DNA of 64,000 nucleotides from Jiangella alba. Lineage in GTDB: Bacteria > Actinomycetota > Actinomycetes > Jiangellales > Jiangellaceae. Shown here piece after piece: positions 1 through 64,000 of the stretch. The translations under genes and the position numbers were made by a program. The DNA lies in assembly GCF_900106035.1 (NCBI RefSeq), contig NZ_FNUC01000002.1:124001-188000 (forward strand). Reading direction: 5' to 3'. The notes under the pieces were generated by a model. The model ran no database searches, was not told where the DNA came from, and saw only the letters and a program-made list of their open reading frames with translations. Each line of letters starts with the position of its first letter. Position 1 is the stretch's first letter.

Positions 1-1
1 G

Positions 2-1558
2 CGCCCCGCCCTGGAGATCGTCAACGACACGCTGCTGTCCGGCATGCGCACCGTCGGCGAGCTGTTCGGGTCGGGCCAGATGCAGTTGCCGTTCGTGCTG
101 CAGTCCGCCGAGGTGATGAAGGCGGCGGTCGCGCACCTGGAACCGCACATGGAGAAGGACGACGCCGGCGGCAAGGGCCGGATCGTGCTCGCGACCGTCA
201 AGGGCGACGTGCACGACATCGGCAAGAACCTCGTCGACATCATCCTCTCCAACAACGGCTACGACGTGGTCAATCTCGGCATCAAGCAGCCGGTGGGCGC
301 GATCATCGACGCCGCGAGCGAGCACCGGGCCGACGCCGTCGGCATGTCCGGGCTGCTGGTGAAGTCGACGGTGGTCATGAAGGAGAACCTCGAGGAGATG
401 AACGCGCGCGGCGTCGCCGAGACCTGGCCCGTGCTGCTGGGCGGGGCGGCGCTGAACCGCACGTTCGTCGAGGACGACCTCGCCGCGGTCTACAAGGGCG
501 AGGTCAGCTACGCCCGCGACGCCTTCGAGGGACTGCGGCTGATGGACTCCATCATGAAGCGCAAGCAGGGCGGCGTCATCGAGGCCGACCCGGAGGCCGA
601 GGCCAAGCGCGCGCAACGACAGGCCCGGCGGCAGCGGTCGAAGAAGATCGCCGAGGCGCGCCGCGCTGGGCAGGAGGAGGCGCCGCCGCCCGGCGGCCGG
701 TCCGACGTCCTCGCCGACGTCCCCGTCCCGGAGCCGCCGTTCTGGGGCACCCGGGTGGTGCGCGGCGTCGCGCTGGCCGACTACGCGGCGCTGCTGGACG
801 AGCGGGCCACGTTCCTCGGCCAATGGGGGCTGCGCGGCGCCCGAGGCGGGGAGGGCCCCGGATACGAGGAGCTGGTCGAGACCGAGGGCCGGCCGCGGCT
901 GCGGTACTGGCTGGACGAGCTGACCACCCGGGGCGTCGTGGCGCACGCGGCGGTCGTCTACGGCTACGTCCCGTGCGTCTCCGAGGGCGACGATCTCGTC
1001 GTCCTGGACGCTCCGGCGCCCGACGCCGGTGAGCGCTGCCGGTTCACCTTCCCGCGCCAGCGCCGCGACCGGCGGCTGTGCCTGGCCGACTACTTCCGGC
1101 CCCGCGACCTGGCCGTGAGCTCGGGCCGGGTGGACGTGCTGCCGCTGCAGCTGGTGACGATGGGGCAGCCGATCGCCGACTTCGCCAACGAGCTGTTCGC
1201 CGCCGACGCCTACCGCGACTACCTGGAGGTGCACGGGCTCGGGGTGCAGCTCACCGAGGCACTGGCCGAGTACTGGCACCGCCGGGTCCGCCAGGAGCTG
1301 CGGCTGCCCGGCGGGGGGTCCGTCGCGGCCGAGGACGCCGCCGACGTCACCGAGTTCTTCCGGCTGGGCTACCGCGGCGCCCGGTACTCGCTGGGCTACG
1401 GGGCCTGCCCCGACCTGCGCGACCGCGAGAAGGTCGTCGCGCTGCTCGACCCCGGCCGCATCGGGGTCACGCTGTCCGAGGAGCACCAGCTGCATCCCGA
1501 GCAGTCGACCGATGCCTTGGTGGTGCACCACCCCGAGGCCGTCTACTTCACCGCCTGA
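2..1558 (+). CDS. metH: Cobalamin-dependent methionine synthase, C-terminal part (5' end outside window)
   Basis: Transfers a methyl group from 5-methyltetrahydrofolate to homocysteine through methylcobalamin in the cytoplasm. The reading frame is open from the first bases of the window, so the gene starts upstream; about 518 codons are visible. First comes the helical cap, then the B12-binding Rossmann domain with DVHDIGKN (the DxHxxG motif whose His is the lower cobalt ligand), a later SGLLVKS and a GGAALN loop. A charged linker rich in Lys/Arg/Glu (about codons 175-215) follows, then the AdoMet-dependent reactivation domain to the stop. The pterin and homocysteine domains are not in view. 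ahcY and metF follow on the same strand, so this is a methyl-cycle cluster. Identification is firm; only the 5' extent is unknown. Confidence 0.96.
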
Positions 1559-1578
1559 TCGACGTGAGGAGCCGTTCC

Positions 1579-3015
1579 ATGTCCCTTGATTTCAAGGTTG
1601 CTGATCTGTCGTTGGCCGATTTCGGTCGTCGTGAGATTCGTTTGGCCGAGCATGAGATGCCGGGTTTGATGGCGATGCGTGCGGAGTTCGGTGAGAGCAA
1701 GCCGCTCACCGGCGCGCGGATCACCGGGTCGTTGCATATGACGGTGCAGACGGCGGTGTTGATCGAGACGTTGACGGTGTTGGGCGCGCAGGTGCGCTGG
1801 GCCAGTTGCAACATCTTCTCCACCCAGGATCATGCGGCGGCGGCGGTCGCGGTCGGCCCCACCGGGTCGGTGGAGGCGCCGGCGGGGGTGCCGGTGTTCG
1901 CGTGGAAGGGGGAGTCGTTGGAGGAGTACTGGTGGTGCACCGAGCAGGCGTTGTCGTGGCCGGGTCAGGCGGGCCCGAACATGATCCTCGACGATGGTGG
2001 TGACGCCACGCTGCTGGTGCACAAGGGGGTCGAGTACGAGAAGGCCGGCGCCGTCCCCGACCCCGCCGCCGACGACCCGGACGAGTGGCGGGTGGTGCTG
2101 GGCCTGTTGAAGCGGTCGCTGGCCGAGTCCCAGGACCGGTGGACGGCGATGGCGCAGGACGTTCGTGGGGTGACGGAGGAGACGACGACCGGGGTGCACC
2201 GGTTGTACGAGATGATGCGTGATGGGGCGTTGTTGTTCCCGGGGATCAACGTGAACGATTCGGTGACGAAGAGCAAGTTCGACAACAAGTACGGGTGTCG
2301 GCATTCGCTGATCGATGGGATCAATCGGGCCACGGATGTGTTGATCGGTGGCAAGGTCGCGGTGGTGTGCGGGTATGGCGATGTGGGCAAGGGGTGTGCG
2401 GAGTCGCTGCGTGGTCAGGGCGCGCGGGTGGTGGTGACGGAGATCGACCCGATCTGTGCGTTGCAGGCGGCGATGGACGGGTACGAGGTCACCACGTTGG
2501 ACGAGGCGATCGAGCGGGCCGACATCGTGATCACTGCGACGGGGAACAAGGACGTCCTCACGGTGGATCATCTGGTGCGGGCGAAGCATCAGGCGATCGT
2601 GGGGAACATCGGGCATTTCGACAACGAGATCGACATGGCCGGGCTGGCCGCCGTGCCGGGGATCGTGCGGACCGAGATCAAGCCGCAGGTGCACGAGTGG
2701 AGCTTCCCGGATGGGCACACGGTGATCGTGTTGTCCGAGGGCCGGTTGTTGAATCTGGGTAACGCGACCGGGCATCCGTCGTTCGTGATGTCGAACTCGT
2801 TCACCAATCAGGTGCTGGCGCAGATCGAGTTGTTCGCGAAGACCGCGGACTATCCGCTGGGTGTGTACACGCTGCCCAAGCAGCTGGACGAGCAGGTGGC
2901 CCGGCTGCACCTCGACGCGCTCGGGGTGAAACTGACCGAGCTCACCGACGCGCAGGCCGACTACCTCGGCATCCCGGTCCAGGGCCCGTACAAGAGCGAG
3001 CACTACCGCTACTGA
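1579..3015 (+). CDS. ahcY: Adenosylhomocysteinase (S-adenosylhomocysteine hydrolase)
   Basis: NAD-dependent reversible hydrolysis of S-adenosylhomocysteine to adenosine and homocysteine, feeding the methionine synthase encoded upstream. The 478-residue length is normal for the family. Visible landmarks are STQDHAAAA near the N-terminus, the NAD-binding [19 protein letters not shown], and the C-terminal KSEHYRY. I chose the ATG at 1579 because GAGGAG lies just upstream and homology begins there; the frame is open for 500 bases further upstream but only as a shadow of metH. Base use is odd: much of 1579-2860 uses T/G-ending codons (TTG, GGT, CGT, GAT) unlike the neighbours, with more typical C/G-ending stretches near 2030-2160 and after about 2870. 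Confidence 0.97.
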
Positions 3016-3039
3016 CGGCCGACGAGCCCAGGGGCAGCC

Positions 3040-4023
3040 ATGACGACCGTCCTGGACCGACTCGCCGGCCGGCGGCCGGTGTTCTCCGTCGAGTTCTTCC
3101 CGCCCCGCGACGACGCCGACGAGACGGTGTTGTGGACGGCGGTGCGCCAGCTGGAGCCGCTGGACCCGGCCTTCGTCTCGGTCACCTACGGCGCCGGCGG
3201 GTCCAGCCGCGAGCGGACCATCCGGACGACGGGGCGCATCCGCCGTGAGACGACGCTGACGCCGGTGGCGCACCTCGCCGGCGTCGGCCACTCGCGCGCC
3301 GAGCTGCGCAACGTCGTCGGCTGGTACGCCGAGAACGGCATCCGCAACGTCCTCGCGATCCGCGGCGACCCACCCGGCGGGCCAGCCGCCGAGTGGGTGG
3401 CGCACCCGGACGGCGTCACCTACGCCGACGAGATGGTGAGCCTGATCGGCGGCCTCGGCGCGTTCTGCGTCGGCGTGGCGGCCTTCCCGCACGGGCACCC
3501 GGAGTCGCCGGACCTCGAGACCGATGTCCGCCGGCTGCTGGGGAAGGTCCGGCGCGGGGCGCACTTCGCCGTCGCGCAACTGTGCTTCGAGCCGGACTAC
3601 TTCCTCCGGCTGCGCGACCGGCTGGCCGCGCTCGGCTGTGACGTGCCGCTACTGCCGGGGGTGATGCCGCTGACGACGCGGCGGACGCTGGAAAAGTCGG
3701 TCGAGCTGTCCGGCGTCAGCGCACCGGCGGCCGTCGCCGACCGCCTCGCCCGCTACGACGACGACCCGGCCGGCTTCCGCGCCGAGGGCATCGACCTCAC
3801 CACGTCGATGTGCGACCGGCTGCTGGCCGAGGGCGTCCAGGGCCTGCACTTCTACACCCTCAACCGCTCGACGGCCACCCGCGAGCTCGTCCGCCGCCTC
3901 GACCTGGGGACGCGAGACCGAACTCACGGGGATGCCAGCATCCCTGTGAGGTCGGTCAGACCCGCCACAGGCCAGGTGAGAGACTTGCCGCCGTGCAGAG
4001 CGGCAGCCGAACCCCGGTCGTAG
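3040..4023 (+). CDS. metF: Methylenetetrahydrofolate reductase
   Basis: FAD-dependent reduction of 5,10-methylene- to 5-methyltetrahydrofolate, the methyl donor used by MetH. The TIM-barrel signatures are clear: FSVEFFPPR with the catalytic Glu near residue 20, VTYGAGGSS, and LAIRGDPP. It starts at an ATG 24 bases after ahcY, with GGGGCAG upstream. At 327 residues it is longer than most bacterial MetF (about 290-300). The last ~40 residues after LVRRLDLG look unstructured, and the last 31 bases overlap miaA in another frame. The clustering with metH and ahcY supports a methionine-cycle role. The enzyme call is firm; the tail may be an addition specific to this lineage. Confidence 0.94.
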   Translation: MTTVLDRLAGRRPVFSVEFFPPRDDADETVLWTAVRQLEPLDPAFVSVTYGAGGSSRERTIRTTGRIRRETTLTPVAHLAGVGHSRAELRNVVGWYAENGIRNVLAIRGDPPGGPAAEWVAHPDGVTYADEMVSLIGGLGAFCVGVAAFPHGHPESPDLETDVRRLLGKVRRGAHFAVAQLCFEPDYFLRLRDRLAALGCDVPLLPGVMPLTTRRTLEKSVELSGVSAPAAVADRLARYDDDPAGFRAEGIDLTTSMCDRLLAEGVQGLHFYTLNRSTATRELVRRLDLGTRDRTHGDASIPVRSVRPATGQVRDLPPCRAAAEPRS

Positions 4024-4913
4024 CGGTCGTCGGGCCCACGGCGGCGGGCAAGAGCGACCTCGCCGTGGACCTCGCGCTACGGCTGGGCGGCGAGGTCGTC
4101 AACGCCGACTCCATGCAGCTCTACCGCGGCATGGACATCGGCACGGCCAAGCTCACGCTCGCCGAGCGACGAGGCGTCCCGCACCACCTGCTCGACCTGT
4201 ACGACGTCACGCGCCCGTCGACCGTCGCGGAGTTCCAGCGGCTGGCCCGTGAGGCCATCGACGACTGCCGGGCGCGTGGCGTCACGCCGATCCTGGCCGG
4301 TGGCAGCGCGCTGTACGTCCGCGCCGTCCTGGACCGGTTCGAGTTCCCCGGCACCGACCCGGAGGTCCGCGCCCGGCTGGAGGCGGAGCTGACGACGGTG
4401 GGCGCGGCGGCGCTGCACGAGCGGCTCGCTGGGCGCGATCCGGCCGCCGCGGCGGCCATCCTGCCCACCAACGGCCGCCGGGTGGTGCGCGCGCTGGAGG
4501 TCATCGAGCTGACCGGGCGCCCGTTCACCGCCACGCTGCCGCCGCGCGAGTACCACTACGACGACGTCGTGCAGATCGGCCTGGACCTGCCGCGCGACGT
4601 CCTCGACGAGCGCATCGAGCTGCGGGTCGACCGCATGTGGGAGCAGGGTCTGGTCGACGAGGTCCGCGGGCTGGAGGCGCGCGGGCTGCGCGAGGGCCCG
4701 ACGGCCAGCCGGGCGCTGGGCTACGCGCAGGTGCTGGCGTTCCTCGCCGGCGAGGCGACGGAGCAGGCGGCGCGCGACGAGACGGTGCAGCTCACGCGCC
4801 GGTTCGCCCGCCGTCAGCACGCGTGGTTCGGAAAGGACGACCGCGTCGGCTGGGTGCCGTTCGATGCCGATGACCGGTTGGAGCGCGCTCTGACCTACCA
4901 TCGTCGGTCGTGA
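3993..4913 (+). CDS. miaA: tRNA dimethylallyltransferase
   Basis: Adds a dimethylallyl group to N6 of adenosine 37 in tRNAs that read UNN codons. The N-terminus holds the P-loop GPTAAGKS (about residues 12-19), followed by NADSMQLYRGMDIGTAK, the Asp being the catalytic base, and HHLLDL. The Arg/His-rich C-terminus (RRFARRQHAWFGKDD) is typical. The GTG at 3993 gives 306 residues and the expected N-terminus; it lies inside the tail of metF. The stop overlaps the dapF start as GTGA, so translation of the two is probably coupled. miaA followed by dapF and hflX is the common actinobacterial order. Confidence 0.95.
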   Translation: MQSGSRTPVVAVVGPTAAGKSDLAVDLALRLGGEVVNADSMQLYRGMDIGTAKLTLAERRGVPHHLLDLYDVTRPSTVAEFQRLAREAIDDCRARGVTPILAGGSALYVRAVLDRFEFPGTDPEVRARLEAELTTVGAAALHERLAGRDPAAAAAILPTNGRRVVRALEVIELTGRPFTATLPPREYHYDDVVQIGLDLPRDVLDERIELRVDRMWEQGLVDEVRGLEARGLREGPTASRALGYAQVLAFLAGEATEQAARDETVQLTRRFARRQHAWFGKDDRVGWVPFDADDRLERALTYHRRS

Positions 4914-5749
4914 GCGGCATCTCCTTCGTCAAGGGACACGGCACCCAGAACGACTTCGTGGTGATCCCGGACGCCGACGGCGCCCTGGCCGACCGGCTCG
5001 ACGAGGCGGCCGTGCGCCGCCTGGCCGACCGGTACGCGGGCATCGGCGCCGACGGCGTCATCCGCATCACCCGCACGGAGACCGCCGACGAGGTCCGCGA
5101 GCTGGCCGACGACGCCGAGTGGTTCATGGACTACCGCAACGCCGACGGCTCGGCCGCCGAGATGTGCGGCAACGGCGTGCGCGTCATGGCCCGCTACCTG
5201 TGGGAGAACGGCCTGGTCGAAGGGCCGGTGCTGGCGCTTGCGACCCGCGGCGGCATCCGCACGGTGCACGCCGAGCCGGACGGCCAGATCACCGTCGAGA
5301 TGGGCCGGGCCAAGCCGGCCGCGACCCGCCAGCTGGCCTTCGTCGCCGCCGGCGGGCACACCTGGGAGGCCACGCCGGTCCGGGTGCCGAACCCGCACGC
5401 CGTCGTGTTCGTCGACGACCTCGAGGCGCCCGGCTCGCTCACGTCCGCGCCCGACCTGCGGCCCGCGTCGGTCTTCCCCGACTCCGCGAACGTCGAGTTC
5501 GTCGTCGACCGCGGGCACAAGCACATCGCGATGCGGGTGTGGGAGCGCGGCGTCGGCGAGACCCGGTCCTGCGGCACCGGCGTCTGCGCGGCGGCGTGGG
5601 TGGCCATGCGGCGCGACGGTGTCGGCGCCGGGGCCCGCTACCTGGTCGACGTGCCCGGCGGCCGGCTGGTCGTGACCGAGCGTCCGGACGGAGAACTGCT
5701 GCTCACCGGGCCGGCCGTGCTGGGCCTGCGGGGGACCGTCGAGCTCTGA
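4910..5749 (+). CDS. dapF: Diaminopimelate epimerase
   Basis: Interconverts LL- and meso-diaminopimelate for peptidoglycan and lysine synthesis. It is a PLP-independent racemase with two catalytic cysteines. Both are visible: MCGNGVRV in the N-terminal half and SCGTGVCAAAW in the C-terminal half. The N-terminal FVKGHGTQNDF is the family start. The GTG at 4910 overlaps the miaA stop by four bases, and 279 residues is the usual length. A hairpin about 45 bases after the stop may end the transcript. Confidence 0.97.
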   Translation: MSGISFVKGHGTQNDFVVIPDADGALADRLDEAAVRRLADRYAGIGADGVIRITRTETADEVRELADDAEWFMDYRNADGSAAEMCGNGVRVMARYLWENGLVEGPVLALATRGGIRTVHAEPDGQITVEMGRAKPAATRQLAFVAAGGHTWEATPVRVPNPHAVVFVDDLEAPGSLTSAPDLRPASVFPDSANVEFVVDRGHKHIAMRVWERGVGETRSCGTGVCAAAWVAMRRDGVGAGARYLVDVPGGRLVVTERPDGELLLTGPAVLGLRGTVEL

Positions 5750-5758
5750 CGCGAGCAG

Positions 5759-5774
5759 TGTGACCTAGATCACA
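5759..5774. promoter_or_regulatory. Crp/GlxR-type cAMP-receptor operator
   Basis: TGTGACCTAGATCACA matches the TGTGA-N6-TCACA consensus exactly, including the inner T and A preferred by mycobacterial Crp and corynebacterial GlxR. It sits 10 bases after the dapF stop and about 150 bases before the next start. It may control the small gene and hflX. The sequence match is direct; binding is inferred. Confidence 0.6.
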
Positions 5775-5794
5775 GCATCCTGGGAAACCCCGAG

Positions 5795-5826
5795 GACGTC
5801 TCCTTCAGTAGAAGGAGCACGACGTC
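5795..5826 (+). terminator. Hairpin after dapF, possible terminator
   Basis: CTCCTTC and GAAGGAG form a perfect 7-bp stem round the loop AGTA. Flanking GACGT and ACGTC can extend it with a three- to four-base bulge. No T-run follows, so a leader-RNA structure of the downstream gene is an alternative. Confidence 0.35.
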
Positions 5827-5923
5827 AGACTCGCGGTCGATGCCACCGCCGGGGAGCGGGCCTAACGTTGTGAGCGTGGGGCGGCAACGAGGCCGGCCGC
5901 GCGCCTGACGGAAGGGCGGTGCC

Positions 5924-6088
5924 ATGGGTGCAACGGAGAAGCAGCGGCGAGAGGCCGTGCTGCAGGAAGTGGCCCGGCGCGCCCAGGAGAAGTCCACGGG
6001 CAAGGCCGGACGGCGGGCGGCCACGCTGCGCGCCGCGGCGAAATTACGGTGGGCGGCGTCCACCGGGTCGAGCTATGGTCGCTCCTGA
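5924..6088 (+). CDS. Small basic protein of unknown function (54 aa)
   Basis: A 54-codon frame starts at an ATG with GAAGGGCGG six to eight bases upstream, a strong ribosome-binding site. The product is rich in Arg, Ala and Lys with a predicted helical first half (KQRREAVLQEVARRAQEK), no Cys and no membrane segment. It ends 27 bases before hflX on the same strand and may share a transcript driven from the Crp-type site. I do not recognise the family. An overlapping frame (5919-6119) lacks a comparable ribosome-binding site and is judged a shadow. Confidence 0.45.
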   Translation: MGATEKQRREAVLQEVARRAQEKSTGKAGRRAATLRAAAKLRWAASTGSSYGRS

Positions 6089-6115
6089 AGACGTCGAACG
6101 GCGAAAGCAGGAGAA

Positions 6116-7576
<1,461 letters not shown>

Positions 7577-7582
7577 GGGTGC

Positions 7583-7614
7583 CGGGCGGGGCCGGTCGAT
7601 GCCGTCCCCGCCCG
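7583..7614. terminator. Terminator hairpin between hflX and the S9 peptidase gene
   Basis: CGGGCGGGG and CCCCGCCCG form a perfect 9-bp stem with a 14-nt loop between convergent genes, so it could serve both strands. There is no U-tract on either side. Confidence 0.5.
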
Positions 7615-7636
7615 CCTCGCTCGTTCCTCGCCCGCC

Positions 7637-9481
7637 TTAGTCGGCCTGGACGCGCCCGCCCAGGTGCGTCGCGAGGAACCGCTCGGCCGCGGCGTAGAAC
7701 CGCTCGCGGTTCTCGGGCCGGGCCAGGCCGTGGCCCTCGTCCTCGAACAGCAGGTACTCGTGGTCGAGGCCCTTCTCCTCGAGCGCGGCGACGATCTGCT
7801 CGGCCTCGGCGATCTTCACCCGGGGGTCGTTCTTGCCCTGCGCGACCAGCACCGGGATGGTGATCTGGTCGACCTTCGACAGTGGCGAACGCTCCCACAG
7901 CAGGTCGCGCTCGGTGTCGGGGTTGCCGACGCGGTTGTGCATCAGCGCGAGCTGCGGCTTCCAGTACTCCGGCACCGACGCGAGCAGCGTGAGCAGGTTC
8001 GACGGGCCGACGATGTCGACGGCGCAGCGGAACACCTCGGGCGTGAACGCGGCGCCGGCCAGCGCGGCGTACCCGCCGTACGAGCCGCCGTAGATGCCGA
8101 CGCGGTCGCGGTCGACGAGCCCCTGGCCGGCCAGGTGGTCGACGGCGTCGAGGAGGTCGGTGTGCATGGCCGCGCCCCACTGCTTGTTGCCGGCGTTGCC
8201 GAAGGCCTTGCCGTAGCCGGTGGAGCCGCGGAAGTTCACCTGCACGCAGACGTAGCCGCGGTTGGCGAACCACTGCGCCTCGGGGTTGTAGCCCCAGGTG
8301 TCGCGCGCCCACGGGCCGCCGTGCACGTTGAGCACCGCCGGCAGACCGGCGCGGTCGACCCCCCGCGGGAACGTCAGGTAGCCGTGCACCGTGAGGCCGT
8401 CGCGGGCGGTGTAGGAGAACGGCTCCATCTCGGCGAGGTCGTAGTCCTCGAGCTCCGGACGGTGCGAGAACAGGAAGGTCAGCTCGCCGGAGTCGCGGTC
8501 GTAGCGGTAGTAGCGCACCGGCCCGTCGGAGAGCACGTCGTGCACCAGCCAGGTGCGGTCGTCGCGGACCGGCCGGGAGATGCCGACCTCGCCGCGCAGC
8601 CGCTGCGTCAGCCCGTCGACCTCGGCGCCGAACGCGGCGTCGAGGAAGGTCCAGGACTTGCGCTCCTTGACGAACGTGACGGCCTGCGGCTCGAGCGTCT
8701 CGGGGTGGCGGGCGATGCCGGCGGCGTCGTACTCGGGATCTTCGGCGAGCACGGTCTCGGCGCCGGTGGCGAGGTCGACGCGGATGAGCCGGGCGGCGTT
8801 GACGCCGGTGCTGGAGAACAGGAACGCGGCCGAGCCGTCGCGGTTGAACCCGGCGACGTCGGTGGTGAGGACGTCGTCGGGGCCGATCTCGAACCACGGC
8901 TCGTCGGCGCCGTCGTCGTCGCGGCGGTAGACGACCGCGCCGCCGTCCTCCGTCATCGCGACGCCGCCGCGCACGCGGTGGTCGGAGTCGACCAGCCAGC
9001 CGGCGTAGCCGGGGTTTTCGGCCACCTTCGTCAGCTCGCGGGTGGTGAGGTCGAGCCGGTAGACGTCGTGCAGCTGCGGGTTGTCGGCGTTCAGCCCGAT
9101 GAGCATGGACGTGGGGTGCCAGCGGTTGTGCTCGAGGATGTACGCGGTGACCTTCTCCTGCGGCGTGACCAGCGTGGACTCGCCGGTCTCGAGGTCGAGC
9201 GCGTAGAGCCGCCAGTCTTCGTCGCCGTCGGTGTCCTGCAGGTAGGCCAGGGTGCGGTCGTCGTGGCAGAACATGAACGTGCGCACGCCGCGGTGGCGGT
9301 CGTGGGTGACCGGGCGGGCGGCGGCGGGGTCGTCGGCGGGACCGACCCAGACGTTCAGCACGCCGTCGTCGGGCGCGACGAAGCCCAGCCGGGAGCCGTC
9401 GGGCGACAGCGTGGGCAGGACCCGTTCGGGATTGCCGAACAGGACGTCACGGGGGATCAGCGGCACCGCGTCATACGTCAT
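7637..9481 (-). CDS. S9 family (prolyl oligopeptidase-like) serine peptidase
   Basis: Likely cytoplasmic peptidase or acylaminoacyl-peptidase. The N-terminal ~370 residues look like a beta-propeller (repeated D-G-S/D-x-R-x-x-x-x-V segments such as LSPDGSRLGFV). The C-terminal alpha/beta-hydrolase has VLNVHGGPWARD as oxyanion loop, the nucleophile in GGSYGGYA (Ser467), and a terminal EDEGHG that supplies the His. No signal peptide is visible. 614 residues fits the family. The ATG at 9481 faces the helicase gene, with a 90-base shared promoter region. The substrate is not deducible. Confidence 0.9.
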   Translation of the reverse strand: MTYDAVPLIPRDVLFGNPERVLPTLSPDGSRLGFVAPDDGVLNVWVGPADDPAAARPVTHDRHRGVRTFMFCHDDRTLAYLQDTDGDEDWRLYALDLETGESTLVTPQEKVTAYILEHNRWHPTSMLIGLNADNPQLHDVYRLDLTTRELTKVAENPGYAGWLVDSDHRVRGGVAMTEDGGAVVYRRDDDGADEPWFEIGPDDVLTTDVAGFNRDGSAAFLFSSTGVNAARLIRVDLATGAETVLAEDPEYDAAGIARHPETLEPQAVTFVKERKSWTFLDAAFGAEVDGLTQRLRGEVGISRPVRDDRTWLVHDVLSDGPVRYYRYDRDSGELTFLFSHRPELEDYDLAEMEPFSYTARDGLTVHGYLTFPRGVDRAGLPAVLNVHGGPWARDTWGYNPEAQWFANRGYVCVQVNFRGSTGYGKAFGNAGNKQWGAAMHTDLLDAVDHLAGQGLVDRDRVGIYGGSYGGYAALAGAAFTPEVFRCAVDIVGPSNLLTLLASVPEYWKPQLALMHNRVGNPDTERDLLWERSPLSKVDQITIPVLVAQGKNDPRVKIAEAEQIVAALEEKGLDHEYLLFEDEGHGLARPENRERFYAAAERFLATHLGGRVQAD

Positions 9482-9571
9482 TCCGGCATTCCATCACGGG
9501 GCTCGGACAGGGTCGAGACGCGGCTGTGGACAACCGCTTTCCCGGTCCGGCGGTCGGGTAGTGTCGTGGCG

Positions 9572-11539
9572 GTGAGCGAGGGCGATGTGACGGTCGAGAA
9601 ATTGCTGGCGGCGGCCGTCGGCGCCGTCGGCGGTGCGGAACGCCCTGGCCAGGTCGAGATGGCCCAGGCGGTCGGCGAGTCGGTCGCCGACGGCAAGCAC
9701 CTGCTCGTCCAGGCCGGCACCGGCACCGGCAAGTCGCTGGCCTACCTCGTGCCGTCGCTGCTGCACGCCGACGCCGACGGCGGGCCCGTCATCGTCGCCA
9801 CCGCCACGCTCGCGCTGCAGGCGCAGCTGGTCGACCGCGACCTCCCGGCGCTGGCCAAGGCGGCCGAGCCGCTGCTGGGCCGGCCGCCGAAGTGGGCCAC
9901 GCTCAAGGGCCGGGCCAACTACGCCTGCCTGCACCGCGTCCGCGACGGCGCGCCCGACGACCAGGGCGAGCTGGTGCCCGTCGAAGAGCTGTCCGCCGGG
10001 CCGCTGGGCGCCGAGGTGCTGCGCGCCCGCGAGTGGGCCGAGCAGCAGGCCGCCACCAGCGGCACCGGCGACCGCGACCGGCTCGAGCCCGGCGTCAGCG
10101 ACCGCGCGTGGTCGCAGGTCTCGGTGTCGTCGCGCGAGTGCCTGGGCGCCACGCGCTGCCCGTACGGCCAGGAATGCTTCGCCGAGCTGGCCCGGGCCCG
10201 CTCCGACGGCGCCGACGTCGTCGTCACCAACCACGCGCTGCTGGCCATCGACGCGCTCGAAGGGCTGCCGGTGCTGCCCGAGCACGACGTCGTGGTGGTC
10301 GACGAGGGGCACGAGCTGGCCGCGCGGGTCACCAGCGTCGCCACCGCCGACCTCTGGCCCGGCGTCATCGACCGCGCCGCGGTGCGCTCGCGCGTCCACG
10401 TCGACGACGGCGACGCCGAAGAGCTGCGCGCGGCGGGCGAGCAGCTGCGGGCCGCGCTGCTCGACGCGCCGGTGGGCCGCCTCGACACCGTCCCCGAAGA
10501 GCTGCTGGCCACGCTGGTCGGCGTCCGCGACGCCGCTCGGGCCGTGCAGTCCGGGTTCACCGCCACGTCGCGCGAAGAGCGGGCCGCCGACGTCGAGGCG
10601 TCCCGGCGCGCGGCGAAGACCATGGTCGACGACGTCTTCGGCACGGCCGAGCGGCTGGTCGCGAACGGCGAGTACGACGTCCTGTGGGTCGAGGACCGCG
10701 AGCGCGGCGGGCGCTCGCTGCGGGTCGCGCCGCTGTCGGTGGCCGGGCTGCTGCGCGAGCGGCTGTTCGGGCAGAACACCGTCGTGGCCACCTCCGCCAC
10801 GCTCGAGCTGGGCGGCTCGTTCGACGCCGCCGCCGGGGCGTTCGGGCTCACCGGCGAGGGCGCGCCGGCGTGGCGCTCGCTCGACGTCGGGTCGCCGTTC
10901 GACTACGGCAAGCAGGCCATCCTCTACGTCGCCCGCGACCTCCCGACGCCGGGCCGCGACGGCCTGCGCCCCGAGGCCGTCGACGCATTGGTCGAGCTCA
11001 TGGCGTCGGCTGACGGGCGCACGCTCGGGCTGTTCTCGTCGCGGCGGGCGGCGCAGGAGGCGGCCGAGGCGGTGCGCAAGCGGCTGCCCGGCCTGCCCGT
11101 GCTCTGCCAGGGCGACGACGTCGTGGCCACGCTGCTGCGCACGTTCGCGGCCGACGAGAAGACCTGCCTGTTCGGCACGCTGTCGCTCTGGCAGGGCGTC
11201 GACGTGCCGGGCGGGTCGTGCCAGCTGGTCGTCATCGACCGCATCCCGTTCCCGCGGCCCGACGAGCCGCTGGCGTCGGCGCGGCAGCGGGCGGTCGAGA
11301 AGGCGGGCGGCAACGGCTTCATGTCGGTGGCGGCCACGCACGCGGCGCTGCTGCTGGCGCAGGGGGCGGGGCGGCTGATCCGCCGCTCGACCGACCGCGG
11401 CGTGGTGGCCGTGCTCGACCCCCGGCTGGTGACGGCGCGCTACGGCTCGTACCTGCGGGCGTCGCTGCCGCCCATGTGGTTCACCAGCGACAAAGCGGTC
11501 GTCACGGGGGCGCTGCAGCGCCTGGCGGTCTCGTCCTGA
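9572..11539 (+). CDS. dinG: ATP-dependent DNA helicase, DinG/XPD-like
   Basis: Superfamily 2 iron-sulfur helicase, probably 5'-3', for repair or R-loop and G-quadruplex processing. Walker A AGTGTGKS lies near residues 47-55 and the DEGH box near 243. Four cysteines (one in NYAC near 119 and three in the CLGATRCPYGQEC stretch near 190-202) match the Fe-S cluster site. C-terminal helicase motifs LWQGVDVPG and QGAGRLIRR are present. The GTG at 9572 was preferred because the coding signature begins there; in-frame GTGs at 9566 and 9587 are alternatives. No SOS box was found upstream. It converges on lexA across a strong terminator. The actinobacterial family is named after DinG, but orthology is not proven. 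Confidence 0.9.
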   Translation: MSEGDVTVEKLLAAAVGAVGGAERPGQVEMAQAVGESVADGKHLLVQAGTGTGKSLAYLVPSLLHADADGGPVIVATATLALQAQLVDRDLPALAKAAEPLLGRPPKWATLKGRANYACLHRVRDGAPDDQGELVPVEELSAGPLGAEVLRAREWAEQQAATSGTGDRDRLEPGVSDRAWSQVSVSSRECLGATRCPYGQECFAELARARSDGADVVVTNHALLAIDALEGLPVLPEHDVVVVDEGHELAARVTSVATADLWPGVIDRAAVRSRVHVDDGDAEELRAAGEQLRAALLDAPVGRLDTVPEELLATLVGVRDAARAVQSGFTATSREERAADVEASRRAAKTMVDDVFGTAERLVANGEYDVLWVEDRERGGRSLRVAPLSVAGLLRERLFGQNTVVATSATLELGGSFDAAAGAFGLTGEGAPAWRSLDVGSPFDYGKQAILYVARDLPTPGRDGLRPEAVDALVELMASADGRTLGLFSSRRAAQEAAEAVRKRLPGLPVLCQGDDVVATLLRTFAADEKTCLFGTLSLWQGVDVPGGSCQLVVIDRIPFPRPDEPLASARQRAVEKAGGNGFMSVAATHAALLLAQGAGRLIRRSTDRGVVAVLDPRLVTARYGSYLRASLPPMWFTSDKAVVTGALQRLAVSS

Positions 11540-11547
11540 TCCTCGCT

Positions 11548-11593
11548 GGCACCGGCCGGGGCGCGTGGTGGCCTGGACGCCCCGGCCGGTGCC
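11548..11593. terminator. Strong bidirectional terminator between the helicase gene and lexA
   Basis: A perfect 16-bp stem (11548-11563 with 11578-11593, starting GGCACCGGCC) closes a 14-nt loop between two convergent genes. Confidence 0.75.
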
Positions 11594-11606
11594 GGCTCGG
11601 TTCCCC

Positions 11607-12332
11607 TCAGATGCGGCGCATGACCGCCACTACGCGGCCCAGCACCGTGGCGTCGTCGCCGTCGATGGGCTCGTAGTCGGCGTTGTGCGGGAGCAGCCAG
11701 ATGTGGCCGTCGCGCTTCTTGAAGGTCTTGACCGTGGCCTCGCCGTCGATCATGGCCGCGACGATCTCGCCGTTCTCGGCCACCGGCTGCTGCCGCACGA
11801 CCACCCAGTCGCCGTCGCAGATGGCCGCGTCGACCATGGAGTCGCCGACGACGCGCAGCATGAACAGCGTGCCCTCGCCGACCAGCTCGCGCGGCAGCGG
11901 GAAGACGTCCTCGACCGCCTGCTCGGCCAGCACCGGCCCGCCGGCCGCGATGCGCCCGACCATGGGCACGTACGACGGCGTGGGCAGGTTGCTCTCTTCG
12001 TCGTCCATCACCTGACGGGTGAAGTCTCCGGGCGCCGTGCCGGGCGGTAGCACCTCGAGGGCGCGGGGGCGGTGGGGGTCGCGGCGGATGTAGCCCTTCG
12101 TCTCGAGCACGCCGAGCTGGTGGGCCACGCTCGACGGGCTGGACAGGCCGGCGGCCTGGCCGATCTCGCGCATGCTGGGCGGGTAGCCGCGACGGCCCAC
12201 GGATTCCCGGATGACCTCGAGCACCTTGCGCTGCCGCACCGTGAGGTCGGCCGGGTGCTGGTGGGTCTCCGGGAAACTGTGCACCGAGGCGACCGCAGCC
12301 TCGCCGCGCTCATCGTCGTCGTTGTTGGCCAC
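11607..12332 (-). CDS. lexA: SOS-response repressor LexA
   Basis: Represses DNA-damage genes and self-cleaves when RecA filaments form. The N-terminal winged helix ([15 protein letters not shown] through PSSVAHQL) is followed by the cleavage site in RIAAGGPV (Ala-Gly), the catalytic Ser in GDSMVDAA and the Lys in TVKTFKK. The frame is open upstream to 12431, but the GTG at 12332 has GGAGG seven bases before it and gives 241 residues, the usual length; an adjacent GTG at 12335 is the alternative. An SOS box about 95 bases upstream indicates autoregulation. Divergent from a LysM protein gene. Confidence 0.96.
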
Positions 12333-12423
12333 CACGCCACCTCCGGCAGGTCGATCGCGTCCGTTCGACAACGGGTCGCAGGGTCGATTGATGTGGTCAC
12401 AGTAGCTGGAATGCAAGACACGA

Positions 12424-12439
12424 TCAAACATCTGTTCGA
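12424..12439. promoter_or_regulatory. SOS box (LexA operator), lexA-proximal
   Basis: TCAAACATCTGTTCGA has one mismatch to the actinobacterial/Bacillus-type operator TCGAAC-N4-GTTCGA. It lies in the lexA/LysM intergenic region, consistent with autorepression. Confidence 0.85.
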
Positions 12440-12494
12440 ACGTGTCTCGACTCTGTCAGTGGCAGCGTGTACAACTATTCGTACAGTCGTTCTA

Positions 12495-12510
12495 TCGAAC
12501 GGTTGTGCGA
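12495..12510. promoter_or_regulatory. SOS box (LexA operator), LysM-gene-proximal
   Basis: TCGAACGGTTGTGCGA has one mismatch to TCGAAC-N4-GTTCGA. It ends 18 bases before the LysM-gene ATG and 8 bases before its ribosome-binding site, a position suited to repression. Its centre is 71 bp from the other box. Confidence 0.75.
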
Positions 12511-12528
12511 CAACACCGGAGGCTGACC

Positions 12529-12987
12529 ATGGCGACGACGACCTACATCCCGCCGTTCGAGACGCGCACTCGCGTGGTGATCGAGCCGGAGCGCACCGAC
12601 GCTCCGCCGCGCCGCCACGTCGCGCGCCGGCGTCCGGCCGGGCGTCCCGAGCCGGTCCCGTGCGTCGGCTCCGCCGAGCCGTCCCTGCACGGCTCGCGCC
12701 TCACTCGCCGCGGCCGCGTGGTCGTCGGGCTGGCCTGGCTGCTGCTCCTCGTCGCCGGCGCGCTGGCGTTCGTGCGCCCCTGGGACGGCGCCGCCGCTCC
12801 GGCCGGCGCCACGGCGGTCACCACGGTCGAGGTCCGTGGCGGCGACACCCTGTGGCAGCTCGCCACCGACGTCGCGCCCACGGCCGACCCGCGCGAGACG
12901 GTCGCCGCCATCATCGAGCTCAACGGCCTCTCCTCCGCGGCCGACATCCGCCCGGGCGACCTCATCGAGGTCCCGGCCGCCCGCTGA
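12529..12987 (+). CDS. SOS-controlled LysM membrane protein, probable damage-induced division inhibitor
   Basis: 152 residues: a Pro/Arg-rich cytoplasmic N-terminus, one membrane span (VVVGLAWLLLLVAGALAFV, about residues 65-85), then a single extracellular LysM domain (VRGGDTLWQLA to IRPGDLIEVP) that should bind peptidoglycan. The ATG at 12529 has GGAGG seven bases upstream; an in-frame ATG at 12442 would place both the SOS box and the ribosome-binding site inside the gene and is unlikely. The same layout (small TM plus LysM protein divergent from lexA) is known for Bacillus yneA, Corynebacterium divS and Mycobacterium Rv2719c, which halt division or alter the wall after DNA damage. Function is therefore inferred from architecture, position and operator. 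Confidence 0.82.
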   Translation: MATTTYIPPFETRTRVVIEPERTDAPPRRHVARRRPAGRPEPVPCVGSAEPSLHGSRLTRRGRVVVGLAWLLLLVAGALAFVRPWDGAAAPAGATAVTTVEVRGGDTLWQLATDVAPTADPRETVAAIIELNGLSSAADIRPGDLIEVPAAR

Positions 12988-13230
12988 CCCTCCCCGGCCG
13001 ACTTGGTCGCCGGGCCCCTGGTCGTCGGGCTTTGGTCGCCGGGTTCGCGGCTGCTGGGTCCCTGTCGCCGGGGCCGCGCTGCCGGGTCTCCGGTCGCCGG
13101 GTTCCGTGGTCGGGCTGCGGCCGTTCCGGGCCGACGTGCCGGGCGGGTGTGGTGGGCATCGCCTCCATGTCCCCATCTCCGCCCCCGCGTCGCGACGGTT
13201 CCCACGGTTGCCACCCCCGAAGCGGCCAGA

Positions 13231-13838
13231 CGCGGCCGGCGGACCGCGACCCACGGTGGAGCCGGTCGCCGGAACGCCGCCCCCGACCCGCGCGCGGCCG
13301 GTGGACCGCGACCCACGGTGGAGCCGGTCGCCGGAACGCCGCCCCCGACCCGCGCGCGGCCGGTGGACCGCGACCCACGGTGGAGCCGGTCGCCGGAACG
13401 CCGCCCCCGACCCGCGCGCGGCCGGTGGACCGCGACCCGCGGCGGAGCCGGTCGCCGGAACGCCGCCCCCGACCTGCGAGCGGCCGGTGGACCGCGACCC
13501 GCGGCGGAGCCGGTCGCCGGAACGCCGCCCCCGACCTGCGAGCGGCCGGTGGACCGCGACCCGCGGCGGAGCCGGTCGCCGGAACGCCGCCCCCGACCTG
13601 CGAGCGGCCGGTGGACCGCGACCCGCGGCGGAGCCGGTCGCCGGAACGCCGCCCCCGACCTGCGAGCGGCCGGTGGACCGCGACCCACGGTGGAGCCGGT
13701 CGCCGGAACGCCGCCCCCGACCCGCGCGCGGCCGGTGGACCGCGACCCACGGCGGAGCCGGTCGCCGGAACGCCGCCCCCGACCCGCGCGCGGCCGGTGG
13801 ACCGCGACCCACGGCGGAGCCGGTCGCCGGAACGCCAC
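13231..13838. repeat. Ten-copy 62-bp tandem repeat array
   Basis: Units begin at 13241, 13303, 13365, 13427, 13489, 13551, 13613, 13675, 13737 and 13799; each starts GGACCGCGACCC and contains CCGGTCGCCGGAACG. Copies fall into three sequence types: units 1-3 and 8 read CACGGTGGAG and CCCGCGCG; units 4-7 read CGCGGCGGAG and CCTGCGAG; units 9-10 read CACGGCGGAG. The order is AAABBBBACC, so blocks were duplicated recently. Unit 10 decays after about 38 bases. The 62-bp period rules out a conserved coding frame. Confidence 0.95.
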
Positions 13839-14265
13839 CCACGGCCAGTGAGCGGCCAGCGGAGCGAAGGCCGAGCGAGCAGGGGAGCCGGGCCCATCTT
13901 TCGGCCGGCCCCCTGACGCTGCTTGAACGGGGGCGCGGGCGGCCGGGTCAAGCGGTCACGTGTCGCGCGAAGCGCCAATTCGGTCCGCTTGAGGCGGCCT
14001 CCCGCGCTCCCGACAATGGAGAGCAGCAGGGGGCTGGCCAACGCGGCAGACCCAGCCAACGAGGGCCCGGCCACTGAACCCGCGGCCACGGCCGCAGTCG
14101 GCCTGCTACTCGCCACGTGAGATGACGACGTGAGCGTCACCGAGCGTGCCGATGAGAGCACGCCGGGCGTGGGTCGGCGCGGTGGCGGCGTCGTCGTCAC
14201 GGCGCCGGGGCGAATCAGGTGCCTCACGACCTCCCGTGCGCGGGCGGCAGGCCCACCGATCGTGC

Positions 14266-14620
14266 GCTCACGCCCCGCGAACCGGCGCACGCCCCGCGAA
14301 CCGGCGCACGCCCGGCCCACCGGCGGACAGGACCCGTTTCGCGGTCACAAGCGCCGGTTTCCGGGGCGCCAGCCGGTTTCCGGGGCCGCCAAGGTCCTGG
14401 CCTGCCTTCACGTCCCGGGCAATGACGGCCACTTCGTCGCCCAACGTGTCGCGTCACAACCAGGCCACGGCCCGCGCCGCGCCACCGTGACGGTCGAGCG
14501 CCGCGCCACCGTGACGGTCGAGCGCCGCGCCAGGGCGACGGACGCGCCGCGCCACGGCGACGGCGGCATCGCGCCACCGTGACGGTCGAGCGCCGCGCCA
14601 CCGTGACGGCCGCGCCGCGC
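14266..14620. repeat. Short direct repeats (19, about 20 and 24 bp)
   Basis: A 19-bp unit (ACGCCCCGCGAACCGGCGC) occurs at about 14270 and 14289. GCCGGTTTCCGGGGC recurs at about 14350 and 14370. A 24-bp unit containing CGCCACCGTGACGGTCGAG repeats at 14475, 14499, 14567 and 14591 with two degenerate copies between. No gene is credible here. Confidence 0.75.
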
Positions 14621-14755
14621 CGCCGCCACGCGCAACACCGTCACCGCAGCACGCCACGGGGCGCCCGCAGCCCCGGCATCCACCCGGCCGACGTCCACCG
14701 CACGATCGATGGACCCCTCCGGACCACCCGACCCCCACATCCTGTGGTGCCGGGG

Positions 14756-15101
14756 TTGTCCACAGCCCGCCGCGCGTTCCGTCGTCCACAACCCACAGGC
14801 GTCCGGCGCCGGATCGGCTCCAGGCCGTCCGAATCGTGGCTGACCTGCGGAAACCCGCGACGTACGGGCTGGAGACGGTGAACGGCGTGCGAACCACCAC
14901 CGGACCCCGCGACGCGCCGAGGGGAGTGATCGACTCATCCATGACCTGCGGCTTTGAAACACCCTCCACCGAGTCCGGCCATGTCGGTTGCAGACGCCCC
15001 TCCGGCCGACGTACCGTACCCCTATATCTAGTAGTTACACGGGTGTAAGCTGTCCACAGGTAGTGGTCGAGAGTGCACAGGTTGTCCCCATCTCGTCCAC
15101 A
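14756..15101 (+). promoter_or_regulatory. Cluster of five DnaA-box-like 9-mers upstream of nrdR
   Basis: TTGTCCACA at 14756 is a perfect actinobacterial DnaA box. One-mismatch copies lie at 14782 (TCGTCCACA), 15050 (CTGTCCACA), 15082 (TTGTCCCCA) and 15093 (TCGTCCACA), all in the same orientation. DnaA control of ribonucleotide reductase genes is known in E. coli; binding here is inferred. Confidence 0.5.
15018..15048. promoter_or_regulatory. NrdR-box-like site with adjacent palindrome
   Basis: ACCCCTATATCTAGTAGT (15018-15035) resembles NrdR boxes, whose core is TATAT(C/A)TAG. It abuts TTACACGGGTGTAA (15035-15048), a perfect inverted repeat of 6-bp arms. The site is about 80 bases before nrdR in an otherwise GC-rich region, so autoregulation by NrdR is plausible and it may overlap the promoter. 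Confidence 0.5.
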
Positions 15102-15127
15102 GGTCCAGCGCCGAGGAGGTGCCCTTC

Positions 15128-15643
15128 ATGCACTGTCCGTTCTGCCGTCACGCCGACAGCCGGGTGGTCGACAGCCGCACCGCAGACGAGGGCACCGTCA
15201 TCCGCCGCCGGCGGCAGTGCCTGGCCTGCGAGCGCCGCTTCACGACCGTCGAGCAGTTGACGCTCGCCGTGGTGAAGCGGTCCGGGGCCACCGAGCCGTT
15301 CAGTCGCGAGAAGGTCGTCGCGGGGGTGCGCCGGGCATGCCAGGGGAGGGGCGTCAGCGAGGACGACCTCGCCCGGCTGGCTCAGCGGGTCGAAGAGGGG
15401 TTCCGCGCGTCGGGGAGCGCGGAGATCCCGAGCCGCGAGGTCGGCCTGGCCATCCTGAGCCCGCTGCGCGAGCTCGACGAGGTCGCGTACCTGCGCTTCG
15501 CCAGCGTGTACCGCGACTTCGAGAGTCTCGACGACTTCGAGAACGAGATCGCGACGCTGCGGGCCGACCGCGAGCAGGCCGAGCGTCACAGCGACGGCGA
15601 CGGGCGGGAGCAGGACTCCACCCTCACCGTCGTGGAGCCATAG
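15128..15643 (+). CDS. nrdR: Transcriptional repressor NrdR
   Basis: Nucleotide-sensing repressor of ribonucleotide reductase genes. The N-terminal four-Cys zinc ribbon (CPFC at residues 2-5 and CLAC near 31-34) is followed by an ATP-cone ([16 protein letters not shown] onward). The ATG at 15128 has GAGGAGGTG eight bases upstream; an in-frame start at 15119 would overlap that site. 171 residues is usual, with an acidic tail of about 20. It directly precedes nrdJ, its expected target. Confidence 0.96.
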
Positions 15644-15717
15644 CCAGCAGTTCAGCACGACAACGGAATGACAGGCCCGGAACCACGGGTAAAAGCCGGG
15701 GGAAGTGAGGAAGGTCC

Positions 15718-18585
15718 ATGACGGAGACGGTGAGCGGGCCGAGCCGCAACAGTGCGGGGAGCAAGCCGGGCGGACGGGCGAAGAAGGTGCGCGGGCTGAG
15801 CGTCCAGCGCATCTACACCACCCCCGGCGTCCACCCGTACGACGAGGTGACGTGGGAGCGCCGCGACGTCGTCCAGCAGAACTGGAAGACCGGCGAGACC
15901 GTCTTCGAGCAGAAGGGCGTGGAGTTTCCCGACTCCTGGTCGCTGAACGCCTCGACGATCGTCACCACGAAGTACTTCCGCGGCGCGGTCGGCACCGACG
16001 CCCGCGAGTGGAGCCTGCGCCAGCTCATCGACCGGGTGGTGAAGAAGTACCGCACCACCGGTGAGGACGAGGGCTACTTCGCCTCGACGGACGACGCCGA
16101 CGTCTTCGAGCACGAGCTCACCTGGATGCTGCTGCACCAGGTGTTCAGCTTCAACTCGCCGGTGTGGTTCAACGTCGGAACGAAGTCGCCGCAGCAGGTG
16201 TCGGCGTGCTTCATCCTCTCTGTCGACGACTCCATGGAGTCGATCCTCAACTGGTACCGCGAAGAGGGCATGATCTTCAAGGGCGGCTCCGGCGCCGGCC
16301 TGAACCTGTCGCGCATCCGCTCCAGCAAGGAGCTGCTGTCCTCCGGCGGCACGGCGTCCGGCCCGGTCAGCTTCATGCGCGGCGCCGACGCCTCGGCCGG
16401 CACCATCAAGTCCGGCGGCGCCACCCGGCGCGCGGCCAAGATGGTCGTGCTCGACGTCGACCACCCCGACGTCCAGGAGTTCATCCAGACGAAGGCGCGC
16501 GAGGAAGACAAGATCCGCGCGCTGCGCGACGCCGGTTTCGACATGGACCTCGGCGGCTCCGACATCGTGTCCGTCCAGTACCAGAACGCCAACAACTCTG
16601 TCCGCGTGAACGACGAGTTCATGCGCGCGGTCGAGTCCGGCGGCGAGTTCGGCCTGCGCGCCCGCATGACCGGCGAGGTCATCTCCACCGTCGACGCGAA
16701 GAAGCTGTTCCGCGACATGGCGCAGGCGGCGTGGGAGTGCGCCGACCCCGGCATCCAGTACGACGGCACCATCAACGACTGGCACACCAACCCCGAGACC
16801 GGCCGCATCACCGCGTCGAACCCGTGCTCGGAGTACATGAGCCTCGACAACTCCAGCTGCAACCTCGCCAGCCTGAACCTGATGAAGTTCCTGAACGCCG
16901 ACGGGAGCTTCGACGCCGCCACGTTCGCCAAGGCGGTCGAGCTGATCATCACCGCGATGGACATCTCCATCACGTTCGCCGACTTCCCGACCGAGTCGAT
17001 CACCGAGACCACCCGCGCCTACCGGCAGCTCGGCATCGGCTACGCGAACCTCGGCGCGCTGCTCATGGCGTCCGGCCTGGCCTACGACTCCGACGGCGGC
17101 CGCGCGCTGGCCGCCGCCATCACGTCGCTGATGACCGGCGCCGCCTACAAGCGCTCCGCCGAGCTGGCCGGCGTCGTCGGCCCGTACGACGGCTTCGCCC
17201 GCAACGCCGAGGCGCACGCCCGGGTCATGCGCAAGCACGCCGCCGCCAACGACTCCCTGCGCTCGGTCGCCACGCTCGACGCCGACGTCCGCAGCCTCGC
17301 CACGAAGGTGTGGGCCGAGGGCAACAAGATCGGCGAGAAGAACGGGTGGCGCAACGCGCAGGCGTCGCTGCTGGCGCCCACCGGCACCATCGGCTTCATG
17401 ATGGACTGCGACACCACCGGCATCGAGCCCGACTTCTCGCTGGTCAAGTTCAAGAAGCTGGTCGGCGGCGGCTCCATGCAGATCGTCAACCTGACGGTCC
17501 CGCGGGCGCTGAAGAAGCTCGGCTACGCCGACGAGACCATCGAGGCCATCGTCGAGTACATCGCCGAGCACGGCAACGTCGTCGACGCGCCCGGCCTCAA
17601 GCCCGAGCACTACGAGGTGTTCGACTGCGCCGCCGGTCAGCCGCGGGCCATCGAGCCGATGGGCCACGTGCGCATGATGGCCGCCGTCCAGGCGTTCCTG
17701 TCCGGCGCCATCTCGAAGACGGTCAACATGCCCGAGTCGGCGACCGTCGAGGAGATCGAGGAGATCTACCTGCAGGGCTGGAAGCTCGGCCTCAAGGCGC
17801 TGGCCGTCTACCGCGACAACTGCAAGGTCGGCCAGCCGCTGTCCGACGCCAAGGCGAAGGTCGCCGACACCACGGCCGAGAAGGACGTCGTCGTCGAGTA
17901 CCGGCCGACCCGCCAGCGGCTGCCGAAGACCCGCCCGAGCCGCACCACGTCGTTCACCGTCGGCGGCGCCGAGGGCTACATGACGGCCGGCTCGTACCCC
18001 GACGACGGCCTCGGCGAGGTCTTCCTGAAGCTGGGCAAGCAGGGCTCCACGCTGGCCGGCATCATGGACGCCTTCTCCATCGCCACGTCCATCGCGCTGC
18101 AGTACGGCGTGCCGCTCGAGACGTACGTCGAGAAGTTCACCAACATGCGCTTCGAGCCGTCGGGCATGACCGACGACCCCGACGTCCGCATGGCGCAGAG
18201 CGTCGTCGACTACATCTTCCGGCGGCTGGCGCTCGACCACCTGCCGTTCGAGTCGCGGGCGGCGCTCGGCATCTACACGGCGTCCGAGCGGGCCCGTCAG
18301 CTCGACACGGGGGAGTACACCGCCGACTCCGAGATCGAGGTCGACACGTTCCGGCAGTCCGCTCCGGTGAAGGCCGAGGTCGCCCCGGCCCAGCCGGCGC
18401 CGGTCGTCGAGGCCGCGGCGGCCCGTCCGGCCCCGGTCGAGGCGCACACGTCGGCCGAACTGCTCGAGGCCATCCAGGGCACCAGCACCGACGCACCGCT
18501 CTGCTTCACCTGCGGCACGAAGATGCGCCCGGCCGGCAGCTGCTACGTCTGCGAGGGCTGCGGCTCGACCAGCGGCTGCAGCTGA
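15718..18585 (+). CDS. nrdJ: Adenosylcobalamin-dependent ribonucleotide reductase (class II)
   Basis: Reduces ribonucleotides to deoxyribonucleotides with B12 as radical source, with or without oxygen. The barrel is complete: SPVWFNVG with SACFI (first active-site Cys), KGGSGAGLNLS, the radical/acid motif NPCSEYMSLDNSSCNLASLN, and the phosphate-binding LAPTGTIGFMMD. A linker of Pro/Ala leads to a C-terminal four-Cys zinc motif (CFTCGTKM and CYVCEGCG) and a final Cys, thought to reload the active site. 955 residues fits actinobacterial NrdJ. The ATG at 15718 has GAGGAAGG upstream. A strong terminator follows. Confidence 0.97.
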   Translation: MTETVSGPSRNSAGSKPGGRAKKVRGLSVQRIYTTPGVHPYDEVTWERRDVVQQNWKTGETVFEQKGVEFPDSWSLNASTIVTTKYFRGAVGTDAREWSLRQLIDRVVKKYRTTGEDEGYFASTDDADVFEHELTWMLLHQVFSFNSPVWFNVGTKSPQQVSACFILSVDDSMESILNWYREEGMIFKGGSGAGLNLSRIRSSKELLSSGGTASGPVSFMRGADASAGTIKSGGATRRAAKMVVLDVDHPDVQEFIQTKAREEDKIRALRDAGFDMDLGGSDIVSVQYQNANNSVRVNDEFMRAVESGGEFGLRARMTGEVISTVDAKKLFRDMAQAAWECADPGIQYDGTINDWHTNPETGRITASNPCSEYMSLDNSSCNLASLNLMKFLNADGSFDAATFAKAVELIITAMDISITFADFPTESITETTRAYRQLGIGYANLGALLMASGLAYDSDGGRALAAAITSLMTGAAYKRSAELAGVVGPYDGFARNAEAHARVMRKHAAANDSLRSVATLDADVRSLATKVWAEGNKIGEKNGWRNAQASLLAPTGTIGFMMDCDTTGIEPDFSLVKFKKLVGGGSMQIVNLTVPRALKKLGYADETIEAIVEYIAEHGNVVDAPGLKPEHYEVFDCAAGQPRAIEPMGHVRMMAAVQAFLSGAISKTVNMPESATVEEIEEIYLQGWKLGLKALAVYRDNCKVGQPLSDAKAKVADTTAEKDVVVEYRPTRQRLPKTRPSRTTSFTVGGAEGYMTAGSYPDDGLGEVFLKLGKQGSTLAGIMDAFSIATSIALQYGVPLETYVEKFTNMRFEPSGMTDDPDVRMAQSVVDYIFRRLALDHLPFESRAALGIYTASERARQLDTGEYTADSEIEVDTFRQSAPVKAEVAPAQPAPVVEAAAARPAPVEAHTSAELLEAIQGTSTDAPLCFTCGTKMRPAGSCYVCEGCGSTSGCS

Positions 18586-18596
18586 CACGACGCACG

Positions 18597-18639
18597 CACA
18601 ACGGCGGCCCCCGGGACATCCCGGCGGGCCGCCGTTGTG
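18597..18639. terminator. Bidirectional terminator after nrdJ
   Basis: CACAACGGCGGCCC pairs perfectly with GGGCCGCCGTTGTG (14-bp stem, 15-nt loop that itself contains CCGGGA/TCCCGG), followed by TGTTT on the plus strand. It separates convergent genes. Confidence 0.85.
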
Positions 18640-18649
18640 TGTTTCCGGG

Positions 18650-19405
18650 TCAGTGGGGGAGCCGGGCGAGCCGGGCGCAGGTGACGGCCAGCCACGTCCA
18701 GCCGGCGAGGATGCCCGCCGTGAACGCCAACACGCCCCACGTCGCGCCGGCGCTGGCCGACACCGCGACGAAGCCGGCGAGGATCAGCGTCCCGCCGGCG
18801 ACGCTGTAGCGTGCCGCGCCGCGGCGGCCGGTGCGGCGCAGGTGGCGGCCGAGGGCGAAGCAGGCGATCGCGAAGCAGGTGAACCCGACGACGCCGGCGC
18901 CCATGTGAGCGAGGCCGTGCCAGCTGATCGTCTCGGCGGCCTCGGCCGGAGTGCCGGGCGGGAAGCCCTCGACCGGGTCGGCCCGGAAGGCGCCCGCGGC
19001 CAGCAGCGAGACGCCGAAGACGCCGACCAGGCGCGGCGCCCAGGTGCCGGCCCTGCCGGTCCGGCGCAGCCCGGCCGCCGCCGCCACCGTCAACACCGCG
19101 GCGACGACGAAGTTCGCGATCTGCACCCAGCCGAGGTCGCCGTTCGCCAGCACGCTCGCCGCATGCCGCGTCGGGTCGTACCCGTCGCGCACGACGTACT
19201 GCCCGACGACCGCCGCGACGTACAACGGCCCCGCGACCACGCCGGCGGTGAGCAGCCGGCGCTGCCCACGCGACGTGGCGGGCGTGGGGGCCGCGGCGGT
19301 GGTCGTGGCGGTGGTCGTGCCGGTCGTGGTGACGACGGGGGTGGCTGTGGCTGCGGTGACGGCGGTGACGGCGGAGGTGGTGGTGGCGGGGGTGGTGGTG
19401 GACAT
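18650..19405 (-). CDS. DUF998-type integral membrane protein
   Basis: 251 residues. The first ~45 are Thr/Ala/Val low complexity; then at least six hydrophobic spans (for example LLTAGVVAGPLYVAAVVGQYVV, NFVVAAVLTVAAAAGL, GVVGFTCFAIACFALG). The pattern DGYDPTRHAASVLANGDLGWVQ between spans 1 and 2 is characteristic of DUF998 proteins. Function is unknown for the family. It stands alone, preceded by a good sigma-70-like promoter and followed by a terminator shared with nrdJ. The Thr-rich head is coded by a slippage-prone GGTGGTG-type stretch. Confidence 0.8.
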   Translation of the reverse strand: MSTTTPATTTSAVTAVTAATATPVVTTTGTTTATTTAAAPTPATSRGQRRLLTAGVVAGPLYVAAVVGQYVVRDGYDPTRHAASVLANGDLGWVQIANFVVAAVLTVAAAAGLRRTGRAGTWAPRLVGVFGVSLLAAGAFRADPVEGFPPGTPAEAAETISWHGLAHMGAGVVGFTCFAIACFALGRHLRRTGRRGAARYSVAGGTLILAGFVAVSASAGATWGVLAFTAGILAGWTWLAVTCARLARLPH

Positions 19406-19446
19406 GGTCCCGTCCTTCCGGCGTGTGGTGTGCCCTGGCTGGCTCG

Positions 19447-19475
19447 ATCCTGCTACCGAAAAGAAAAATTGTCAA
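19447..19475 (-). promoter_or_regulatory. Sigma-70-type promoter for the DUF998 gene
   Basis: On the reverse strand TTGACA (19475-19470) and CAGGAT (19452-19447) are separated by 17 bases. The spacer is a T-rich run, one of the few AT-rich spots in the window. The start codon is about 40 bases downstream. Confidence 0.6.
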
Positions 19476-19991
19476 GGACGAAGGGAGTTGTCGGTAGCAC
19501 GGCTGATCCGGGCCGGGCCGGGACGTGTTCGAGGCTGCGGGGGCGTGCATGGGCGTGTGATGGCGCGCTGGACCGCGCCGATCGGGACGACGCGGTGCTG
19601 GGCCGCACGAGGCCGCGCAGCGGTGCGCAGAGCAGCGCTGGGGCGCGTTGAAGCGCCATCCGGCGCCACGCGGCGCCCGTAGGGGAGCAGACCCGGTCAG
19701 GGGTGCCGGTCAGCGCGTGGGGCAGCGGCGCCGGCCCGGGGCGCCCGGCGGGGCGTCGGCAAGGGGGCCGGCCCGGGGCGCCAGACAGGGGCGCCAGACA
19801 GGGGCGCCAGACAGGGGCGCCAGACAGGGGCGCGGGCAAGGGGACCGGGCAGGGCGCTGGCAAAGGAGAGCTGAGCAGGGGCGCCGGCAAGGGGGACCGG
19901 GCGGGCGCCGGGTCAGCAGCGCCCGGTCAGGGGGCCGGGCAAGGCGCCGGGCAAGGCGCCGGGTCAGCGGCGCGCCCGGTCACGTGCCCAG
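19476..19991. repeat. Gene-free spacer with 13-bp tandem repeats
   Basis: About 515 bases without a credible gene. A 13-bp unit (GCGCCAGACAGGG) is repeated exactly at 19778, 19791, 19804, 19817 and 19830, with a degenerate sixth copy at 19843. It lies inside a longer stretch (about 19700-19985) of imperfect GGGCGCCGGGCAAGG units. Frames here are open only because of base composition. Confidence 0.8.
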
Positions 19992-20813
19992 TCAGCGGCG
20001 AGGCTTGACGCCCGCCACCAGCTCCTTGACCCGCGACGGCTCGACGTAGCGGGCGCGGACGGCGCCGCTGGCGAGCTTGCGGATCAGCGCGTCCTCCGGC
20101 AGGGGCTGCTGCGACGCCAGGAGGATGACGTTGCCGTAGCGGCGTCCACGCAGCTGGCCGGGCTCGGCGATCAGGGCCACGTGGGCGAACACCTCGAGGG
20201 CCGTCGCCGCTTCGACGCGGGCTTCGCGGACCTGGGCGGTGTCGGCGACGTTGCCGACGTAGACGCCGGCGGGGGAGAGCACCCGCGCGACCGACGTGTA
20301 GAAGGCGACGTCGGCCAGGTGGGGCGGCACGTCGGAGCCGTCGAACGCGTCGCGGATGACGACGGCCGAATAGTCGTCCGGCAGCGACCGCAGCCCTTCC
20401 AGCGCGTCCATCGCCTTGAGCCGCAGCCCGCGCACCGACCGCAGCCCGAACGCCTGCCGCATCAGAGTGGCCAGCGCGGCGTCGATCTCGAACACCGTCT
20501 GCGGCGACCCCGGCCGCGTCGCCGCCACATAGCGGGCCAGCGTGCAGCCGGCCCCGCCGAGATGCAGCACGGACAGCGGCGCACCGGGCGGCGCGACGAC
20601 GTCGAGGAGGTGGCCGGTCCACTGGGTGTACTCGAAGTCCAGCCGGGTCGGGTCGTCGACGTCGACGTAGGAACTGGCCACCCCGTTGAGCCGGACCGAC
20701 CAGCCGCCGGGGTGGGCGCGGTCCGGGATCAGCTCCGCCGTCCCGGAGTCGACGTGGTGGGTCCCGGCGAAGCGCTCGGGACGTGGGCGGTCGCTGGCAC
20801 GGGACGGGGGCAC
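19992..20813 (-). CDS. Spermidine synthase-like (SpeE fold) methyltransferase-family protein
   Basis: 273 residues with a Rossmann nucleotide-binding core: VLHLGGAGCTLARYV (motif I), TVFEID as the acidic loop, and AVVIRDAFDGSDVP, as in polyamine aminopropyltransferases. The N-terminal beta region (NGVASSYVDVDDPTRLDFEYTQW) is also SpeE-like. It lacks the long membrane domains of some actinobacterial relatives. The GTG at 20813 was chosen because the coding pattern begins there and the region beyond belongs to the divergent gene; the start is uncertain. Whether it makes polyamines cannot be told. Confidence 0.78.
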   Translation of the reverse strand: MPPSRASDRPRPERFAGTHHVDSGTAELIPDRAHPGGWSVRLNGVASSYVDVDDPTRLDFEYTQWTGHLLDVVAPPGAPLSVLHLGGAGCTLARYVAATRPGSPQTVFEIDAALATLMRQAFGLRSVRGLRLKAMDALEGLRSLPDDYSAVVIRDAFDGSDVPPHLADVAFYTSVARVLSPAGVYVGNVADTAQVREARVEAATALEVFAHVALIAEPGQLRGRRYGNVILLASQQPLPEDALIRKLASGAVRARYVEPSRVKELVAGVKPRR

Positions 20814-20831
20814 GAGCGATAGGTTCGCAGC

Positions 20832-21893
<1,062 letters not shown>

Positions 21894-21897
21894 CCCG

Positions 21898-22659
21898 ATG
21901 AACGAGCGTCAGCGCCGCAACCCGCGCACCGAGGCCATCTGGGCCCAGCTGTACGAGGCGCTGGCCGCGCTGAGCGCCTCGACCGGCCGCCGCGACCTCG
22001 ACATCGTCGACCTCGGCGGCGGGAGCGGCGTGTTCGCGGTGCCGCTGGCCCGCATCGGCCACCGCGTCACCGTCGTCGACCCGAGCCCGAACGCGCTGGC
22101 CGCGCTGGCTCGCCGGGCGGCCGAGGCGGGCGTGGGCGACCAGGTCACGGGCGTGCAGGGCGACGCGGCCGGGCTGGCCGGCGTGGTCGGGCCCGGCGGC
22201 GCCGACGTCGTGCTGTGCCACGGGGTGCTCGAGGTGGTCGACGACGTCTCCGGTGCGGTGACGGCCATCGCGGCGGCGCTGCGCCCCGGCGGCGTCGCGA
22301 GCGTCGTGGTCGCCCAGCGCTACGCCGCGGTGCTCGCGAAGGCACTGGCCGGGCATTTCGCCGACGCCCGGCACCTGCTCGACGACCCCGACGGCCGCTG
22401 GGGCGGCTCCGACCCGCTGCCGCGCCGGTTCGACGAGGACGGCGTCAGGGCGCTGCTCGCGGCCGCCGGGCTGCGCGTCGACGAGGTGCACGGTGTGAGA
22501 GTGCTCACCGACCTCGTCGCCGGCGGCGTCGTCGACGACCCCGCCGAGGTGGCCGCGCTGGCCGAACTGGAGGCCGCCGTGGTCGCACATCCGGCGTTCC
22601 GGGCCGTCGCCGCGGCTCTGCACGTGCTCGCCGGACGGCCCGCGGGAGCCGACGTGTGA
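21898..22659 (+). CDS. Class I SAM-dependent methyltransferase
   Basis: 253 residues. Motif I is VDLGGGSGVFAVPLA (about residues 38-52), followed by VTVVDPSPNALAAL with the acidic ribose-binding loop, DVVLCHGVLEVVDD (motif IV) and LRPGGVASVVV. It resembles SmtA/UbiE-like enzymes; the substrate is unknown. The ATG at 21898 is 4 bases after the reductase stop, so they are probably cotranscribed. Confidence 0.85.
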   Translation: MNERQRRNPRTEAIWAQLYEALAALSASTGRRDLDIVDLGGGSGVFAVPLARIGHRVTVVDPSPNALAALARRAAEAGVGDQVTGVQGDAAGLAGVVGPGGADVVLCHGVLEVVDDVSGAVTAIAAALRPGGVASVVVAQRYAAVLAKALAGHFADARHLLDDPDGRWGGSDPLPRRFDEDGVRALLAAAGLRVDEVHGVRVLTDLVAGGVVDDPAEVAALAELEAAVVAHPAFRAVAAALHVLAGRPAGADV

Positions 22660-22790
22660 TCGGCCTGCGGGCGGGTACTGCGACACCGAATCGCTTCGGT
22701 ACTGCACCCGGCTTTCTTCGGTGGCGTCGGCCGCATATGCTGGTCCTTACAGCAGGTGCCCAAGGTTTCCGTGTTCATTGGAGGGGAACG

Positions 22791-23225
22791 GTGCCACTCT
22801 CCGATCATGAGCAGCGGCTGCTCGAGCAGATGGAGCAGGCGCTGCTCGCTGAGGATCCGAAGTTCGCCACCGCCATGCGTGGCGCGGATCTTCGGCGGCG
22901 GTACCGGCGACGCGCGGTCTTTGCCGGTCTGGTCTTCGTCGTCGGCGTCGTGTTGCTCATGACGGGCGCCGTCACTCAGGTCATTCCGCTCGGCGTGGCG
23001 GGCTTCGTCGTCATGCTCGGCTCGGCCTTCTACGCCGTCACGTCGTGGCGTCGCGTTCCGCCGAACGACGGCACGGCCGCCACTGCCACCGGCGAAGTGC
23101 CCGACATCAGCCCGGGTTCGCCCCGCCGGCAGCGCCGCCCCAAGGGGCCGCGCAACAACGGCTCGTTCATGGACCGCATGGAGCAGCGCTGGCGCAACCG
23201 GCGCGAGCGCGGCTACGGCCAGTAA
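22791..23225 (+). CDS. DUF3040 membrane protein
   Basis: 144 residues. The N-terminus LSDHEQRLLEQMEQALLAEDPKFA is the DUF3040 signature. Two hydrophobic spans follow (AVFAGLVFVVGVVLLMTGAV and LGVAGFVVMLGSAFYAV), then a basic tail (RRQRRPKGPRNN and the terminal RNRRERGYGQ). The GTG at 22791 has GGAGGGGAA directly upstream. Found beside the moxR/dcw region in many actinobacteria; role unknown. The 130 bases upstream contain only a 6-bp hairpin (22685-22700). Confidence 0.88.
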   Translation: MPLSDHEQRLLEQMEQALLAEDPKFATAMRGADLRRRYRRRAVFAGLVFVVGVVLLMTGAVTQVIPLGVAGFVVMLGSAFYAVTSWRRVPPNDGTAATATGEVPDISPGSPRRQRRPKGPRNNGSFMDRMEQRWRNRRERGYGQ

Positions 23226-23281
23226 CGGCACCGCGGCAGCAGCACCGCAGCAGTAGCAGCACCACCACGGTTCACGCGTCC

Positions 23282-23303
23282 GGCGCCGCCTTCGGGCGGC
23301 GCC
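23282..23303 (+). terminator. Terminator of the DUF3040 gene
   Basis: GGCGCCGCC-TTCG-GGCGGCGCC: a perfect 9-bp stem with a UUCG tetraloop, followed by TCTTGCGTTT. Confidence 0.85.
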
Positions 23304-23362
23304 TCTTGCGTTTCCGGTCCGCCCTGCGCGCCACCACCTGGTCCGGTGTGGTGCCGACCGGG

Positions 23363-23390
23363 CCGGCCCACCCACGATCGGGTGGGCCGG
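23363..23390 (-). terminator. Terminator of the moxR-DUF58-transglutaminase operon
   Basis: CCGGCCCACCC pairs perfectly with GGGTGGGCCGG round a 6-nt loop, just after the reverse-strand stop codon at 23397. Confidence 0.75.
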
Positions 23391-23396
23391 GCGCGG

Positions 23397-25766
23397 TCAC
23401 TCGGCCGGGGGACGGGGCGCCGGCAGCCGGCGCCGCAGGCTGGACGAGGCGACGGAGTCGCGCAGCCGCTCGCCGGTGGCGTCGATCCAGTCGAACCCCT
23501 CGACCAGCCGGCGGTTCGCCTCGACCGCGCTGTCGCGGTAGCGGGTCGGCAGCAGGAACGCCTTGACCCGCCGGCCGATCGACGCCGAGCGGGCGATGGA
23601 GCGGCGCACCAGTTCGGTGTCGTCGTGCAGCGCCTCGACGGGCTCGGCCCGGCGGGCGTAGCGGGCCTGCTCGACGGCGCCGACGAGGTGATCGAGCAAC
23701 TGCCGGTCGTCGTCGCCGAGGGAGGCGGCCGTCGCCAGCCGGCGGCCGGTGGACCGCGGCGTGGCGGCGGGATCCCAGGGGTGGCCGGCGTCGCGGGCGG
23801 ATTCGCGCAGGTCGGCCCACGCGGCCTCGGCCAGCGCGCCGGGATCGTCGCCGGCCTGCCGCCAGCGCAGCCGGCGGCCGACGCGCGCGGCCACCGACGG
23901 GGTGGCGAAGAACGCCGCCAGCGCCAGCGCGCCGAGCACGATGAGCGGCCACTGCGACGGCGGGTCCTGGCTGCCGGACGCGGCGCCGCCGCCGAGCTCG
24001 TCGTCGCGCGGGATGGACGGCGCCGTGCTGGTCGGCTGCGACGTGGGGGAGCTGGGGTCGTTGGGGTCGGGCACCGGCGCGTTCTGGGTGGGCACGATGG
24101 TCCAGTCGGGGGCGCGGCCGGTGATGGCGGCCGGCGTGGGCTCGAACCGGACCCAGCCGGACCCCTCGAAGTACAGCTCCGGCCAGGCGTGGGAGTCGTG
24201 CGCGCGGACGAGGTAGGTGCCGTTGCCCTGGTAGTCGCCGGCGGTGAAGCCGACCGCGACCCGCGCCGGGATGCCGAGGTAGCGGGCCATGATGGCCATG
24301 GTCGCGGCGAACTGCTCGCAGTAGCCGCGCCGGTCGTTCAGGAAGTCGACCAGCGCGTTGGCCGTGTGGCCGGACGTCGACTCGATGTCGTACTCGAAGC
24401 CGCCCTGCGGCCCGCGGAACCACTGCTGCAGCGCGGCCGCCTTGCTGAAGTCGTCGGCAGCGCCCTCGGTGACCTCGTCGGCGAGTTCGGTGACCTCGGC
24501 CGGGAGCTCGTCGGGCAGCTCGAGCATGGCGTCGACATCGTCGCTGGGCGGCCCGGCGTTGCGCAGCGCCTCGACGCTCGGCTCGACCACCAGGCTCTGC
24601 ACGTTGTACGAGCGGGCGCGGACGTCGTCGCCGTCGGCCACGACGTCGAGGGTGGGCCCGTGGTAGCGCCAGTCGCCGTCGATGGTGATGCTCTGCGCCG
24701 GGTAGGGGAGCGGCAGCCAGCTGGAGCTGAAGTCGGGGCTGACGTTGATGTCGTAGTCGATGCGCGGCCAGTCGGCCTGCTCGAGGCCCTGCGGCCACGG
24801 CAGCCCGCTGTCGACGGAGTCGGGTACCGGCCGGTCGGACGTCTTCCACTCCTCGCCGTCGAACACGTCGAGCGTGACGATGCGGATGTAGGTGGCGGCG
24901 TCGGTGTCGGCGCTGGAGCTGTAGCGCAGCACCTCGACGTTCTCGCGGCGCTGCAGGTTGCGCTGGAGGTCGATGATCGGGTTGTCGGTGCGGATGGTCT
25001 GCCCGCCACCCCCGCCGCCACCGCGGCCCGGGCCGAGCACGCCCTCCGTCAGCACCGGCGCGAGACCCGGCACGGCGACCGCTACCGCCAGCGCCACCGC
25101 GCCGACCCGGCGGCCGTTGCGGGCCAGCGAGTCGGTCTCGGGGATGCCGCTGCGCCGCGCCGACGGGCTGGCCGAGCGCCCCCACGCCGCGACCCGAGTG
25201 CGTCCCTCGGACACCAGCAGCGCCAGGAACCCGGCCGCCGGCGGCAGGAACCACCACCAGTCCAGCCCGATGGTCATGGCCGTGGCCGCGACGGCGTAGC
25301 AGGCGGCCAGCGGCACGCCGGCCAGCGGCACCTTGCGCAGCCAGACGGCGAGGGTGTCGACCAGCAGCGCCACGACGCCGGCGCCGCCGACCACCAGCAT
25401 GAGGATGCCGCGCGGCACCGGGATGGGCGCGACGTAGGTGTTGGTGACGTCGATGCCCTCTTGGAAGACGTCGACCAGCCGGGTGGCCCAGTCGGTGGTC
25501 GGGATGAACCCGAGCAGCGCGACGTCGTTGGCCACCAGCACGCCCAGCCACAGCACGACGACGGCCAGCTGCGCGACCGGGACCAGCAGCGCCGGCACGC
25601 CGAGCTTGCGCAGCACGTAGCCGGTGCCGGCGACCAGCGCGACCACGAGCGCGGCCGGCACGATCCAGTCGTCGGTCTGCGTGATGGCGAACAGCGGCAC
25701 CACCGACAGCCAGGCCGCCACGGCCGCGACGATGGTCAGGCGGCCGTGGGCGCTCAGCGACGACAT
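23397..25766 (-). CDS. TgpA-type membrane transglutaminase-like protein
   Basis: 789 residues. The N-terminal half has five or more hydrophobic spans (for example LTIVAAVAAWLSVVPLFAI and ILMLVVGGAGVVALLVDTL), matching DUF3488. A soluble transglutaminase-like domain has the catalytic Cys in RRGYCEQFAATMA, His in DSHAWPELYF and Asp in GSGWVRFEPTPA. After a Ser/Thr/Pro stretch a further span (WPLIVLGALALAAFFAT) precedes a cytoplasmic tail. The ATG overlaps the DUF58 stop by one base. MoxR, DUF58 and TgpA form a conserved operon, probably involved in assembling membrane or wall complexes; the substrate is unknown. Confidence 0.92.
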   Translation of the reverse strand: MSSLSAHGRLTIVAAVAAWLSVVPLFAITQTDDWIVPAALVVALVAGTGYVLRKLGVPALLVPVAQLAVVVLWLGVLVANDVALLGFIPTTDWATRLVDVFQEGIDVTNTYVAPIPVPRGILMLVVGGAGVVALLVDTLAVWLRKVPLAGVPLAACYAVAATAMTIGLDWWWFLPPAAGFLALLVSEGRTRVAAWGRSASPSARRSGIPETDSLARNGRRVGAVALAVAVAVPGLAPVLTEGVLGPGRGGGGGGGQTIRTDNPIIDLQRNLQRRENVEVLRYSSSADTDAATYIRIVTLDVFDGEEWKTSDRPVPDSVDSGLPWPQGLEQADWPRIDYDINVSPDFSSSWLPLPYPAQSITIDGDWRYHGPTLDVVADGDDVRARSYNVQSLVVEPSVEALRNAGPPSDDVDAMLELPDELPAEVTELADEVTEGAADDFSKAAALQQWFRGPQGGFEYDIESTSGHTANALVDFLNDRRGYCEQFAATMAIMARYLGIPARVAVGFTAGDYQGNGTYLVRAHDSHAWPELYFEGSGWVRFEPTPAAITGRAPDWTIVPTQNAPVPDPNDPSSPTSQPTSTAPSIPRDDELGGGAASGSQDPPSQWPLIVLGALALAAFFATPSVAARVGRRLRWRQAGDDPGALAEAAWADLRESARDAGHPWDPAATPRSTGRRLATAASLGDDDRQLLDHLVGAVEQARYARRAEPVEALHDDTELVRRSIARSASIGRRVKAFLLPTRYRDSAVEANRRLVEGFDWIDATGERLRDSVASSSLRRRLPAPRPPAE

Positions 25767-27082
25767 CAGCTCGCCTCCGGTCCGGTCGAGACGCCGGCCG
25801 TGGCCTGCGCCTGCACGGCCGGGCGCTGCAGCCCGAGGCGCTCCCACAGCGTGGCCAGGTGCTCGCCGCGCTTGGCGACGATGACGTTCCAGCCGGCGCT
25901 GCGCAGCACCTGCACGCCGGCCGTGAGCCGCACCTGCTCGCGGCTGTTCTCACCCAGCGACGTCCACGACATGACGTCGAGGACGACGGCCAGCGCGGCG
26001 GTGGAGCCCTGCCGCAGCCCGGCGACGACGTGCGCCTCGGGCTCGGTGAGCCGGCCGAACACGCCGACCAGCAGGCCGGTGGCGGCCTCGGCGCCGCTGA
26101 GGAGGTCGGGCCAGCGGCCGATGGACGCGTCGCGCTGCGGCTGGACGACGGCGAGCGCGTCGAGCAGCGATACCTTGGCGTCGCCGGGACCGCTGGCGGG
26201 GTCGTGCCAGTTGGTGGAGACGGCGCCGCCGTGGTCGGTGACCAGCCGGACGGCGTAGCCGCGCTCGGCCAGGTGGACGCCGACGGACGCGGCCGCGGTG
26301 ACGCTCCATTCGAGCGAGGAGTCGATGCCCTCGCCGGTGTGCCCGGACGTGCGGGTGTCGAGCAGGAGCGTGGCCCGGCTCTGCCAGGGCTGCTCCTCGC
26401 GGCGGACCATCAGCTCGCCATGGTGGGCGGTGGCGCGCCAGTGCACGCGGCGCATGTCGTCGCCGATGCGGTAGGCGCGGATGGTGGCGTCCTCCTCACC
26501 GGCGGCGGCGATGGCCCGCGGCCGGCTCTCGCCGCTGCCGCTCCACTCGCCGACCAGCCGGACCGGCGGCAGCTGGTGCACCGTGGGCGTGACGATGAGC
26601 GTGCCGACGTCGCTGAACGCGCGGCGCAGCTCGACCATGCCGAACGGGTCGGTGACGCGCACCGTCAGCGGGCCGACCTTGTACCGGCCGCGCACCACCG
26701 GGTCGATGGAGTAGGTGACGTCGCGCCGGAACCGCGACCACACGTGGTCGAGGACGAACCGCGGCCGGGCGCCGAGCGTGAACGGGATGCTGTCCTCGAC
26801 CAGCAGCACGCCGGTGGGGATGCGCGCGGAGTTGGCCAGCTGCAGGCGCACCGTGGCCCGCTCGCCGACGGACACCCGCGGCGGCTCGACGGAGCGCGAC
26901 GCGGCCAGCCGGACCCGGCTGCGCAGCGCCACCATGAGGCTGATGGCCGGGACGACGACCAGCAGCAGGCCGACCCTGAGCACGTCGCGCTGCCCGGCGA
27001 GGACGGCGGCCAGGACGGCGCCGCCGCCGACGGCCAGGAAGGTCCAGCCGCGTCGGGTGAGACCGGACAGCGCGTCGTTCAT
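25766..27082 (-). CDS. DUF58 (MoxR-associated, vWA-like) protein
   Basis: 438 residues. Two N-terminal hydrophobic spans (WTFLAVGGGAVLAAVLAG and VGLLLVVVPAISLMVAL) are followed by a beta-rich region and the DUF58 signature YRIGDDMRRVHWRATAHHGELMVR (cited in parts: YRIGDDMRRVHW, ATAHHGELMVR). A vWA-like fold follows with LLLDTR. Works with the MoxR ATPase encoded immediately upstream; 6-base gap to moxR and one-base overlap with the transglutaminase gene indicate one operon. Confidence 0.9.
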   Translation of the reverse strand: MNDALSGLTRRGWTFLAVGGGAVLAAVLAGQRDVLRVGLLLVVVPAISLMVALRSRVRLAASRSVEPPRVSVGERATVRLQLANSARIPTGVLLVEDSIPFTLGARPRFVLDHVWSRFRRDVTYSIDPVVRGRYKVGPLTVRVTDPFGMVELRRAFSDVGTLIVTPTVHQLPPVRLVGEWSGSGESRPRAIAAAGEEDATIRAYRIGDDMRRVHWRATAHHGELMVRREEQPWQSRATLLLDTRTSGHTGEGIDSSLEWSVTAAASVGVHLAERGYAVRLVTDHGGAVSTNWHDPASGPGDAKVSLLDALAVVQPQRDASIGRWPDLLSGAEAATGLLVGVFGRLTEPEAHVVAGLRQGSTAALAVVLDVMSWTSLGENSREQVRLTAGVQVLRSAGWNVIVAKRGEHLATLWERLGLQRPAVQAQATAGVSTGPEAS

Positions 27083-27088
27083 CGGCGG

Positions 27089-28102
27089 CTACCGAGCCGG
27101 TTCGGGCTGCGGGATGCGCTGGATGAGGTCGGCGACGATGCTGCCGGCGTCGCGGCGGCCGATCTGCGCCTCGGCCGTGGGCAGCAGCCGGTGCCCGAGG
27201 ACGGGCGCGGCCAGCGCCTGGATGTCGTCGGGCAGCACGTACTCGCGGCCCTCGAGCCCGGCCCACGCCTTCGCCGCCCGGATGAGGTGCAGCGTGGCCC
27301 GCGGTGACGCGCCGAGCCGGAGATCGGGCGAGGTGCGGGTGGCCGTGGTGAGGGCGACCGCGTACTCCTTGATCGGGTCGGCGACGTACACGCCGCGGAC
27401 CAGCCGGACCAGCTTGTGCACGTGCGCGGCGTCGGTGACCGGCTCGAGCGGGTCGAGCGCGCTGGTGGAGCCGTGGGTGTCGATCATCTCGATCTCGTCG
27501 CGCGGCGACGGGTAGCCCATGGACAGGCGCATCATGAAGCGGTCGCGCTGGGCCTCGGGGAGGGGGTAGGTGCCCTCCATCTCGATGGGGTTCTGCGTGG
27601 CGACCACCATGAACGGCGCCTCGAGCTGGTACGTGGTGCCGTCGACGGTGACCTGCCGCTCCTCCATGCACTCGAGCAGCGCGGACTGCGTCTTCGGCGA
27701 GGCGCGGTTGATCTCGTCGCCGACGACGATGTTCGCGAACACGCCGCCCGGCTTGAACTCGAACTCGCGGGTCGACTGGTTGAACACCGACACGCCCGTG
27801 ACGTCGCTGGGCATGAGGTCGGGCGTGAACTGGATGCGGCGCACCGTGCAGTCGATGGCGCGGGCCACGGACTTCGCCAGCATGGTCTTGCCGACGCCGG
27901 GGACGTCCTCGATGAGGATGTGGCCCTCAGCCAGCAGCACGGTGAGGGCCAGCTTGATGACCTCGGGCTTGCCCTCGACGACCGAGCCGATGGCGGCCTG
28001 TATGCGGGCTGCGGTGTCGGCGAGGTCGCCGAGCGCCAACTCGGGCACGGCCTCGCCGGGCGCCTGCTGTGGATGATGGCCCGGGTTGAGCGGCTCAGGC
28101 AC
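27089..28102 (-). CDS. MoxR family AAA+ ATPase
   Basis: Chaperone-like ATPase, 337 residues. Walker A is EDVPGVGKTMLAKS, Walker B VVGDEINRASPKTQSAL, sensor 1 VVATQNPIEMEGTYPLPEAQ; the sensor-2/lid region has LRLGASPRAT. The GTG at 28102 has AGGAGGAA four bases upstream, better than any start further out. First gene of the reverse operon; probably remodels partners of the DUF58 protein. Promoter probably in 28103-28260. Confidence 0.93.
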   Translation of the reverse strand: MPEPLNPGHHPQQAPGEAVPELALGDLADTAARIQAAIGSVVEGKPEVIKLALTVLLAEGHILIEDVPGVGKTMLAKSVARAIDCTVRRIQFTPDLMPSDVTGVSVFNQSTREFEFKPGGVFANIVVGDEINRASPKTQSALLECMEERQVTVDGTTYQLEAPFMVVATQNPIEMEGTYPLPEAQRDRFMMRLSMGYPSPRDEIEMIDTHGSTSALDPLEPVTDAAHVHKLVRLVRGVYVADPIKEYAVALTTATRTSPDLRLGASPRATLHLIRAAKAWAGLEGREYVLPDDIQALAAPVLGHRLLPTAEAQIGRRDAGSIVADLIQRIPQPEPAR

Positions 28103-28760
28103 GTTTCCTCCTTCGATCCCCGACCTCGTCGGCGTGACGTGCCTCGGCCGATCGCGGCACTCCGCTGTCCTGTCTCGCAGTGGTGCGACGTGCGGACCCA
28201 CCCAGCGGGTTCCCATCGGCCACGGCTTTCGCTTACCCGCAGAGCCTATGTCCACTACGTGTGCACGCGCATCCATCCGAACCGGACATTCCCCGATGGC
28301 CCGGCCTGGTCGGACGGTGTGTCACCACCGGTGGGCGGTGATCCACCCACCGTTCCACCCTCCCGGCCGAGTCGATCACGGAGAAGACGGGCTTCCCACG
28401 CGCGGGAAGCCCGAGTTCTCCATGATCAACGGTCCCGGCCGGCCGGCGTGGCCTCCGGGCGCCGCCCCCGGCGGGCGGGCGGGCCGGCCGGCCTGGCCTC
28501 CGGGCGCCGCCCCCGGCGGGCCGTTCCCCACTTCCCTCCACCACCGCCTCCACCCGCCGGGCCGGCGTCGCTGACCAGGGGCGACGTGGAGGCGTCCGCC
28601 GCGGGTGCGGGCCGGTGGCCCCGGCGCGCCCCACCTGCCCCCACTCGCCCCCCACAACGCCCCCTCGCCGCTCGGCGGGGCGCTGACCAGCGCGGACGCC
28701 GTCTGGCGTCGCCACGGCGCGAGGTCCGCGGGGGGCGTGGTGGGGCGTGGTGGGGCTGAA
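28103..28760. other. Gene-free spacer between moxR and mraZ
   Basis: No credible gene. It contains a perfect 9-bp hairpin GGGCTTCCC/GGGAAGCCC (28389-28412), and a 27-bp direct repeat (starting TGGCCTCCGGGCGCC) at 28449 and 28494, 45 bp apart. The right end merges with a GTGGGG-rich run that leads to the mraZ repeats. Promoters for both divergent operons should be here. Confidence 0.6.
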
Positions 28761-28761
28761 T

Positions 28762-28826
28762 GTGGTTGCAAGTGGGGGAGAGTGGAGTAGAGTGGCGGGC
28801 AATGGAGGAAGAGTGGTCCGGGGTGG
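28762..28826 (+). promoter_or_regulatory. Phased GTGG repeats, probable MraZ operator array
   Basis: GTGG occurs at 28762, 28772, 28782, 28792, 28813 and 28823, with ATGG at 28802: exact 10-bp steps, then 11, then 10. MraZ is known to bind several direct GTGG-type repeats upstream of its own gene. The array ends about 50 bases before the mraZ start. Confidence 0.7.
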
Positions 28827-28878
28827 CGATCAGCGGATGGTCCGGTGACGGTCACGGCGGGCAGCGGGGAGGTGGGCC

Positions 28879-29310
28879 GTGTTCCTCGGTACCCACACGC
28901 CCCGGCTGGACGACAAAGGACGGCTCATCCTTCCGGCGAAGTTCCGGGACGAGCTGGCGGAGGGCGTCGTGATCACACGAGGGCAGGAGCGCTGTCTCTA
29001 TGTGTGGCCGCGGGCCGAGTTCCTCCGGTTCACCGAGCAGTTGCGCGCCGCTCCCATCACGCACAAGGGCACGCGCGACTTCGCCCGGATGCTGGCAGCG
29101 GGGGCCAGCGACGAGGTTCCGGACAAGCAGGGCCGCATCACCATCCCGCCGGGGCTGCGCACGTACGCGGCGCTGGAGCGTGAGTGCACCGTCGTCGGTG
29201 CGATGACGCGGGTGGAGATCTGGTCCGAGCAGGCCTGGGAGACGTACCAGGCCGAGAAGGAACCGATGTTCGCCGACATCTCCGAGGAGGTGCTGCCCGG
29301 CATCTTCTGA
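28879..29310 (+). CDS. mraZ: Transcriptional regulator MraZ
   Basis: First gene of the dcw cluster; a ring-forming DNA-binding regulator of that cluster. 143 residues with two AbrB-like half-domains, [16 protein letters not shown] near residue 11 and [13 protein letters not shown] near 82. The GTG at 28879 has GAGGTGG about five bases upstream. Operator-like repeats lie upstream, so autoregulation is likely. Confidence 0.96.
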
Positions 29311-29357
29311 CCGCCGTCGCGTGAAACGCACGACGAGGTCTCCGGCCGCTCCACCTC

Positions 29358-29381
29358 TTGGCACCACTTCCCCGGTGCCAA
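29358..29381 (+). terminator. Hairpin between mraZ and rsmH, possible attenuator
   Basis: TTGGCACC and GGTGCCAA form a perfect 8-bp stem with an 8-nt loop in the 172-base mraZ-rsmH gap. Outer CTCTTG (29355) and CAAGAG offer an alternative pairing. No U-tract follows, so partial termination or mRNA stability are both possible. Confidence 0.35.
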
Positions 29382-29482
29382 GCGGCAAGAGCAGGCAGCC
29401 AAGCCCGAGCGGGCGGGGACCTGGTCGTACGAGCCGCGAACGGCAACGAGCGAGGCAACGACGAAGAGACGCGGGGGTGTCG

Positions 29483-30439
29483 ATGACCGATCAGGGGGCG
29501 CACGTCCCGGTGCTGCTCGATCGTGTCGTCGAGCTGCTGGCTCCGGCTCTCTCGGAGGACGAGGGCCGTGTGGTCGTCGATGCCACGCTGGGACTCGGCG
29601 GGCACGCCGAGGCCCTGTTGCGCCGCAACTCGACGGCCCACCTGGTGGGCCTCGACCGCGACCGCGAGGCGCTGGCCCGGGCCACCGAGCGGCTGGCGCC
29701 GTTCGGCGACCGGTTCACCGGCGTCCACGCGGTCTACGACCGGATCGCCGACGTCTTGGCGGGCCTCGGCATCCGGCGCGTGCATGGTGTCCTGTTCGAT
29801 CTCGGCGTCTCGTCGCTCCAACTGGACGAGGCCGGGCGCGGGTTCGCGTACTCGCAGGACGCGCCGCTGGACATGCGGATGGACCAGTCCACCGGCATCA
29901 CCGCGGCCGAGGTGCTCAACACCTACGCCGCGGCCGACCTCACCCGCATCCTGCGCCGCTACGGCGAGGAGCGGTTCGCCTCGCGCATCGCGGCGGCCGT
30001 GGTGCGCGAGCGCCGGAGGGCGCCGTTCGACACCAGCGCCCGGCTGGTCGAGCTGATCCGCGACACCATCCCGGCGCCGGCCCGGCGCACCGGCGGCAAC
30101 CCGGCGAAGCGGACGTTCCAGGCGCTGCGCATCGAGGTCAACGGCGAGCTCGACACGCTCGAGCGGGCGCTGCCGGCCGCCATCGACGCGCTGGCGGTGG
30201 GCGGGCGCATCGTCGTGCTCTCGTACCACTCGCTCGAGGACCGCATCGTCAAGCAGCTGTTCGCGGCCAGGACGACCAGCTCGGCGCCGCACGGGCTGCC
30301 GGTCGAGCTGCCCGAGCACCGGCCCGAACTGCGGCTGCTGACCCGCTCCGAGCCGCCCACCAGCGACGAGATCGCCGCCAACCCGCGCGCGCAGTCGGCC
30401 CGGCTGCGCGCCGTCGAGCGCATCAGGGAGGCCGCATGA
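29483..30439 (+). CDS. rsmH: 16S rRNA (cytosine-1402-N4)-methyltransferase
   Basis: Methylates C1402 of 16S rRNA. SAM motif [15 protein letters not shown], then [24 protein letters not shown], and [13 protein letters not shown] near the C-terminus. The ATG at 29483 follows a GCGGGGG ribosome-binding site by about six bases and gives 318 residues; the frame stays open upstream to 29321, but that part is Arg/Ser/Pro rich and lies across the hairpin. The stop overlaps the ftsL start as ATGA. Confidence 0.95.
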
Positions 30440-30816
30440 GCGCCGCCGAACGCGCCTATACCCCGGTCGCCGCGCCGCGCCGCCCGTCGCTGCGCAGCGT
30501 GCCGGCCCGCGGCTCCCGCGCGCCGCGCGCCCCGTTCGTCGTGCTGGTCCTGCTGGTGCTCGGCGTCGGGCTGATCGGCCTGCTGATCCTCAACACCGCC
30601 CTGCAGCAGGGCGCGTTCGAGCTGGGCGAGCTGCAGTCGACCACCGACGAGCTGCGCGACCGCCAGACCGACCTCGCCGACCGCGTCGCCGCCCGCAGCG
30701 CGCCCGACGCGCTGGCCGACCAGGCCGCCCGCATGGGCATGGTCCCGGCCGAGGACGCGCCCACGTTCCTGGAACTGCCGCGGTCCGCGCCCGCCGACGC
30801 CGGTGGTGCCGGCTGA
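30436..30816 (+). CDS. ftsL: Cell division protein FtsL-like
   Basis: Bitopic division protein, partner of the FtsQ/DivIC complex. 126 residues: basic, Pro-rich cytoplasmic N-terminus, one span ([19 protein letters not shown], about residues 34-53), then a short coiled coil ([22 protein letters not shown]). The sequence is poorly conserved, so the name rests on architecture and on its place between rsmH and ftsI. It overlaps both neighbours (4 and 1 bases), so coupling is expected. Confidence 0.85.
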
Positions 30817-33158
30817 TGCCGCCGAAGGGCCAGGACGGCCGGGGAGCGGCCGGGTCGGGTCGCGGCACGGCTGGACGGGGCTCGGCTGGACGGGGCACGG
30901 CTGCGGGCGCCGGACGGGGCACGGCTGCGGGCCGCGCCGCGCGGCCGGGGCCGAAGGGCGCCCCGAAGGCGGCTCCGAAGGCGGCGCCGAAGGGCGCGCC
31001 GAAGTCGTCGGCCAAGAAGACGGCCAAGCCGGCCCGGAAGACGGCCGCCGCGAAGCCGGTCCGCACGTCCGCCGCGCCGCGCGCCCGCAAGAGCGCGCCC
31101 AAGGCGCCGAAGAACGAGCTCGACGCCGCCTGGAACAGCGCGCCCACGTCGTCGCGCGGAGGCCGCGACGGCGCGGCCGGGCGTGCGGCAGCGGTGCGGG
31201 CCGGCGCGATCGCCGCGGCCACCCGCGGCCGTCCGGGGTCCGGTGGCCGCGGGTCCGGCGGCCGCGGGTCCGGCGGCCGCGGGTCGGGCGGCCGCGGGTC
31301 GGGCGGCCGCGGGTCGGGCGGGTCGTCGGGTGGCGGGAAGCCCCGCGCCGTCCGCGGCCCGAAGGCGTCGCGCACCACCCGCCCGCCGAAGCCGCCCAAG
31401 CGCCCCAAGCCGCCGAAGGGGCCGAAGCAGCCGCGCACCGTCCGGCTGGCCGACCCGCGCAAGCGCCTGCGGGTCACGCTGGTCGGCGTCTGCGTGGTGC
31501 TGTCGCTGTTCGGTGGCCGGCTGATCCAGCTGCAGGGCATCGACGCGTCCACGTACGCCGCCGTCGCGAACACCATCGGGCTGAAGACGGTGCCGGTGCG
31601 GGCCGACCGCGGCGTCATCCTCGACCGCGACGGCGAGCCGCTGGCCAGCACCGTCGAGGCGTACAACGTGGTGGTCGACCAGACGCAGGTGGCCAACCCG
31701 GCCGCGTACGCGCTGCAGCTGGAGAGCATCCTCCGCACGCCCGCCGCCGACCTGCAGCGCGACCTCACCGGTTCCGACCGGTACGTCGTCGTCGCGCGCG
31801 GGGTGCCGGGGGCGACGTGGCGGCAGATCCGCGGGCTCGGCCTGGCCGGGTTCACCGCCGAGACCGCCGCCGCCCGCGACTACCCGGCGGGCACCGTCGC
31901 CGGCAACATCGTCGGGTTCCTCGGCGCCGACGGCCTGGGCCTCACCGGGCTGGAGCAGTCGATGGACAAGAGCCTGGCCGGTGTCGACGGCGAGGCGACG
32001 TACCAGTTCAGCCCGGGCGGCATCCGCATCCCGAACAGCTCGGCGAACCACGTCAGCCAGCCGGTCGCCGGCACCGGCCTGCGCCTGACCCTGGACGGCG
32101 ACGTGCAGTGGCACACCGAGCAGGTGCTGGCCGCGGCGGTCGAGAACGCCGGGGCGGCCGACGGTGTCGCCGTCGTCATGGACGTCGACACGCAGGAGAT
32201 CGTCGCGCTGGCCGCCACGCCCGCGTTCGACCCGAGCGACCCGAGCAAGACCGAGGCCGCCGACCGCGGCAGCGCCGCCGTCGAGGACGCCTACGAGCCG
32301 GGCTCGGTGTTCAAGCCGATCACCATGTCCGCCGTGGTCGACCAGGGGCTGGCCGACCACAGCACGGTGTTCTCCGTCCCGGACAACCTGCGCCGCGGCG
32401 GCGAGACCATCAACGACTACTACAGCCACGGCGAGGACCAGATGACGCTGGCCGGCGTCGTCGCGAAGTCGAGCAACGTCGGCACCGTGCTGGCCGCCGA
32501 GCTGCTGGAGAAGGACGTGTACCACGACTACCTGCGGCGGTTCGGGTTCGGCACGGCGCCCGACCTCGGCATGCCCGGCGAGACCGGCGGCCGGCTGCCG
32601 TCCGGCGACGACTTCACCGACCTCACCCGCGACAACGTGGCGTTCGGCCAGGGCATCTCGGTCAGCGCGGTGCAGATGGCGTCGGCGTACGCGACCATCG
32701 CCAACGGCGGCGTGCGGGTCGACCCGCGGCTGATCTCGGCGACCATCGGCGCCGACGGCCGCGAGACGCCGGTCGAGCCGTCCGCTCCGGAGCGGGTCGT
32801 CAGCGAGCAGGCCGCCGCCGACGTCACCACCATGATGGAGGCCGTCATGGGCGAGGGCGGCACCGGCAAGCCCGCGCTGGTCGACGGCTACCGCGTCGCA
32901 GGCAAGACCGGCACGGCCCAGCGGGTCGACCCCGACTGCGGCTGCTACGCCGACTACAACTCGTCGTTCATGGGGTTCGCGCCGGCCGACGACCCGCAGT
33001 ACGTCGTCGTCGTGTCGCTGTTCGACCCGAAGAACGGCAACTCCGGAAGCGCGCTGGCCGGTCCGGCCTTCGCGGACATCATGCGGTTCGCGCTCGAGCA
33101 GGGCGGTGTGGCGCCGACCGGCACGGAAGCGCCGCAGGTGCCACTGTTCGCCGACTGA
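30816..33158 (+). CDS. ftsI: Septal peptidoglycan transpeptidase FtsI (PBP3) with long basic N-terminal extension
   Basis: Cross-links septal peptidoglycan as the partner of FtsW. Penicillin-binding motifs are complete: SxxK in PGSVFKP (Ser497), SSN (552-554) and KTG (697-699). The pedestal domain starts with VRADRGVILDRDGEPLAST. The single membrane anchor VTLVGVCVVLSLFGGRL lies only at about residues 225-241. Before it come about 215 residues of Gly/Lys/Pro/Ala/Arg low complexity, including GRGSGG tandem repeats. This makes 780 residues against the usual ~600. No better internal start is obvious near the anchor. The ATG overlaps the ftsL stop. Confidence 0.94.
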   Translation: MPPKGQDGRGAAGSGRGTAGRGSAGRGTAAGAGRGTAAGRAARPGPKGAPKAAPKAAPKGAPKSSAKKTAKPARKTAAAKPVRTSAAPRARKSAPKAPKNELDAAWNSAPTSSRGGRDGAAGRAAAVRAGAIAAATRGRPGSGGRGSGGRGSGGRGSGGRGSGGRGSGGSSGGGKPRAVRGPKASRTTRPPKPPKRPKPPKGPKQPRTVRLADPRKRLRVTLVGVCVVLSLFGGRLIQLQGIDASTYAAVANTIGLKTVPVRADRGVILDRDGEPLASTVEAYNVVVDQTQVANPAAYALQLESILRTPAADLQRDLTGSDRYVVVARGVPGATWRQIRGLGLAGFTAETAAARDYPAGTVAGNIVGFLGADGLGLTGLEQSMDKSLAGVDGEATYQFSPGGIRIPNSSANHVSQPVAGTGLRLTLDGDVQWHTEQVLAAAVENAGAADGVAVVMDVDTQEIVALAATPAFDPSDPSKTEAADRGSAAVEDAYEPGSVFKPITMSAVVDQGLADHSTVFSVPDNLRRGGETINDYYSHGEDQMTLAGVVAKSSNVGTVLAAELLEKDVYHDYLRRFGFGTAPDLGMPGETGGRLPSGDDFTDLTRDNVAFGQGISVSAVQMASAYATIANGGVRVDPRLISATIGADGRETPVEPSAPERVVSEQAAADVTTMMEAVMGEGGTGKPALVDGYRVAGKTGTAQRVDPDCGCYADYNSSFMGFAPADDPQYVVVVSLFDPKNGNSGSALAGPAFADIMRFALEQGGVAPTGTEAPQVPLFAD

Positions 33159-33177
33159 CCGAGTAGATTGCTCTGTC

Positions 33178-34689
33178 GTGCCCGACCGCCCAGGACTGCG
33201 ACCCCGCCGCGTCACGCCGTTGCCGCTGACGGCGCTCGACGCCGCGGCGCCGGCGGACGTGCTGGTGACGGGCGTCACACACGACTCCCGGCAGGTCCGG
33301 ACCGGTGACCTCTACATGGCGCTGCCCGGCGCGGTGACCCACGGCGCCCGGTTCGCGGCGGCCGCGGTGGCCTCCGGCGCGGTGGCGATCATGACCGACG
33401 ACGACGGCGTCGCGCTGGCCGGCGAGCCGGGCGTCCCGGTGCTGCGGCTGGCCGACCCGCGGGCGCGGCTGGGCGAGATCGCCGCGACGGTGTACGGCCA
33501 TCCGGCGCGCGACCTGCTGATGCTCGGCGTCACCGGCACCAACGGCAAGACCACCACCACGTACCTGCTCGAGTCCGGGCTGCGCGCCGCCGGGCACGTC
33601 ACCGGGCTGATCGGCACCGTCGAGACCCGGGTCGGCGACGAACGGGTCGCCAGCATCCGCACCACCCCTGAGGCCACCGACGTGCACGCGCTGCTCGCCG
33701 TCATGCGCGAGCGCGGCGTCACGGCCTGCGCCATGGAGGTGTCCAGCCACGCCATGGTGTTCGGGCGGGTCGACGGCGTCGTGTTCGACGTCGCCGGGTT
33801 CACCAACCTCAGCCAGGACCACCTCGACTTCCACGGCGGCCTCGACGACTACTTCGCCGCCAAGGCCCGGCTGTTCACGCCCGAGCACGCGCGCCGCGCC
33901 GTCGTCGTGGTGGGCGACGAGTACGGCCGCCGGCTGGCCGCGTCGACGCCGCTGCCGGTGCTGACGGTCGCGCCGCCGCACGTCGCCGCCGAGGCCGACT
34001 GGCAGGCCGACTGCTACGGCGACCGCGCCACACTGGCCGGCGCCGACGGCGAGAAGCTGGAGCTGCGGGTCCCGATCCCGGGCGAGTTCAACGTCACCAA
34101 CGCCGCGCTGGCCGTCACCATGCTGCGCGCCGCCGGCGTCGACGTCGCCGCCGCGGTCGAGGGCGTGGCGGCCTGCCCCGGGGTGCCGGGGCGCATGGAA
34201 CGGGTCGCCGGCCCGGCCGGCGCGCCGGTCGCCGTCGTCGACTTCGCACACACACCGGACGCCATCGACAACGTGCTGCAGGCGCTGCACCCGCGCGGCC
34301 GCCTCGTCGTCGTCGTCGGCGCCGGCGGAGACCGCGACCGCGAGAAGCGGCCGCTGATGGGGGCGGCCGCCGCGCGCGGCGCCGACGTCGTCGTCGTCAC
34401 CGACGACAATCCTCGTTCCGAGGACGCGGCCGCCATCCGGGCCGCCGTCGTCGCCGGCGCCCACGCGGTGCCCGGCGCGGAGCGGGCGGGGGAGATCCTC
34501 GAGGTGGGGGGCCGCCTCGAGGCCGTCCGTGCGGCGCTGCGCAGCGCCCGCGGGCCCGACGACACCGTCGTCGTCCTCGGTAAAGGGCATGAACAAGGTC
34601 AGGAGATCGCAGGCGTCGTGCATCCATTCGACGATCGAGACGTGCTCCGTGCGGAGCTGGTGCGGTGGAGTGAGGAGTTCCAGGGTTGA
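33178..34689 (+). CDS. murE: UDP-MurNAc-tripeptide synthetase (diaminopimelate-adding)
   Basis: Adds diaminopimelate to UDP-MurNAc-L-Ala-D-Glu. Mur-ligase ATP loop [15 protein letters not shown] near residue 117, the central FTNLSQDHLDFHG, and the DNPR motif (VVTDDNPRSED) that marks DAP rather than lysine specificity, consistent with dapF in this window. The GTG at 33178 starts 20 bases after ftsI and gives 503 residues. The stop overlaps the murF start as TTGA. Confidence 0.95.
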   Translation: MPDRPGLRPRRVTPLPLTALDAAAPADVLVTGVTHDSRQVRTGDLYMALPGAVTHGARFAAAAVASGAVAIMTDDDGVALAGEPGVPVLRLADPRARLGEIAATVYGHPARDLLMLGVTGTNGKTTTTYLLESGLRAAGHVTGLIGTVETRVGDERVASIRTTPEATDVHALLAVMRERGVTACAMEVSSHAMVFGRVDGVVFDVAGFTNLSQDHLDFHGGLDDYFAAKARLFTPEHARRAVVVVGDEYGRRLAASTPLPVLTVAPPHVAAEADWQADCYGDRATLAGADGEKLELRVPIPGEFNVTNAALAVTMLRAAGVDVAAAVEGVAACPGVPGRMERVAGPAGAPVAVVDFAHTPDAIDNVLQALHPRGRLVVVVGAGGDRDREKRPLMGAAAARGADVVVVTDDNPRSEDAAAIRAAVVAGAHAVPGAERAGEILEVGGRLEAVRAALRSARGPDDTVVVLGKGHEQGQEIAGVVHPFDDRDVLRAELVRWSEEFQG

Positions 34690-36074
34690 TCCCGCTCACC
34701 TTGGCCGAGGTCGCCTCGGCCACTGGCGGCAGGCTGGACGCCGTCGCCGACCCCACCGTCCGGGTCACCGGCCCGGTGGTGACCGACACCCGTGAGCTCG
34801 GGCCCGGCGGTGTGTTCGTGGCCCGGCAGGGCGAGGCGAGGGACGGGCACGACTTCGCCGCCGCCGCTGTCGAGGCCGGCGCCGTCGCGGTGCTGGCAGA
34901 GCGGCCGGTCGGCGTCCCCGCCGTGGTCGTCGACGACACCGAGGTCGCGTTCGGCCGGCTCGCCCGGGCGGTCCTCGACCGCCTGCCGCAGGTCACCGTC
35001 GTCGGCGTCACCGGGTCCTCCGGCAAGACGACGACGAAGGACCTGCTGGCGCAGGTGCTCGAGCCGCTCGGGCCGCTGGTCGCGCCGCCCGGCTCGTACA
35101 ACGGCGAGATCGGCGTGCCGCTCACGGTGCTGCGCGTCGACGAGTCGACCCGCACGCTGGTCGCCGAGATGGGCGCTCGCGGGCCCGGGCACATCGCCTA
35201 CCTGTGCGGCATCGCGCCGCCGTCCGTCGGCATCGTCCTGAACGTCGGCAGCGCCCACCTCGGCGAGTTCGGCGACCGCGACACCATCGCCCGGACGAAG
35301 GCCGAGCTGGTCGAGGCGCTGCCCGAGTCCGGCACCGCCGTCCTCAACGCCGACGACCCCGTCGTGCGCCGCATGGCCGAGCAGACGTCTGCCCAGGTGG
35401 TGATGGTCGGCGAGTCCGTCCACGCCGACATCCGCGCCGAGGACGTCACGCTCGACGCCGCCGGCCGGGCGTCGTTCCGGCTGGTGACGGCCGACGCGGC
35501 CGCCGCCGTGTCGCTGCGGCTGGTCGGCGAGCACCAGGTCTCGAACGCGCTGGCCGTCGCCGGTGCGGCGCTGGCGCTGGGCGTGCCGCTGGACGACGTC
35601 GCGGCGCGGCTGTCGGCGGCGCTGCCGCGGTCGCGGTGGCGCATGGAGGTCACCGAGCGGCCCGACGGCGTCACCGTCGTCAACGACGCCTACAACGCCA
35701 ACCCCGAGTCGATGCGGGCGGCGCTGAAGACGCTGGTGTCGCTGGGCCGCCCGTCCGCCGGCCGCACGTGGGCCGTCCTCGGCGAGATGCGCGAGCTGGG
35801 TGAGTCGTCGATCGCCGAGCACGACGCCATCGGGCGGCTGGCCGTCCGGCTGAGCGTGTCGCGGCTGGTGGCCGTCGGCGACGGCGCCCGCGCGATCCAC
35901 CAGGGCGCCACGCTCGAGGGGTCGTGGGACGGTGAGTCCGTCTGGGCGCCCGACGTCGACGCCGCGTTCGACCTGCTCCGCGCCGAGCTGCGGCCCGGCG
36001 ACGTCGTCCTGGTCAAGTCGTCTCGCGATGCCGGCCTGCGCTTCCTCGGCGAACGGCTGGTGGAGGACAAGTGA
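34686..36074 (+). CDS. murF: UDP-MurNAc-tripeptide:D-Ala-D-Ala ligase
   Basis: Adds D-Ala-D-Ala to complete the UDP-MurNAc pentapeptide. ATP loop [15 protein letters not shown] near residue 106, [12 protein letters not shown], and [17 protein letters not shown], the family signature. The TTG start at 34686 overlaps the murE stop by four bases; 462 residues. Ends in a GTGA overlap with mraY. Confidence 0.96.
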
Positions 36075-37132
36075 TCTCGATCCTCACGGCCGGCGTCGTC
36101 GGCCTCGTGGTGTCGATCCTGGGCACCCCGCTGGCGATCCGCTGGCTGGTCCGCCGCGGCTACGGCCAGGCGATCCGCGACGAGTTGTCGGAGAACCACC
36201 AGACCAAGCGCGGCACCCCCACCATGGGCGGCGCCGTCATCATCGTCGCGGCGGTGGTCGCGTACTTCGTCGCGCACCTGGTCCGGCCGTCGCCGCCGAC
36301 GGTGTCGGGCCTGCTGGTGCTGTTCCTGATCGTCGGGCTCGGCATCGTCGGGTTCCTGGACGACTGGATCAAGATCTCCAAGCAGCGCAGCCTCGGCCTG
36401 CGCAGCCGGGCGAAGATGGGCGGCCAGGTCGCCGTCGCCGTCGTGTTCGCGATCCTGGCCATCAACTTCCCGGACGAGCAGGGCTACACGCCGGCCTCAC
36501 AGGCGCTCTCCGTCCTGCGCGACACCCCGTGGGTGCTGCCGGCCGCCGTGTTCGTGCTGTGGGCGCTGTTCCTCATCTCCGGGTTCTCCAACGCGGTGAA
36601 CCTCACCGACGGGCTGGACGGCCTCGCGACCGGCGCCTCCGTCATGGTGTTCGGCGCGTACACCCTCATCGGGGTGTGGCAGCTGAACCAGTCCTGCGGC
36701 GTCGCACCCGGCCCGAGCTGCTACGAGGTGCGCGACCCGCTCGACCTCGCCGTCGTCGCGGCTGCCATGGTCGGCGCCTGCTTCGGGTTCCTGTGGTGGA
36801 ACGCCGCGCCCGCGAAGATCTTCATGGGCGACACCGGGTCGCTCGCGCTGGGCGGCGGGCTCGCGGGCCTGGCCATCACGACCCGCACCGAGCTGCTGCT
36901 CATCGTGCTGGGCGGCCTGTTCGTGCTGATCACGCTGTCGGTGATGCTGCAGGTCGGCTGGTTCAAGATCTCCGGCGGCAAACGGCTGTTCCGCATGGCG
37001 CCGCTGCAGCACCACTTCGAGCTCAAGGGCTGGGGCGAGGTCACCATCGTCATCCGGTTCTGGATCATCGCCGGCATGTTCGTGGTCCTCGGTCTCGGCC
37101 TCTTCTACGCCGAATGGGTGGCGACGGCGTGA
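36071..37132 (+). CDS. mraY: Phospho-MurNAc-pentapeptide translocase
   Basis: Transfers phospho-MurNAc-pentapeptide to undecaprenyl phosphate, making lipid I in the membrane. 353 residues with about ten spans. Family signatures: [12 protein letters not shown], the catalytic [27 protein letters not shown] and [16 protein letters not shown] start in a GTGA overlap with murF; the stop overlaps murD the same way. Confidence 0.97.
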
Positions 37133-38688
37133 GCGGCGGCGCTGCGCCGGGGGGTGCCGGGTCCGTGGGCGGCGCTGCGCCGGAGGGTGCCGGGTCCGTG
37201 GGCGGCGGCGGCGCTGCGCCGGGGAGCGGGCACGCCGCCCCCTCCTGGCTGGCGTCGGCCGAGCGGGACAGCCCGTGGTCCGAGCTGCGCGTCACCGTCG
37301 CCGGGTTCGGGGTGTCCGGGTACGCGGCCGCCGACACGCTGATCCAGCTCGGCGCCCAGGTCACCGTCCTCGAGGACCGCGACGGCCCGGCCGAGCAGGA
37401 GCGCGCGACCATCCTGCGCATCCTCGGCGCCGAGATCTCGCTCGGGCCCGGCTCGACAGCGTCGCTGCCGGCCGGCACCCAGCTGGTCGTGACGTCGCCG
37501 GGCTGGAAGCCGTCGTCGCCGCTGCTGGCCGCCGCGGCCGCCGCCGGCGTCCCGATCTGGGGCGAGGTCGAGCTGGCCTGGCGCATCCGCGACCCCGCGA
37601 CCCCGTGGCTGGTGCTGACCGGCACCAACGGCAAGACGACGACCGTGCGCATGCTGACCTCGATGCTGCGGGCGTCCGGCCTGCGCGCGGCCGCCGCCGG
37701 GAACGTCGGCGACCCGATCGTGTCGGCCGTCATGGACCCCGGCGGCCACGACGTCATCGCCGTCGAGCTGTCGAGCTACCAACTGCACTGGACGTACTCG
37801 ATGGCCGCGCGGTCGGCCGCCGTCCTCAACATCGCGCCCGACCACGTCGACTGGCACGGCTCGATGGACGCCTACGTCGCCGACAAGGGGCGCATCTACG
37901 CCGGCGTCGAGACCGCCTGCGTCTACAACGTGGCCGACCCCGTCACCGAGCAGCTGGTCCGCGACGCCGACGTGCGCGAGGGGGCGCGGGCGATCGGGTT
38001 CACGCTGGGCATCCCCTCGGTCGGCATGGTCGGCGTCGTCGACGAGTACCTGGTCGACCGCGCGTTCATCGCCGAGCGGCAGACGTCGGCGGCGGAGCTG
38101 GCGGCGGTCGGCGACGTCCGTCCGGCCGCGCCGCACAACGTCGCGAACGCCCTGGCCGCGGCCGCGCTGGCGCGGTCGATCGGCGTGCCGCCGGTCGCCG
38201 TCCGCGACGGCCTGCGCGGGTACGAGCCCGATCCGCACCGCATCGCCACCGTCGCCGTCCTGGGCGACGTCACCTACGTCGACGACTCCAAGGCGACCAA
38301 CCCGCACGCGGCGGCGGCCTCGCTGGCCGCGTACGACCCGGTGGTCTGGATCGCGGGCGGGCTGGCCAAGGGCGCGTCGTTCGACTCGCTCGTGCGTGAC
38401 GTGCGGACGCGGCTGCGCGGCGTGGTCCTGCTGGGCGCCGACCGCGCCGTCATCGCCGAAGCGCTCGCACGACACGCACCGGATGTACCGGTTGTCGACG
38501 TTCCCGACACCGACAATGAGGCCATGGACCGCATCGTGGCCGCCGCCGCCGGGCTCGCCCGCCCGGGCGACACCGTGCTGCTGGCGCCGGCGTGCGCGTC
38601 CATGGACATGTTCGCCAACTACGGTGCCCGGGGCGACGCCTTCGCTGATGCGGTGCGACGGCTACCCGGGGGCCGCGCGACGCCGTGA
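37129..38688 (+). CDS. murD: UDP-MurNAc-L-alanine:D-glutamate ligase
   Basis: Adds D-glutamate to UDP-MurNAc-L-Ala. The Rossmann entry is [15 protein letters not shown], the ATP loop [15 protein letters not shown], followed by [19 protein letters not shown] and [12 protein letters not shown]. The GTG at 37129 overlaps the mraY stop and gives 519 residues. The first ~35 are imperfect Gly/Ala repeats ([20 protein letters not shown]) coded by direct DNA repeats, not part of the enzyme fold; an internal start is possible but none has a better ribosome-binding site. Confidence 0.94.
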
Positions 38689-39986
38689 GCACGATCGACC
38701 AGCGGACGCCGGGCGGTTCGGCCGGCGGGGCTGGCGGCTCGGGTTCCGGCGGTTCGGGCTCGGCGGCCGGGGCGAAGCCGATGCGCACGGCCGCGGCCGA
38801 GTCGCTGCGCCGCCTGTTGCGGCGCCCGCTAGCGTCGTACTACCTGGTGCTCGGGTCGGCCGGCCTGCTGCTGGTGCTCGGCCTGATCATGGTCTTCTCG
38901 GCGTCGAGCGTCATGTCGCGGGTGCAGTTCGGCTACCCGTACTACTTCTTCGCCCGCCAGCTGGCGTGGGTCATCGTCGCGCTGCCGATGGCCTGGGTGG
39001 CGTCGCGGATGCCGGCCCGGCTGATCCGCAAGTTCGGGCTGCCGATGCTGATCGTGGCGGCGATGCTGCTGATGCTGACGTTCGTGCCCGGCCTCGGCGT
39101 CACGCGCGGCGGCAACACCAACTGGCTCGATCTCGGCGGCCCGTTCCTCATCCAGCCGTCCGAGCCGGCGAAACTGGCGCTGATCGTGTGGGGCGCCGGC
39201 ATGTTCGCGTTGAAGGGCCGGCTGCTGACGCAGTGGAAGCACCTGATGATCCCGTTCGTGCCGGTGTCCGGTGCCATCGTCGCGCTGACGATCGGCCAGC
39301 ACGACCTCGGCACGGCGCTCGTGCTGATGGCGATCGTGCTGACGCTGCTGTGGGTCGTGGGCGTGCCGACGTGGCTGTTCGGGCTGGCGCTCGGTGTGGT
39401 GGGTGTGGTGGGTGCGTACTTCGTCACCGCCTCCGAGAACCGCATGTCGCGCGTCGTCAGCTTCCTCGACCCGTTCTCCGACTTCTCCGGCACCGGGTAC
39501 CAGGCGGCCAACTCGATCTACGCGTTCGCCACCGGCGGCTGGTGGGGGAGCGGGCTCGGCGCGAGCCGGCTGAAGTGGGGCCAGCTGCCCGAAGCCCACA
39601 CCGACTTCATCTTCTCCATCCTCGGCGAGGAGCTCGGGCTGCCCGGTGCGCTGATGGTGCTCGGGCTGTTCTTCGCGCTCGGGTTCGCCGGCATCCGCAT
39701 CGCCATGCGCACCACCGACACGTTCACCCGCCTGGCGGCGGCCGGGATCACCGGCTGGCTGATCGTCCAGGCGATCATCAATCTCGGCAGCGTCCTCGTC
39801 GTCTTCCCGGTCATCGGCGTGCCGCTGCCGCTGGTGTCGTACGGTGGCGCTTCCATGGTCGTCGTCATCGTCGCGGTCGGGATCCTGATGGCGCTCGCCA
39901 AGGAGGAACCCGGCGCCCGTGAAGCTCTGGCGGCCCGCAAGCAGGCACGGCGGGAGCGCCGCCGGTTGAGGAGGATCCGCGCGTGA
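38685..39986 (+). CDS. ftsW: Septal peptidoglycan glycosyltransferase FtsW
   Basis: SEDS-family polymerase acting with FtsI at the septum. 433 residues, about ten membrane spans. Signatures: LVLGLIMVFSASSVMS in span 1, QPSEPAKLALIVWGA, the large loop with SRLKWGQLPEAHTDFIFS, and GVPLPLVSYGGASM. The cytoplasmic N-terminus has a Gly/Ser run (GGSGSGGSGSAAG), and the C-terminus is basic ([15 protein letters not shown]). GTGA overlap with murD. Confidence 0.95.
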   Translation: MSTIDQRTPGGSAGGAGGSGSGGSGSAAGAKPMRTAAAESLRRLLRRPLASYYLVLGSAGLLLVLGLIMVFSASSVMSRVQFGYPYYFFARQLAWVIVALPMAWVASRMPARLIRKFGLPMLIVAAMLLMLTFVPGLGVTRGGNTNWLDLGGPFLIQPSEPAKLALIVWGAGMFALKGRLLTQWKHLMIPFVPVSGAIVALTIGQHDLGTALVLMAIVLTLLWVVGVPTWLFGLALGVVGVVGAYFVTASENRMSRVVSFLDPFSDFSGTGYQAANSIYAFATGGWWGSGLGASRLKWGQLPEAHTDFIFSILGEELGLPGALMVLGLFFALGFAGIRIAMRTTDTFTRLAAAGITGWLIVQAIINLGSVLVVFPVIGVPLPLVSYGGASMVVVIVAVGILMALAKEEPGAREALAARKQARRERRRLRRIRA

Positions 39987-40129
39987 GGGCGCAGGCGTGG
40001 TCTGAGGCCGGCGTGTCGCCGGCCCACGAAGGAGCGGTGCGGCCGGACCGGCCGGTGCCCGCGGCCAACTTCCCACGGCCGGTGCGGACGCGGGCGTTTC
40101 GGCGACGTCGCTGCTCGGGGAGGATTTGA
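39983..40129 (+). CDS. Possible 48-aa peptide between ftsW and murG
   Basis: A GTG at 39983 overlaps the ftsW stop as GTGA, like most junctions in this operon, and GAGGAGGA lies about eight bases upstream. The frame runs 48 codons and ends three bases before the murG GTG, inside its ribosome-binding region. The product (Arg/Pro/Val rich) matches nothing I know. It may be a coupling frame that carries ribosomes to murG rather than a functional protein. Confidence 0.25.
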
Positions 40130-40131
40130 GG

Positions 40132-41223
40132 GTGAAGGTCGTCCTGGCCGGCGGCGGTACCGCCGGGCACATCGAACCTGCCCTGGCGACGGCCGAGGCG
40201 GTGCGGCGCGCCGACCCGGGTGCAGAGGTCACGCTGCTCGGCACCGAGCGTGGGCTCGAGACGCGGCTCGTTCCGGAGCGGGGCTACGAGCTGGCGCTGA
40301 TCCCGCCGGTCCCGCTGCCGCGCCGTCCCTCGCCCGACCTGCTCCGGCTGCCGATGCGGGTGCGGTCCGCCGTTCGCCAGACCACCGACGTGCTGCGTGC
40401 GAAGGAGGCCGAGGTGCTCGTCGGGTTCGGCGGCTACGTCGCGCTGCCCGCGTACCTGGCGGCACGCCGGGCGGGCGTGCCGATCGTGGTGCACGAGGCG
40501 AACGCCAAGCCCGGGCTGGCCAACCGCGTCGGCGCCCGCTTCACCACGTTCGTCGGCGTCGCGACCCCCGCCATCACGCTGCCGCACGCCCAGCACGTCG
40601 GCATCCCGCTGCGCCGCTCGATCGCCCTGCTCGACCGCCCCGCGTCGCAGGCCGAGGGCCGCGCGTTCTTCGGCCTCGATCCGTCGCTGCCCACGCTGCT
40701 CGTCTTCGGCGGCAGCCAGGGCGCGCGACGCATCAACGAGGCCGTCGACGGGTCGCTGGACCAGCTGCTCGAGGCCGGCTTCCAGGTACTGCACGCCGTC
40801 GGGCCGGCCCGCGCCGAGGCCGCGTCCGCCGCGAGCCGTCCCGGATACGTCCCCGTGCCGTACGTCGACCGCATGGACCTCGCCTACGCCGCCGCCGACC
40901 TCGCCGTCTGCCGCGCGGGCGCGATCACCTGCGCCGAGCTGGCCGCCGTCGGGCTGCCGGCCGTCTACGTCCCGCTTCCGCACGGCAACGGCGAGCAGCG
41001 GTTCAACGCCCTGCCGACCGTCTCCGCCGGCGGCGGTGTGCTGGTCGCGGACGGTGAGCTGACCCCGTCGCGGCTGGCCGCCGAGGTGACCCCGTTGCTG
41101 GGCGACAGGGCTCGGTTGGACGCGATGGGTGCCGCAGCGGCTACTCTCGGTCGTCGCGACGCCGACGATCGCCTGGTCGACATGGTCCGGCGCGCGGCTG
41201 CACAGAAGAGCGTCGGAGGTTGA
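40132..41223 (+). CDS. murG: Undecaprenyl-PP-MurNAc-pentapeptide GlcNAc transferase
   Basis: Converts lipid I to lipid II at the inner membrane face (GT28). The N-terminal loop is [15 protein letters not shown], followed by [14 protein letters not shown] and [12 protein letters not shown]; the UDP-GlcNAc site has [14 protein letters not shown] and [17 protein letters not shown]. The GTG at 40132 lies seven bases after GGGGAGGA and is preferred to the TTG at 40126. 363 residues. murC follows after 4 bases. Confidence 0.95.
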
Positions 41224-41227
41224 CCAC

Positions 41228-42640
41228 GTGATCGTCTCGCCACCGGAGCGGACCGTGCCCGCGGAGAAGTTGGGCCGGGTCCACTTCGTCGGCATCGGCG
41301 GTGCCGGCATGAGCGGCATCGCCCGCATCCTGCTCGCCCGCGGCGTGCCGGTGTCGGGTAGCGACGCCAAGGACTCGGGCGTGCTGGCCGGCCTGCGCGC
41401 GCTCGGCGCCGAGGTGCATGTCGGGCACGCCGCGTCGAACGTCGGCCTCGCCGAGACCGTCGTGGTGTCGACGGCGATCCGCGAGAGCAATCCCGAGATC
41501 GTCGAGGCGCGCGAGCGGGCCCTGCCGATCCTGCCCCGGGCCGCCGCGCTGGCGTCGGTGATGGCCGGGAGGCGCGCGATCGCCGTGGCCGGCACCCACG
41601 GGAAGACCACGACCACGTCGATGATCACGGTCGCGCTGCAGCACTGCGGCGCCGACCCGTCGTTCGCGATCGGTGGCAACCTGAACGAATCGGGCGCCAA
41701 CGCCCACGACGGCAGCGGCGACATCTTCGTCGCCGAGGCCGACGAGAGCGACGCGTCGTTCCTGGCCTACGAGCCCGAGGTGGCGATCGTCACCAACGTG
41801 GAGGCCGACCACCTCGACTTCTACGGCACCCCGGAGGCGTACGAGGCCGCGTTCGACGCGTTCGTCGACTGCGTCTCCGGCTTCCTCGTGGTCTGCGCCG
41901 ACGACCCCGGCGCTCGCGCCCTGGGGGAGCGGGCCGCCCAGCGCGGCGTCGTGGTGCACACGTTCGGGGAGTCGCGCGACGCCGACGTGCGGGTGACCGC
42001 GCTGGATCTCAACGGGCCCGGCGTGTCGTTCGAGCTGGTGGCCCGCGGCCGCCGGCAGGAGCGGATCCAGCTGCAGCTGCCCGGCCGGCACAACGCCCTG
42101 AACGCGGCCGCCGCCTTCACCGCCGCGCTCGGCCTCGGCTTCGCCGCCGGCGACGTGCTCGACGGCCTGGCCGGCTACACCGGGACCCGGCGCCGGTTCG
42201 AGCTCAAGGGCGTGGCCGGCGGTGTGCGGGTGTACGACGAGTACTCCCACCACCCCACCGAGGTGGCCGCCGCGATGGCCGCCGCCCGCGGCGTGGCCGG
42301 GGCGGGCCGCGTCGTCGTGGTGTTCCAGCCGCACCTGTTCAGCCGCACCCGCATCTTCGCGACCGAGTTCGGCACCGCCCTGGGCGCGGCCGACGAGGTC
42401 GTCGTCATGGACGTCTACGCCGCGCGCGAGGACCCCGAGCCCGGCGTGACCGGTGCGCTGGTGGCCGCCGCGGTGCCGCTGCCGCCGTCGCACGTGGTGT
42501 TCGAGCAGTCGTGGTCGGCGGTGCCGGAGCTCGCGGCGTCGCGCGCCGAGCCCGGCGACATCCTGCTGACCGTCGGCGCCGGCGACGTCACGCTGATCGG
42601 TCCGGAAGTGCTCGACGTGCTGGCGGCACGGTCGCGATGA
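41228..42640 (+). CDS. murC: UDP-MurNAc:L-alanine ligase
   Basis: First amino-acid-adding ligase of the pathway. Rossmann motif FVGIGGAGMSGIARI, ATP loop AVAGTHGKTTTTSM, ADESDASFL, and YDEYSHHPTEVAA. The GTG at 41228 has GGAGG nine bases upstream, inside the end of murG, and gives 470 residues. ATGA overlap with ftsQ. Confidence 0.96.
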   Translation: MIVSPPERTVPAEKLGRVHFVGIGGAGMSGIARILLARGVPVSGSDAKDSGVLAGLRALGAEVHVGHAASNVGLAETVVVSTAIRESNPEIVEARERALPILPRAAALASVMAGRRAIAVAGTHGKTTTTSMITVALQHCGADPSFAIGGNLNESGANAHDGSGDIFVAEADESDASFLAYEPEVAIVTNVEADHLDFYGTPEAYEAAFDAFVDCVSGFLVVCADDPGARALGERAAQRGVVVHTFGESRDADVRVTALDLNGPGVSFELVARGRRQERIQLQLPGRHNALNAAAAFTAALGLGFAAGDVLDGLAGYTGTRRRFELKGVAGGVRVYDEYSHHPTEVAAAMAAARGVAGAGRVVVVFQPHLFSRTRIFATEFGTALGAADEVVVMDVYAAREDPEPGVTGALVAAAVPLPPSHVVFEQSWSAVPELAASRAEPGDILLTVGAGDVTLIGPEVLDVLAARSR

Positions 42641-43389
42641 GCGTCGCGTCGCGGTCGCCGAGCGCGCAGCTCTTCGCGGCGCGGGCCCGGCGGCAGCGGC
42701 TGCGGCGGCTGTTCGGCCTGCTGCTGGCGTTGCTCGGCCTGGCCGTGGTGTCGGGACTGGTGTGGTTGGTCGGCTGGTCAAGTGTGCTCTCCGTGAAGTC
42801 GGTATCGGTCGAGGGTGTGCCGTCGTCGCTGTCGGAGGACGTGCTGTCGCGGGCCGACGTGCCCATGGGCGCGCCGCTGGCGCGGGTCGACACCGACGCC
42901 ATCGCCGGCCGCGTCGCCGAGCTGCCGGAGGCCGCGTCCGTCGACGTGCGCCGGTCGTGGCCGTCGACGCTGACGATCGACGTGACGCCGCGGGTGCCGG
43001 TGGCCGCGGTGTCGGCCGAGGGCTCGTGGTGGAATGTCGACGAGACCGGCGCCCTGTTCGGCGCCGCGGACTCGCGGCCGGACGACCTGCCCGTGCTGAG
43101 CGCCCCCGGCGACGACTCGTCCTCCGACGTCGACGACGCCGTGCGTGCGGCGGGCGTGACCGTGCTGACGGGGCTGCCCGACGCGCTGTACGACCTCGTC
43201 GACACCGTGGAGGCGCGCTCGGAGGCCGACATCAGGCTCGGGCTCGCCGACGGCGCGGAGGTGCGCTGGGGCACCGCCGACGACATCGACCGCAAGGCCG
43301 ACGTGCTGCTGGCCCTGATCGGCGCCCAGGAGGAGCCGCCGTCGTCGTACGACGTGTCCGCGCCGGAGCATCCCGCCGTCAACCCCTGA
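42637..43389 (+). CDS. ftsQ: Cell division protein FtsQ
   Basis: Bitopic divisome scaffold. 250 residues: basic cytoplasmic N-terminus (ARARRQRLRRLF), one span (LLLALLGLAVVSGLVWLVG, about residues 27-46), then a POTRA domain (VLSVKSVSVEGVPSSLSEDV onward) and a C-terminal beta domain. Start overlaps the murC stop. Unusually, ftsZ does not follow directly; a 2.67 kb reverse-strand block lies between. Confidence 0.93.
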   Translation: MSVASRSPSAQLFAARARRQRLRRLFGLLLALLGLAVVSGLVWLVGWSSVLSVKSVSVEGVPSSLSEDVLSRADVPMGAPLARVDTDAIAGRVAELPEAASVDVRRSWPSTLTIDVTPRVPVAAVSAEGSWWNVDETGALFGAADSRPDDLPVLSAPGDDSSSDVDDAVRAAGVTVLTGLPDALYDLVDTVEARSEADIRLGLADGAEVRWGTADDIDRKADVLLALIGAQEEPPSSYDVSAPEHPAVNP

Positions 43390-43748
43390 CGCGCCACGCG
43401 CGTGCCGCCGGCGACAGGCGTGTGCGGTTCACTGGCTTGTCAGCCGCCACCGAAAGTGCTGATGACGGCGTCACCGATCATGAGATCCAGCTATCACCGG
43501 CGATGTCGTGTGATCGGCACGGTGACGTCCCCGTCGTCACGGTGTCGCCCCGTCTCGGCCTGGCCGGGCCGTCCGAACGGGGCGGCAACAGGCGACCGGC
43601 CCCATCGCCCGAGGGGCTGACCGAAACCATCCACCCTTTCAGTCGTCATAGCAGCTCAAAAGGTTGATGATCATGAAGGGAGGTCATCGCTCGTCGCCCC
43701 GGCCGCCCGCGCGCGGTGGCGGTCAGCCGGACGGACCGGGCGTGGTCA
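43390..43748. other. Spacer after ftsQ
   Basis: About 360 bases with no convincing gene. It includes a possible CCCCGT/ACGGGG stem (about 43550-43585) that could end the ftsQ transcript, and a locally AT-richer stretch (43620-43680). A 36-codon frame at 43673 runs into the convergent gene and is too weak to call. Confidence 0.5.
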
Positions 43749-44114
43749 TCAGCTTCTCCGTCCGCAGACCGGGCAGAGGGTGAGCACGCTCGTCCCGCCG
43801 CCGGGATCTCGTCCGAGCAACGCGGGTGGTCGCGGCTGGGTGCAACGGCAGGTCTGCTGCGCCCTGGCGGCGAGCTTCTCGGCGTTCAACGCCTGCTTGG
43901 CGTAGCGACGGCGTTGCTCGAGGGCGTCGCGGTCTTGGCGGTGGCGTCGTCGGCGCGCCATGCGTTTGGCGAGGTCGGCCTGGACGCGGTCGCGGATGAG
44001 CCGCGCGATCTCGTCGTCGAACTGCGTGCGGATGCGCTGGCGGGGGATGCGGCGTTCGTGGACCTCCAGTCCGTCGATGGTGAGGGGCGTGGGGTGGGTG
44101 TGGGTGTTCGTCAT
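43749..44114 (-). CDS. Unknown protein with C-terminal zinc-ribbon-like cysteines (121 aa)
   Basis: The middle is a strongly basic helical stretch (RMARRRRHRQDRDALEQRRRY) that could be a coiled coil or nucleic-acid-binding helix. The C-terminus has CRC and, after 22 residues, LCPVCGRRS, so four Cys could bind zinc. The N-terminus is Thr/His rich. No membrane segment. The ATG at 44114 has only a weak GAAG upstream. It is the last of three reverse-strand genes between ftsQ and ftsZ. I do not recognise the family. Confidence 0.6.
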   Translation of the reverse strand: MTNTHTHPTPLTIDGLEVHERRIPRQRIRTQFDDEIARLIRDRVQADLAKRMARRRRHRQDRDALEQRRRYAKQALNAEKLAARAQQTCRCTQPRPPALLGRDPGGGTSVLTLCPVCGRRS

Positions 44115-44211
44115 GGCTTCAATTGCGCCAGATGGGGCGGGGATGGGCGAGGGGGAAGGAGGGAAATGTGGACAAGTCCGGGGATTGGTGAGGGCTGTGG
44201 ATGGAGCGCGG

Positions 44212-45120
44212 TCAGGCGGCCGACGGGAGCGCGCCGCCCCGCCGGTCGCGGGGGTCTCGCGGGTCGCGCCACAGAATCGACCGTTCGGCGGCCGTCCAGG
44301 CGGTCGTGACCAGCAGGTACAGCGCGGCGGCGAGCGGCAGGAACGCGGCCACGACGACCGTGCCGAAGGGGAGGATCCGGCCGAGCCGAGCCATCAGAGC
44401 CTCGACCTCGGACGGCGAGGAGCGCTGCCCGGGGCGGCGGGGCGAACCCGAGCGGCGGGGCGAACCCGAGCGGCGGGGCGAGCCGGAGGGCGAGGACGGG
44501 CGGCCGGTGGACCGGCGGGGCGATGACGAGGGCGAACCGGTACCGGGCTCGCCGGCCGCGGCGGCGAGGCGATCCGCCGACCGGGCGGCGAGGCGGGAGG
44601 ACCACCAGGCGACCAGGATCAGCAGGACGAAGACGGCGCCGAAGACCAGGAGCTCGGCCGGCACGACGCCGGAGCCGAGGGCGGCAATCCAGCGGTCGCT
44701 CAGCGGCACGCCGAACAGCGTGTGCGTGAACAGCGCGTTCGCCCCGCCGTTGAGCGTCGGCGAGGAGAACAGCCGGTACAACACCATGACGAACGGCGCC
44801 TGAGCCAGCGACGCGCCGAGGCCGGCGAACGCTGAGGTGCCGTGGGCGCGGTGCAGGGCGGTGAGCTCGCGGCGCAGGCGGACGGGATCGCGGCGGAACC
44901 GCTCCCGCAGCCGCGACTCGGCCGGGCGGAGCGCCAGCCGGGCACGTCCGGCCCGGGCGGCACGCAGGCTCAGCGGCAGCAGCGCCAGCCTGACGAGCAC
45001 GACGACGAGGAGGATGGCGAGGCCGGTGGCGGCGTCACCGGCGAGCGGCTCCACAACGGAGGAGAGGCCGAGGACGAGCACGGAGACGCCCTGGGCAGGT
45101 GTGTCGAGAACGGACAACAT
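44212..45120 (-). CDS. YidC/Oxa1-family membrane insertase-like protein
   Basis: 302 residues. After an N-terminal span, the conserved Oxa1 core is visible: AILLVVVLVRLALLPLSLRAARAG, a cytoplasmic helical hairpin (LRERFRRDPVRLRRELTALHRAHG), then SAFAGLGASLAQAPFVMVLYRLFSS. A Ser/Pro/Arg low-complexity segment (PRRSGSPRRSGSPRRPG) interrupts the region before the last span. It is shorter and more divergent than the housekeeping YidC, which is not in this window. ATG 45120 has GAAGGG upstream. It overlaps the end of the upstream gene by 86 bases, implying cotranslation. Confidence 0.78.
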   Translation of the reverse strand: MLSVLDTPAQGVSVLVLGLSSVVEPLAGDAATGLAILLVVVLVRLALLPLSLRAARAGRARLALRPAESRLRERFRRDPVRLRRELTALHRAHGTSAFAGLGASLAQAPFVMVLYRLFSSPTLNGGANALFTHTLFGVPLSDRWIAALGSGVVPAELLVFGAVFVLLILVAWWSSRLAARSADRLAAAAGEPGTGSPSSSPRRSTGRPSSPSGSPRRSGSPRRSGSPRRPGQRSSPSEVEALMARLGRILPFGTVVVAAFLPLAAALYLLVTTAWTAAERSILWRDPRDPRDRRGGALPSAA

Positions 45121-45877
45121 GACGGGACCCTTCGGAACGAGAGCACGTGAACGGACAGCTGAGCGGAACCAGCTGTCCGGACGGCGCTCTCGGCCGCGGG
45201 CGGGCGGCGGCGTCGGGGTCGGTCTGGGCGATGACGATGGGAGGTGCGGCGGCCACGCGGCGCAGGCCGGGGCCGTACCGCGGGGCGGCGGGGACGCGGG
45301 AACGCGACGTGGCCAGCATCGCGAGGACCATGACGAGGACGGCGAGCAGCGCGACCACGCCGGGGGCCGAGCCGAGGGGCGTCGCGAAGACTCCGGCGAG
45401 GATCGTCGCCACGACGACCGCGATGGCGGCCGCCCAGCGCGTGGCCAGCCGGGACACGATGGCGCCGAGTCGGGACGCCAGGCCGCGGGACGCGGGGGAG
45501 CGGCGGCGGGCGGATGCGGCGCCACGGCTCCGGCGGCGGGCGCGGGCGGAGCGACGGTTCGTTCCGGCGGCGTCCGGGGTCACGGCGGGACCCCCAGCGC
45601 GGGCGGCCCGGCGGCCGGCGCCAGGGCCGTCGCGGCGACTGGTGGTGGCGTCGCCGTGGCCGGGAACGGCGCTCGCGGCAGCGTCGGCGGGTTCGGGGGC
45701 TGGGCCGTGGCTGGTGCCGTCGCCTGCGGCGGGACCGGGTCCGGCGGCAGCGTCGGAGGCCGGGCGGGGATCGGGGCGGGGGTCGCCGCCCGTGGCGGGA
45801 CCGGGCCCGGCAGCAGCGTCGGACGCGGGGCGAGGTTCGTCGCCCGCACCGGAGTCGCCGCCGAGCCGCCGAGTCAT
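45035..45877 (-). CDS. Two-TM membrane protein paired with the YidC-like protein (DUF6412-like)
   Basis: 280 residues. The first ~140 are Ala/Gly/Pro/Arg low complexity containing an imperfect duplication (PASDAAAGPGPA occurs twice). Two spans follow (WAAAIAVVVATILAGVFATPL and GVVALLAVLVMVLAMLATS), then a Cys- and Arg-bearing tail that overlaps the insertase gene. Small two-TM proteins of the DUF6412 type are found next to YidC-like genes in actinomycetes; the match here is from memory and tentative. The ATG at 45877 may not be the true start, given the low-complexity head. Confidence 0.6.
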   Translation of the reverse strand: MTRRLGGDSGAGDEPRPASDAAAGPGPATGGDPRPDPRPASDAAAGPGPAAGDGTSHGPAPEPADAAASAVPGHGDATTSRRDGPGAGRRAARAGGPAVTPDAAGTNRRSARARRRSRGAASARRRSPASRGLASRLGAIVSRLATRWAAAIAVVVATILAGVFATPLGSAPGVVALLAVLVMVLAMLATSRSRVPAAPRYGPGLRRVAAAPPIVIAQTDPDAAARPRPRAPSGQLVPLSCPFTCSRSEGSRHVVRSRHTCPGRLRARPRPLLRCGAARR

Positions 45878-45989
45878 GGCGACCAGGGTAAGCGCACTCG
45901 GGCGCGCTGAGACCACGAGGCGGTCAATCCGTGCGGACTACGGCGTGTCTACGGGAGCCGAGCCGGAATGGCGCTTAGCGTTTCATCAT

Positions 45990-46025
45990 CCTCAGGTTGA
46001 CATAACTATAAACCTCAACTTGAGG
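45990..46025 (+). promoter_or_regulatory. Operator-like repeats in the ftsZ promoter region
   Basis: CCTCAACTTGAGG (46013-46025) is a perfect palindrome about its central C. A related copy, CCTCAGGTTGA, lies at 45990, 23 bp (about two helical turns) upstream, and contains TTGACA (45997-46002), a -35-like hexamer. The stretch 45980-46020 is AT-rich for this genome. ftsZ starts 35 bases downstream. MerR/SoxR-type operators look similar; the binding protein is unknown. Confidence 0.5.
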
Positions 46026-46059
46026 GTGAGGGTTTGAACTCGACGAAAGGCGATGTCCA

Positions 46060-47250
46060 GTGACTGCTCCGCAGAACTACCTCGCGGTGATCAAAGTCGT
46101 CGGCATCGGCGGCGGCGGAGTCAACGCGGTCAACCGCATGATCGAAGTCGGCCTCAAGGGCGTCGAGTTCATCGCGATCAACACCGACGCGCAGGCGCTG
46201 CTGATGAGCGACGCCGACGTGAAGCTCGACGTGGGCCGAGAGGCCACGCGCGGCTTGGGCGCCGGCGCCAACCCCGACGTCGGCCGGAAGGCGGCCGAGG
46301 ACCACGCCGAGGAGATCGAAGAGGTGCTCAAGGGCGCCGACATGGTCTTCGTCACGGCGGGCGAGGGTGGCGGGACGGGCACCGGCGGCGCGCCGGTGGT
46401 GGCCCGCATCGCGCGCTCCCTCGGCGCACTGACCATCGGCGTCGTGACCCGCCCGTTCATGTTCGAGGGGCGACGCCGGGCCATGCAGGCCGAGGACGGC
46501 ATCGAGGCGCTGCGCGAAGAGGTCGACACGCTGATCGTCATCCCGAACGACCGGCTGCTGTCCATCAGCGACCGCCAGGTCAGCGTCCTCGACGCGTTCA
46601 AGAGCGCCGACCAGGTGCTGCTGTCCGGTGTCCAGGGCATCACCGACCTCATCACGACGCCCGGCCTGATCAACCTCGACTTCGCCGACGTGAAGTCGGT
46701 CATGAGCAACGCCGGCTCGGCGCTCATGGGCATAGGGTCCGCCCGCGGCGAGGACAGAGCGGTGGCGGCGGCCGAGATGGCGATATCGAGCCCGCTGCTC
46801 GAAGCCTCGATCGACGGCGCGCACGGCGTGCTGCTGTCGGTGTCCGGCGGCTCCGACCTCGGGCTGTTCGAGATCAACGAGGCGGCCAACCTGGTCGCCC
46901 AGGCGGCGCACGACGACGCCAACATCATCTTCGGTGCGGTCATCGACGACGCCCTCGGCGACGAGGTGCGGGTCACCGTCATCGCGGCCGGGTTCGACGG
47001 CGGGCAGCCGGTCCGCCGCGACCTCGGCACCGTCAAGAAGCCCGAGACGGCGGGTCATTCCGCCGCCGGGGGCATCGGCTCGGTCGCCACGGCCACCCCG
47101 GCCGCGGCGAAGCCGAGCAACGAGGGGGACACGGGCGGCGCCGACGGTGACGGCGCACCCGCCGCGCCGCCCGCCCCGCCCCGCGAACAGCGCCGCATCG
47201 TCCCGTCCACGGCCAGCGACGACCTGGACGTGCCCGATTTCTTGAAATAG
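46060..47250 (+). CDS. ftsZ: Cell division GTPase FtsZ
   Basis: Tubulin-like GTPase that forms the Z ring. [15 protein letters not shown] opens the nucleotide site; the tubulin signature [12 protein letters not shown] lies near residue 105 and NLDFADV is the synergy loop. The C-terminal variable linker is Ala/Pro/Gly rich and ends with the conserved tail [10 protein letters not shown] that binds SepF. The GTG at 46060 has GAAAGG about ten bases upstream; 396 residues. Its own promoter is probably in the 180 bases after the divergent block. Confidence 0.98.
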
Positions 47251-47267
47251 CACAGGCTGAAGTCGTA

Positions 47268-47990
47268 GTGCTCCGCGACACCAGCGCGGCCGGTTCCGTC
47301 CGGTTCGCCTTCACCGACCGGCACGACGGCGTCAGCGTCGCGCCGTACGACTCGCTCAACCTCGGCGGGCACGTCGGCGACGACCCGGACGCGGTCGCCG
47401 CCAACCGGGCGCGGCTCGCGGCGGCGATCGGCCTGCCGCCCGACGGCGTGAACTACATGAACCAGGTGCACGGCAACGCGGTCGCCGTGGTCGACGGGCC
47501 GTGGACCGGGCCGGCGCCCGAGGTCGACGCGCTGGTGACGACGCGGCCGGGCCGCGCGCTCGCCGTCCTCGTCGCCGACTGCGTGCCGGTGCTGCTGGCC
47601 GACCCGGACGCGGCCGTGATCGGCGTCGCGCACGCGGGCCGGCCCGGGCTGAAGGCCGGCGTGGTCCCCGCGGTCATCTCGGCCATGCGCGACCTCGGCG
47701 CCCGCAAGCTGGTCGCGCGGGTGGGCCCGGCCGTCTGCGGGCGCTGCTACGAGGTGCCCGAGGCCATGCGCGCCGACGTCGCCGCCGTCGTGCCGGAGGC
47801 GTGGGCGGTCACCAGGCAGGGCACACCGGGCCTGGACGTCCCCGCCGGCGTCGTCGCGCAGCTGCGGGCCGCCGGCGCCGCCGTCGAGACCGTCGCGACC
47901 TGCACGATCGAGGATCCGCACAGCTATTCCTACCGCCGTGACGGCGTGACCGGACGGTTCGCCGGAGTGGCATGGATGAGTCAGGCGTGA
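47268..47990 (+). CDS. pgeF: Peptidoglycan editing factor PgeF (YfiH/laccase-domain)
   Basis: Family removes wrongly incorporated serine from UDP-MurNAc peptides; also described as purine nucleoside phosphorylase/oxidase. The active-site metal ligands are visible: MNQVHGN (His), ADCVPVLLAD (Cys) and VAHAGRPG (His). The C-terminal CTIEDPHSYSYRRDG is typical. 240 residues; GTG start 18 bases after ftsZ with a weak ribosome-binding site. The usual neighbour ylmE/yggS is missing downstream. Confidence 0.9.
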   Translation: MLRDTSAAGSVRFAFTDRHDGVSVAPYDSLNLGGHVGDDPDAVAANRARLAAAIGLPPDGVNYMNQVHGNAVAVVDGPWTGPAPEVDALVTTRPGRALAVLVADCVPVLLADPDAAVIGVAHAGRPGLKAGVVPAVISAMRDLGARKLVARVGPAVCGRCYEVPEAMRADVAAVVPEAWAVTRQGTPGLDVPAGVVAQLRAAGAAVETVATCTIEDPHSYSYRRDGVTGRFAGVAWMSQA

Positions 47991-48004
47991 TTGGTGTGAC
48001 TGCT

Positions 48005-48024
48005 GCGACACGTGGGCGTGTCGC
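48005..48024. promoter_or_regulatory. Perfect inverted repeat between pgeF and sepF
   Basis: GCGACACG-TGGG-CGTGTCGC: 8-bp arms, 4-nt loop, 15 bases after the pgeF stop and 84 before sepF. It could be a weak terminator or an operator; it contains GACAC in both arms, the core recognised by sporulation regulator WhiA in Streptomyces. Neither role is shown. Confidence 0.4.
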
Positions 48025-48107
48025 GCTCACAATCCCCGGATCCGGCTGTACCCAGGGCTAGTGTCTGGATCAACAGGGGACCGTCCACCACTAGTCGGAG
48101 GACTTGA

Positions 48108-48647
48108 ATGGCCGGCGCAATGCGCAAGGTTGCGGTCTACCTCGGCCTCGTGGAGGACCGAGACCGCTACGACGACGAATACACCGACGACGACTACGAC
48201 GAGGCGTACGCCGACGAGTACGAGGAGACGGCGGCCGAGGAGCCCGAGGAGCGGCTCCCCGAGCGCCGCGAGCGAGAGCGGGCGCCCGAACGCGAGCACA
48301 CCGCCACGGTCGCCTCGCTCGCCGACCGCCGTCCGGTTCAGGCAGTACGGAGGGCACCGGCCATGCGTGAGGCGCGCATCACCACGCTGCACCCGCGGAC
48401 ATACAACGAGGCGCGCACGCTCGGCGAGCACTTCCGTGACGGCACGCCCGTCATCATGAACCTCTCCGAGATGGACGACGTCGACGCCAAGCGGCTGGTC
48501 GATTTCGCCGCCGGGCTCATCTTCGGCCTGCGCGGCAGCATCGACCGCGTCACGGCGAAGGTGTTCCTGCTCACACCCGCGGACGTCAGCGTGACGGCCG
48601 AGGACAAGGCCCGCATGGTCAGCGGCGGGTTCTTCAACCAGAGCTGA
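48108..48647 (+). CDS. sepF: Cell division protein SepF
   Basis: Membrane anchor for FtsZ. The N-terminal helix ([14 protein letters not shown]) is the lipid-binding segment, followed by an acidic Asp/Glu/Tyr linker and the C-terminal globular SepF domain ([47 protein letters not shown]). The ATG at 48108 has GGAGGA seven bases upstream; 179 residues. Confidence 0.96.
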
Positions 48648-48744
48648 CCTGGGCCGGGCGTGATTCGCAAACTCCGCGAACTCGCGCCCGGCTCGCCGTG
48701 TCCCAGTCATCGATCCGCGCCGACGTCGGGTAAGTTCAGGTGTT

Positions 48745-49032
48745 GTGTCGGCTGTGAGTCAGATCCTCTCCGCGGTGTTGTGGCTGTTCTTCATCGCCTT
48801 GCTGGTCCGGCTCGTGGTCGACTGGATCCAGGTCTTCGCCCGCGAGTGGCAGCCCAAGGGGCTGGTGCTGGTGGTGCTGGAGGCCATTTACACGGTGACC
48901 GACCCGCCGTTGCGCGCGATTCGCCGTGTGCTGCCGCCGTTGCGGATCGGTTCGGTTGCCCTAGACCTGGCGTTCATCGTGCTCATCATCCTGGTCCAGA
49001 TTCTGCTTGTTGTTGTCGGATCCCTAGGATGA
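48745..49032 (+). CDS. YggT/YlmG family membrane protein
   Basis: 95 residues with two hydrophobic spans (ILSAVLWLFFIALLVRLVVDW and LDLAFIVLIILVQILLVVV) and the loop TVTDPPLRAIRRVLPPLR, which is the YggT signature. In the usual place between sepF and divIVA. Implicated in division or nucleoid distribution in some bacteria; precise role unknown. GTG start. Confidence 0.92.
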   Translation: MSAVSQILSAVLWLFFIALLVRLVVDWIQVFAREWQPKGLVLVVLEAIYTVTDPPLRAIRRVLPPLRIGSVALDLAFIVLIILVQILLVVVGSLG

Positions 49033-49078
49033 CGCGGTACGGTGACATTCTGCCTATGCCCACATCCGAGGTGACGCT

Positions 49079-49882
49079 ATGCCACTGACGCCCGAGGACG
49101 TCCAGAACAAAGAGTTCACGACGGTCCGCCTGCGCGAGGGTTACGACATGCAGGAGGTCGACGAGTTCCTGGACGAGGTCGAGGCCGAGCTTGCTCGCAT
49201 GCAGCGCGAGAACGACGAGCTGCGCGACAAGCTCTCCGCCGTGACCCGTGGCGGCGGAGTCGCCGCGTCGGCCGAGCCCATCCAGGCTCCGCGCCAGCCG
49301 GAGGCGCCGAAGGCTCCCGAGGCCCCGCCGTCTGCTGCGGCCGCCGCAGCGCCGGTCGGCGTGCAGCCCAGCGACGCCGCGGCCAAGGTGCTCGCCCTGG
49401 CCCAGAAGACGGCCGACGAACTCGTCGCCGACTCCAAGGCCGAGGCCGACCGCCTCATGAACGACGCTCGCAGCCGTGCCGACAAGCTCGACTCCGAGAC
49501 GAAGGCCAAGGCCGCGAAGATCGAGCAGGACGCCCGGCAGCGGGCCGACTCGATCGAGCAGGAGGTGCAGAAGCGCCGCTCCCAGGTCTTCGGCAAGCTC
49601 GAGTCCGACCGTGCCGACCTCGAGCGCGAGCTCGAGACGCTGCGTGCCTTCGAGCGCGAGTACCGCAGCCGGCTGAAGTCCTACCTCGAGCGCGAGCTGC
49701 GCAAGCTCGAGACCGGCGGTGTCGACGAAGCCGACACCGGCGTGGGGCAGGTCCCCGCGGCGGCAGCGGGCGGTGGCGGTGCGCCGCAGTCGTCCGGCCC
49801 CGGCGGCAACAACGCCCAGGCGACGCAGACGGGCGGTTCGCTCCGCTCGGTCGCCAGCCTGCTCGACGACGAACAGCGCTGA
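49079..49882 (+). CDS. divIVA: Polar growth scaffold DivIVA (Wag31)
   Basis: Coiled-coil protein that marks negatively curved membrane at cell poles and recruits wall synthesis. The membrane-binding N-terminal domain is canonical (LTPEDVQNKEFTTVRLREGYD, cited in part: LTPEDVQNKEF, EVDEFLDEVEAEL). A Pro/Ala linker separates it from a long coiled coil (about residues 105-215), then a Gly/Ala-rich tail. 267 residues; GAGGTGA precedes the ATG. Last gene of the cluster, followed by a strong terminator. Confidence 0.96.
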   Translation: MPLTPEDVQNKEFTTVRLREGYDMQEVDEFLDEVEAELARMQRENDELRDKLSAVTRGGGVAASAEPIQAPRQPEAPKAPEAPPSAAAAAAPVGVQPSDAAAKVLALAQKTADELVADSKAEADRLMNDARSRADKLDSETKAKAAKIEQDARQRADSIEQEVQKRRSQVFGKLESDRADLERELETLRAFEREYRSRLKSYLERELRKLETGGVDEADTGVGQVPAAAAGGGGAPQSSGPGGNNAQATQTGGSLRSVASLLDDEQR

Positions 49883-49889
49883 CGCTCCA

Positions 49890-49939
49890 CGCGAAAGGGG
49901 CCCGACGCCGGCGGTTTCCGCCGGCCGGGCCCCTTCGCG
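49890..49939 (+). terminator. Terminator at the end of the dcw cluster
   Basis: GCGAA(A)GGGGCCC (49891-49903) pairs with GGGCCCCTTCGC (49927-49938) with one bulged A, and the loop carries an inner GCCGGCGG/CCGCCGGC stem. Confidence 0.85.
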
Positions 49940-49962
49940 CGCCCGTCCGCTAGCGTGACGGC

Positions 49963-50568
49963 GTGACGGTGACGGACGTCGGCGCCGCGTACGACGCGCG
50001 CGCGAACGAGTACATCGAGCTGTTCGGTTCGGTCGGCCAATCGGCTCAGCAGGACCGCGACACGATCGAACGCTGGCAGCACGGCATCGACGGGCGCATC
50101 GTCGACGCCGGCTGCGGCCCGGGGCACTGGAGCGACCTGCTCGCGCAGGCCGGGACGCGCGACGTGACCGGCGTCGACGCGTCGGCTCGCTTCGTCGACG
50201 CGGCACGGCAACGGTTCGCGTCGCCCGACTTCACGGTGGGCGACCTCACCGCGCTGCCGGTCGCCGACGGGTCCGCCGGGGGTGTGCTGGCCTGGTACTC
50301 GCTCATCCACACCCCGCCGGGCGGCGTCCCGGCGATCCTGGGCGAGTTCGCCCGCGTCCTGGCGCCCGGCGGGTCGCTGCTGCTCGGGTTCGTCGACGGC
50401 GCGGCCGGCGCGGCGTTCGACCACGCGGTGACGACGGCGTACTACTGGTCCGCCGACGCGCTCGGCGACCTGCTCGCGCCGCACGGGTTCGTCGTCGAGC
50501 GGGCGTCGGCCCGGCAGGATCCCGGCGTCCGGCGGCACGGAGACCTGGTCGCCACGCTGGCGACGTAG
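49963..50568 (+). CDS. Class I SAM-dependent methyltransferase (Methyltransf_11 type)
   Basis: 201 residues. Motif I IVDAGCGPGHWSDLL, the acidic loop VTGVDASARFVDAA, FTVGDLTALPVADGSAGGV (motif II/III region) and LAPGGSLLLGFVDG. Substrate unknown. The GTG at 49963 stands between two terminators, so it is probably transcribed alone; no clear ribosome-binding site, possibly leaderless. Confidence 0.83.
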   Translation: MTVTDVGAAYDARANEYIELFGSVGQSAQQDRDTIERWQHGIDGRIVDAGCGPGHWSDLLAQAGTRDVTGVDASARFVDAARQRFASPDFTVGDLTALPVADGSAGGVLAWYSLIHTPPGGVPAILGEFARVLAPGGSLLLGFVDGAAGAAFDHAVTTAYYWSADALGDLLAPHGFVVERASARQDPGVRRHGDLVATLAT

Positions 50569-50580
50569 CGCCGGAACGCA

Positions 50581-50617
50581 CGACGCGCCCCAGCCCACGA
50601 GGGGCCGGGGCGCGTCG
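50581..50617. terminator. Bidirectional terminator between the methyltransferase gene and ileS
   Basis: CGACGCGCCCC pairs perfectly with GGGGCGCGTCG (11 bp) round a 15-nt loop, between convergent genes. Confidence 0.8.
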
Positions 50618-50625
50618 CAACGCCG

Positions 50626-53600
50626 TCAGGCGACCCGGCGCACTCGGAACGTCAGCCCGAGGTCGTCGTCGCCGTGGTCGGGCAGGCCGTCGAGGGCGTC
50701 GAGCCCCTCCTGGACGGACGTCGCCAGCACCTCGTCGGCCAGCAGGTCGCCGTGCTCGCGCAGCGCGGCCGCCAGCTGGTCCGACGCCGACCACGCCAGC
50801 TCGATGCGGTCGGATACCTCGAAGCCGGACGCCTTGCGGGCCTCCTGGACCAGCCGGACCGCCTCGCGGACCAGACCAGCCCGGACCAGCGCGTCGGTCA
50901 GCGTGAGGTCCAGCGCGACGGTCTCGCCCTCGCGGGCGACCGCCCAGCCCTCGCGCGGCGTCTCGGTGACGACGACGTCGTCGGGCGCCAGTTCGACCTC
51001 GCCCAACCCGTCGACGGAGACCGACGCCCGGCCGGTCGACTTGAGCGCCGCCGCCAGCGCCGGCGCGTCGGCCGCCGCGACCGCCGCCGCCACCCGCGGG
51101 GTGTCCTTGGCGAACCGCTTGCCCAGCGACCGGAAGTTCGCCTTCGCGGACACGTCGACGAGGTCCTCGCCGGCGCCGGCCTCGGCCAGCGACAGCACCG
51201 ACGCCACGTTCAGCTCGTCGGCGACCTCGGCGCGCAGCTCCGGCCGCAGGGTGTCCCAGCCGCGGGCGCCGACCAGCGCGCGCGACAGCGGCTGGCGCGT
51301 GCGCACCTTCGACTCCGCCCGGGCGGCCCGGCCCAGCTCGACCAGCCGCCGGGTCAGCGCCATCTCGGCCCGCAGCGCGTCGTCGATCAGCGTCGCGTCG
51401 GCCTCGGGCCACGTCGCGGCGTGCACCGACGCGGCGGCGTCGGGGTCGGACGGCACGACGAGGTCCTGCCAGACCCGCTCGGTGACGAACGGCACCATCG
51501 GCGCCATCAGCCGCGTCAGCGTCTCGACGCACTCGTGCAGGGTGGCCAGGGCGGCGGGGTCGCCGTCCCAGAACCGCCGCCGCGACCGCCGCACGTACCA
51601 GTTGGAGAGGTCGTCGACGAACGCCGTCAGCTTCGCGCCCGCCGCCTGCGTGTCGAAGCCGTCCATGGCGGCGTCGACCTCGCGGACCAGCCGGTGCAAC
51701 TCGGACAGCGCCCAGCGGTCCAGCACCGGCCGCTCGGCCACCGGGGGAGCCCCCGCGCCCGGCGTCCACCCGGCCGTCCGCCCGTACAGCGACAGGAACG
51801 ACGCGGTGTTCCAGTAGGTCAGCAGCACCTTGCGGACGATCTCCTGCAGGCTCGCGCGCCCGACCCGGCGCGGCAGCCACGGCGAGCCGCTGGCCAGCAT
51901 GAACCAGCGGACGGCGTCGGCGCCGTGCTCGTCCATCAGCGGGATCGGCTCGATGATGTTGCCGAGGTGCTTGCTCATGCGCCTGCCGTCCTCGGCGAGG
52001 ATCAGTCCCAGGCAGACGACGTTCTCGTACGACGACCGGTCGAACACCAGCGTGCCGATGGCCATCAGCGTGTAGAACCAGCCGCGGGTCTGGTCGAGCG
52101 CCTCGCTGATGAACTGCGCCGGGTACGACTTCTCGAACGCCTCGGCGCTTCCGGGCGCGTACGGGTACCCGACCTGCGCGAACGGCATGGCGCCGGAGTC
52201 GTACCAGACGTCGATGACGTACGGCTCGCGGCGGAACGTGCCGGGCACGCCGTCGAGGGTGAAGGTGACGTCGTCGACGTAGGGCCGGTGCGGGTCGAGC
52301 TCGGAGAGGTCCTGACCGGACAGCTCCGACAGCTCCGCCAGCGACCCCACGCACACCATGCGGGACGGGTCGTCGTCGTTGCGCCAGATCGGCAGCGGCG
52401 TGCCCCAGTACCGGTTGCGCGACAGCGCCCAGTCGACGTTGCCGCGCAGCCACTCGCCGTAGCGGCCCCACTTGATGGTCTCGGGGTACCAGTTGGTCTT
52501 CTCGTTCTCGCGCAGCAACGCGTCCTTGATCTGCGTGGTGCGGATGTACCAGGACGGCTGCGCGTAGTAGATGAGCGGCGTGTGGCAGCGCCAGCAGTGC
52601 GGGTACTCGTGCTCGTACGGGACGTGCCGGAACAGCACGCCGCGCTGCTCGAGGTCGTCGACGAGGTCGGCGTCGGCGCGCTTGAAGAACTGGCCGCCGA
52701 CCAGCGGGACGTCCGCGGCGAAGGTGCCGTCGGCGCCCACCGGGTTGACCACCGGGAGGTCGTAGCGGCGGCAGACGCGGAGGTCGTCGGCGCCGAACGC
52801 GGGCGCCTGGTGCACCAGCCCGGTGCCGTCCTCGGTGGTGACGTAGCCGTCGACGACGACGATGTGGGCGTCGGGGATGTCGACCAGCTCGAACGGGCGC
52901 TGGTACGTCCACCGCTCCATGTCGGCGCCGGTGAACGACGAGATCACCTCGGCGTCGTCGCCCAGCACCGTCGCCAGCAGCGGCTCGGCGACGACCAGCA
53001 GCTCGGACGAGCCCGCGGCCCGCGCGGCCACGTACGTGACGTCGGGGTGCGCGGCGACGGCGGTGTTGGAGACCAGCGTCCACGGCGTGGTCGTCCACAC
53101 CAGCAGCGACGCCTGACCGGCCAGCGGCCCGCCCGTCAGCGGGAACCGCACGTACACCGACGGGTCGACGACGGTCTCGTAGCCCTGCGCCAGCTCGTGC
53201 GACGACAACGCGGTCTCGTCGCGCGGGCAGTACGGCGACACCCGGTAGTCCTCGACCAGCAGGCCGTTGTCGAAGATCTGCTTCAGCGACCACCAGACGC
53301 TCTGCACGTACGACGCGTCCATGGTGCGGTACGCCTGGGAGAGGTCGACCCAGTAGCCCATACGGTCGGTGAGCTGCTCGAACGCGTCGACGTGGCGCAG
53401 CACCGACTCGCGGCACTTCTGGTTGAACTCGGCGACGCCGAACGCCTCGATGTCGCTCTTGGTCTGGAAGCCGAGCTCCTTCTCGACGGCGATCTCGACC
53501 GGCAGGCCGTGGCAGTCCCAGCCGGCCTGACGGGGCACGTGGTAGCCCTTCATCGTCCGGTAGCGGGGGAACACGTCCTTGAACGCGCGCGCCTCGATGT

Positions 53601-53796
53601 GGTGGGTGCCGGGCATGCCGTTGGCGGTGGGCGGACCCTCGTAGAAGGTCCACAGCGGGCGGCCCTCGCTGTTCTTCACCGTCTGCGCGAACACGTCGTT
53701 GTCGCGCCACAGCGCGAGCACGTCGTGCTCCAGCGCCGGCAGGTCGACCTGGGCGGGCACCTCGCGGTAGCCGGTCGGCTCGGTCGCGTTGGTCAT
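50626..53796 (-). CDS. ileS: Isoleucyl-tRNA synthetase
   Basis: Charges tRNA-Ile; class I enzyme with editing domain. The HIGH-type motif is seen in PPTANGMPGTHHIEARAFKD; WDCHGLPVEIAVEKELG follows. The KMSKS motif appears as GRRMSKHLGN. Editing-domain residues (TTPWTLVSNTAVAAHPDV) are present, and the long C-terminal anticodon-binding region replaces the zinc finger, as in the archaeal/eukaryal-like (mupirocin-tolerant) IleS group. 1056 residues. Expression is controlled by the T-box just upstream. Confidence 0.96.
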   Translation of the reverse strand: MTNATEPTGYREVPAQVDLPALEHDVLALWRDNDVFAQTVKNSEGRPLWTFYEGPPTANGMPGTHHIEARAFKDVFPRYRTMKGYHVPRQAGWDCHGLPVEIAVEKELGFQTKSDIEAFGVAEFNQKCRESVLRHVDAFEQLTDRMGYWVDLSQAYRTMDASYVQSVWWSLKQIFDNGLLVEDYRVSPYCPRDETALSSHELAQGYETVVDPSVYVRFPLTGGPLAGQASLLVWTTTPWTLVSNTAVAAHPDVTYVAARAAGSSELLVVAEPLLATVLGDDAEVISSFTGADMERWTYQRPFELVDIPDAHIVVVDGYVTTEDGTGLVHQAPAFGADDLRVCRRYDLPVVNPVGADGTFAADVPLVGGQFFKRADADLVDDLEQRGVLFRHVPYEHEYPHCWRCHTPLIYYAQPSWYIRTTQIKDALLRENEKTNWYPETIKWGRYGEWLRGNVDWALSRNRYWGTPLPIWRNDDDPSRMVCVGSLAELSELSGQDLSELDPHRPYVDDVTFTLDGVPGTFRREPYVIDVWYDSGAMPFAQVGYPYAPGSAEAFEKSYPAQFISEALDQTRGWFYTLMAIGTLVFDRSSYENVVCLGLILAEDGRRMSKHLGNIIEPIPLMDEHGADAVRWFMLASGSPWLPRRVGRASLQEIVRKVLLTYWNTASFLSLYGRTAGWTPGAGAPPVAERPVLDRWALSELHRLVREVDAAMDGFDTQAAGAKLTAFVDDLSNWYVRRSRRRFWDGDPAALATLHECVETLTRLMAPMVPFVTERVWQDLVVPSDPDAAASVHAATWPEADATLIDDALRAEMALTRRLVELGRAARAESKVRTRQPLSRALVGARGWDTLRPELRAEVADELNVASVLSLAEAGAGEDLVDVSAKANFRSLGKRFAKDTPRVAAAVAAADAPALAAALKSTGRASVSVDGLGEVELAPDDVVVTETPREGWAVAREGETVALDLTLTDALVRAGLVREAVRLVQEARKASGFEVSDRIELAWSASDQLAAALREHGDLLADEVLATSVQEGLDALDGLPDHGDDDLGLTFRVRRVA

Positions 53797-53803
53797 GGTC
53801 GTC

Positions 53804-53990
53804 TCTCGAATCCTCCGTCAGCAGCTCCCGACGGAGGGACGAGGCGGACCCCGCGGTACCACCCTCCTTGACCGGCGACGCCGGTCCGCTTCGTTCGCCG
53901 CGGCCGGGTCTAGTGAGCGCCTTGGCGCCGTTCTTCCGGCGGCTCGGAGGTGATGGCCCCGTCAACGCCTGCTCGCGACGCTGACCAGTG
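53804..53990 (-). ncRNA. T-box riboswitch of ileS (translational type)
   Basis: On the reverse strand the universal T-box TGGTACCGCGG is at 53861-53851, preceded by AAGGAGGG. The Stem I region (about 53985-53930) carries ATC, an Ile codon, at 53954-53952 as the likely specifier. Near the start codon CCTCCGTC and GACGGAGG form a hairpin that hides the GGAGG ribosome-binding site, and there is no terminator with U-run. This fits the actinobacterial ileS T-boxes with very short Stem I, which sense uncharged tRNA-Ile and open the start site. The boundaries are approximate. Confidence 0.88.
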
Positions 53991-54032
53991 TACGACGGGC
54001 ACAGCCCCCTGTGGCGACCTATTCTGGGGCCC

Positions 54033-54296
54033 GTGCGCGTGACGATCCGGGTGCGGCCGGGCGCCTCCCGGACGGCGGTGGGCGGCCGGTACGGCGACGC
54101 CCTCGTCGTGGCGGTGCAAGCGCGGGCCGTCGACGGAGCCGCCACGAAGGCGGCACTGGAGGCCGTGGCCGGCGCGTTGGGAATACGTCGCAGGGAGGTG
54201 ACGTTGCTCACCGGAGCGACCAGCAGGACCAAGACAGTCGAGGTCCCGGACGCGACGGCATCACGCCTGGCAGATCTCATGCGCGAGGCGGATTGA
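54033..54296 (+). CDS. DUF167 (YggU) family protein
   Basis: 87 residues. VTIRVRPGASRTAVGG, VVAVQARAVDGAATKAALEAVAGALG and VTLLTGATSRTKTVEV span the whole DUF167 fold. Function unknown. Divergent from the ileS leader; the GTG at 54033 is chosen because family homology starts at VRVTIRVRPG. A GTG two codons later is an alternative. Confidence 0.85.
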   Translation: MRVTIRVRPGASRTAVGGRYGDALVVAVQARAVDGAATKAALEAVAGALGIRRREVTLLTGATSRTKTVEVPDATASRLADLMREAD

Positions 54297-54387
54297 TGAC
54301 GGGCGGGTCACGATCTATTCTCACGGCACCTGGCTCACATGCAGGGGTGGGACGGGGCAACGGGGGTACGGAAGGGTGGCGAGGCAG

Positions 54388-54843
54388 ATGGCGGGTGCGA
54401 AGGCGAAGGTGGACACCATGGCCGGGAACAGCAAGGTCGAGGCCGCTGAGGCGGCCGCCCTGGTGGTCCGCGAGGACGAGGACCCGTGGACCGAAGCCGA
54501 GCTCACGGAGGTCCGTGACCTGCTGAGGTCCGACAGCACGCGGCTGCGCGAGGAGATCGCCGAGGCCGAGGCCGACATCGCCGACCTGCTGCGCAGCGGC
54601 GACACCGGCGGCGAGGACCAAGCCGACACCGGCACCAAGACGTTCGAGCGCGAGCACGAGATGTCGCTGGCCGCCAGCCACCGCGACATGCTCAACCAGA
54701 CCGAGCGGGCGCTGGGCCGCATCGAGAACGGCACCTACGGCATCTGCGAGAACTGCGGCAACCCCATCGGCAAGGCCCGGTTGCAGGCGTTCCCGCGGGC
54801 CACACTGTGCATGACGTGCAAGCAGAAGCAGGAGCGCCGCTGA
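54388..54843 (+). CDS. DksA/TraR-type C4 zinc-finger protein
   Basis: 151 residues. Acidic helical N-terminal half ([20 protein letters not shown] to [13 protein letters not shown]), then [24 protein letters not shown] and the zinc finger CENCGNPI...CMTC near the C-terminus. Members bind RNA polymerase in the secondary channel in E. coli; actinobacterial members lie next to lspA and their target is uncertain. Start could be ATG 54388 or GTG 54376. Overlaps lspA. Confidence 0.85.
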
Positions 54844-55346
54844 CGGACGGAGGGCGCCGCCGCACCGGCGTCCTCCTGGCCGTGGCCGCCGCCGTGCTGG
54901 CGGCCGACCAGCTGACGAAGATCCTGGCGGTCGCGCTGCTCGACCCCGGCCGGGCCGTCCCGGTGCTGGGCGAGGTCGTGCAGTTGCGGCTGATCCGCAA
55001 CCCGGGCGCCGCGTTCAGCCTGGCCACGAACCTGACGCCGGTGCTGACGGTGGTCGCCATCGCGGTCGTGCTGGTCATCGTCGTGGTCGGACGCCGGGTG
55101 GCGCACCGCGGCTGGGCGGTGGCGCTCGGCGCCGTGCTGGGCGGCGCCCTGGGCACCCTCACCGACCGCATCTTCCGCATGCCCGGCGCGTTCCGCGGCC
55201 ACGTCGTCGACTTCGTCGAGCTGCCGAACTGGCCGGTCTTCAACCTCGCCGACACCGCCATCGTCACCGGTGCGGTGCTGGTGGCCGTGCTGAGCGTGCG
55301 CGGCATCCCGCACGACGCCCGGCGGCGCGAGGTGGTCGCGTCGTGA
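54807..55346 (+). CDS. lspA: Lipoprotein signal peptidase (signal peptidase II)
   Basis: Aspartyl membrane protease that removes signal peptides from prolipoproteins. Four spans. Signatures: [11 protein letters not shown] at span 1, [11 protein letters not shown], and the catalytic pair in GTLTDRIFR and FNLADTAI, with [14 protein letters not shown] between. 179 residues from the ATG at 54807, which lies in the preceding gene; a later start would cut into span 1 and no ATG/GTG exists nearer the stop of that gene. GTGA overlap with rluD. Confidence 0.93.
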
Positions 55347-56269
55347 GCGAGCACCGCAGTCTCCCCGTCCCCGACGGCCTGGAGGGCGAGCGCCTCGACG
55401 CCGCCCTGGCCCGGCTGTTCGGGTTCTCGCGCAGCAAGGCCGCGGCGCTGGTCGAGGACGGCCACGTCGTCGTCGACGGCTCCGTCGCGATGAAGTCCGC
55501 GCGAGTGCGCGGCGGCTCCTGGCTGGAGGTCGAGCTCCCGGCGCCGCCGGCGCCGGTGCAGGTCGTCCCCGAGCGGGTCGAGGGCATGCGCATCGTCCAC
55601 GACGACCCCGACATCGTCGTCGTCGACAAGCCGGTCGGTGTCGCGGCGCACCCCAGCCCCGGCTGGACCGGTCCCACGGTCGTCGGCGGCCTGGCCGGCA
55701 CCGGCTTCCGCATCTCCACCAGCGGCGCGGCCGAGCGGCAGGGCGTCGTCCACCGCCTCGACGTCGGCACCAGCGGCCTCATGGTGGTGGCGAAGTCCGA
55801 GTGCGCCTACACGTCGCTGAAACGGCAGTTCAAGGAGCGCACGGTCGACAAGGTCTACCACGCGCTGGTCCAGGGCCACCCGGACCCGTCCCGCGGCACC
55901 GTCGACGCCCCCATCGACCGCCACCCGCAGCACGACTACAAGTGGGCCGTCGTCGCCGGCGGCAAGCCCAGCGTCACGCACTACGAGACGCTGGAGGCGT
56001 TCCCGGCGGCCAGCCTGCTGGAGATCCACCTGGAGACCGGGCGCACGCACCAGATCCGGGTGCACCTGAGCGCGCTGCGGCACCCCTGCGTGGGCGACCT
56101 CACCTACGGCGCCGACCCCACGCTGGCCGCCCGGCTGGGGCTGACGCGGCAGTGGCTGCACGCCATGCGGCTGGGCTTCGAGCACCCGGGGACGGGGGAG
56201 TGGGCCGAGTTCACCTCGGCCTACCCCGACGACCTCCAGCAGGCCCTGGACGCGATCAGGCCGGCTTGA
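55343..56269 (+). CDS. rluD: RluD-type ribosomal pseudouridine synthase
   Basis: Modifies uridines of 23S rRNA. N-terminal S4 RNA-binding domain ([22 protein letters not shown], cited in part: [17 protein letters not shown]), then [15 protein letters not shown] and the catalytic motif [16 protein letters not shown] with the nucleophilic Asp, and [13 protein letters not shown]. 308 residues. Its last 14 bases overlap the convergent flavoenzyme gene. Confidence 0.94.
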
Positions 56270-57647
56270 TGTTCTGGTTGACCCAGAACAGGTTGTCCGG
56301 GTCGTAGCGCGCCTTGACCCGGGCCAGCCGCTCGTAGTTGTCGCGGTAGCTGGCCCGGACCCGGTCCTCGCCCTCGTCCATCATCATGTTCACGTAGGCG
56401 CCGCCGGCCGAGTACGGGTGCAGCGCCGTGAAGTAGTCCACCGACCACGAGCGGATGCGCTCGACGTTGGCCGGGTCGGCGTCGACGCCGGCGAACACCG
56501 AGCCCCAGCGCGCGTCGCGGTAGCTCCAGGCCGTGTCGGCGGATCCGGCGTCGTGGGCGGCGCCGTCGATCGGATACAGGTGCATGGTCGACTTCCAGGT
56601 GGGCAGCCGGGCGCCGAAGTCGGCGTGGATCGCCACCGCATCGTCCGGGATCTCCGTGACGAAGTCGGCCCGCCAGTACCACTGGTCGCCCGGCGGGTAG
56701 AGGCCGTCGAACGCGCTCTGCAGGGCCGGGTGCGGCATCGCGGACGGCGCGTGCAGCAGCGGCTCGGGCAGCGCGTCCAGCAGCGGCGCCATGTCGGCGG
56801 CGGCCTGCTCCGCGGACCCGACGTGGCACCAGACGACGCCGCAGATGGTGCGCAGGTGCAGCTCCTCCGGGAACGGCGGCGCCGGCGGCACCGCTCCGAC
56901 CAGGAAGAACCCGTTGAGCTCACGCGGCGCGGCGGGCAGGAAGTCGCGGTAGGCGGACAGCACCTCGGCGGTCTGCTCGACCGGCCAGAACGTCGGGCCG
57001 GCGATGACGGTGTCCAGTTCGTGCAGCCGGAACAGGAACGACGTGACGACGCCGAAGTTGCCGCCGCCACCGCGCACGGCCCAGAACAGGTCCGGGTGCT
57101 CGGCCGCGCTGGCCGTGACGCGCTCGCCGTCGGCCAGCACCATGTCGACCTCGAGCAGGTTGTCGATGGCCAGGCCGAACGCGCGGGTCAGGTGGCCGAG
57201 GCCGCCGCCCAGGGTGAGCCCGCCGACCCCCGTCGTGGAGATGATCCCGCTGGGCGTGGCCAGCCCGAACGCGTTCGTCGCGCGGTCGACCTCGCCCCAC
57301 GTGCAGCCCCCGCCGACGCGCGCCGTCCGGGCCACGGGGTCGACGACGACGTCGCGCAGGTCGCCCAGGTCGATGACGACGCCGTCGTCGACGACGCCCA
57401 GGCCGCCGCCGTTGTGGCCGCCGCCGCGGATCGCCAGCGGCAGCCCGTGGTCGCGGGCGAAGCGGACGACTCGGGCGACGTCGTCGGCGTCGGCGCAGCG
57501 CGCGATCAGCGCCGGTCGCCGGTCGATCATGGCGTTGTAGACCTTGCGGGCCTCGTCGTAGCCGGCGTCCTCCGGGCCGGTCAGCCGGCCGCGGACGTCG
57601 GTGAGCTCCCGGTGCGCGGTGCGCCCGGTCTCGATGGCGGTGCTCAT
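56256..57647 (-). CDS. FAD-linked oxidoreductase, berberine-bridge type
   Basis: 463 residues. PCMH-type FAD domain: [17 protein letters not shown] with the His that usually carries FAD, and [11 protein letters not shown] whose Cys suggests a second covalent link, as in bicovalent BBE enzymes. [16 protein letters not shown] and [16 protein letters not shown] follow, and the C-terminal BBE segment is [13 protein letters not shown]. No signal peptide. The substrate is unknown; homologues act on sugars or secondary metabolites. It faces a large regulator gene across 117 bases. Confidence 0.88.
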
Positions 57648-57764
57648 GGTTTCCCCCGTCGGTGGATCTCTCGGACCTTCCGGACGGTGCCACGGCGCGT
57701 TGCGGTGGCGTTGCGGTCGCTCTTGACCGGCGCTGCCGGGAGGAGTACGACCTGGTGCAGGGGG

Positions 57765-60700
57765 GTGAGCGCGGCGGACGGTGCTGAGCTGCAGGTGCAC
57801 GTGGTCGGTGCGCTGACCGTGGTGCGCGCGGGCCGGGCGCTGGCCGCCGGCGAGGTGGGCGACCGCAAGGGGCGGACGCTGCTGGCCCTGCTGGGCGTCG
57901 CGGGCGGCCGGCTGGTGCCCGTCGACGCGATCGTCGAGGCGTTGTGGGCCGGGCCGCCGCCGCGGCGGCCGGAGGCGAGCGTCGCGACGCTGGTGAGCCG
58001 GCTGCGCGCGGCGCTCGGCCAGGACGTGGTGGCGGGCGGCCGGTCCGGCTACCGGCTCGGCGACGGCGTGCGGGTCGACCTGCACGTGGCGGCGGACCTC
58101 GTCGACGAGGCGGAGCTGCGGCTGGCGACCGCGGAACCGGCGCTCGCGCTGGCCGCCGCCCAGGCCGCACTGGACCTCGTCGGCGCCGCGCCGCTGCTGG
58201 CCGACGAGGCCGACGCCGCCTGGGCGGGCGAGGGCCGGCGGCTCCAGGCCGATCTGACCGGCCGGGCCCGCGCCGTCGCGGCCGAGGCGGGGGTGCGGAC
58301 GGGGGACGTCACGGCAGCCCTCGCGGCGGCGGAGGCGGCGGCCGCGGCCGAGCCGCTGGACGAGCGGTCCGCGCGGTCGCTGATGCGCGCCTACGACGCC
58401 GCCGGCGAGCCGGCCCGGGCGCTGGCGGTGTTCGACCGGTTGCGCGCCGGCCTCGCCGCCGAGCTGGGCGTCGACCCGGCGCCGCCCACCCGCGAGCTGC
58501 ACCTCGCGATCCTGCGCGAGCAGGCGACGCCGGCCGCTGCCGTCGCCGTCGCGGAGCCGGCCGCCGAGACCGTCGCCGGCGCCGCGCGGCTGCCCGGGCG
58601 CGCGGCCGAGCTCACCCGGCTGGTCCGGCTGTGGGAGCGGACGGTCGAGGGCGACGGCGCCCTGGTGCTGCTCGCCGGCGAGGCCGGCATCGGCAAGACC
58701 GCGCTGGCCGAGGAGGCCGCCCGGCTGGCCCGCCGCACCGGCGGCCGCACCCTGGAGGCGCGCTGTTACGACGTCGAGCGCTCGCTGTTCCTGCAACCGG
58801 TGGCCGAGGCGCTCGGCCGGCTGGTAGCCCAGCTGCCCGCGCCGGTGCTGCGGCAGGCCGCCGGCGACCGCGCCGGCGCCCTGGCCACGCTGGTGCCGGA
58901 GGTGGCGGCGCTGCTCGGAGAGCCACCGCCGGAGCGGCGCAGCGCCGCCGCCGAGCGCCGTCGCGTCTACGACGCCGTCACCGGCTTCCTGCGCCGGCTG
59001 GCCGCCCGGCAGCCGGTCGTGTTCGTCGTCGACGACCTGCACCACGCCGGTGCGGCCACCGTCGAGCTGCTGCACTACCTCGGCCGGCACACGTCCGGCG
59101 GCCGGCTGCTGGTGATCGGCACCGTCCGGGCGGACGAGGGCGAGCGGGTGCTCACCACGCTGGCCGGGGTCGCCGAGCGGCTCGACGTCGGCCCGCTCGA
59201 CGCGGCGGCGATCGCGCGGCTGGCCGCCGACGCCGGCCAGCAGGCGCACGGTGCGGAGATCGCCCGGCGCACGCGCGGCCACACGCTGTTCGTCGTCGAG
59301 ACGCTGCGTGCGCTGGCCGCGGGCGAGGAGGGCATCCCGGACTCGCTGCGGGCCAGCGTCATGGCCCGGGTCCGGCGGGCCGGGCCGCAGGCCGAGGAGC
59401 TGCTGCACGCCGCGGCCGTGCTCGGCTCGTCGTTCACGCCGATGACGCTGGCCGGCCTGCTCGACCTCAGCGCGCAGGAGGCGGCCCGGCGCTGCCACCG
59501 GATCCTGCCGACCCGGCTGCTCGTGGTGGCCGGCCGCTCGTACGAGTTCGGGAACGACCTCGTCCAGGAGACCCTGTACGCCGCGACGCCGCCGCCCACC
59601 CGCGTCGCGTACCACCTGCGCGCCGCGGACCTGCAGGCCGGCAACCCCGAGGCGGTCGCCTGGCACGCCGCCGCCGCGGGCGACTGGGCGCGGGCCGGGC
59701 CGGGCTGGCTGGCCGCGGGAGAGCAGGCGCTGCGCCGGTACGCCGTCGGCGACGCCGAGGCACTGCTGCGCCAGGCCATCGACGCGGCCGGCCGCAGCGG
59801 CGACGTCGAGCTGACCGGCCGGGCGCACCTGGCCCGCGGTCGTGCGCGCGAGGCGATGTTCCGCTATGCCGACGCGGTGGCCGACCACGCGGAGGCGCTG
59901 CGGGCGGCCCGGGCGGCCGGCGACCAGGATCTGGAGATGCGCGCCCTGCGCCAGCTCGGCGGTCCGGCGTGGGCCGGCGGCGGCCGGCCGGTGGCGGAGG
60001 GGACGGTGCACCTCGAGGAGAGCCTGCGGCTGGCGCAGCGGCTGGGCGACCGTCCGGCGGAGTCGGAGCTGCTGGCGTGGCTCTCGGTGCTGTCGGCCAA
60101 CCGGCTGCGCTTCGACGACGCCCTGTCGTACGGACGGCGAGCGCTGTCGCTGGCCCGCGTCGTCGGCGGCGACCACGCGCTGACGGTGGCGCTGGACGGG
60201 CTGAAAACGGCGCACGCCTACCTCGGCGAGGTGCGCGAGCTGCGCGTCGTCCTGGACGAGCTGGAGTCGCTGTGCCGCCGCTCCGGCGACCTCTGGCTGC
60301 TGCAGTGGTGCGTGTTCGAGTCCGCGTTCCCGGCGATCGCCCGCGGCGACTGGGACACCGCCACCAGCCGCGTCGAGGAGGCGCTGGCCGTCAACCGGCG
60401 CAGCGGGTACACCGGGTACGAGTCCTGGTACGAGGCGAACCTCGGCTGGATCGCGCGGCTGCGCGGCCGGCCCGACGACGCCGTCAGGCACGGGCGCCGG
60501 TCCCTGACGCTGCCGGCGCACGCCTGGTTCGGCGCCGCGAGCATGGCCGCCTACGCCACCACGCTGGTCGAGCTGGACCGCACCGCCGAGGCCGTCACGC
60601 TGCTGGAGCGCGGGCTGACGATCGCCGAGCGGCATGGCACCGAGGCGTACCGGCTGCCCTGCCTGGCCGCGCTGGCCGCGGCGACGGACTCGCGCTCGCT

Positions 60701-60941
60701 GCTCGAGGAGGCCGACGCCATGCTGCGGGCCGTCGGCACGCCGCCCGGGTCGGTCTGGCTGTACGGCGCCGACACGTACGTGGCACTGGCCCGCGCCCGG
60801 CTCCGTCGCGGTGACCCGCGGGGCGCGGTCGAGCTGCTCGCGCCGCTGCTGGCGGCCGGGGAGCGGACCGGCTGGACGGCGCCGCTGGCGGCCGCGCGCA
60901 CGGTGGCGGCGGCCTGCCACGCGGCGCTGCGTCCGCGCTGA
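57765..60941 (+). CDS. BTAD/AAA-type transcriptional regulator (AfsR/SARP-like) with TPR region
   Basis: About 1058 residues. An N-terminal winged-helix of OmpR type (LQVHVVGALTVVRAG to VSRLRAALG) is joined to a BTAD domain ending VDPAPPTRELHLAILREQ. Then an NTPase: Walker A AGEAGIGKTALAEE near residue 305 and VVFVVDDLHH as Walker B. The rest is helical repeats (TPR-like), with no C-terminal LuxR helix. GTG 57765 gives the expected N-terminus; the ribosome-binding site is poorly spaced, so the start is uncertain. Divergent to the flavoenzyme, its probable target. Confidence 0.85.
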   Translation: MSAADGAELQVHVVGALTVVRAGRALAAGEVGDRKGRTLLALLGVAGGRLVPVDAIVEALWAGPPPRRPEASVATLVSRLRAALGQDVVAGGRSGYRLGDGVRVDLHVAADLVDEAELRLATAEPALALAAAQAALDLVGAAPLLADEADAAWAGEGRRLQADLTGRARAVAAEAGVRTGDVTAALAAAEAAAAAEPLDERSARSLMRAYDAAGEPARALAVFDRLRAGLAAELGVDPAPPTRELHLAILREQATPAAAVAVAEPAAETVAGAARLPGRAAELTRLVRLWERTVEGDGALVLLAGEAGIGKTALAEEAARLARRTGGRTLEARCYDVERSLFLQPVAEALGRLVAQLPAPVLRQAAGDRAGALATLVPEVAALLGEPPPERRSAAAERRRVYDAVTGFLRRLAARQPVVFVVDDLHHAGAATVELLHYLGRHTSGGRLLVIGTVRADEGERVLTTLAGVAERLDVGPLDAAAIARLAADAGQQAHGAEIARRTRGHTLFVVETLRALAAGEEGIPDSLRASVMARVRRAGPQAEELLHAAAVLGSSFTPMTLAGLLDLSAQEAARRCHRILPTRLLVVAGRSYEFGNDLVQETLYAATPPPTRVAYHLRAADLQAGNPEAVAWHAAAAGDWARAGPGWLAAGEQALRRYAVGDAEALLRQAIDAAGRSGDVELTGRAHLARGRAREAMFRYADAVADHAEALRAARAAGDQDLEMRALRQLGGPAWAGGGRPVAEGTVHLEESLRLAQRLGDRPAESELLAWLSVLSANRLRFDDALSYGRRALSLARVVGGDHALTVALDGLKTAHAYLGEVRELRVVLDELESLCRRSGDLWLLQWCVFESAFPAIARGDWDTATSRVEEALAVNRRSGYTGYESWYEANLGWIARLRGRPDDAVRHGRRSLTLPAHAWFGAASMAAYATTLVELDRTAEAVTLLERGLTIAERHGTEAYRLPCLAALAAATDSRSLLEEADAMLRAVGTPPGSVWLYGADTYVALARARLRRGDPRGAVELLAPLLAAGERTGWTAPLAAARTVAAACHAALRPR

Positions 60942-61004
60942 CGCCGTCTCGTCATGTGAACCAGGCGGTCCGGGTCGTGGACACGGTGCGGTAGCGTCGT
61001 GGCC

Positions 61005-61064
61005 ATGCGTACGTTCCTCGACTTTATCGAGCCGGCCCGGGCGGCCGGCCGCGTCGAGACGTAA
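61005..61064 (+). CDS. Putative Phe-containing attenuator leader peptide
   Basis: A 20-codon frame, MRTFLDFIEPARAAGRVET, ends 118 bases before the chorismate mutase gene. Two of the first seven codons are Phe, and one is TTT, which is rare in this genome; ATC and CTC lie between. Inside it GCCGGCC/GGCCGGC forms a stem. Translation-dependent attenuation by Phe-tRNA level is the inferred role. No close homologue is recalled. Confidence 0.5.
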   Translation: MRTFLDFIEPARAAGRVET

Positions 61065-61182
61065 CGCGGCCCTCATCCGAGCCGGCTCACGAGGCTTCAG
61101 GCACCGGCCTGGGGCCTCTCGTCATGTGGCCCGAGCGGCCGGCTCCCGAGTCGAGCGGCCGCTCCCGGAACAGGAGCATCCC
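61065..61182 (+). promoter_or_regulatory. Possible attenuator region of the chorismate mutase gene
   Basis: Mutually overlapping stems follow the leader peptide: ACGAGGC (61089) with GCCTCTCGT (61114, two-base bulge), and GAGCGGCC (61133-61140) with GGCCGCTC (61157-61164). The latter sits just before the AGGAG of the structural gene and could hide it. TCTCGTCATGTG occurs both here (about 61117) and at about 60947, before the leader. Confidence 0.4.
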
Positions 61183-61839
61183 GTGACCGCACCGTCCGAC
61201 CCGGTGACCCGCACCGCGAGCGCCGTCGTCCCCGCCGTTCCCGCCGCGTTCCGCGACGCCGTCCGCCCGCCGGTCGTCGCGCCGCCCGGCGCCGGCGGCG
61301 ACCTCGACCACGACGCCGTCCCGGCCGGATCCGTCACCCTCGTCGACACCCTCGACCCGGCCGTCGTCGAGGCCGCGCGGCGCCACGGCCGGCCCGTCGT
61401 CGTCAACCTGGGGGAGCGGCCCGAGCTCGCCGCGGCCGCCGTCGCCGCCGGTGCCGACGGGCTGTGGCTGGACGCACCCGGCGCCGCGGCCGCCGCCCAG
61501 GCCCGCGAGGCCGCCACCCGGGTCGCGCCGCTGGTCCGGTCCGCCGTCCCGGACACCGTCCTCGCCTGCCGCGCCGCCATCGACGCCGTCGACGCGGCCC
61601 TGGCGACGCTGCTGGAGCACCGGGTCGCGCTGGCCGGCCGGGTGCAGCGCCTCAAGCCCGTCGGCGGCCACGCCGGCCGCGACCCCCACCGCGAGGCCGC
61701 CATCGTCGCCGCGATGGCCGAACGTGCGCCGTCGCTGCCGCCGGAGTCGCTGGCCCGCATCGTCACCGCGATCATCGAGGCCGGCCTGGACGCCGCCGAA
61801 CGCGACGACTCGGACGACCCGCCCGTCTGGCGCCTCTGA
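61183..61839 (+). CDS. Chorismate mutase (AroQ type) with unusual N-terminal domain
   Basis: 218 residues. The C-terminal ~90 form an AroQ helical chorismate mutase: CRAAIDAVDAALATLLEHRVALAGRVQRLK, GRDPHREAAIVAAMAERAP and LARIVTAIIEAGL (cited as parts), making prephenate for Phe/Tyr. The N-terminal ~115 residues are not part of that fold; the stretch RPVVVNLGERPEL followed by AAAVAAGADGLWLD recalls the last strands of a DAHP-synthase barrel and may be a decayed remnant. GTG 61183 has AGGAG seven bases upstream. Preceded by the leader peptide. Confidence 0.78.
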   Translation: MTAPSDPVTRTASAVVPAVPAAFRDAVRPPVVAPPGAGGDLDHDAVPAGSVTLVDTLDPAVVEAARRHGRPVVVNLGERPELAAAAVAAGADGLWLDAPGAAAAAQAREAATRVAPLVRSAVPDTVLACRAAIDAVDAALATLLEHRVALAGRVQRLKPVGGHAGRDPHREAAIVAAMAERAPSLPPESLARIVTAIIEAGLDAAERDDSDDPPVWRL

Positions 61840-61844
61840 GCCTC

Positions 61845-61863
61845 GCCGGGCTCGCCGCCCGGC
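61845..61863 (+). terminator. Hairpin after the chorismate mutase gene
   Basis: GCCGGGC-TCGCC-GCCCGGC, a perfect 7-bp stem five bases after the stop; no U-run. Confidence 0.45.
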
Positions 61864-62441
61864 CGGCGCACGCGGCGGGACCGTCTGGCCCCGGTGACTC
61901 CCATCCGGGCGCTGCCGCGTGCGAGCTGCCAAGGCGCCACCGGGTGGGAGAACCTGGTCACCAGCCCGACGATCGCCCGCCAGCCGTCGGTCCGCCGGCC
62001 AGGCCGCGGTTGTCGTCCGCCCGCCGGCCCACCGTCGTCGGCGACGTCTGCCGGCCCGCTGGCCCAACGTCGTTGGCGAGTCTGTCGGCTCGCCGGCCAA
62101 CCGTCGTCGTCGGCGAGTCTGTCGGTGCCCGCCCCTAGGGTGGGCCCCACCCGGGCCGGGAGGGTCATGCCTACCACGGCGAATCGCCACGTCCGCCACC
62201 CGCGCCAGGTCCGCCACCCGCGCCACGTCCGCCACCCTCGCCACGTCCGCCACTCCCGGCACGCCGACCATCCCGGGACGCCGCCCCGCCCCTCCGCCCG
62301 GGCGGCCGCGACCGGACCGCGACGACTCTCCACGGAGTGGCACCGAGACGCTGTCGGAGCCTCGGCATAGGCTGTCTCCAGTCCCCGGCGCCCACCCCTG
62401 ACCGCCGGTGGAGTGTCTGCGTGAGGAGGCGTCTGAACGTC
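61864..62441. repeat. Gene-free spacer before dnaE with tandem repeats
   Basis: No credible gene in about 580 bases. Degenerate copies of a unit with GGCGAGTCTGTCGG lie at about 62030-62135. An 18-bp unit (CGCCACGTCCGCCACCCG) repeats at 62185, 62203, 62221 and 62239. The right end should hold the dnaE promoter. Confidence 0.7.
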
Positions 62442-64000
62442 GTGTCGAGTGCTGCTGGTTCCTCCGGATCGTCGAGCTTCGTGCACCTGCACGTGCACAC
62501 CGAATACTCCATGCTCGACGGCGCCGCCCGTCTCGACGACCTCTTCTCGGAGGCCGCGAAACAGGGCATGCCGGCAGTGGCGACCACCGACCACGGCAAC
62601 GTGTTCGGCGCCTACGAGTTCTACAAGAAGGCGCAGAAATACGGCGTCAAACCGATCATCGGCACCGAGGCCTACCTCACGCCGCGCACCAGCCGGTTCG
62701 ACAAGACGCGGGTGCGGTGGGGCGACGGCGGCGGCGACGACGTCTCGGGGAGCGGCGCCTACACGCACATGACGATGTTCGCCGAGAACACCGGCGGCAT
62801 GCACAACCTATTCCGGCTGTCGTCGCTGGCCAGCATCGAGGGCTTCTACTTCAAGCCGCGCATGGACCGCGAGCTGCTGCAGCAGTACTCCGCCGGCATC
62901 ATCGCGACCACCGGCTGCCCCAGCGGCGAGGTGCAGACGTTCCTGCGGCTGGGCAAGTACGACGAGGCCATCAAGGCGGCGTCGGAGTTCCGCGACATCT
63001 TCGGCAAGGACAACTTCTTCCTCGAGCTGATGGACCACGGGCTCGGCATCGAGACCCGCGTCCGCGAAGACCTCCTGCGGCTGGGCAAGGACCTCGGGCT
63101 GCCGCTGCTGGCCACCAACGACCTCCACTACACCCACAAGGCCGACCACGAGGCGCACGCCGTCCTGCTGTGCGTGCAGTCCGGTTCCACTCTCGCCGAC
63201 CCCAAGCGGTTCAAGTTCGACGCCGAGGACTTCTACCTCAAGACCGCGGCCGAGATGCGCGAGAAGTGGGCCGACTACCCCGAGGCCTGCGACAACACCC
63301 TCCTCATCGCCGAGCGCTGCGACGTCAAGTTCGTCGAGGAGGCCGGCAAGTACATGCCGCGCTACCCGGTGCCCGACGGCGAGGACGAGGTGTCCTGGTT
63401 CGTCAAGGAGGTCGAGCGCGGGCTGCACCAGCGCTTCCCCGGCGGCATCACCGACGACGTCCGCAAGCGCGCCGACTACGAGACCGAGGTCGTCACCACC
63501 AAGGGCTACGCCGGCTACTACCTCGTCGTCGCCGACTTCATCAACTGGGCCAAGGACAACGGCATCCGGGTCGGCCCGGGCCGCGGGTCGGGCGCGGGGT
63601 CCATCGCGGCGTACGCCATGGGCATCACCGACCTCGACCCCATCCCGCACGGGCTCATCTTCGAGCGGTTCCTCAACCCCGAGCGCAAGTCGATGCCCGA
63701 CTTCGACATCGACTTCGACGAGCGCCGGCGGGGTGAGGTCATCCGCTACGTCACCGAGAAGTACGGCACCGACCACGTCGCGCAGATCGTCACCTACGGC
63801 ACCATCAAGGCCAAGCAGGCCATCAAGGACGCCAGCCGGGTGCTGGGCAACCCGTTCGCGGTCGGCGAGCGCATCACCAAGGCCATGCCGCCGGCCGTCA
63901 TGGGCAAGGACATCCCGCTGTCGGGCATCTTCGATCCCGAGCACAAGCGGTACGCCGAGGCGGGCGAGTTCCGCTCGCTGTACGAGTCCGACGTCGAGGT
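62442..64000 (+). CDS. dnaE: DNA polymerase III alpha subunit, N-terminal part (3' end outside window)
   Basis: Replicative polymerase subunit of DnaE1 type. 519 codons are visible. The N-terminal PHP domain is intact ([19 protein letters not shown], cited in part: [31 protein letters not shown]), as expected where PHP is the proofreading nuclease. The palm begins with [12 protein letters not shown] and the catalytic [12 protein letters not shown]. The GTG at 62442 is chosen as the frame start before the PHP motif; GAGGAGG lies about 12 bases upstream, slightly far. The frame is open to the window end. Confidence 0.96.

What the first reader, a model, noticed from the sequence alone, without database searches (positions are those of the whole stretch)
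13231..13838. Ten 62-bp tandem repeats with block structure AAABBBBACC
The units are nearly identical within three types, so duplication is recent. The period is not a multiple of three and no gene fits, which argues for a DNA- or RNA-level role or for neutral expansion. The array lies between an SOS gene and a DnaA-box cluster.
Basis: seen in the sequence. Interest (0 to 1): 0.65.

Follow-up and report, generated by a model that had tools for sequence, protein, structure and literature searches.

The report
Repeat tail of a dispersed hairpin element
The ten 62-base repeats are the multiplied tail of one copy of an apparently undescribed hairpin element that sits between genes in most Jiangella genomes examined; the repeat number drifts, while the tip of the hairpin beside it hardly changes.

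Summary
In detail: ten 62-bp units at 13231-13850 in the order AAABBBBACC, no gene. But it is not an isolated satellite. Diverged units occur at 19 other places of this Jiangella genome at E <= 1e-3, 17 of them beside the same ~137-bp hairpin, which in the window lies just downstream (13903-14039). All 25 near-full copies have at least one unit next to the hairpin, usually 1-3, once 7, here 10; unit number differs from the sister species at shared sites. So the array is the expanded repeat module of a BOX-like modular intergenic element.

The hairpin has 28 to at least 149 copies in 10 of 12 Jiangella genomes, none in two, and only four weak single matches among 197 genomes of the class outside Jiangella. 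It covaries and is enriched between convergent genes. At 12 sites shared with the sister its head and apex differ at 2 of 456 positions, flanks at 21%. Array expansion is probably slippage (inferred); the hairpin is the interesting part. No SOS or DnaA link was found.

The parts
13231..13850 (+). array of ten 62-bp units (AAABBBBACC); unit 10 is diverged
13851..13902 (+). junction: start of a degenerate further unit (AGCGGCCAGCGGA...) up to the hairpin base; alignable in the other copies
13903..14039 (+). long imperfect hairpin (type I), conserved in 25 near-full copies of the own genome
13945..13995 (+). hairpin head GGGTCAAGCGG...CCGCTTGAGGC, the most conserved part
13965..13975 (+). apex GCGCGAAGCGC, 0 of 132 differences at 12 sites shared with the sister
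14040..14090 (+). outer flank CCAACGCGGC...; alignment with the sister ends at 14090

Best explanation
The array is the expanded repeat module of one copy of a Jiangella-specific, BOX-like modular intergenic element. Shown: a type I copy is [short palindrome P2, in most copies] - [~60-bp unit, 1 to 10 times] - [~137-bp hairpin with a nearly invariant head]. A second form has two such hairpins, heads outward, around a conserved palindromic centre. Shown: copies lie between predicted genes, preferentially between convergent ones, many are shared between species at the same site, and unit number changes there. Inferred: units multiply by slipped-strand pairing or unequal exchange beside the hairpin, which may stall replication; unit number itself matters little. 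Inferred: the family spread in an ancestor as a non-autonomous palindromic element, and the hairpin is now kept because its head is recognised, as folded DNA or as RNA, by a host factor acting at gene ends, for instance limiting read-through between convergent genes.
For: Units beside hairpins: 17 of 19 other places at E <= 1e-3; 25 of 25 near-full copies have a unit core at the same distance. Other arrays: 6.8 units of 60 bp, 100% matches, at L035; 5.9 units, 92%, at L266 of the sister where the own copy L024 has 3.5. Shared sites: 15 of 36 own loci against 23 sister loci fetched. Hairpin: z -5.3; covariation above all of 500 shuffles on five measures. Distribution: 10 of 12 Jiangella genomes. 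Convergent gaps 49 of 121 with a hairpin against 65 of 541 without, odds ratio 5.0, p 6e-12. Constraint: head and apex 2 of 456 differences against 172 of 810 in the tail and 99 of 462 downstream, p 7e-37.
Against: No transcription, binding or mutation-rate data. A gene-end role is a guess: 18 of 121 hairpin gaps are divergent, not fewer than among all other gaps (p 0.36), only fewer than among gaps of 150 bp or more (45 of 101). Strand tests (G-U against A-C changes) disagree: 37 against 12, 47 against 40, 14 against 20. Parts of the unit are also steadier than the rest, so the tail may not be wholly neutral. At one site examined in 11 genomes only the own genome keeps an intact hairpin, so single copies are dispensable. 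The shared-site test used hairpins found by a head pattern allowing 2 mismatches in each 11-base half, which leaves out strongly changed heads.
Confidence: 0.75

Rival explanations
1. Dead remains of an old selfish (MITE-like) element with no present function; the hairpins persist only because they once spread.
For: Two-hairpin copies with inverted ends and sharp edges; avoidance of genes and bias to convergent gaps, as reported for BOX and IS elements; hairpin loss at one site.
Against: Head and apex nearly unchanged at 12 vertically shared sites while the flanks differ by 21%. No target duplication or mobiliser was identified; Y1 transposase PF01797 is absent from the own genome (other transposases not tested).
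Confidence: 0.3
2. The hairpin is a structured non-coding RNA, or a 3'-end RNA element, made from the + strand, with the array in its leader.
For: Strong covariation; excess of G-U over A-C changes in the structure-fitted alignment.
Against: The excess is absent for rare changes in structure-free alignments and at shared sites. In same-strand gene pairs both hairpin orientations occur about equally, 30 and 33. No Rfam family at its gathering score; only miRNA hairpin models far below theirs.
Confidence: 0.25
3. The array is a regulatory or replication iteron tied to lexA or to DnaA boxes.
For: Position in the lexA-nrdR gap.
Against: The same element recurs beside unrelated positions; 5 of 12 genomes show no hairpin there, one of them because the contig ends.
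Confidence: 0.03
4. Assembly error inflating or collapsing the repeat.
For: Near-identical units are hard to assemble; no reads were available.
Against: Distinct unit types are resolved in blocks; multi-unit arrays exist beside other hairpins and in other species. The exact number ten is not secured.
Confidence: 0.07

Closest known systems
BOX elements of Streptococcus pneumoniae (PMC3049150, passages read)
   Same: Modular: outer modules around an inner module present in variable number; inner module takes little part in the fold; bias to gaps between convergent genes; slow present movement.
   Different: Other genus, unit ~60 bp, the end module is itself a ~137-bp hairpin with an invariant head, and a two-hairpin form exists. 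Sequence relation to BOX was not tested.
REP/BIME/REPIN palindromes (PMC3733652 passages; PMC3116915 seen in listings only)
   Same: Many intergenic palindromes per genome, often in inverted pairs.
   Different: REPs are 20-40 bp with a GTAG or CGTC tag; here ~137 bp; no PF01797 (RAYT-type) transposase in the own genome.
MIRU-VNTR minisatellites of mycobacteria (search listing only; otherwise recalled)
   Same: Dispersed loci with variable-number tandem units in an actinobacterium.
   Different: Here every unit array examined in the 25 near-full own copies is tied to a conserved hairpin.
MITEs (definition as quoted in PMC3049150)
   Same: Long inverted ends, sharp edges, no coding capacity seen.
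   Different: GC-rich; each end is a hairpin; target duplication not established; no parent transposon known.

Membership tests
BOX-type modular repeat (layout) | Inner module in variable number between outer modules | tested here: met
   1-10 units before the hairpin in 25 of 25 own copies; P2 or a half of it upstream in 19 of 25, not in the window copy
BOX-type modular repeat (layout) | Over-representation between convergent genes | tested here: met
   49 of 121 against 65 of 541 gaps
BOX family proper | Sequence homology to boxA, boxB, boxC | not tested
   No BOX sequence was fetched
REP (GTAG/CGTC) | 20-40 bp palindrome | tested here: not met
   Hairpin ~137 bp
REP (GTAG) | RAYT (Y1) transposase in the genome | tested here: not met
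   PF01797: 0 in the own genome; the control rang in 5 of 14 genomes
MITE | Terminal inverted repeats | tested here: met
   For two-hairpin copies: 24 of 24 pairs under 1 kb in heads-outward order, 14 of them aligned; not for single-hairpin type I copies
MITE | Target-site duplication | tested here: inconclusive
   Comparison with relatives lacking the hairpin gave no precise edges
Known RNA family (Rfam 15) | Covariance-model match at gathering score | tested here: not met
   0 matches in the window
CRISPR array | Repeats separated by unique spacers | tested here: not met
   Units are contiguous at a 62-bp period without spacers

The most novel reading that the evidence does not exclude
The hairpin is a host-maintained element of a new kind: a ~137-nt folded structure with an invariant head, present tens of times per genome at gene ends across most Jiangella and read by an unknown factor, with the tandem units as an adjustable spacer or landing site whose number tunes it.
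Probability: 0.35. Interest if true: 0.75.

Novelty: new variant of a known kind. Interest (0 to 1): 0.5.

Why it matters
An apparently isolated satellite turns out to be one copy of a genus-wide element that I found described nowhere in the library searched. Within one element the repeat module changes in number while the neighbouring hairpin head is held almost fixed between species. That contrast makes the old question of whether dispersed bacterial palindromes serve their host directly testable in Jiangella, where two species lack the family. The arrays could also serve as typing markers.

Tried and rejected
Coding array: long ORFs exist but none overlapping 13000-15100 is codon-like. Unit as a structured RNA: z 0.05, -0.06, 0.30 for single units and -0.43 for a dimer on +, -1.43 and -1.71 on -. 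Known RNA family: none. Viral origin: the head pattern found 0 stretches in viral contigs. RAYT mobilisation: no PF01797 in the own genome. Strand choice: contradictory, left open. Weak matches outside Jiangella (G015 E 2e-3, G037 3e-5, G171 5e-7, G123 5e-9, one each; G033 E 5e-4) are unproven and were not looked at. Alignment A1 held a false member (L189) and was replaced by A2, which leaves out five of its members (L087, L108, L117, L141, L174) besides. The type I/II split was faulty and redone, which drops 10 of 199 unclassified hairpins. Clean empty site: tried at nrdR and at one convergent pair, no precise edges; the search mixed paralogs and was not analysed further. Literature: five searches and passages of four papers; I saw no description of this element there, in a library that lacks most subscription papers.

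Full report
The array. Ten 62-bp units run head to tail from 13231 to 13850, 97% matches, in the order AAABBBBACC. The array is 84% GC, the window 73%. No ORF in the gap looks coding by a codon model of my own, trained on the window and 80 related loci. The units do not fold better than shuffles.

It is not alone. A search of the own genome (7.68 Mb, 4 contigs) with two units gave 57 matches. Outside the window, 19 places reach E <= 1e-3 (71-87% identity, the highest over short stretches); 17 of the 19 lie within 400 bp of a match to the stretch just downstream of the array (13880-14085), the other two (C4:616378 and C3:3165596) do not. That stretch has 59 matches in the genome, reverse-strand matches of the palindrome included; 25, with the window's own, are near full length, the other 24 at 82-90% identity. 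It folds into a long imperfect hairpin (-130.3 kcal/mol, z -5.3, no shuffle of 200 as low).

Anatomy. In 25 of 25 copies a unit core lies 50-55 bases before the aligned stretch. Most copies have 1-3 units; L035 has 6.8 at a 60-bp period with 100% matches, the window ten. Halves of a short palindrome P2 (ATCATCCAGG...CCTGGATGAT) lie upstream in 19 of 25, both halves in 9; the window copy and L035, the two longest arrays, have none. A stricter pattern finds P2 at 11 distinct places, 10 beside a near-full hairpin (one of these on the other side) and one beside a partial one; the backward control pattern found none. In a second form (type II) two hairpins often stand together: all 24 pairs under 1 kb among 151 hairpins have the heads outward, median spacing 341. 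Fourteen of the 24 (spacing 320-405) were aligned: 13 share a palindromic centre and the edges are sharp. In L136 the ~60-bp linker between centre and hairpin is duplicated, where type I copies carry their units; an N in that stretch calls for caution.

Structure. On 24 sequences aligned without regard to structure, 94.8% of pair cells are standard pairs, 18 of 42 pairs show changes on both sides, and 0 of 500 shuffles reach any of five measures; sliding the partner drops pairing to 39-46%. A structure-fitted set of 150 rows agrees; 19 of those rows overlap another row, mostly as the reverse strand of the same hairpin.

Distribution. One of the two without, G003, has a contig of 5,585,780 bp, the size given for J. 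gansuensis YIM 002 (PMC5292007, passages). G003 and G005 are also the most diverged at LexA (87-89%, against 95-100% in the eight others measured), so gain after their divergence is simplest. Of 197 class genomes 13 matched at E <= 0.01: 9 Jiangella and 4 with one weak match each. A DNA search of 40 relatives matched 10 of 12 Jiangella and one distant genome weakly.

Place. Of 151 hairpins in held loci none lies inside a predicted gene; 60 are convergent, 63 same-strand, 15 divergent, 13 undetermined at a locus end. Against other gaps in these loci convergent ones are enriched: 49 of 121 against 65 of 541 (p 6e-12), or 12 of 101 for gaps of 150 bp or more (p 2e-6). Divergent gaps are not depleted against all gaps (p 0.36), but are against the longer ones (18 of 121 against 45 of 101, p 1e-6). 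Genes come from my own script and the loci were picked for holding hairpins.

History. Between the LysM gene and nrdR, 7 of 12 genomes hold a hairpin, five in the window's orientation and two in the other; four show none and one contig is too short. The closest sister (G010) has 5.4-5.9 units there with 79-80% matches, so the 97% likeness of the window's units is recent. Of 36 own loci (35 with a detectable hairpin), 15 have a counterpart among 23 sister loci; the sister has 29 matches in all. All 12 type I counterparts keep the orientation; L289 is opposite and L288 matches one member of a pair. Unit number differs at shared sites. At one convergent gene pair found in 11 of 12 genomes only the own genome keeps an intact hairpin; in G010 and G008 it is missing between CCCCC direct repeats, the kind of loss expected of hairpins formed in DNA (inference).

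Constraint. At the 12 type I sites shared with the sister, head and apex differ at 2 of 456 positions, mid-stems at 28 of 456, outer stems at 50 of 523, loop flanks at 41 of 178, tail at 172 of 810, downstream flank at 99 of 462 (head against flanks p 7e-37). The copies were picked by a head pattern that tolerates 2 mismatches in each 11-base half; that favours intact heads but tolerates far more change than was seen. Gene conversion could mimic constraint but would have to spare the adjacent bases. The tail is uneven: GCGGAGCCGGTAGCC and AGCGGCCAGCGG change less than the rest.

Mechanism. I read the array as drift in the number of a module beside a hairpin that hinders replication, and the hairpin as the working part. 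Which strand or nucleic acid matters is open. That both orientations occur equally between same-strand genes (30 and 33) favours a DNA-level or either-strand role.

Known kinds. Layout and convergent bias match pneumococcal BOX; size and lack of PF01797 separate it from REPs. I file it as a new family within the broad kind of dispersed intergenic palindromic repeats.

Noticed in passing
window 14104-14440: A second dispersed intergenic repeat family: 20 matches in the own genome at E <= 0.001, the window's own included, the best other 79% over 298 bases. With the 24-bp repeats at 14474-14625 it fills 14091-14614, a stretch absent from the sister, where 14090 and 14615 align 45 bases apart.
   Followed up: partly
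window 14904-15124: Region upstream of nrdR, 93% identical in G006, G002 and G008, holding four of the five DnaA-box-like sites nearby or beside it and a CTATATCTAG stretch that resembles an NrdR box (motif recalled, not tested).
   Followed up: partly
G003 and G005 genomes: Two Jiangella species without any match to the hairpin model, a natural contrast for finding a mobiliser or binding protein.
   Followed up: no
L082-L157, for example L089 7357-7696: Centre of two-hairpin copies: a conserved imperfect palindrome CATCACGAGGATTAC...GTAATCCTCGTGATG with a conserved asymmetric inside.
   Followed up: partly
G123, locus L259: Single match of the hairpin model in a genome of another family at E 5e-9; chance or a distant relative was not settled.
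   Followed up: no
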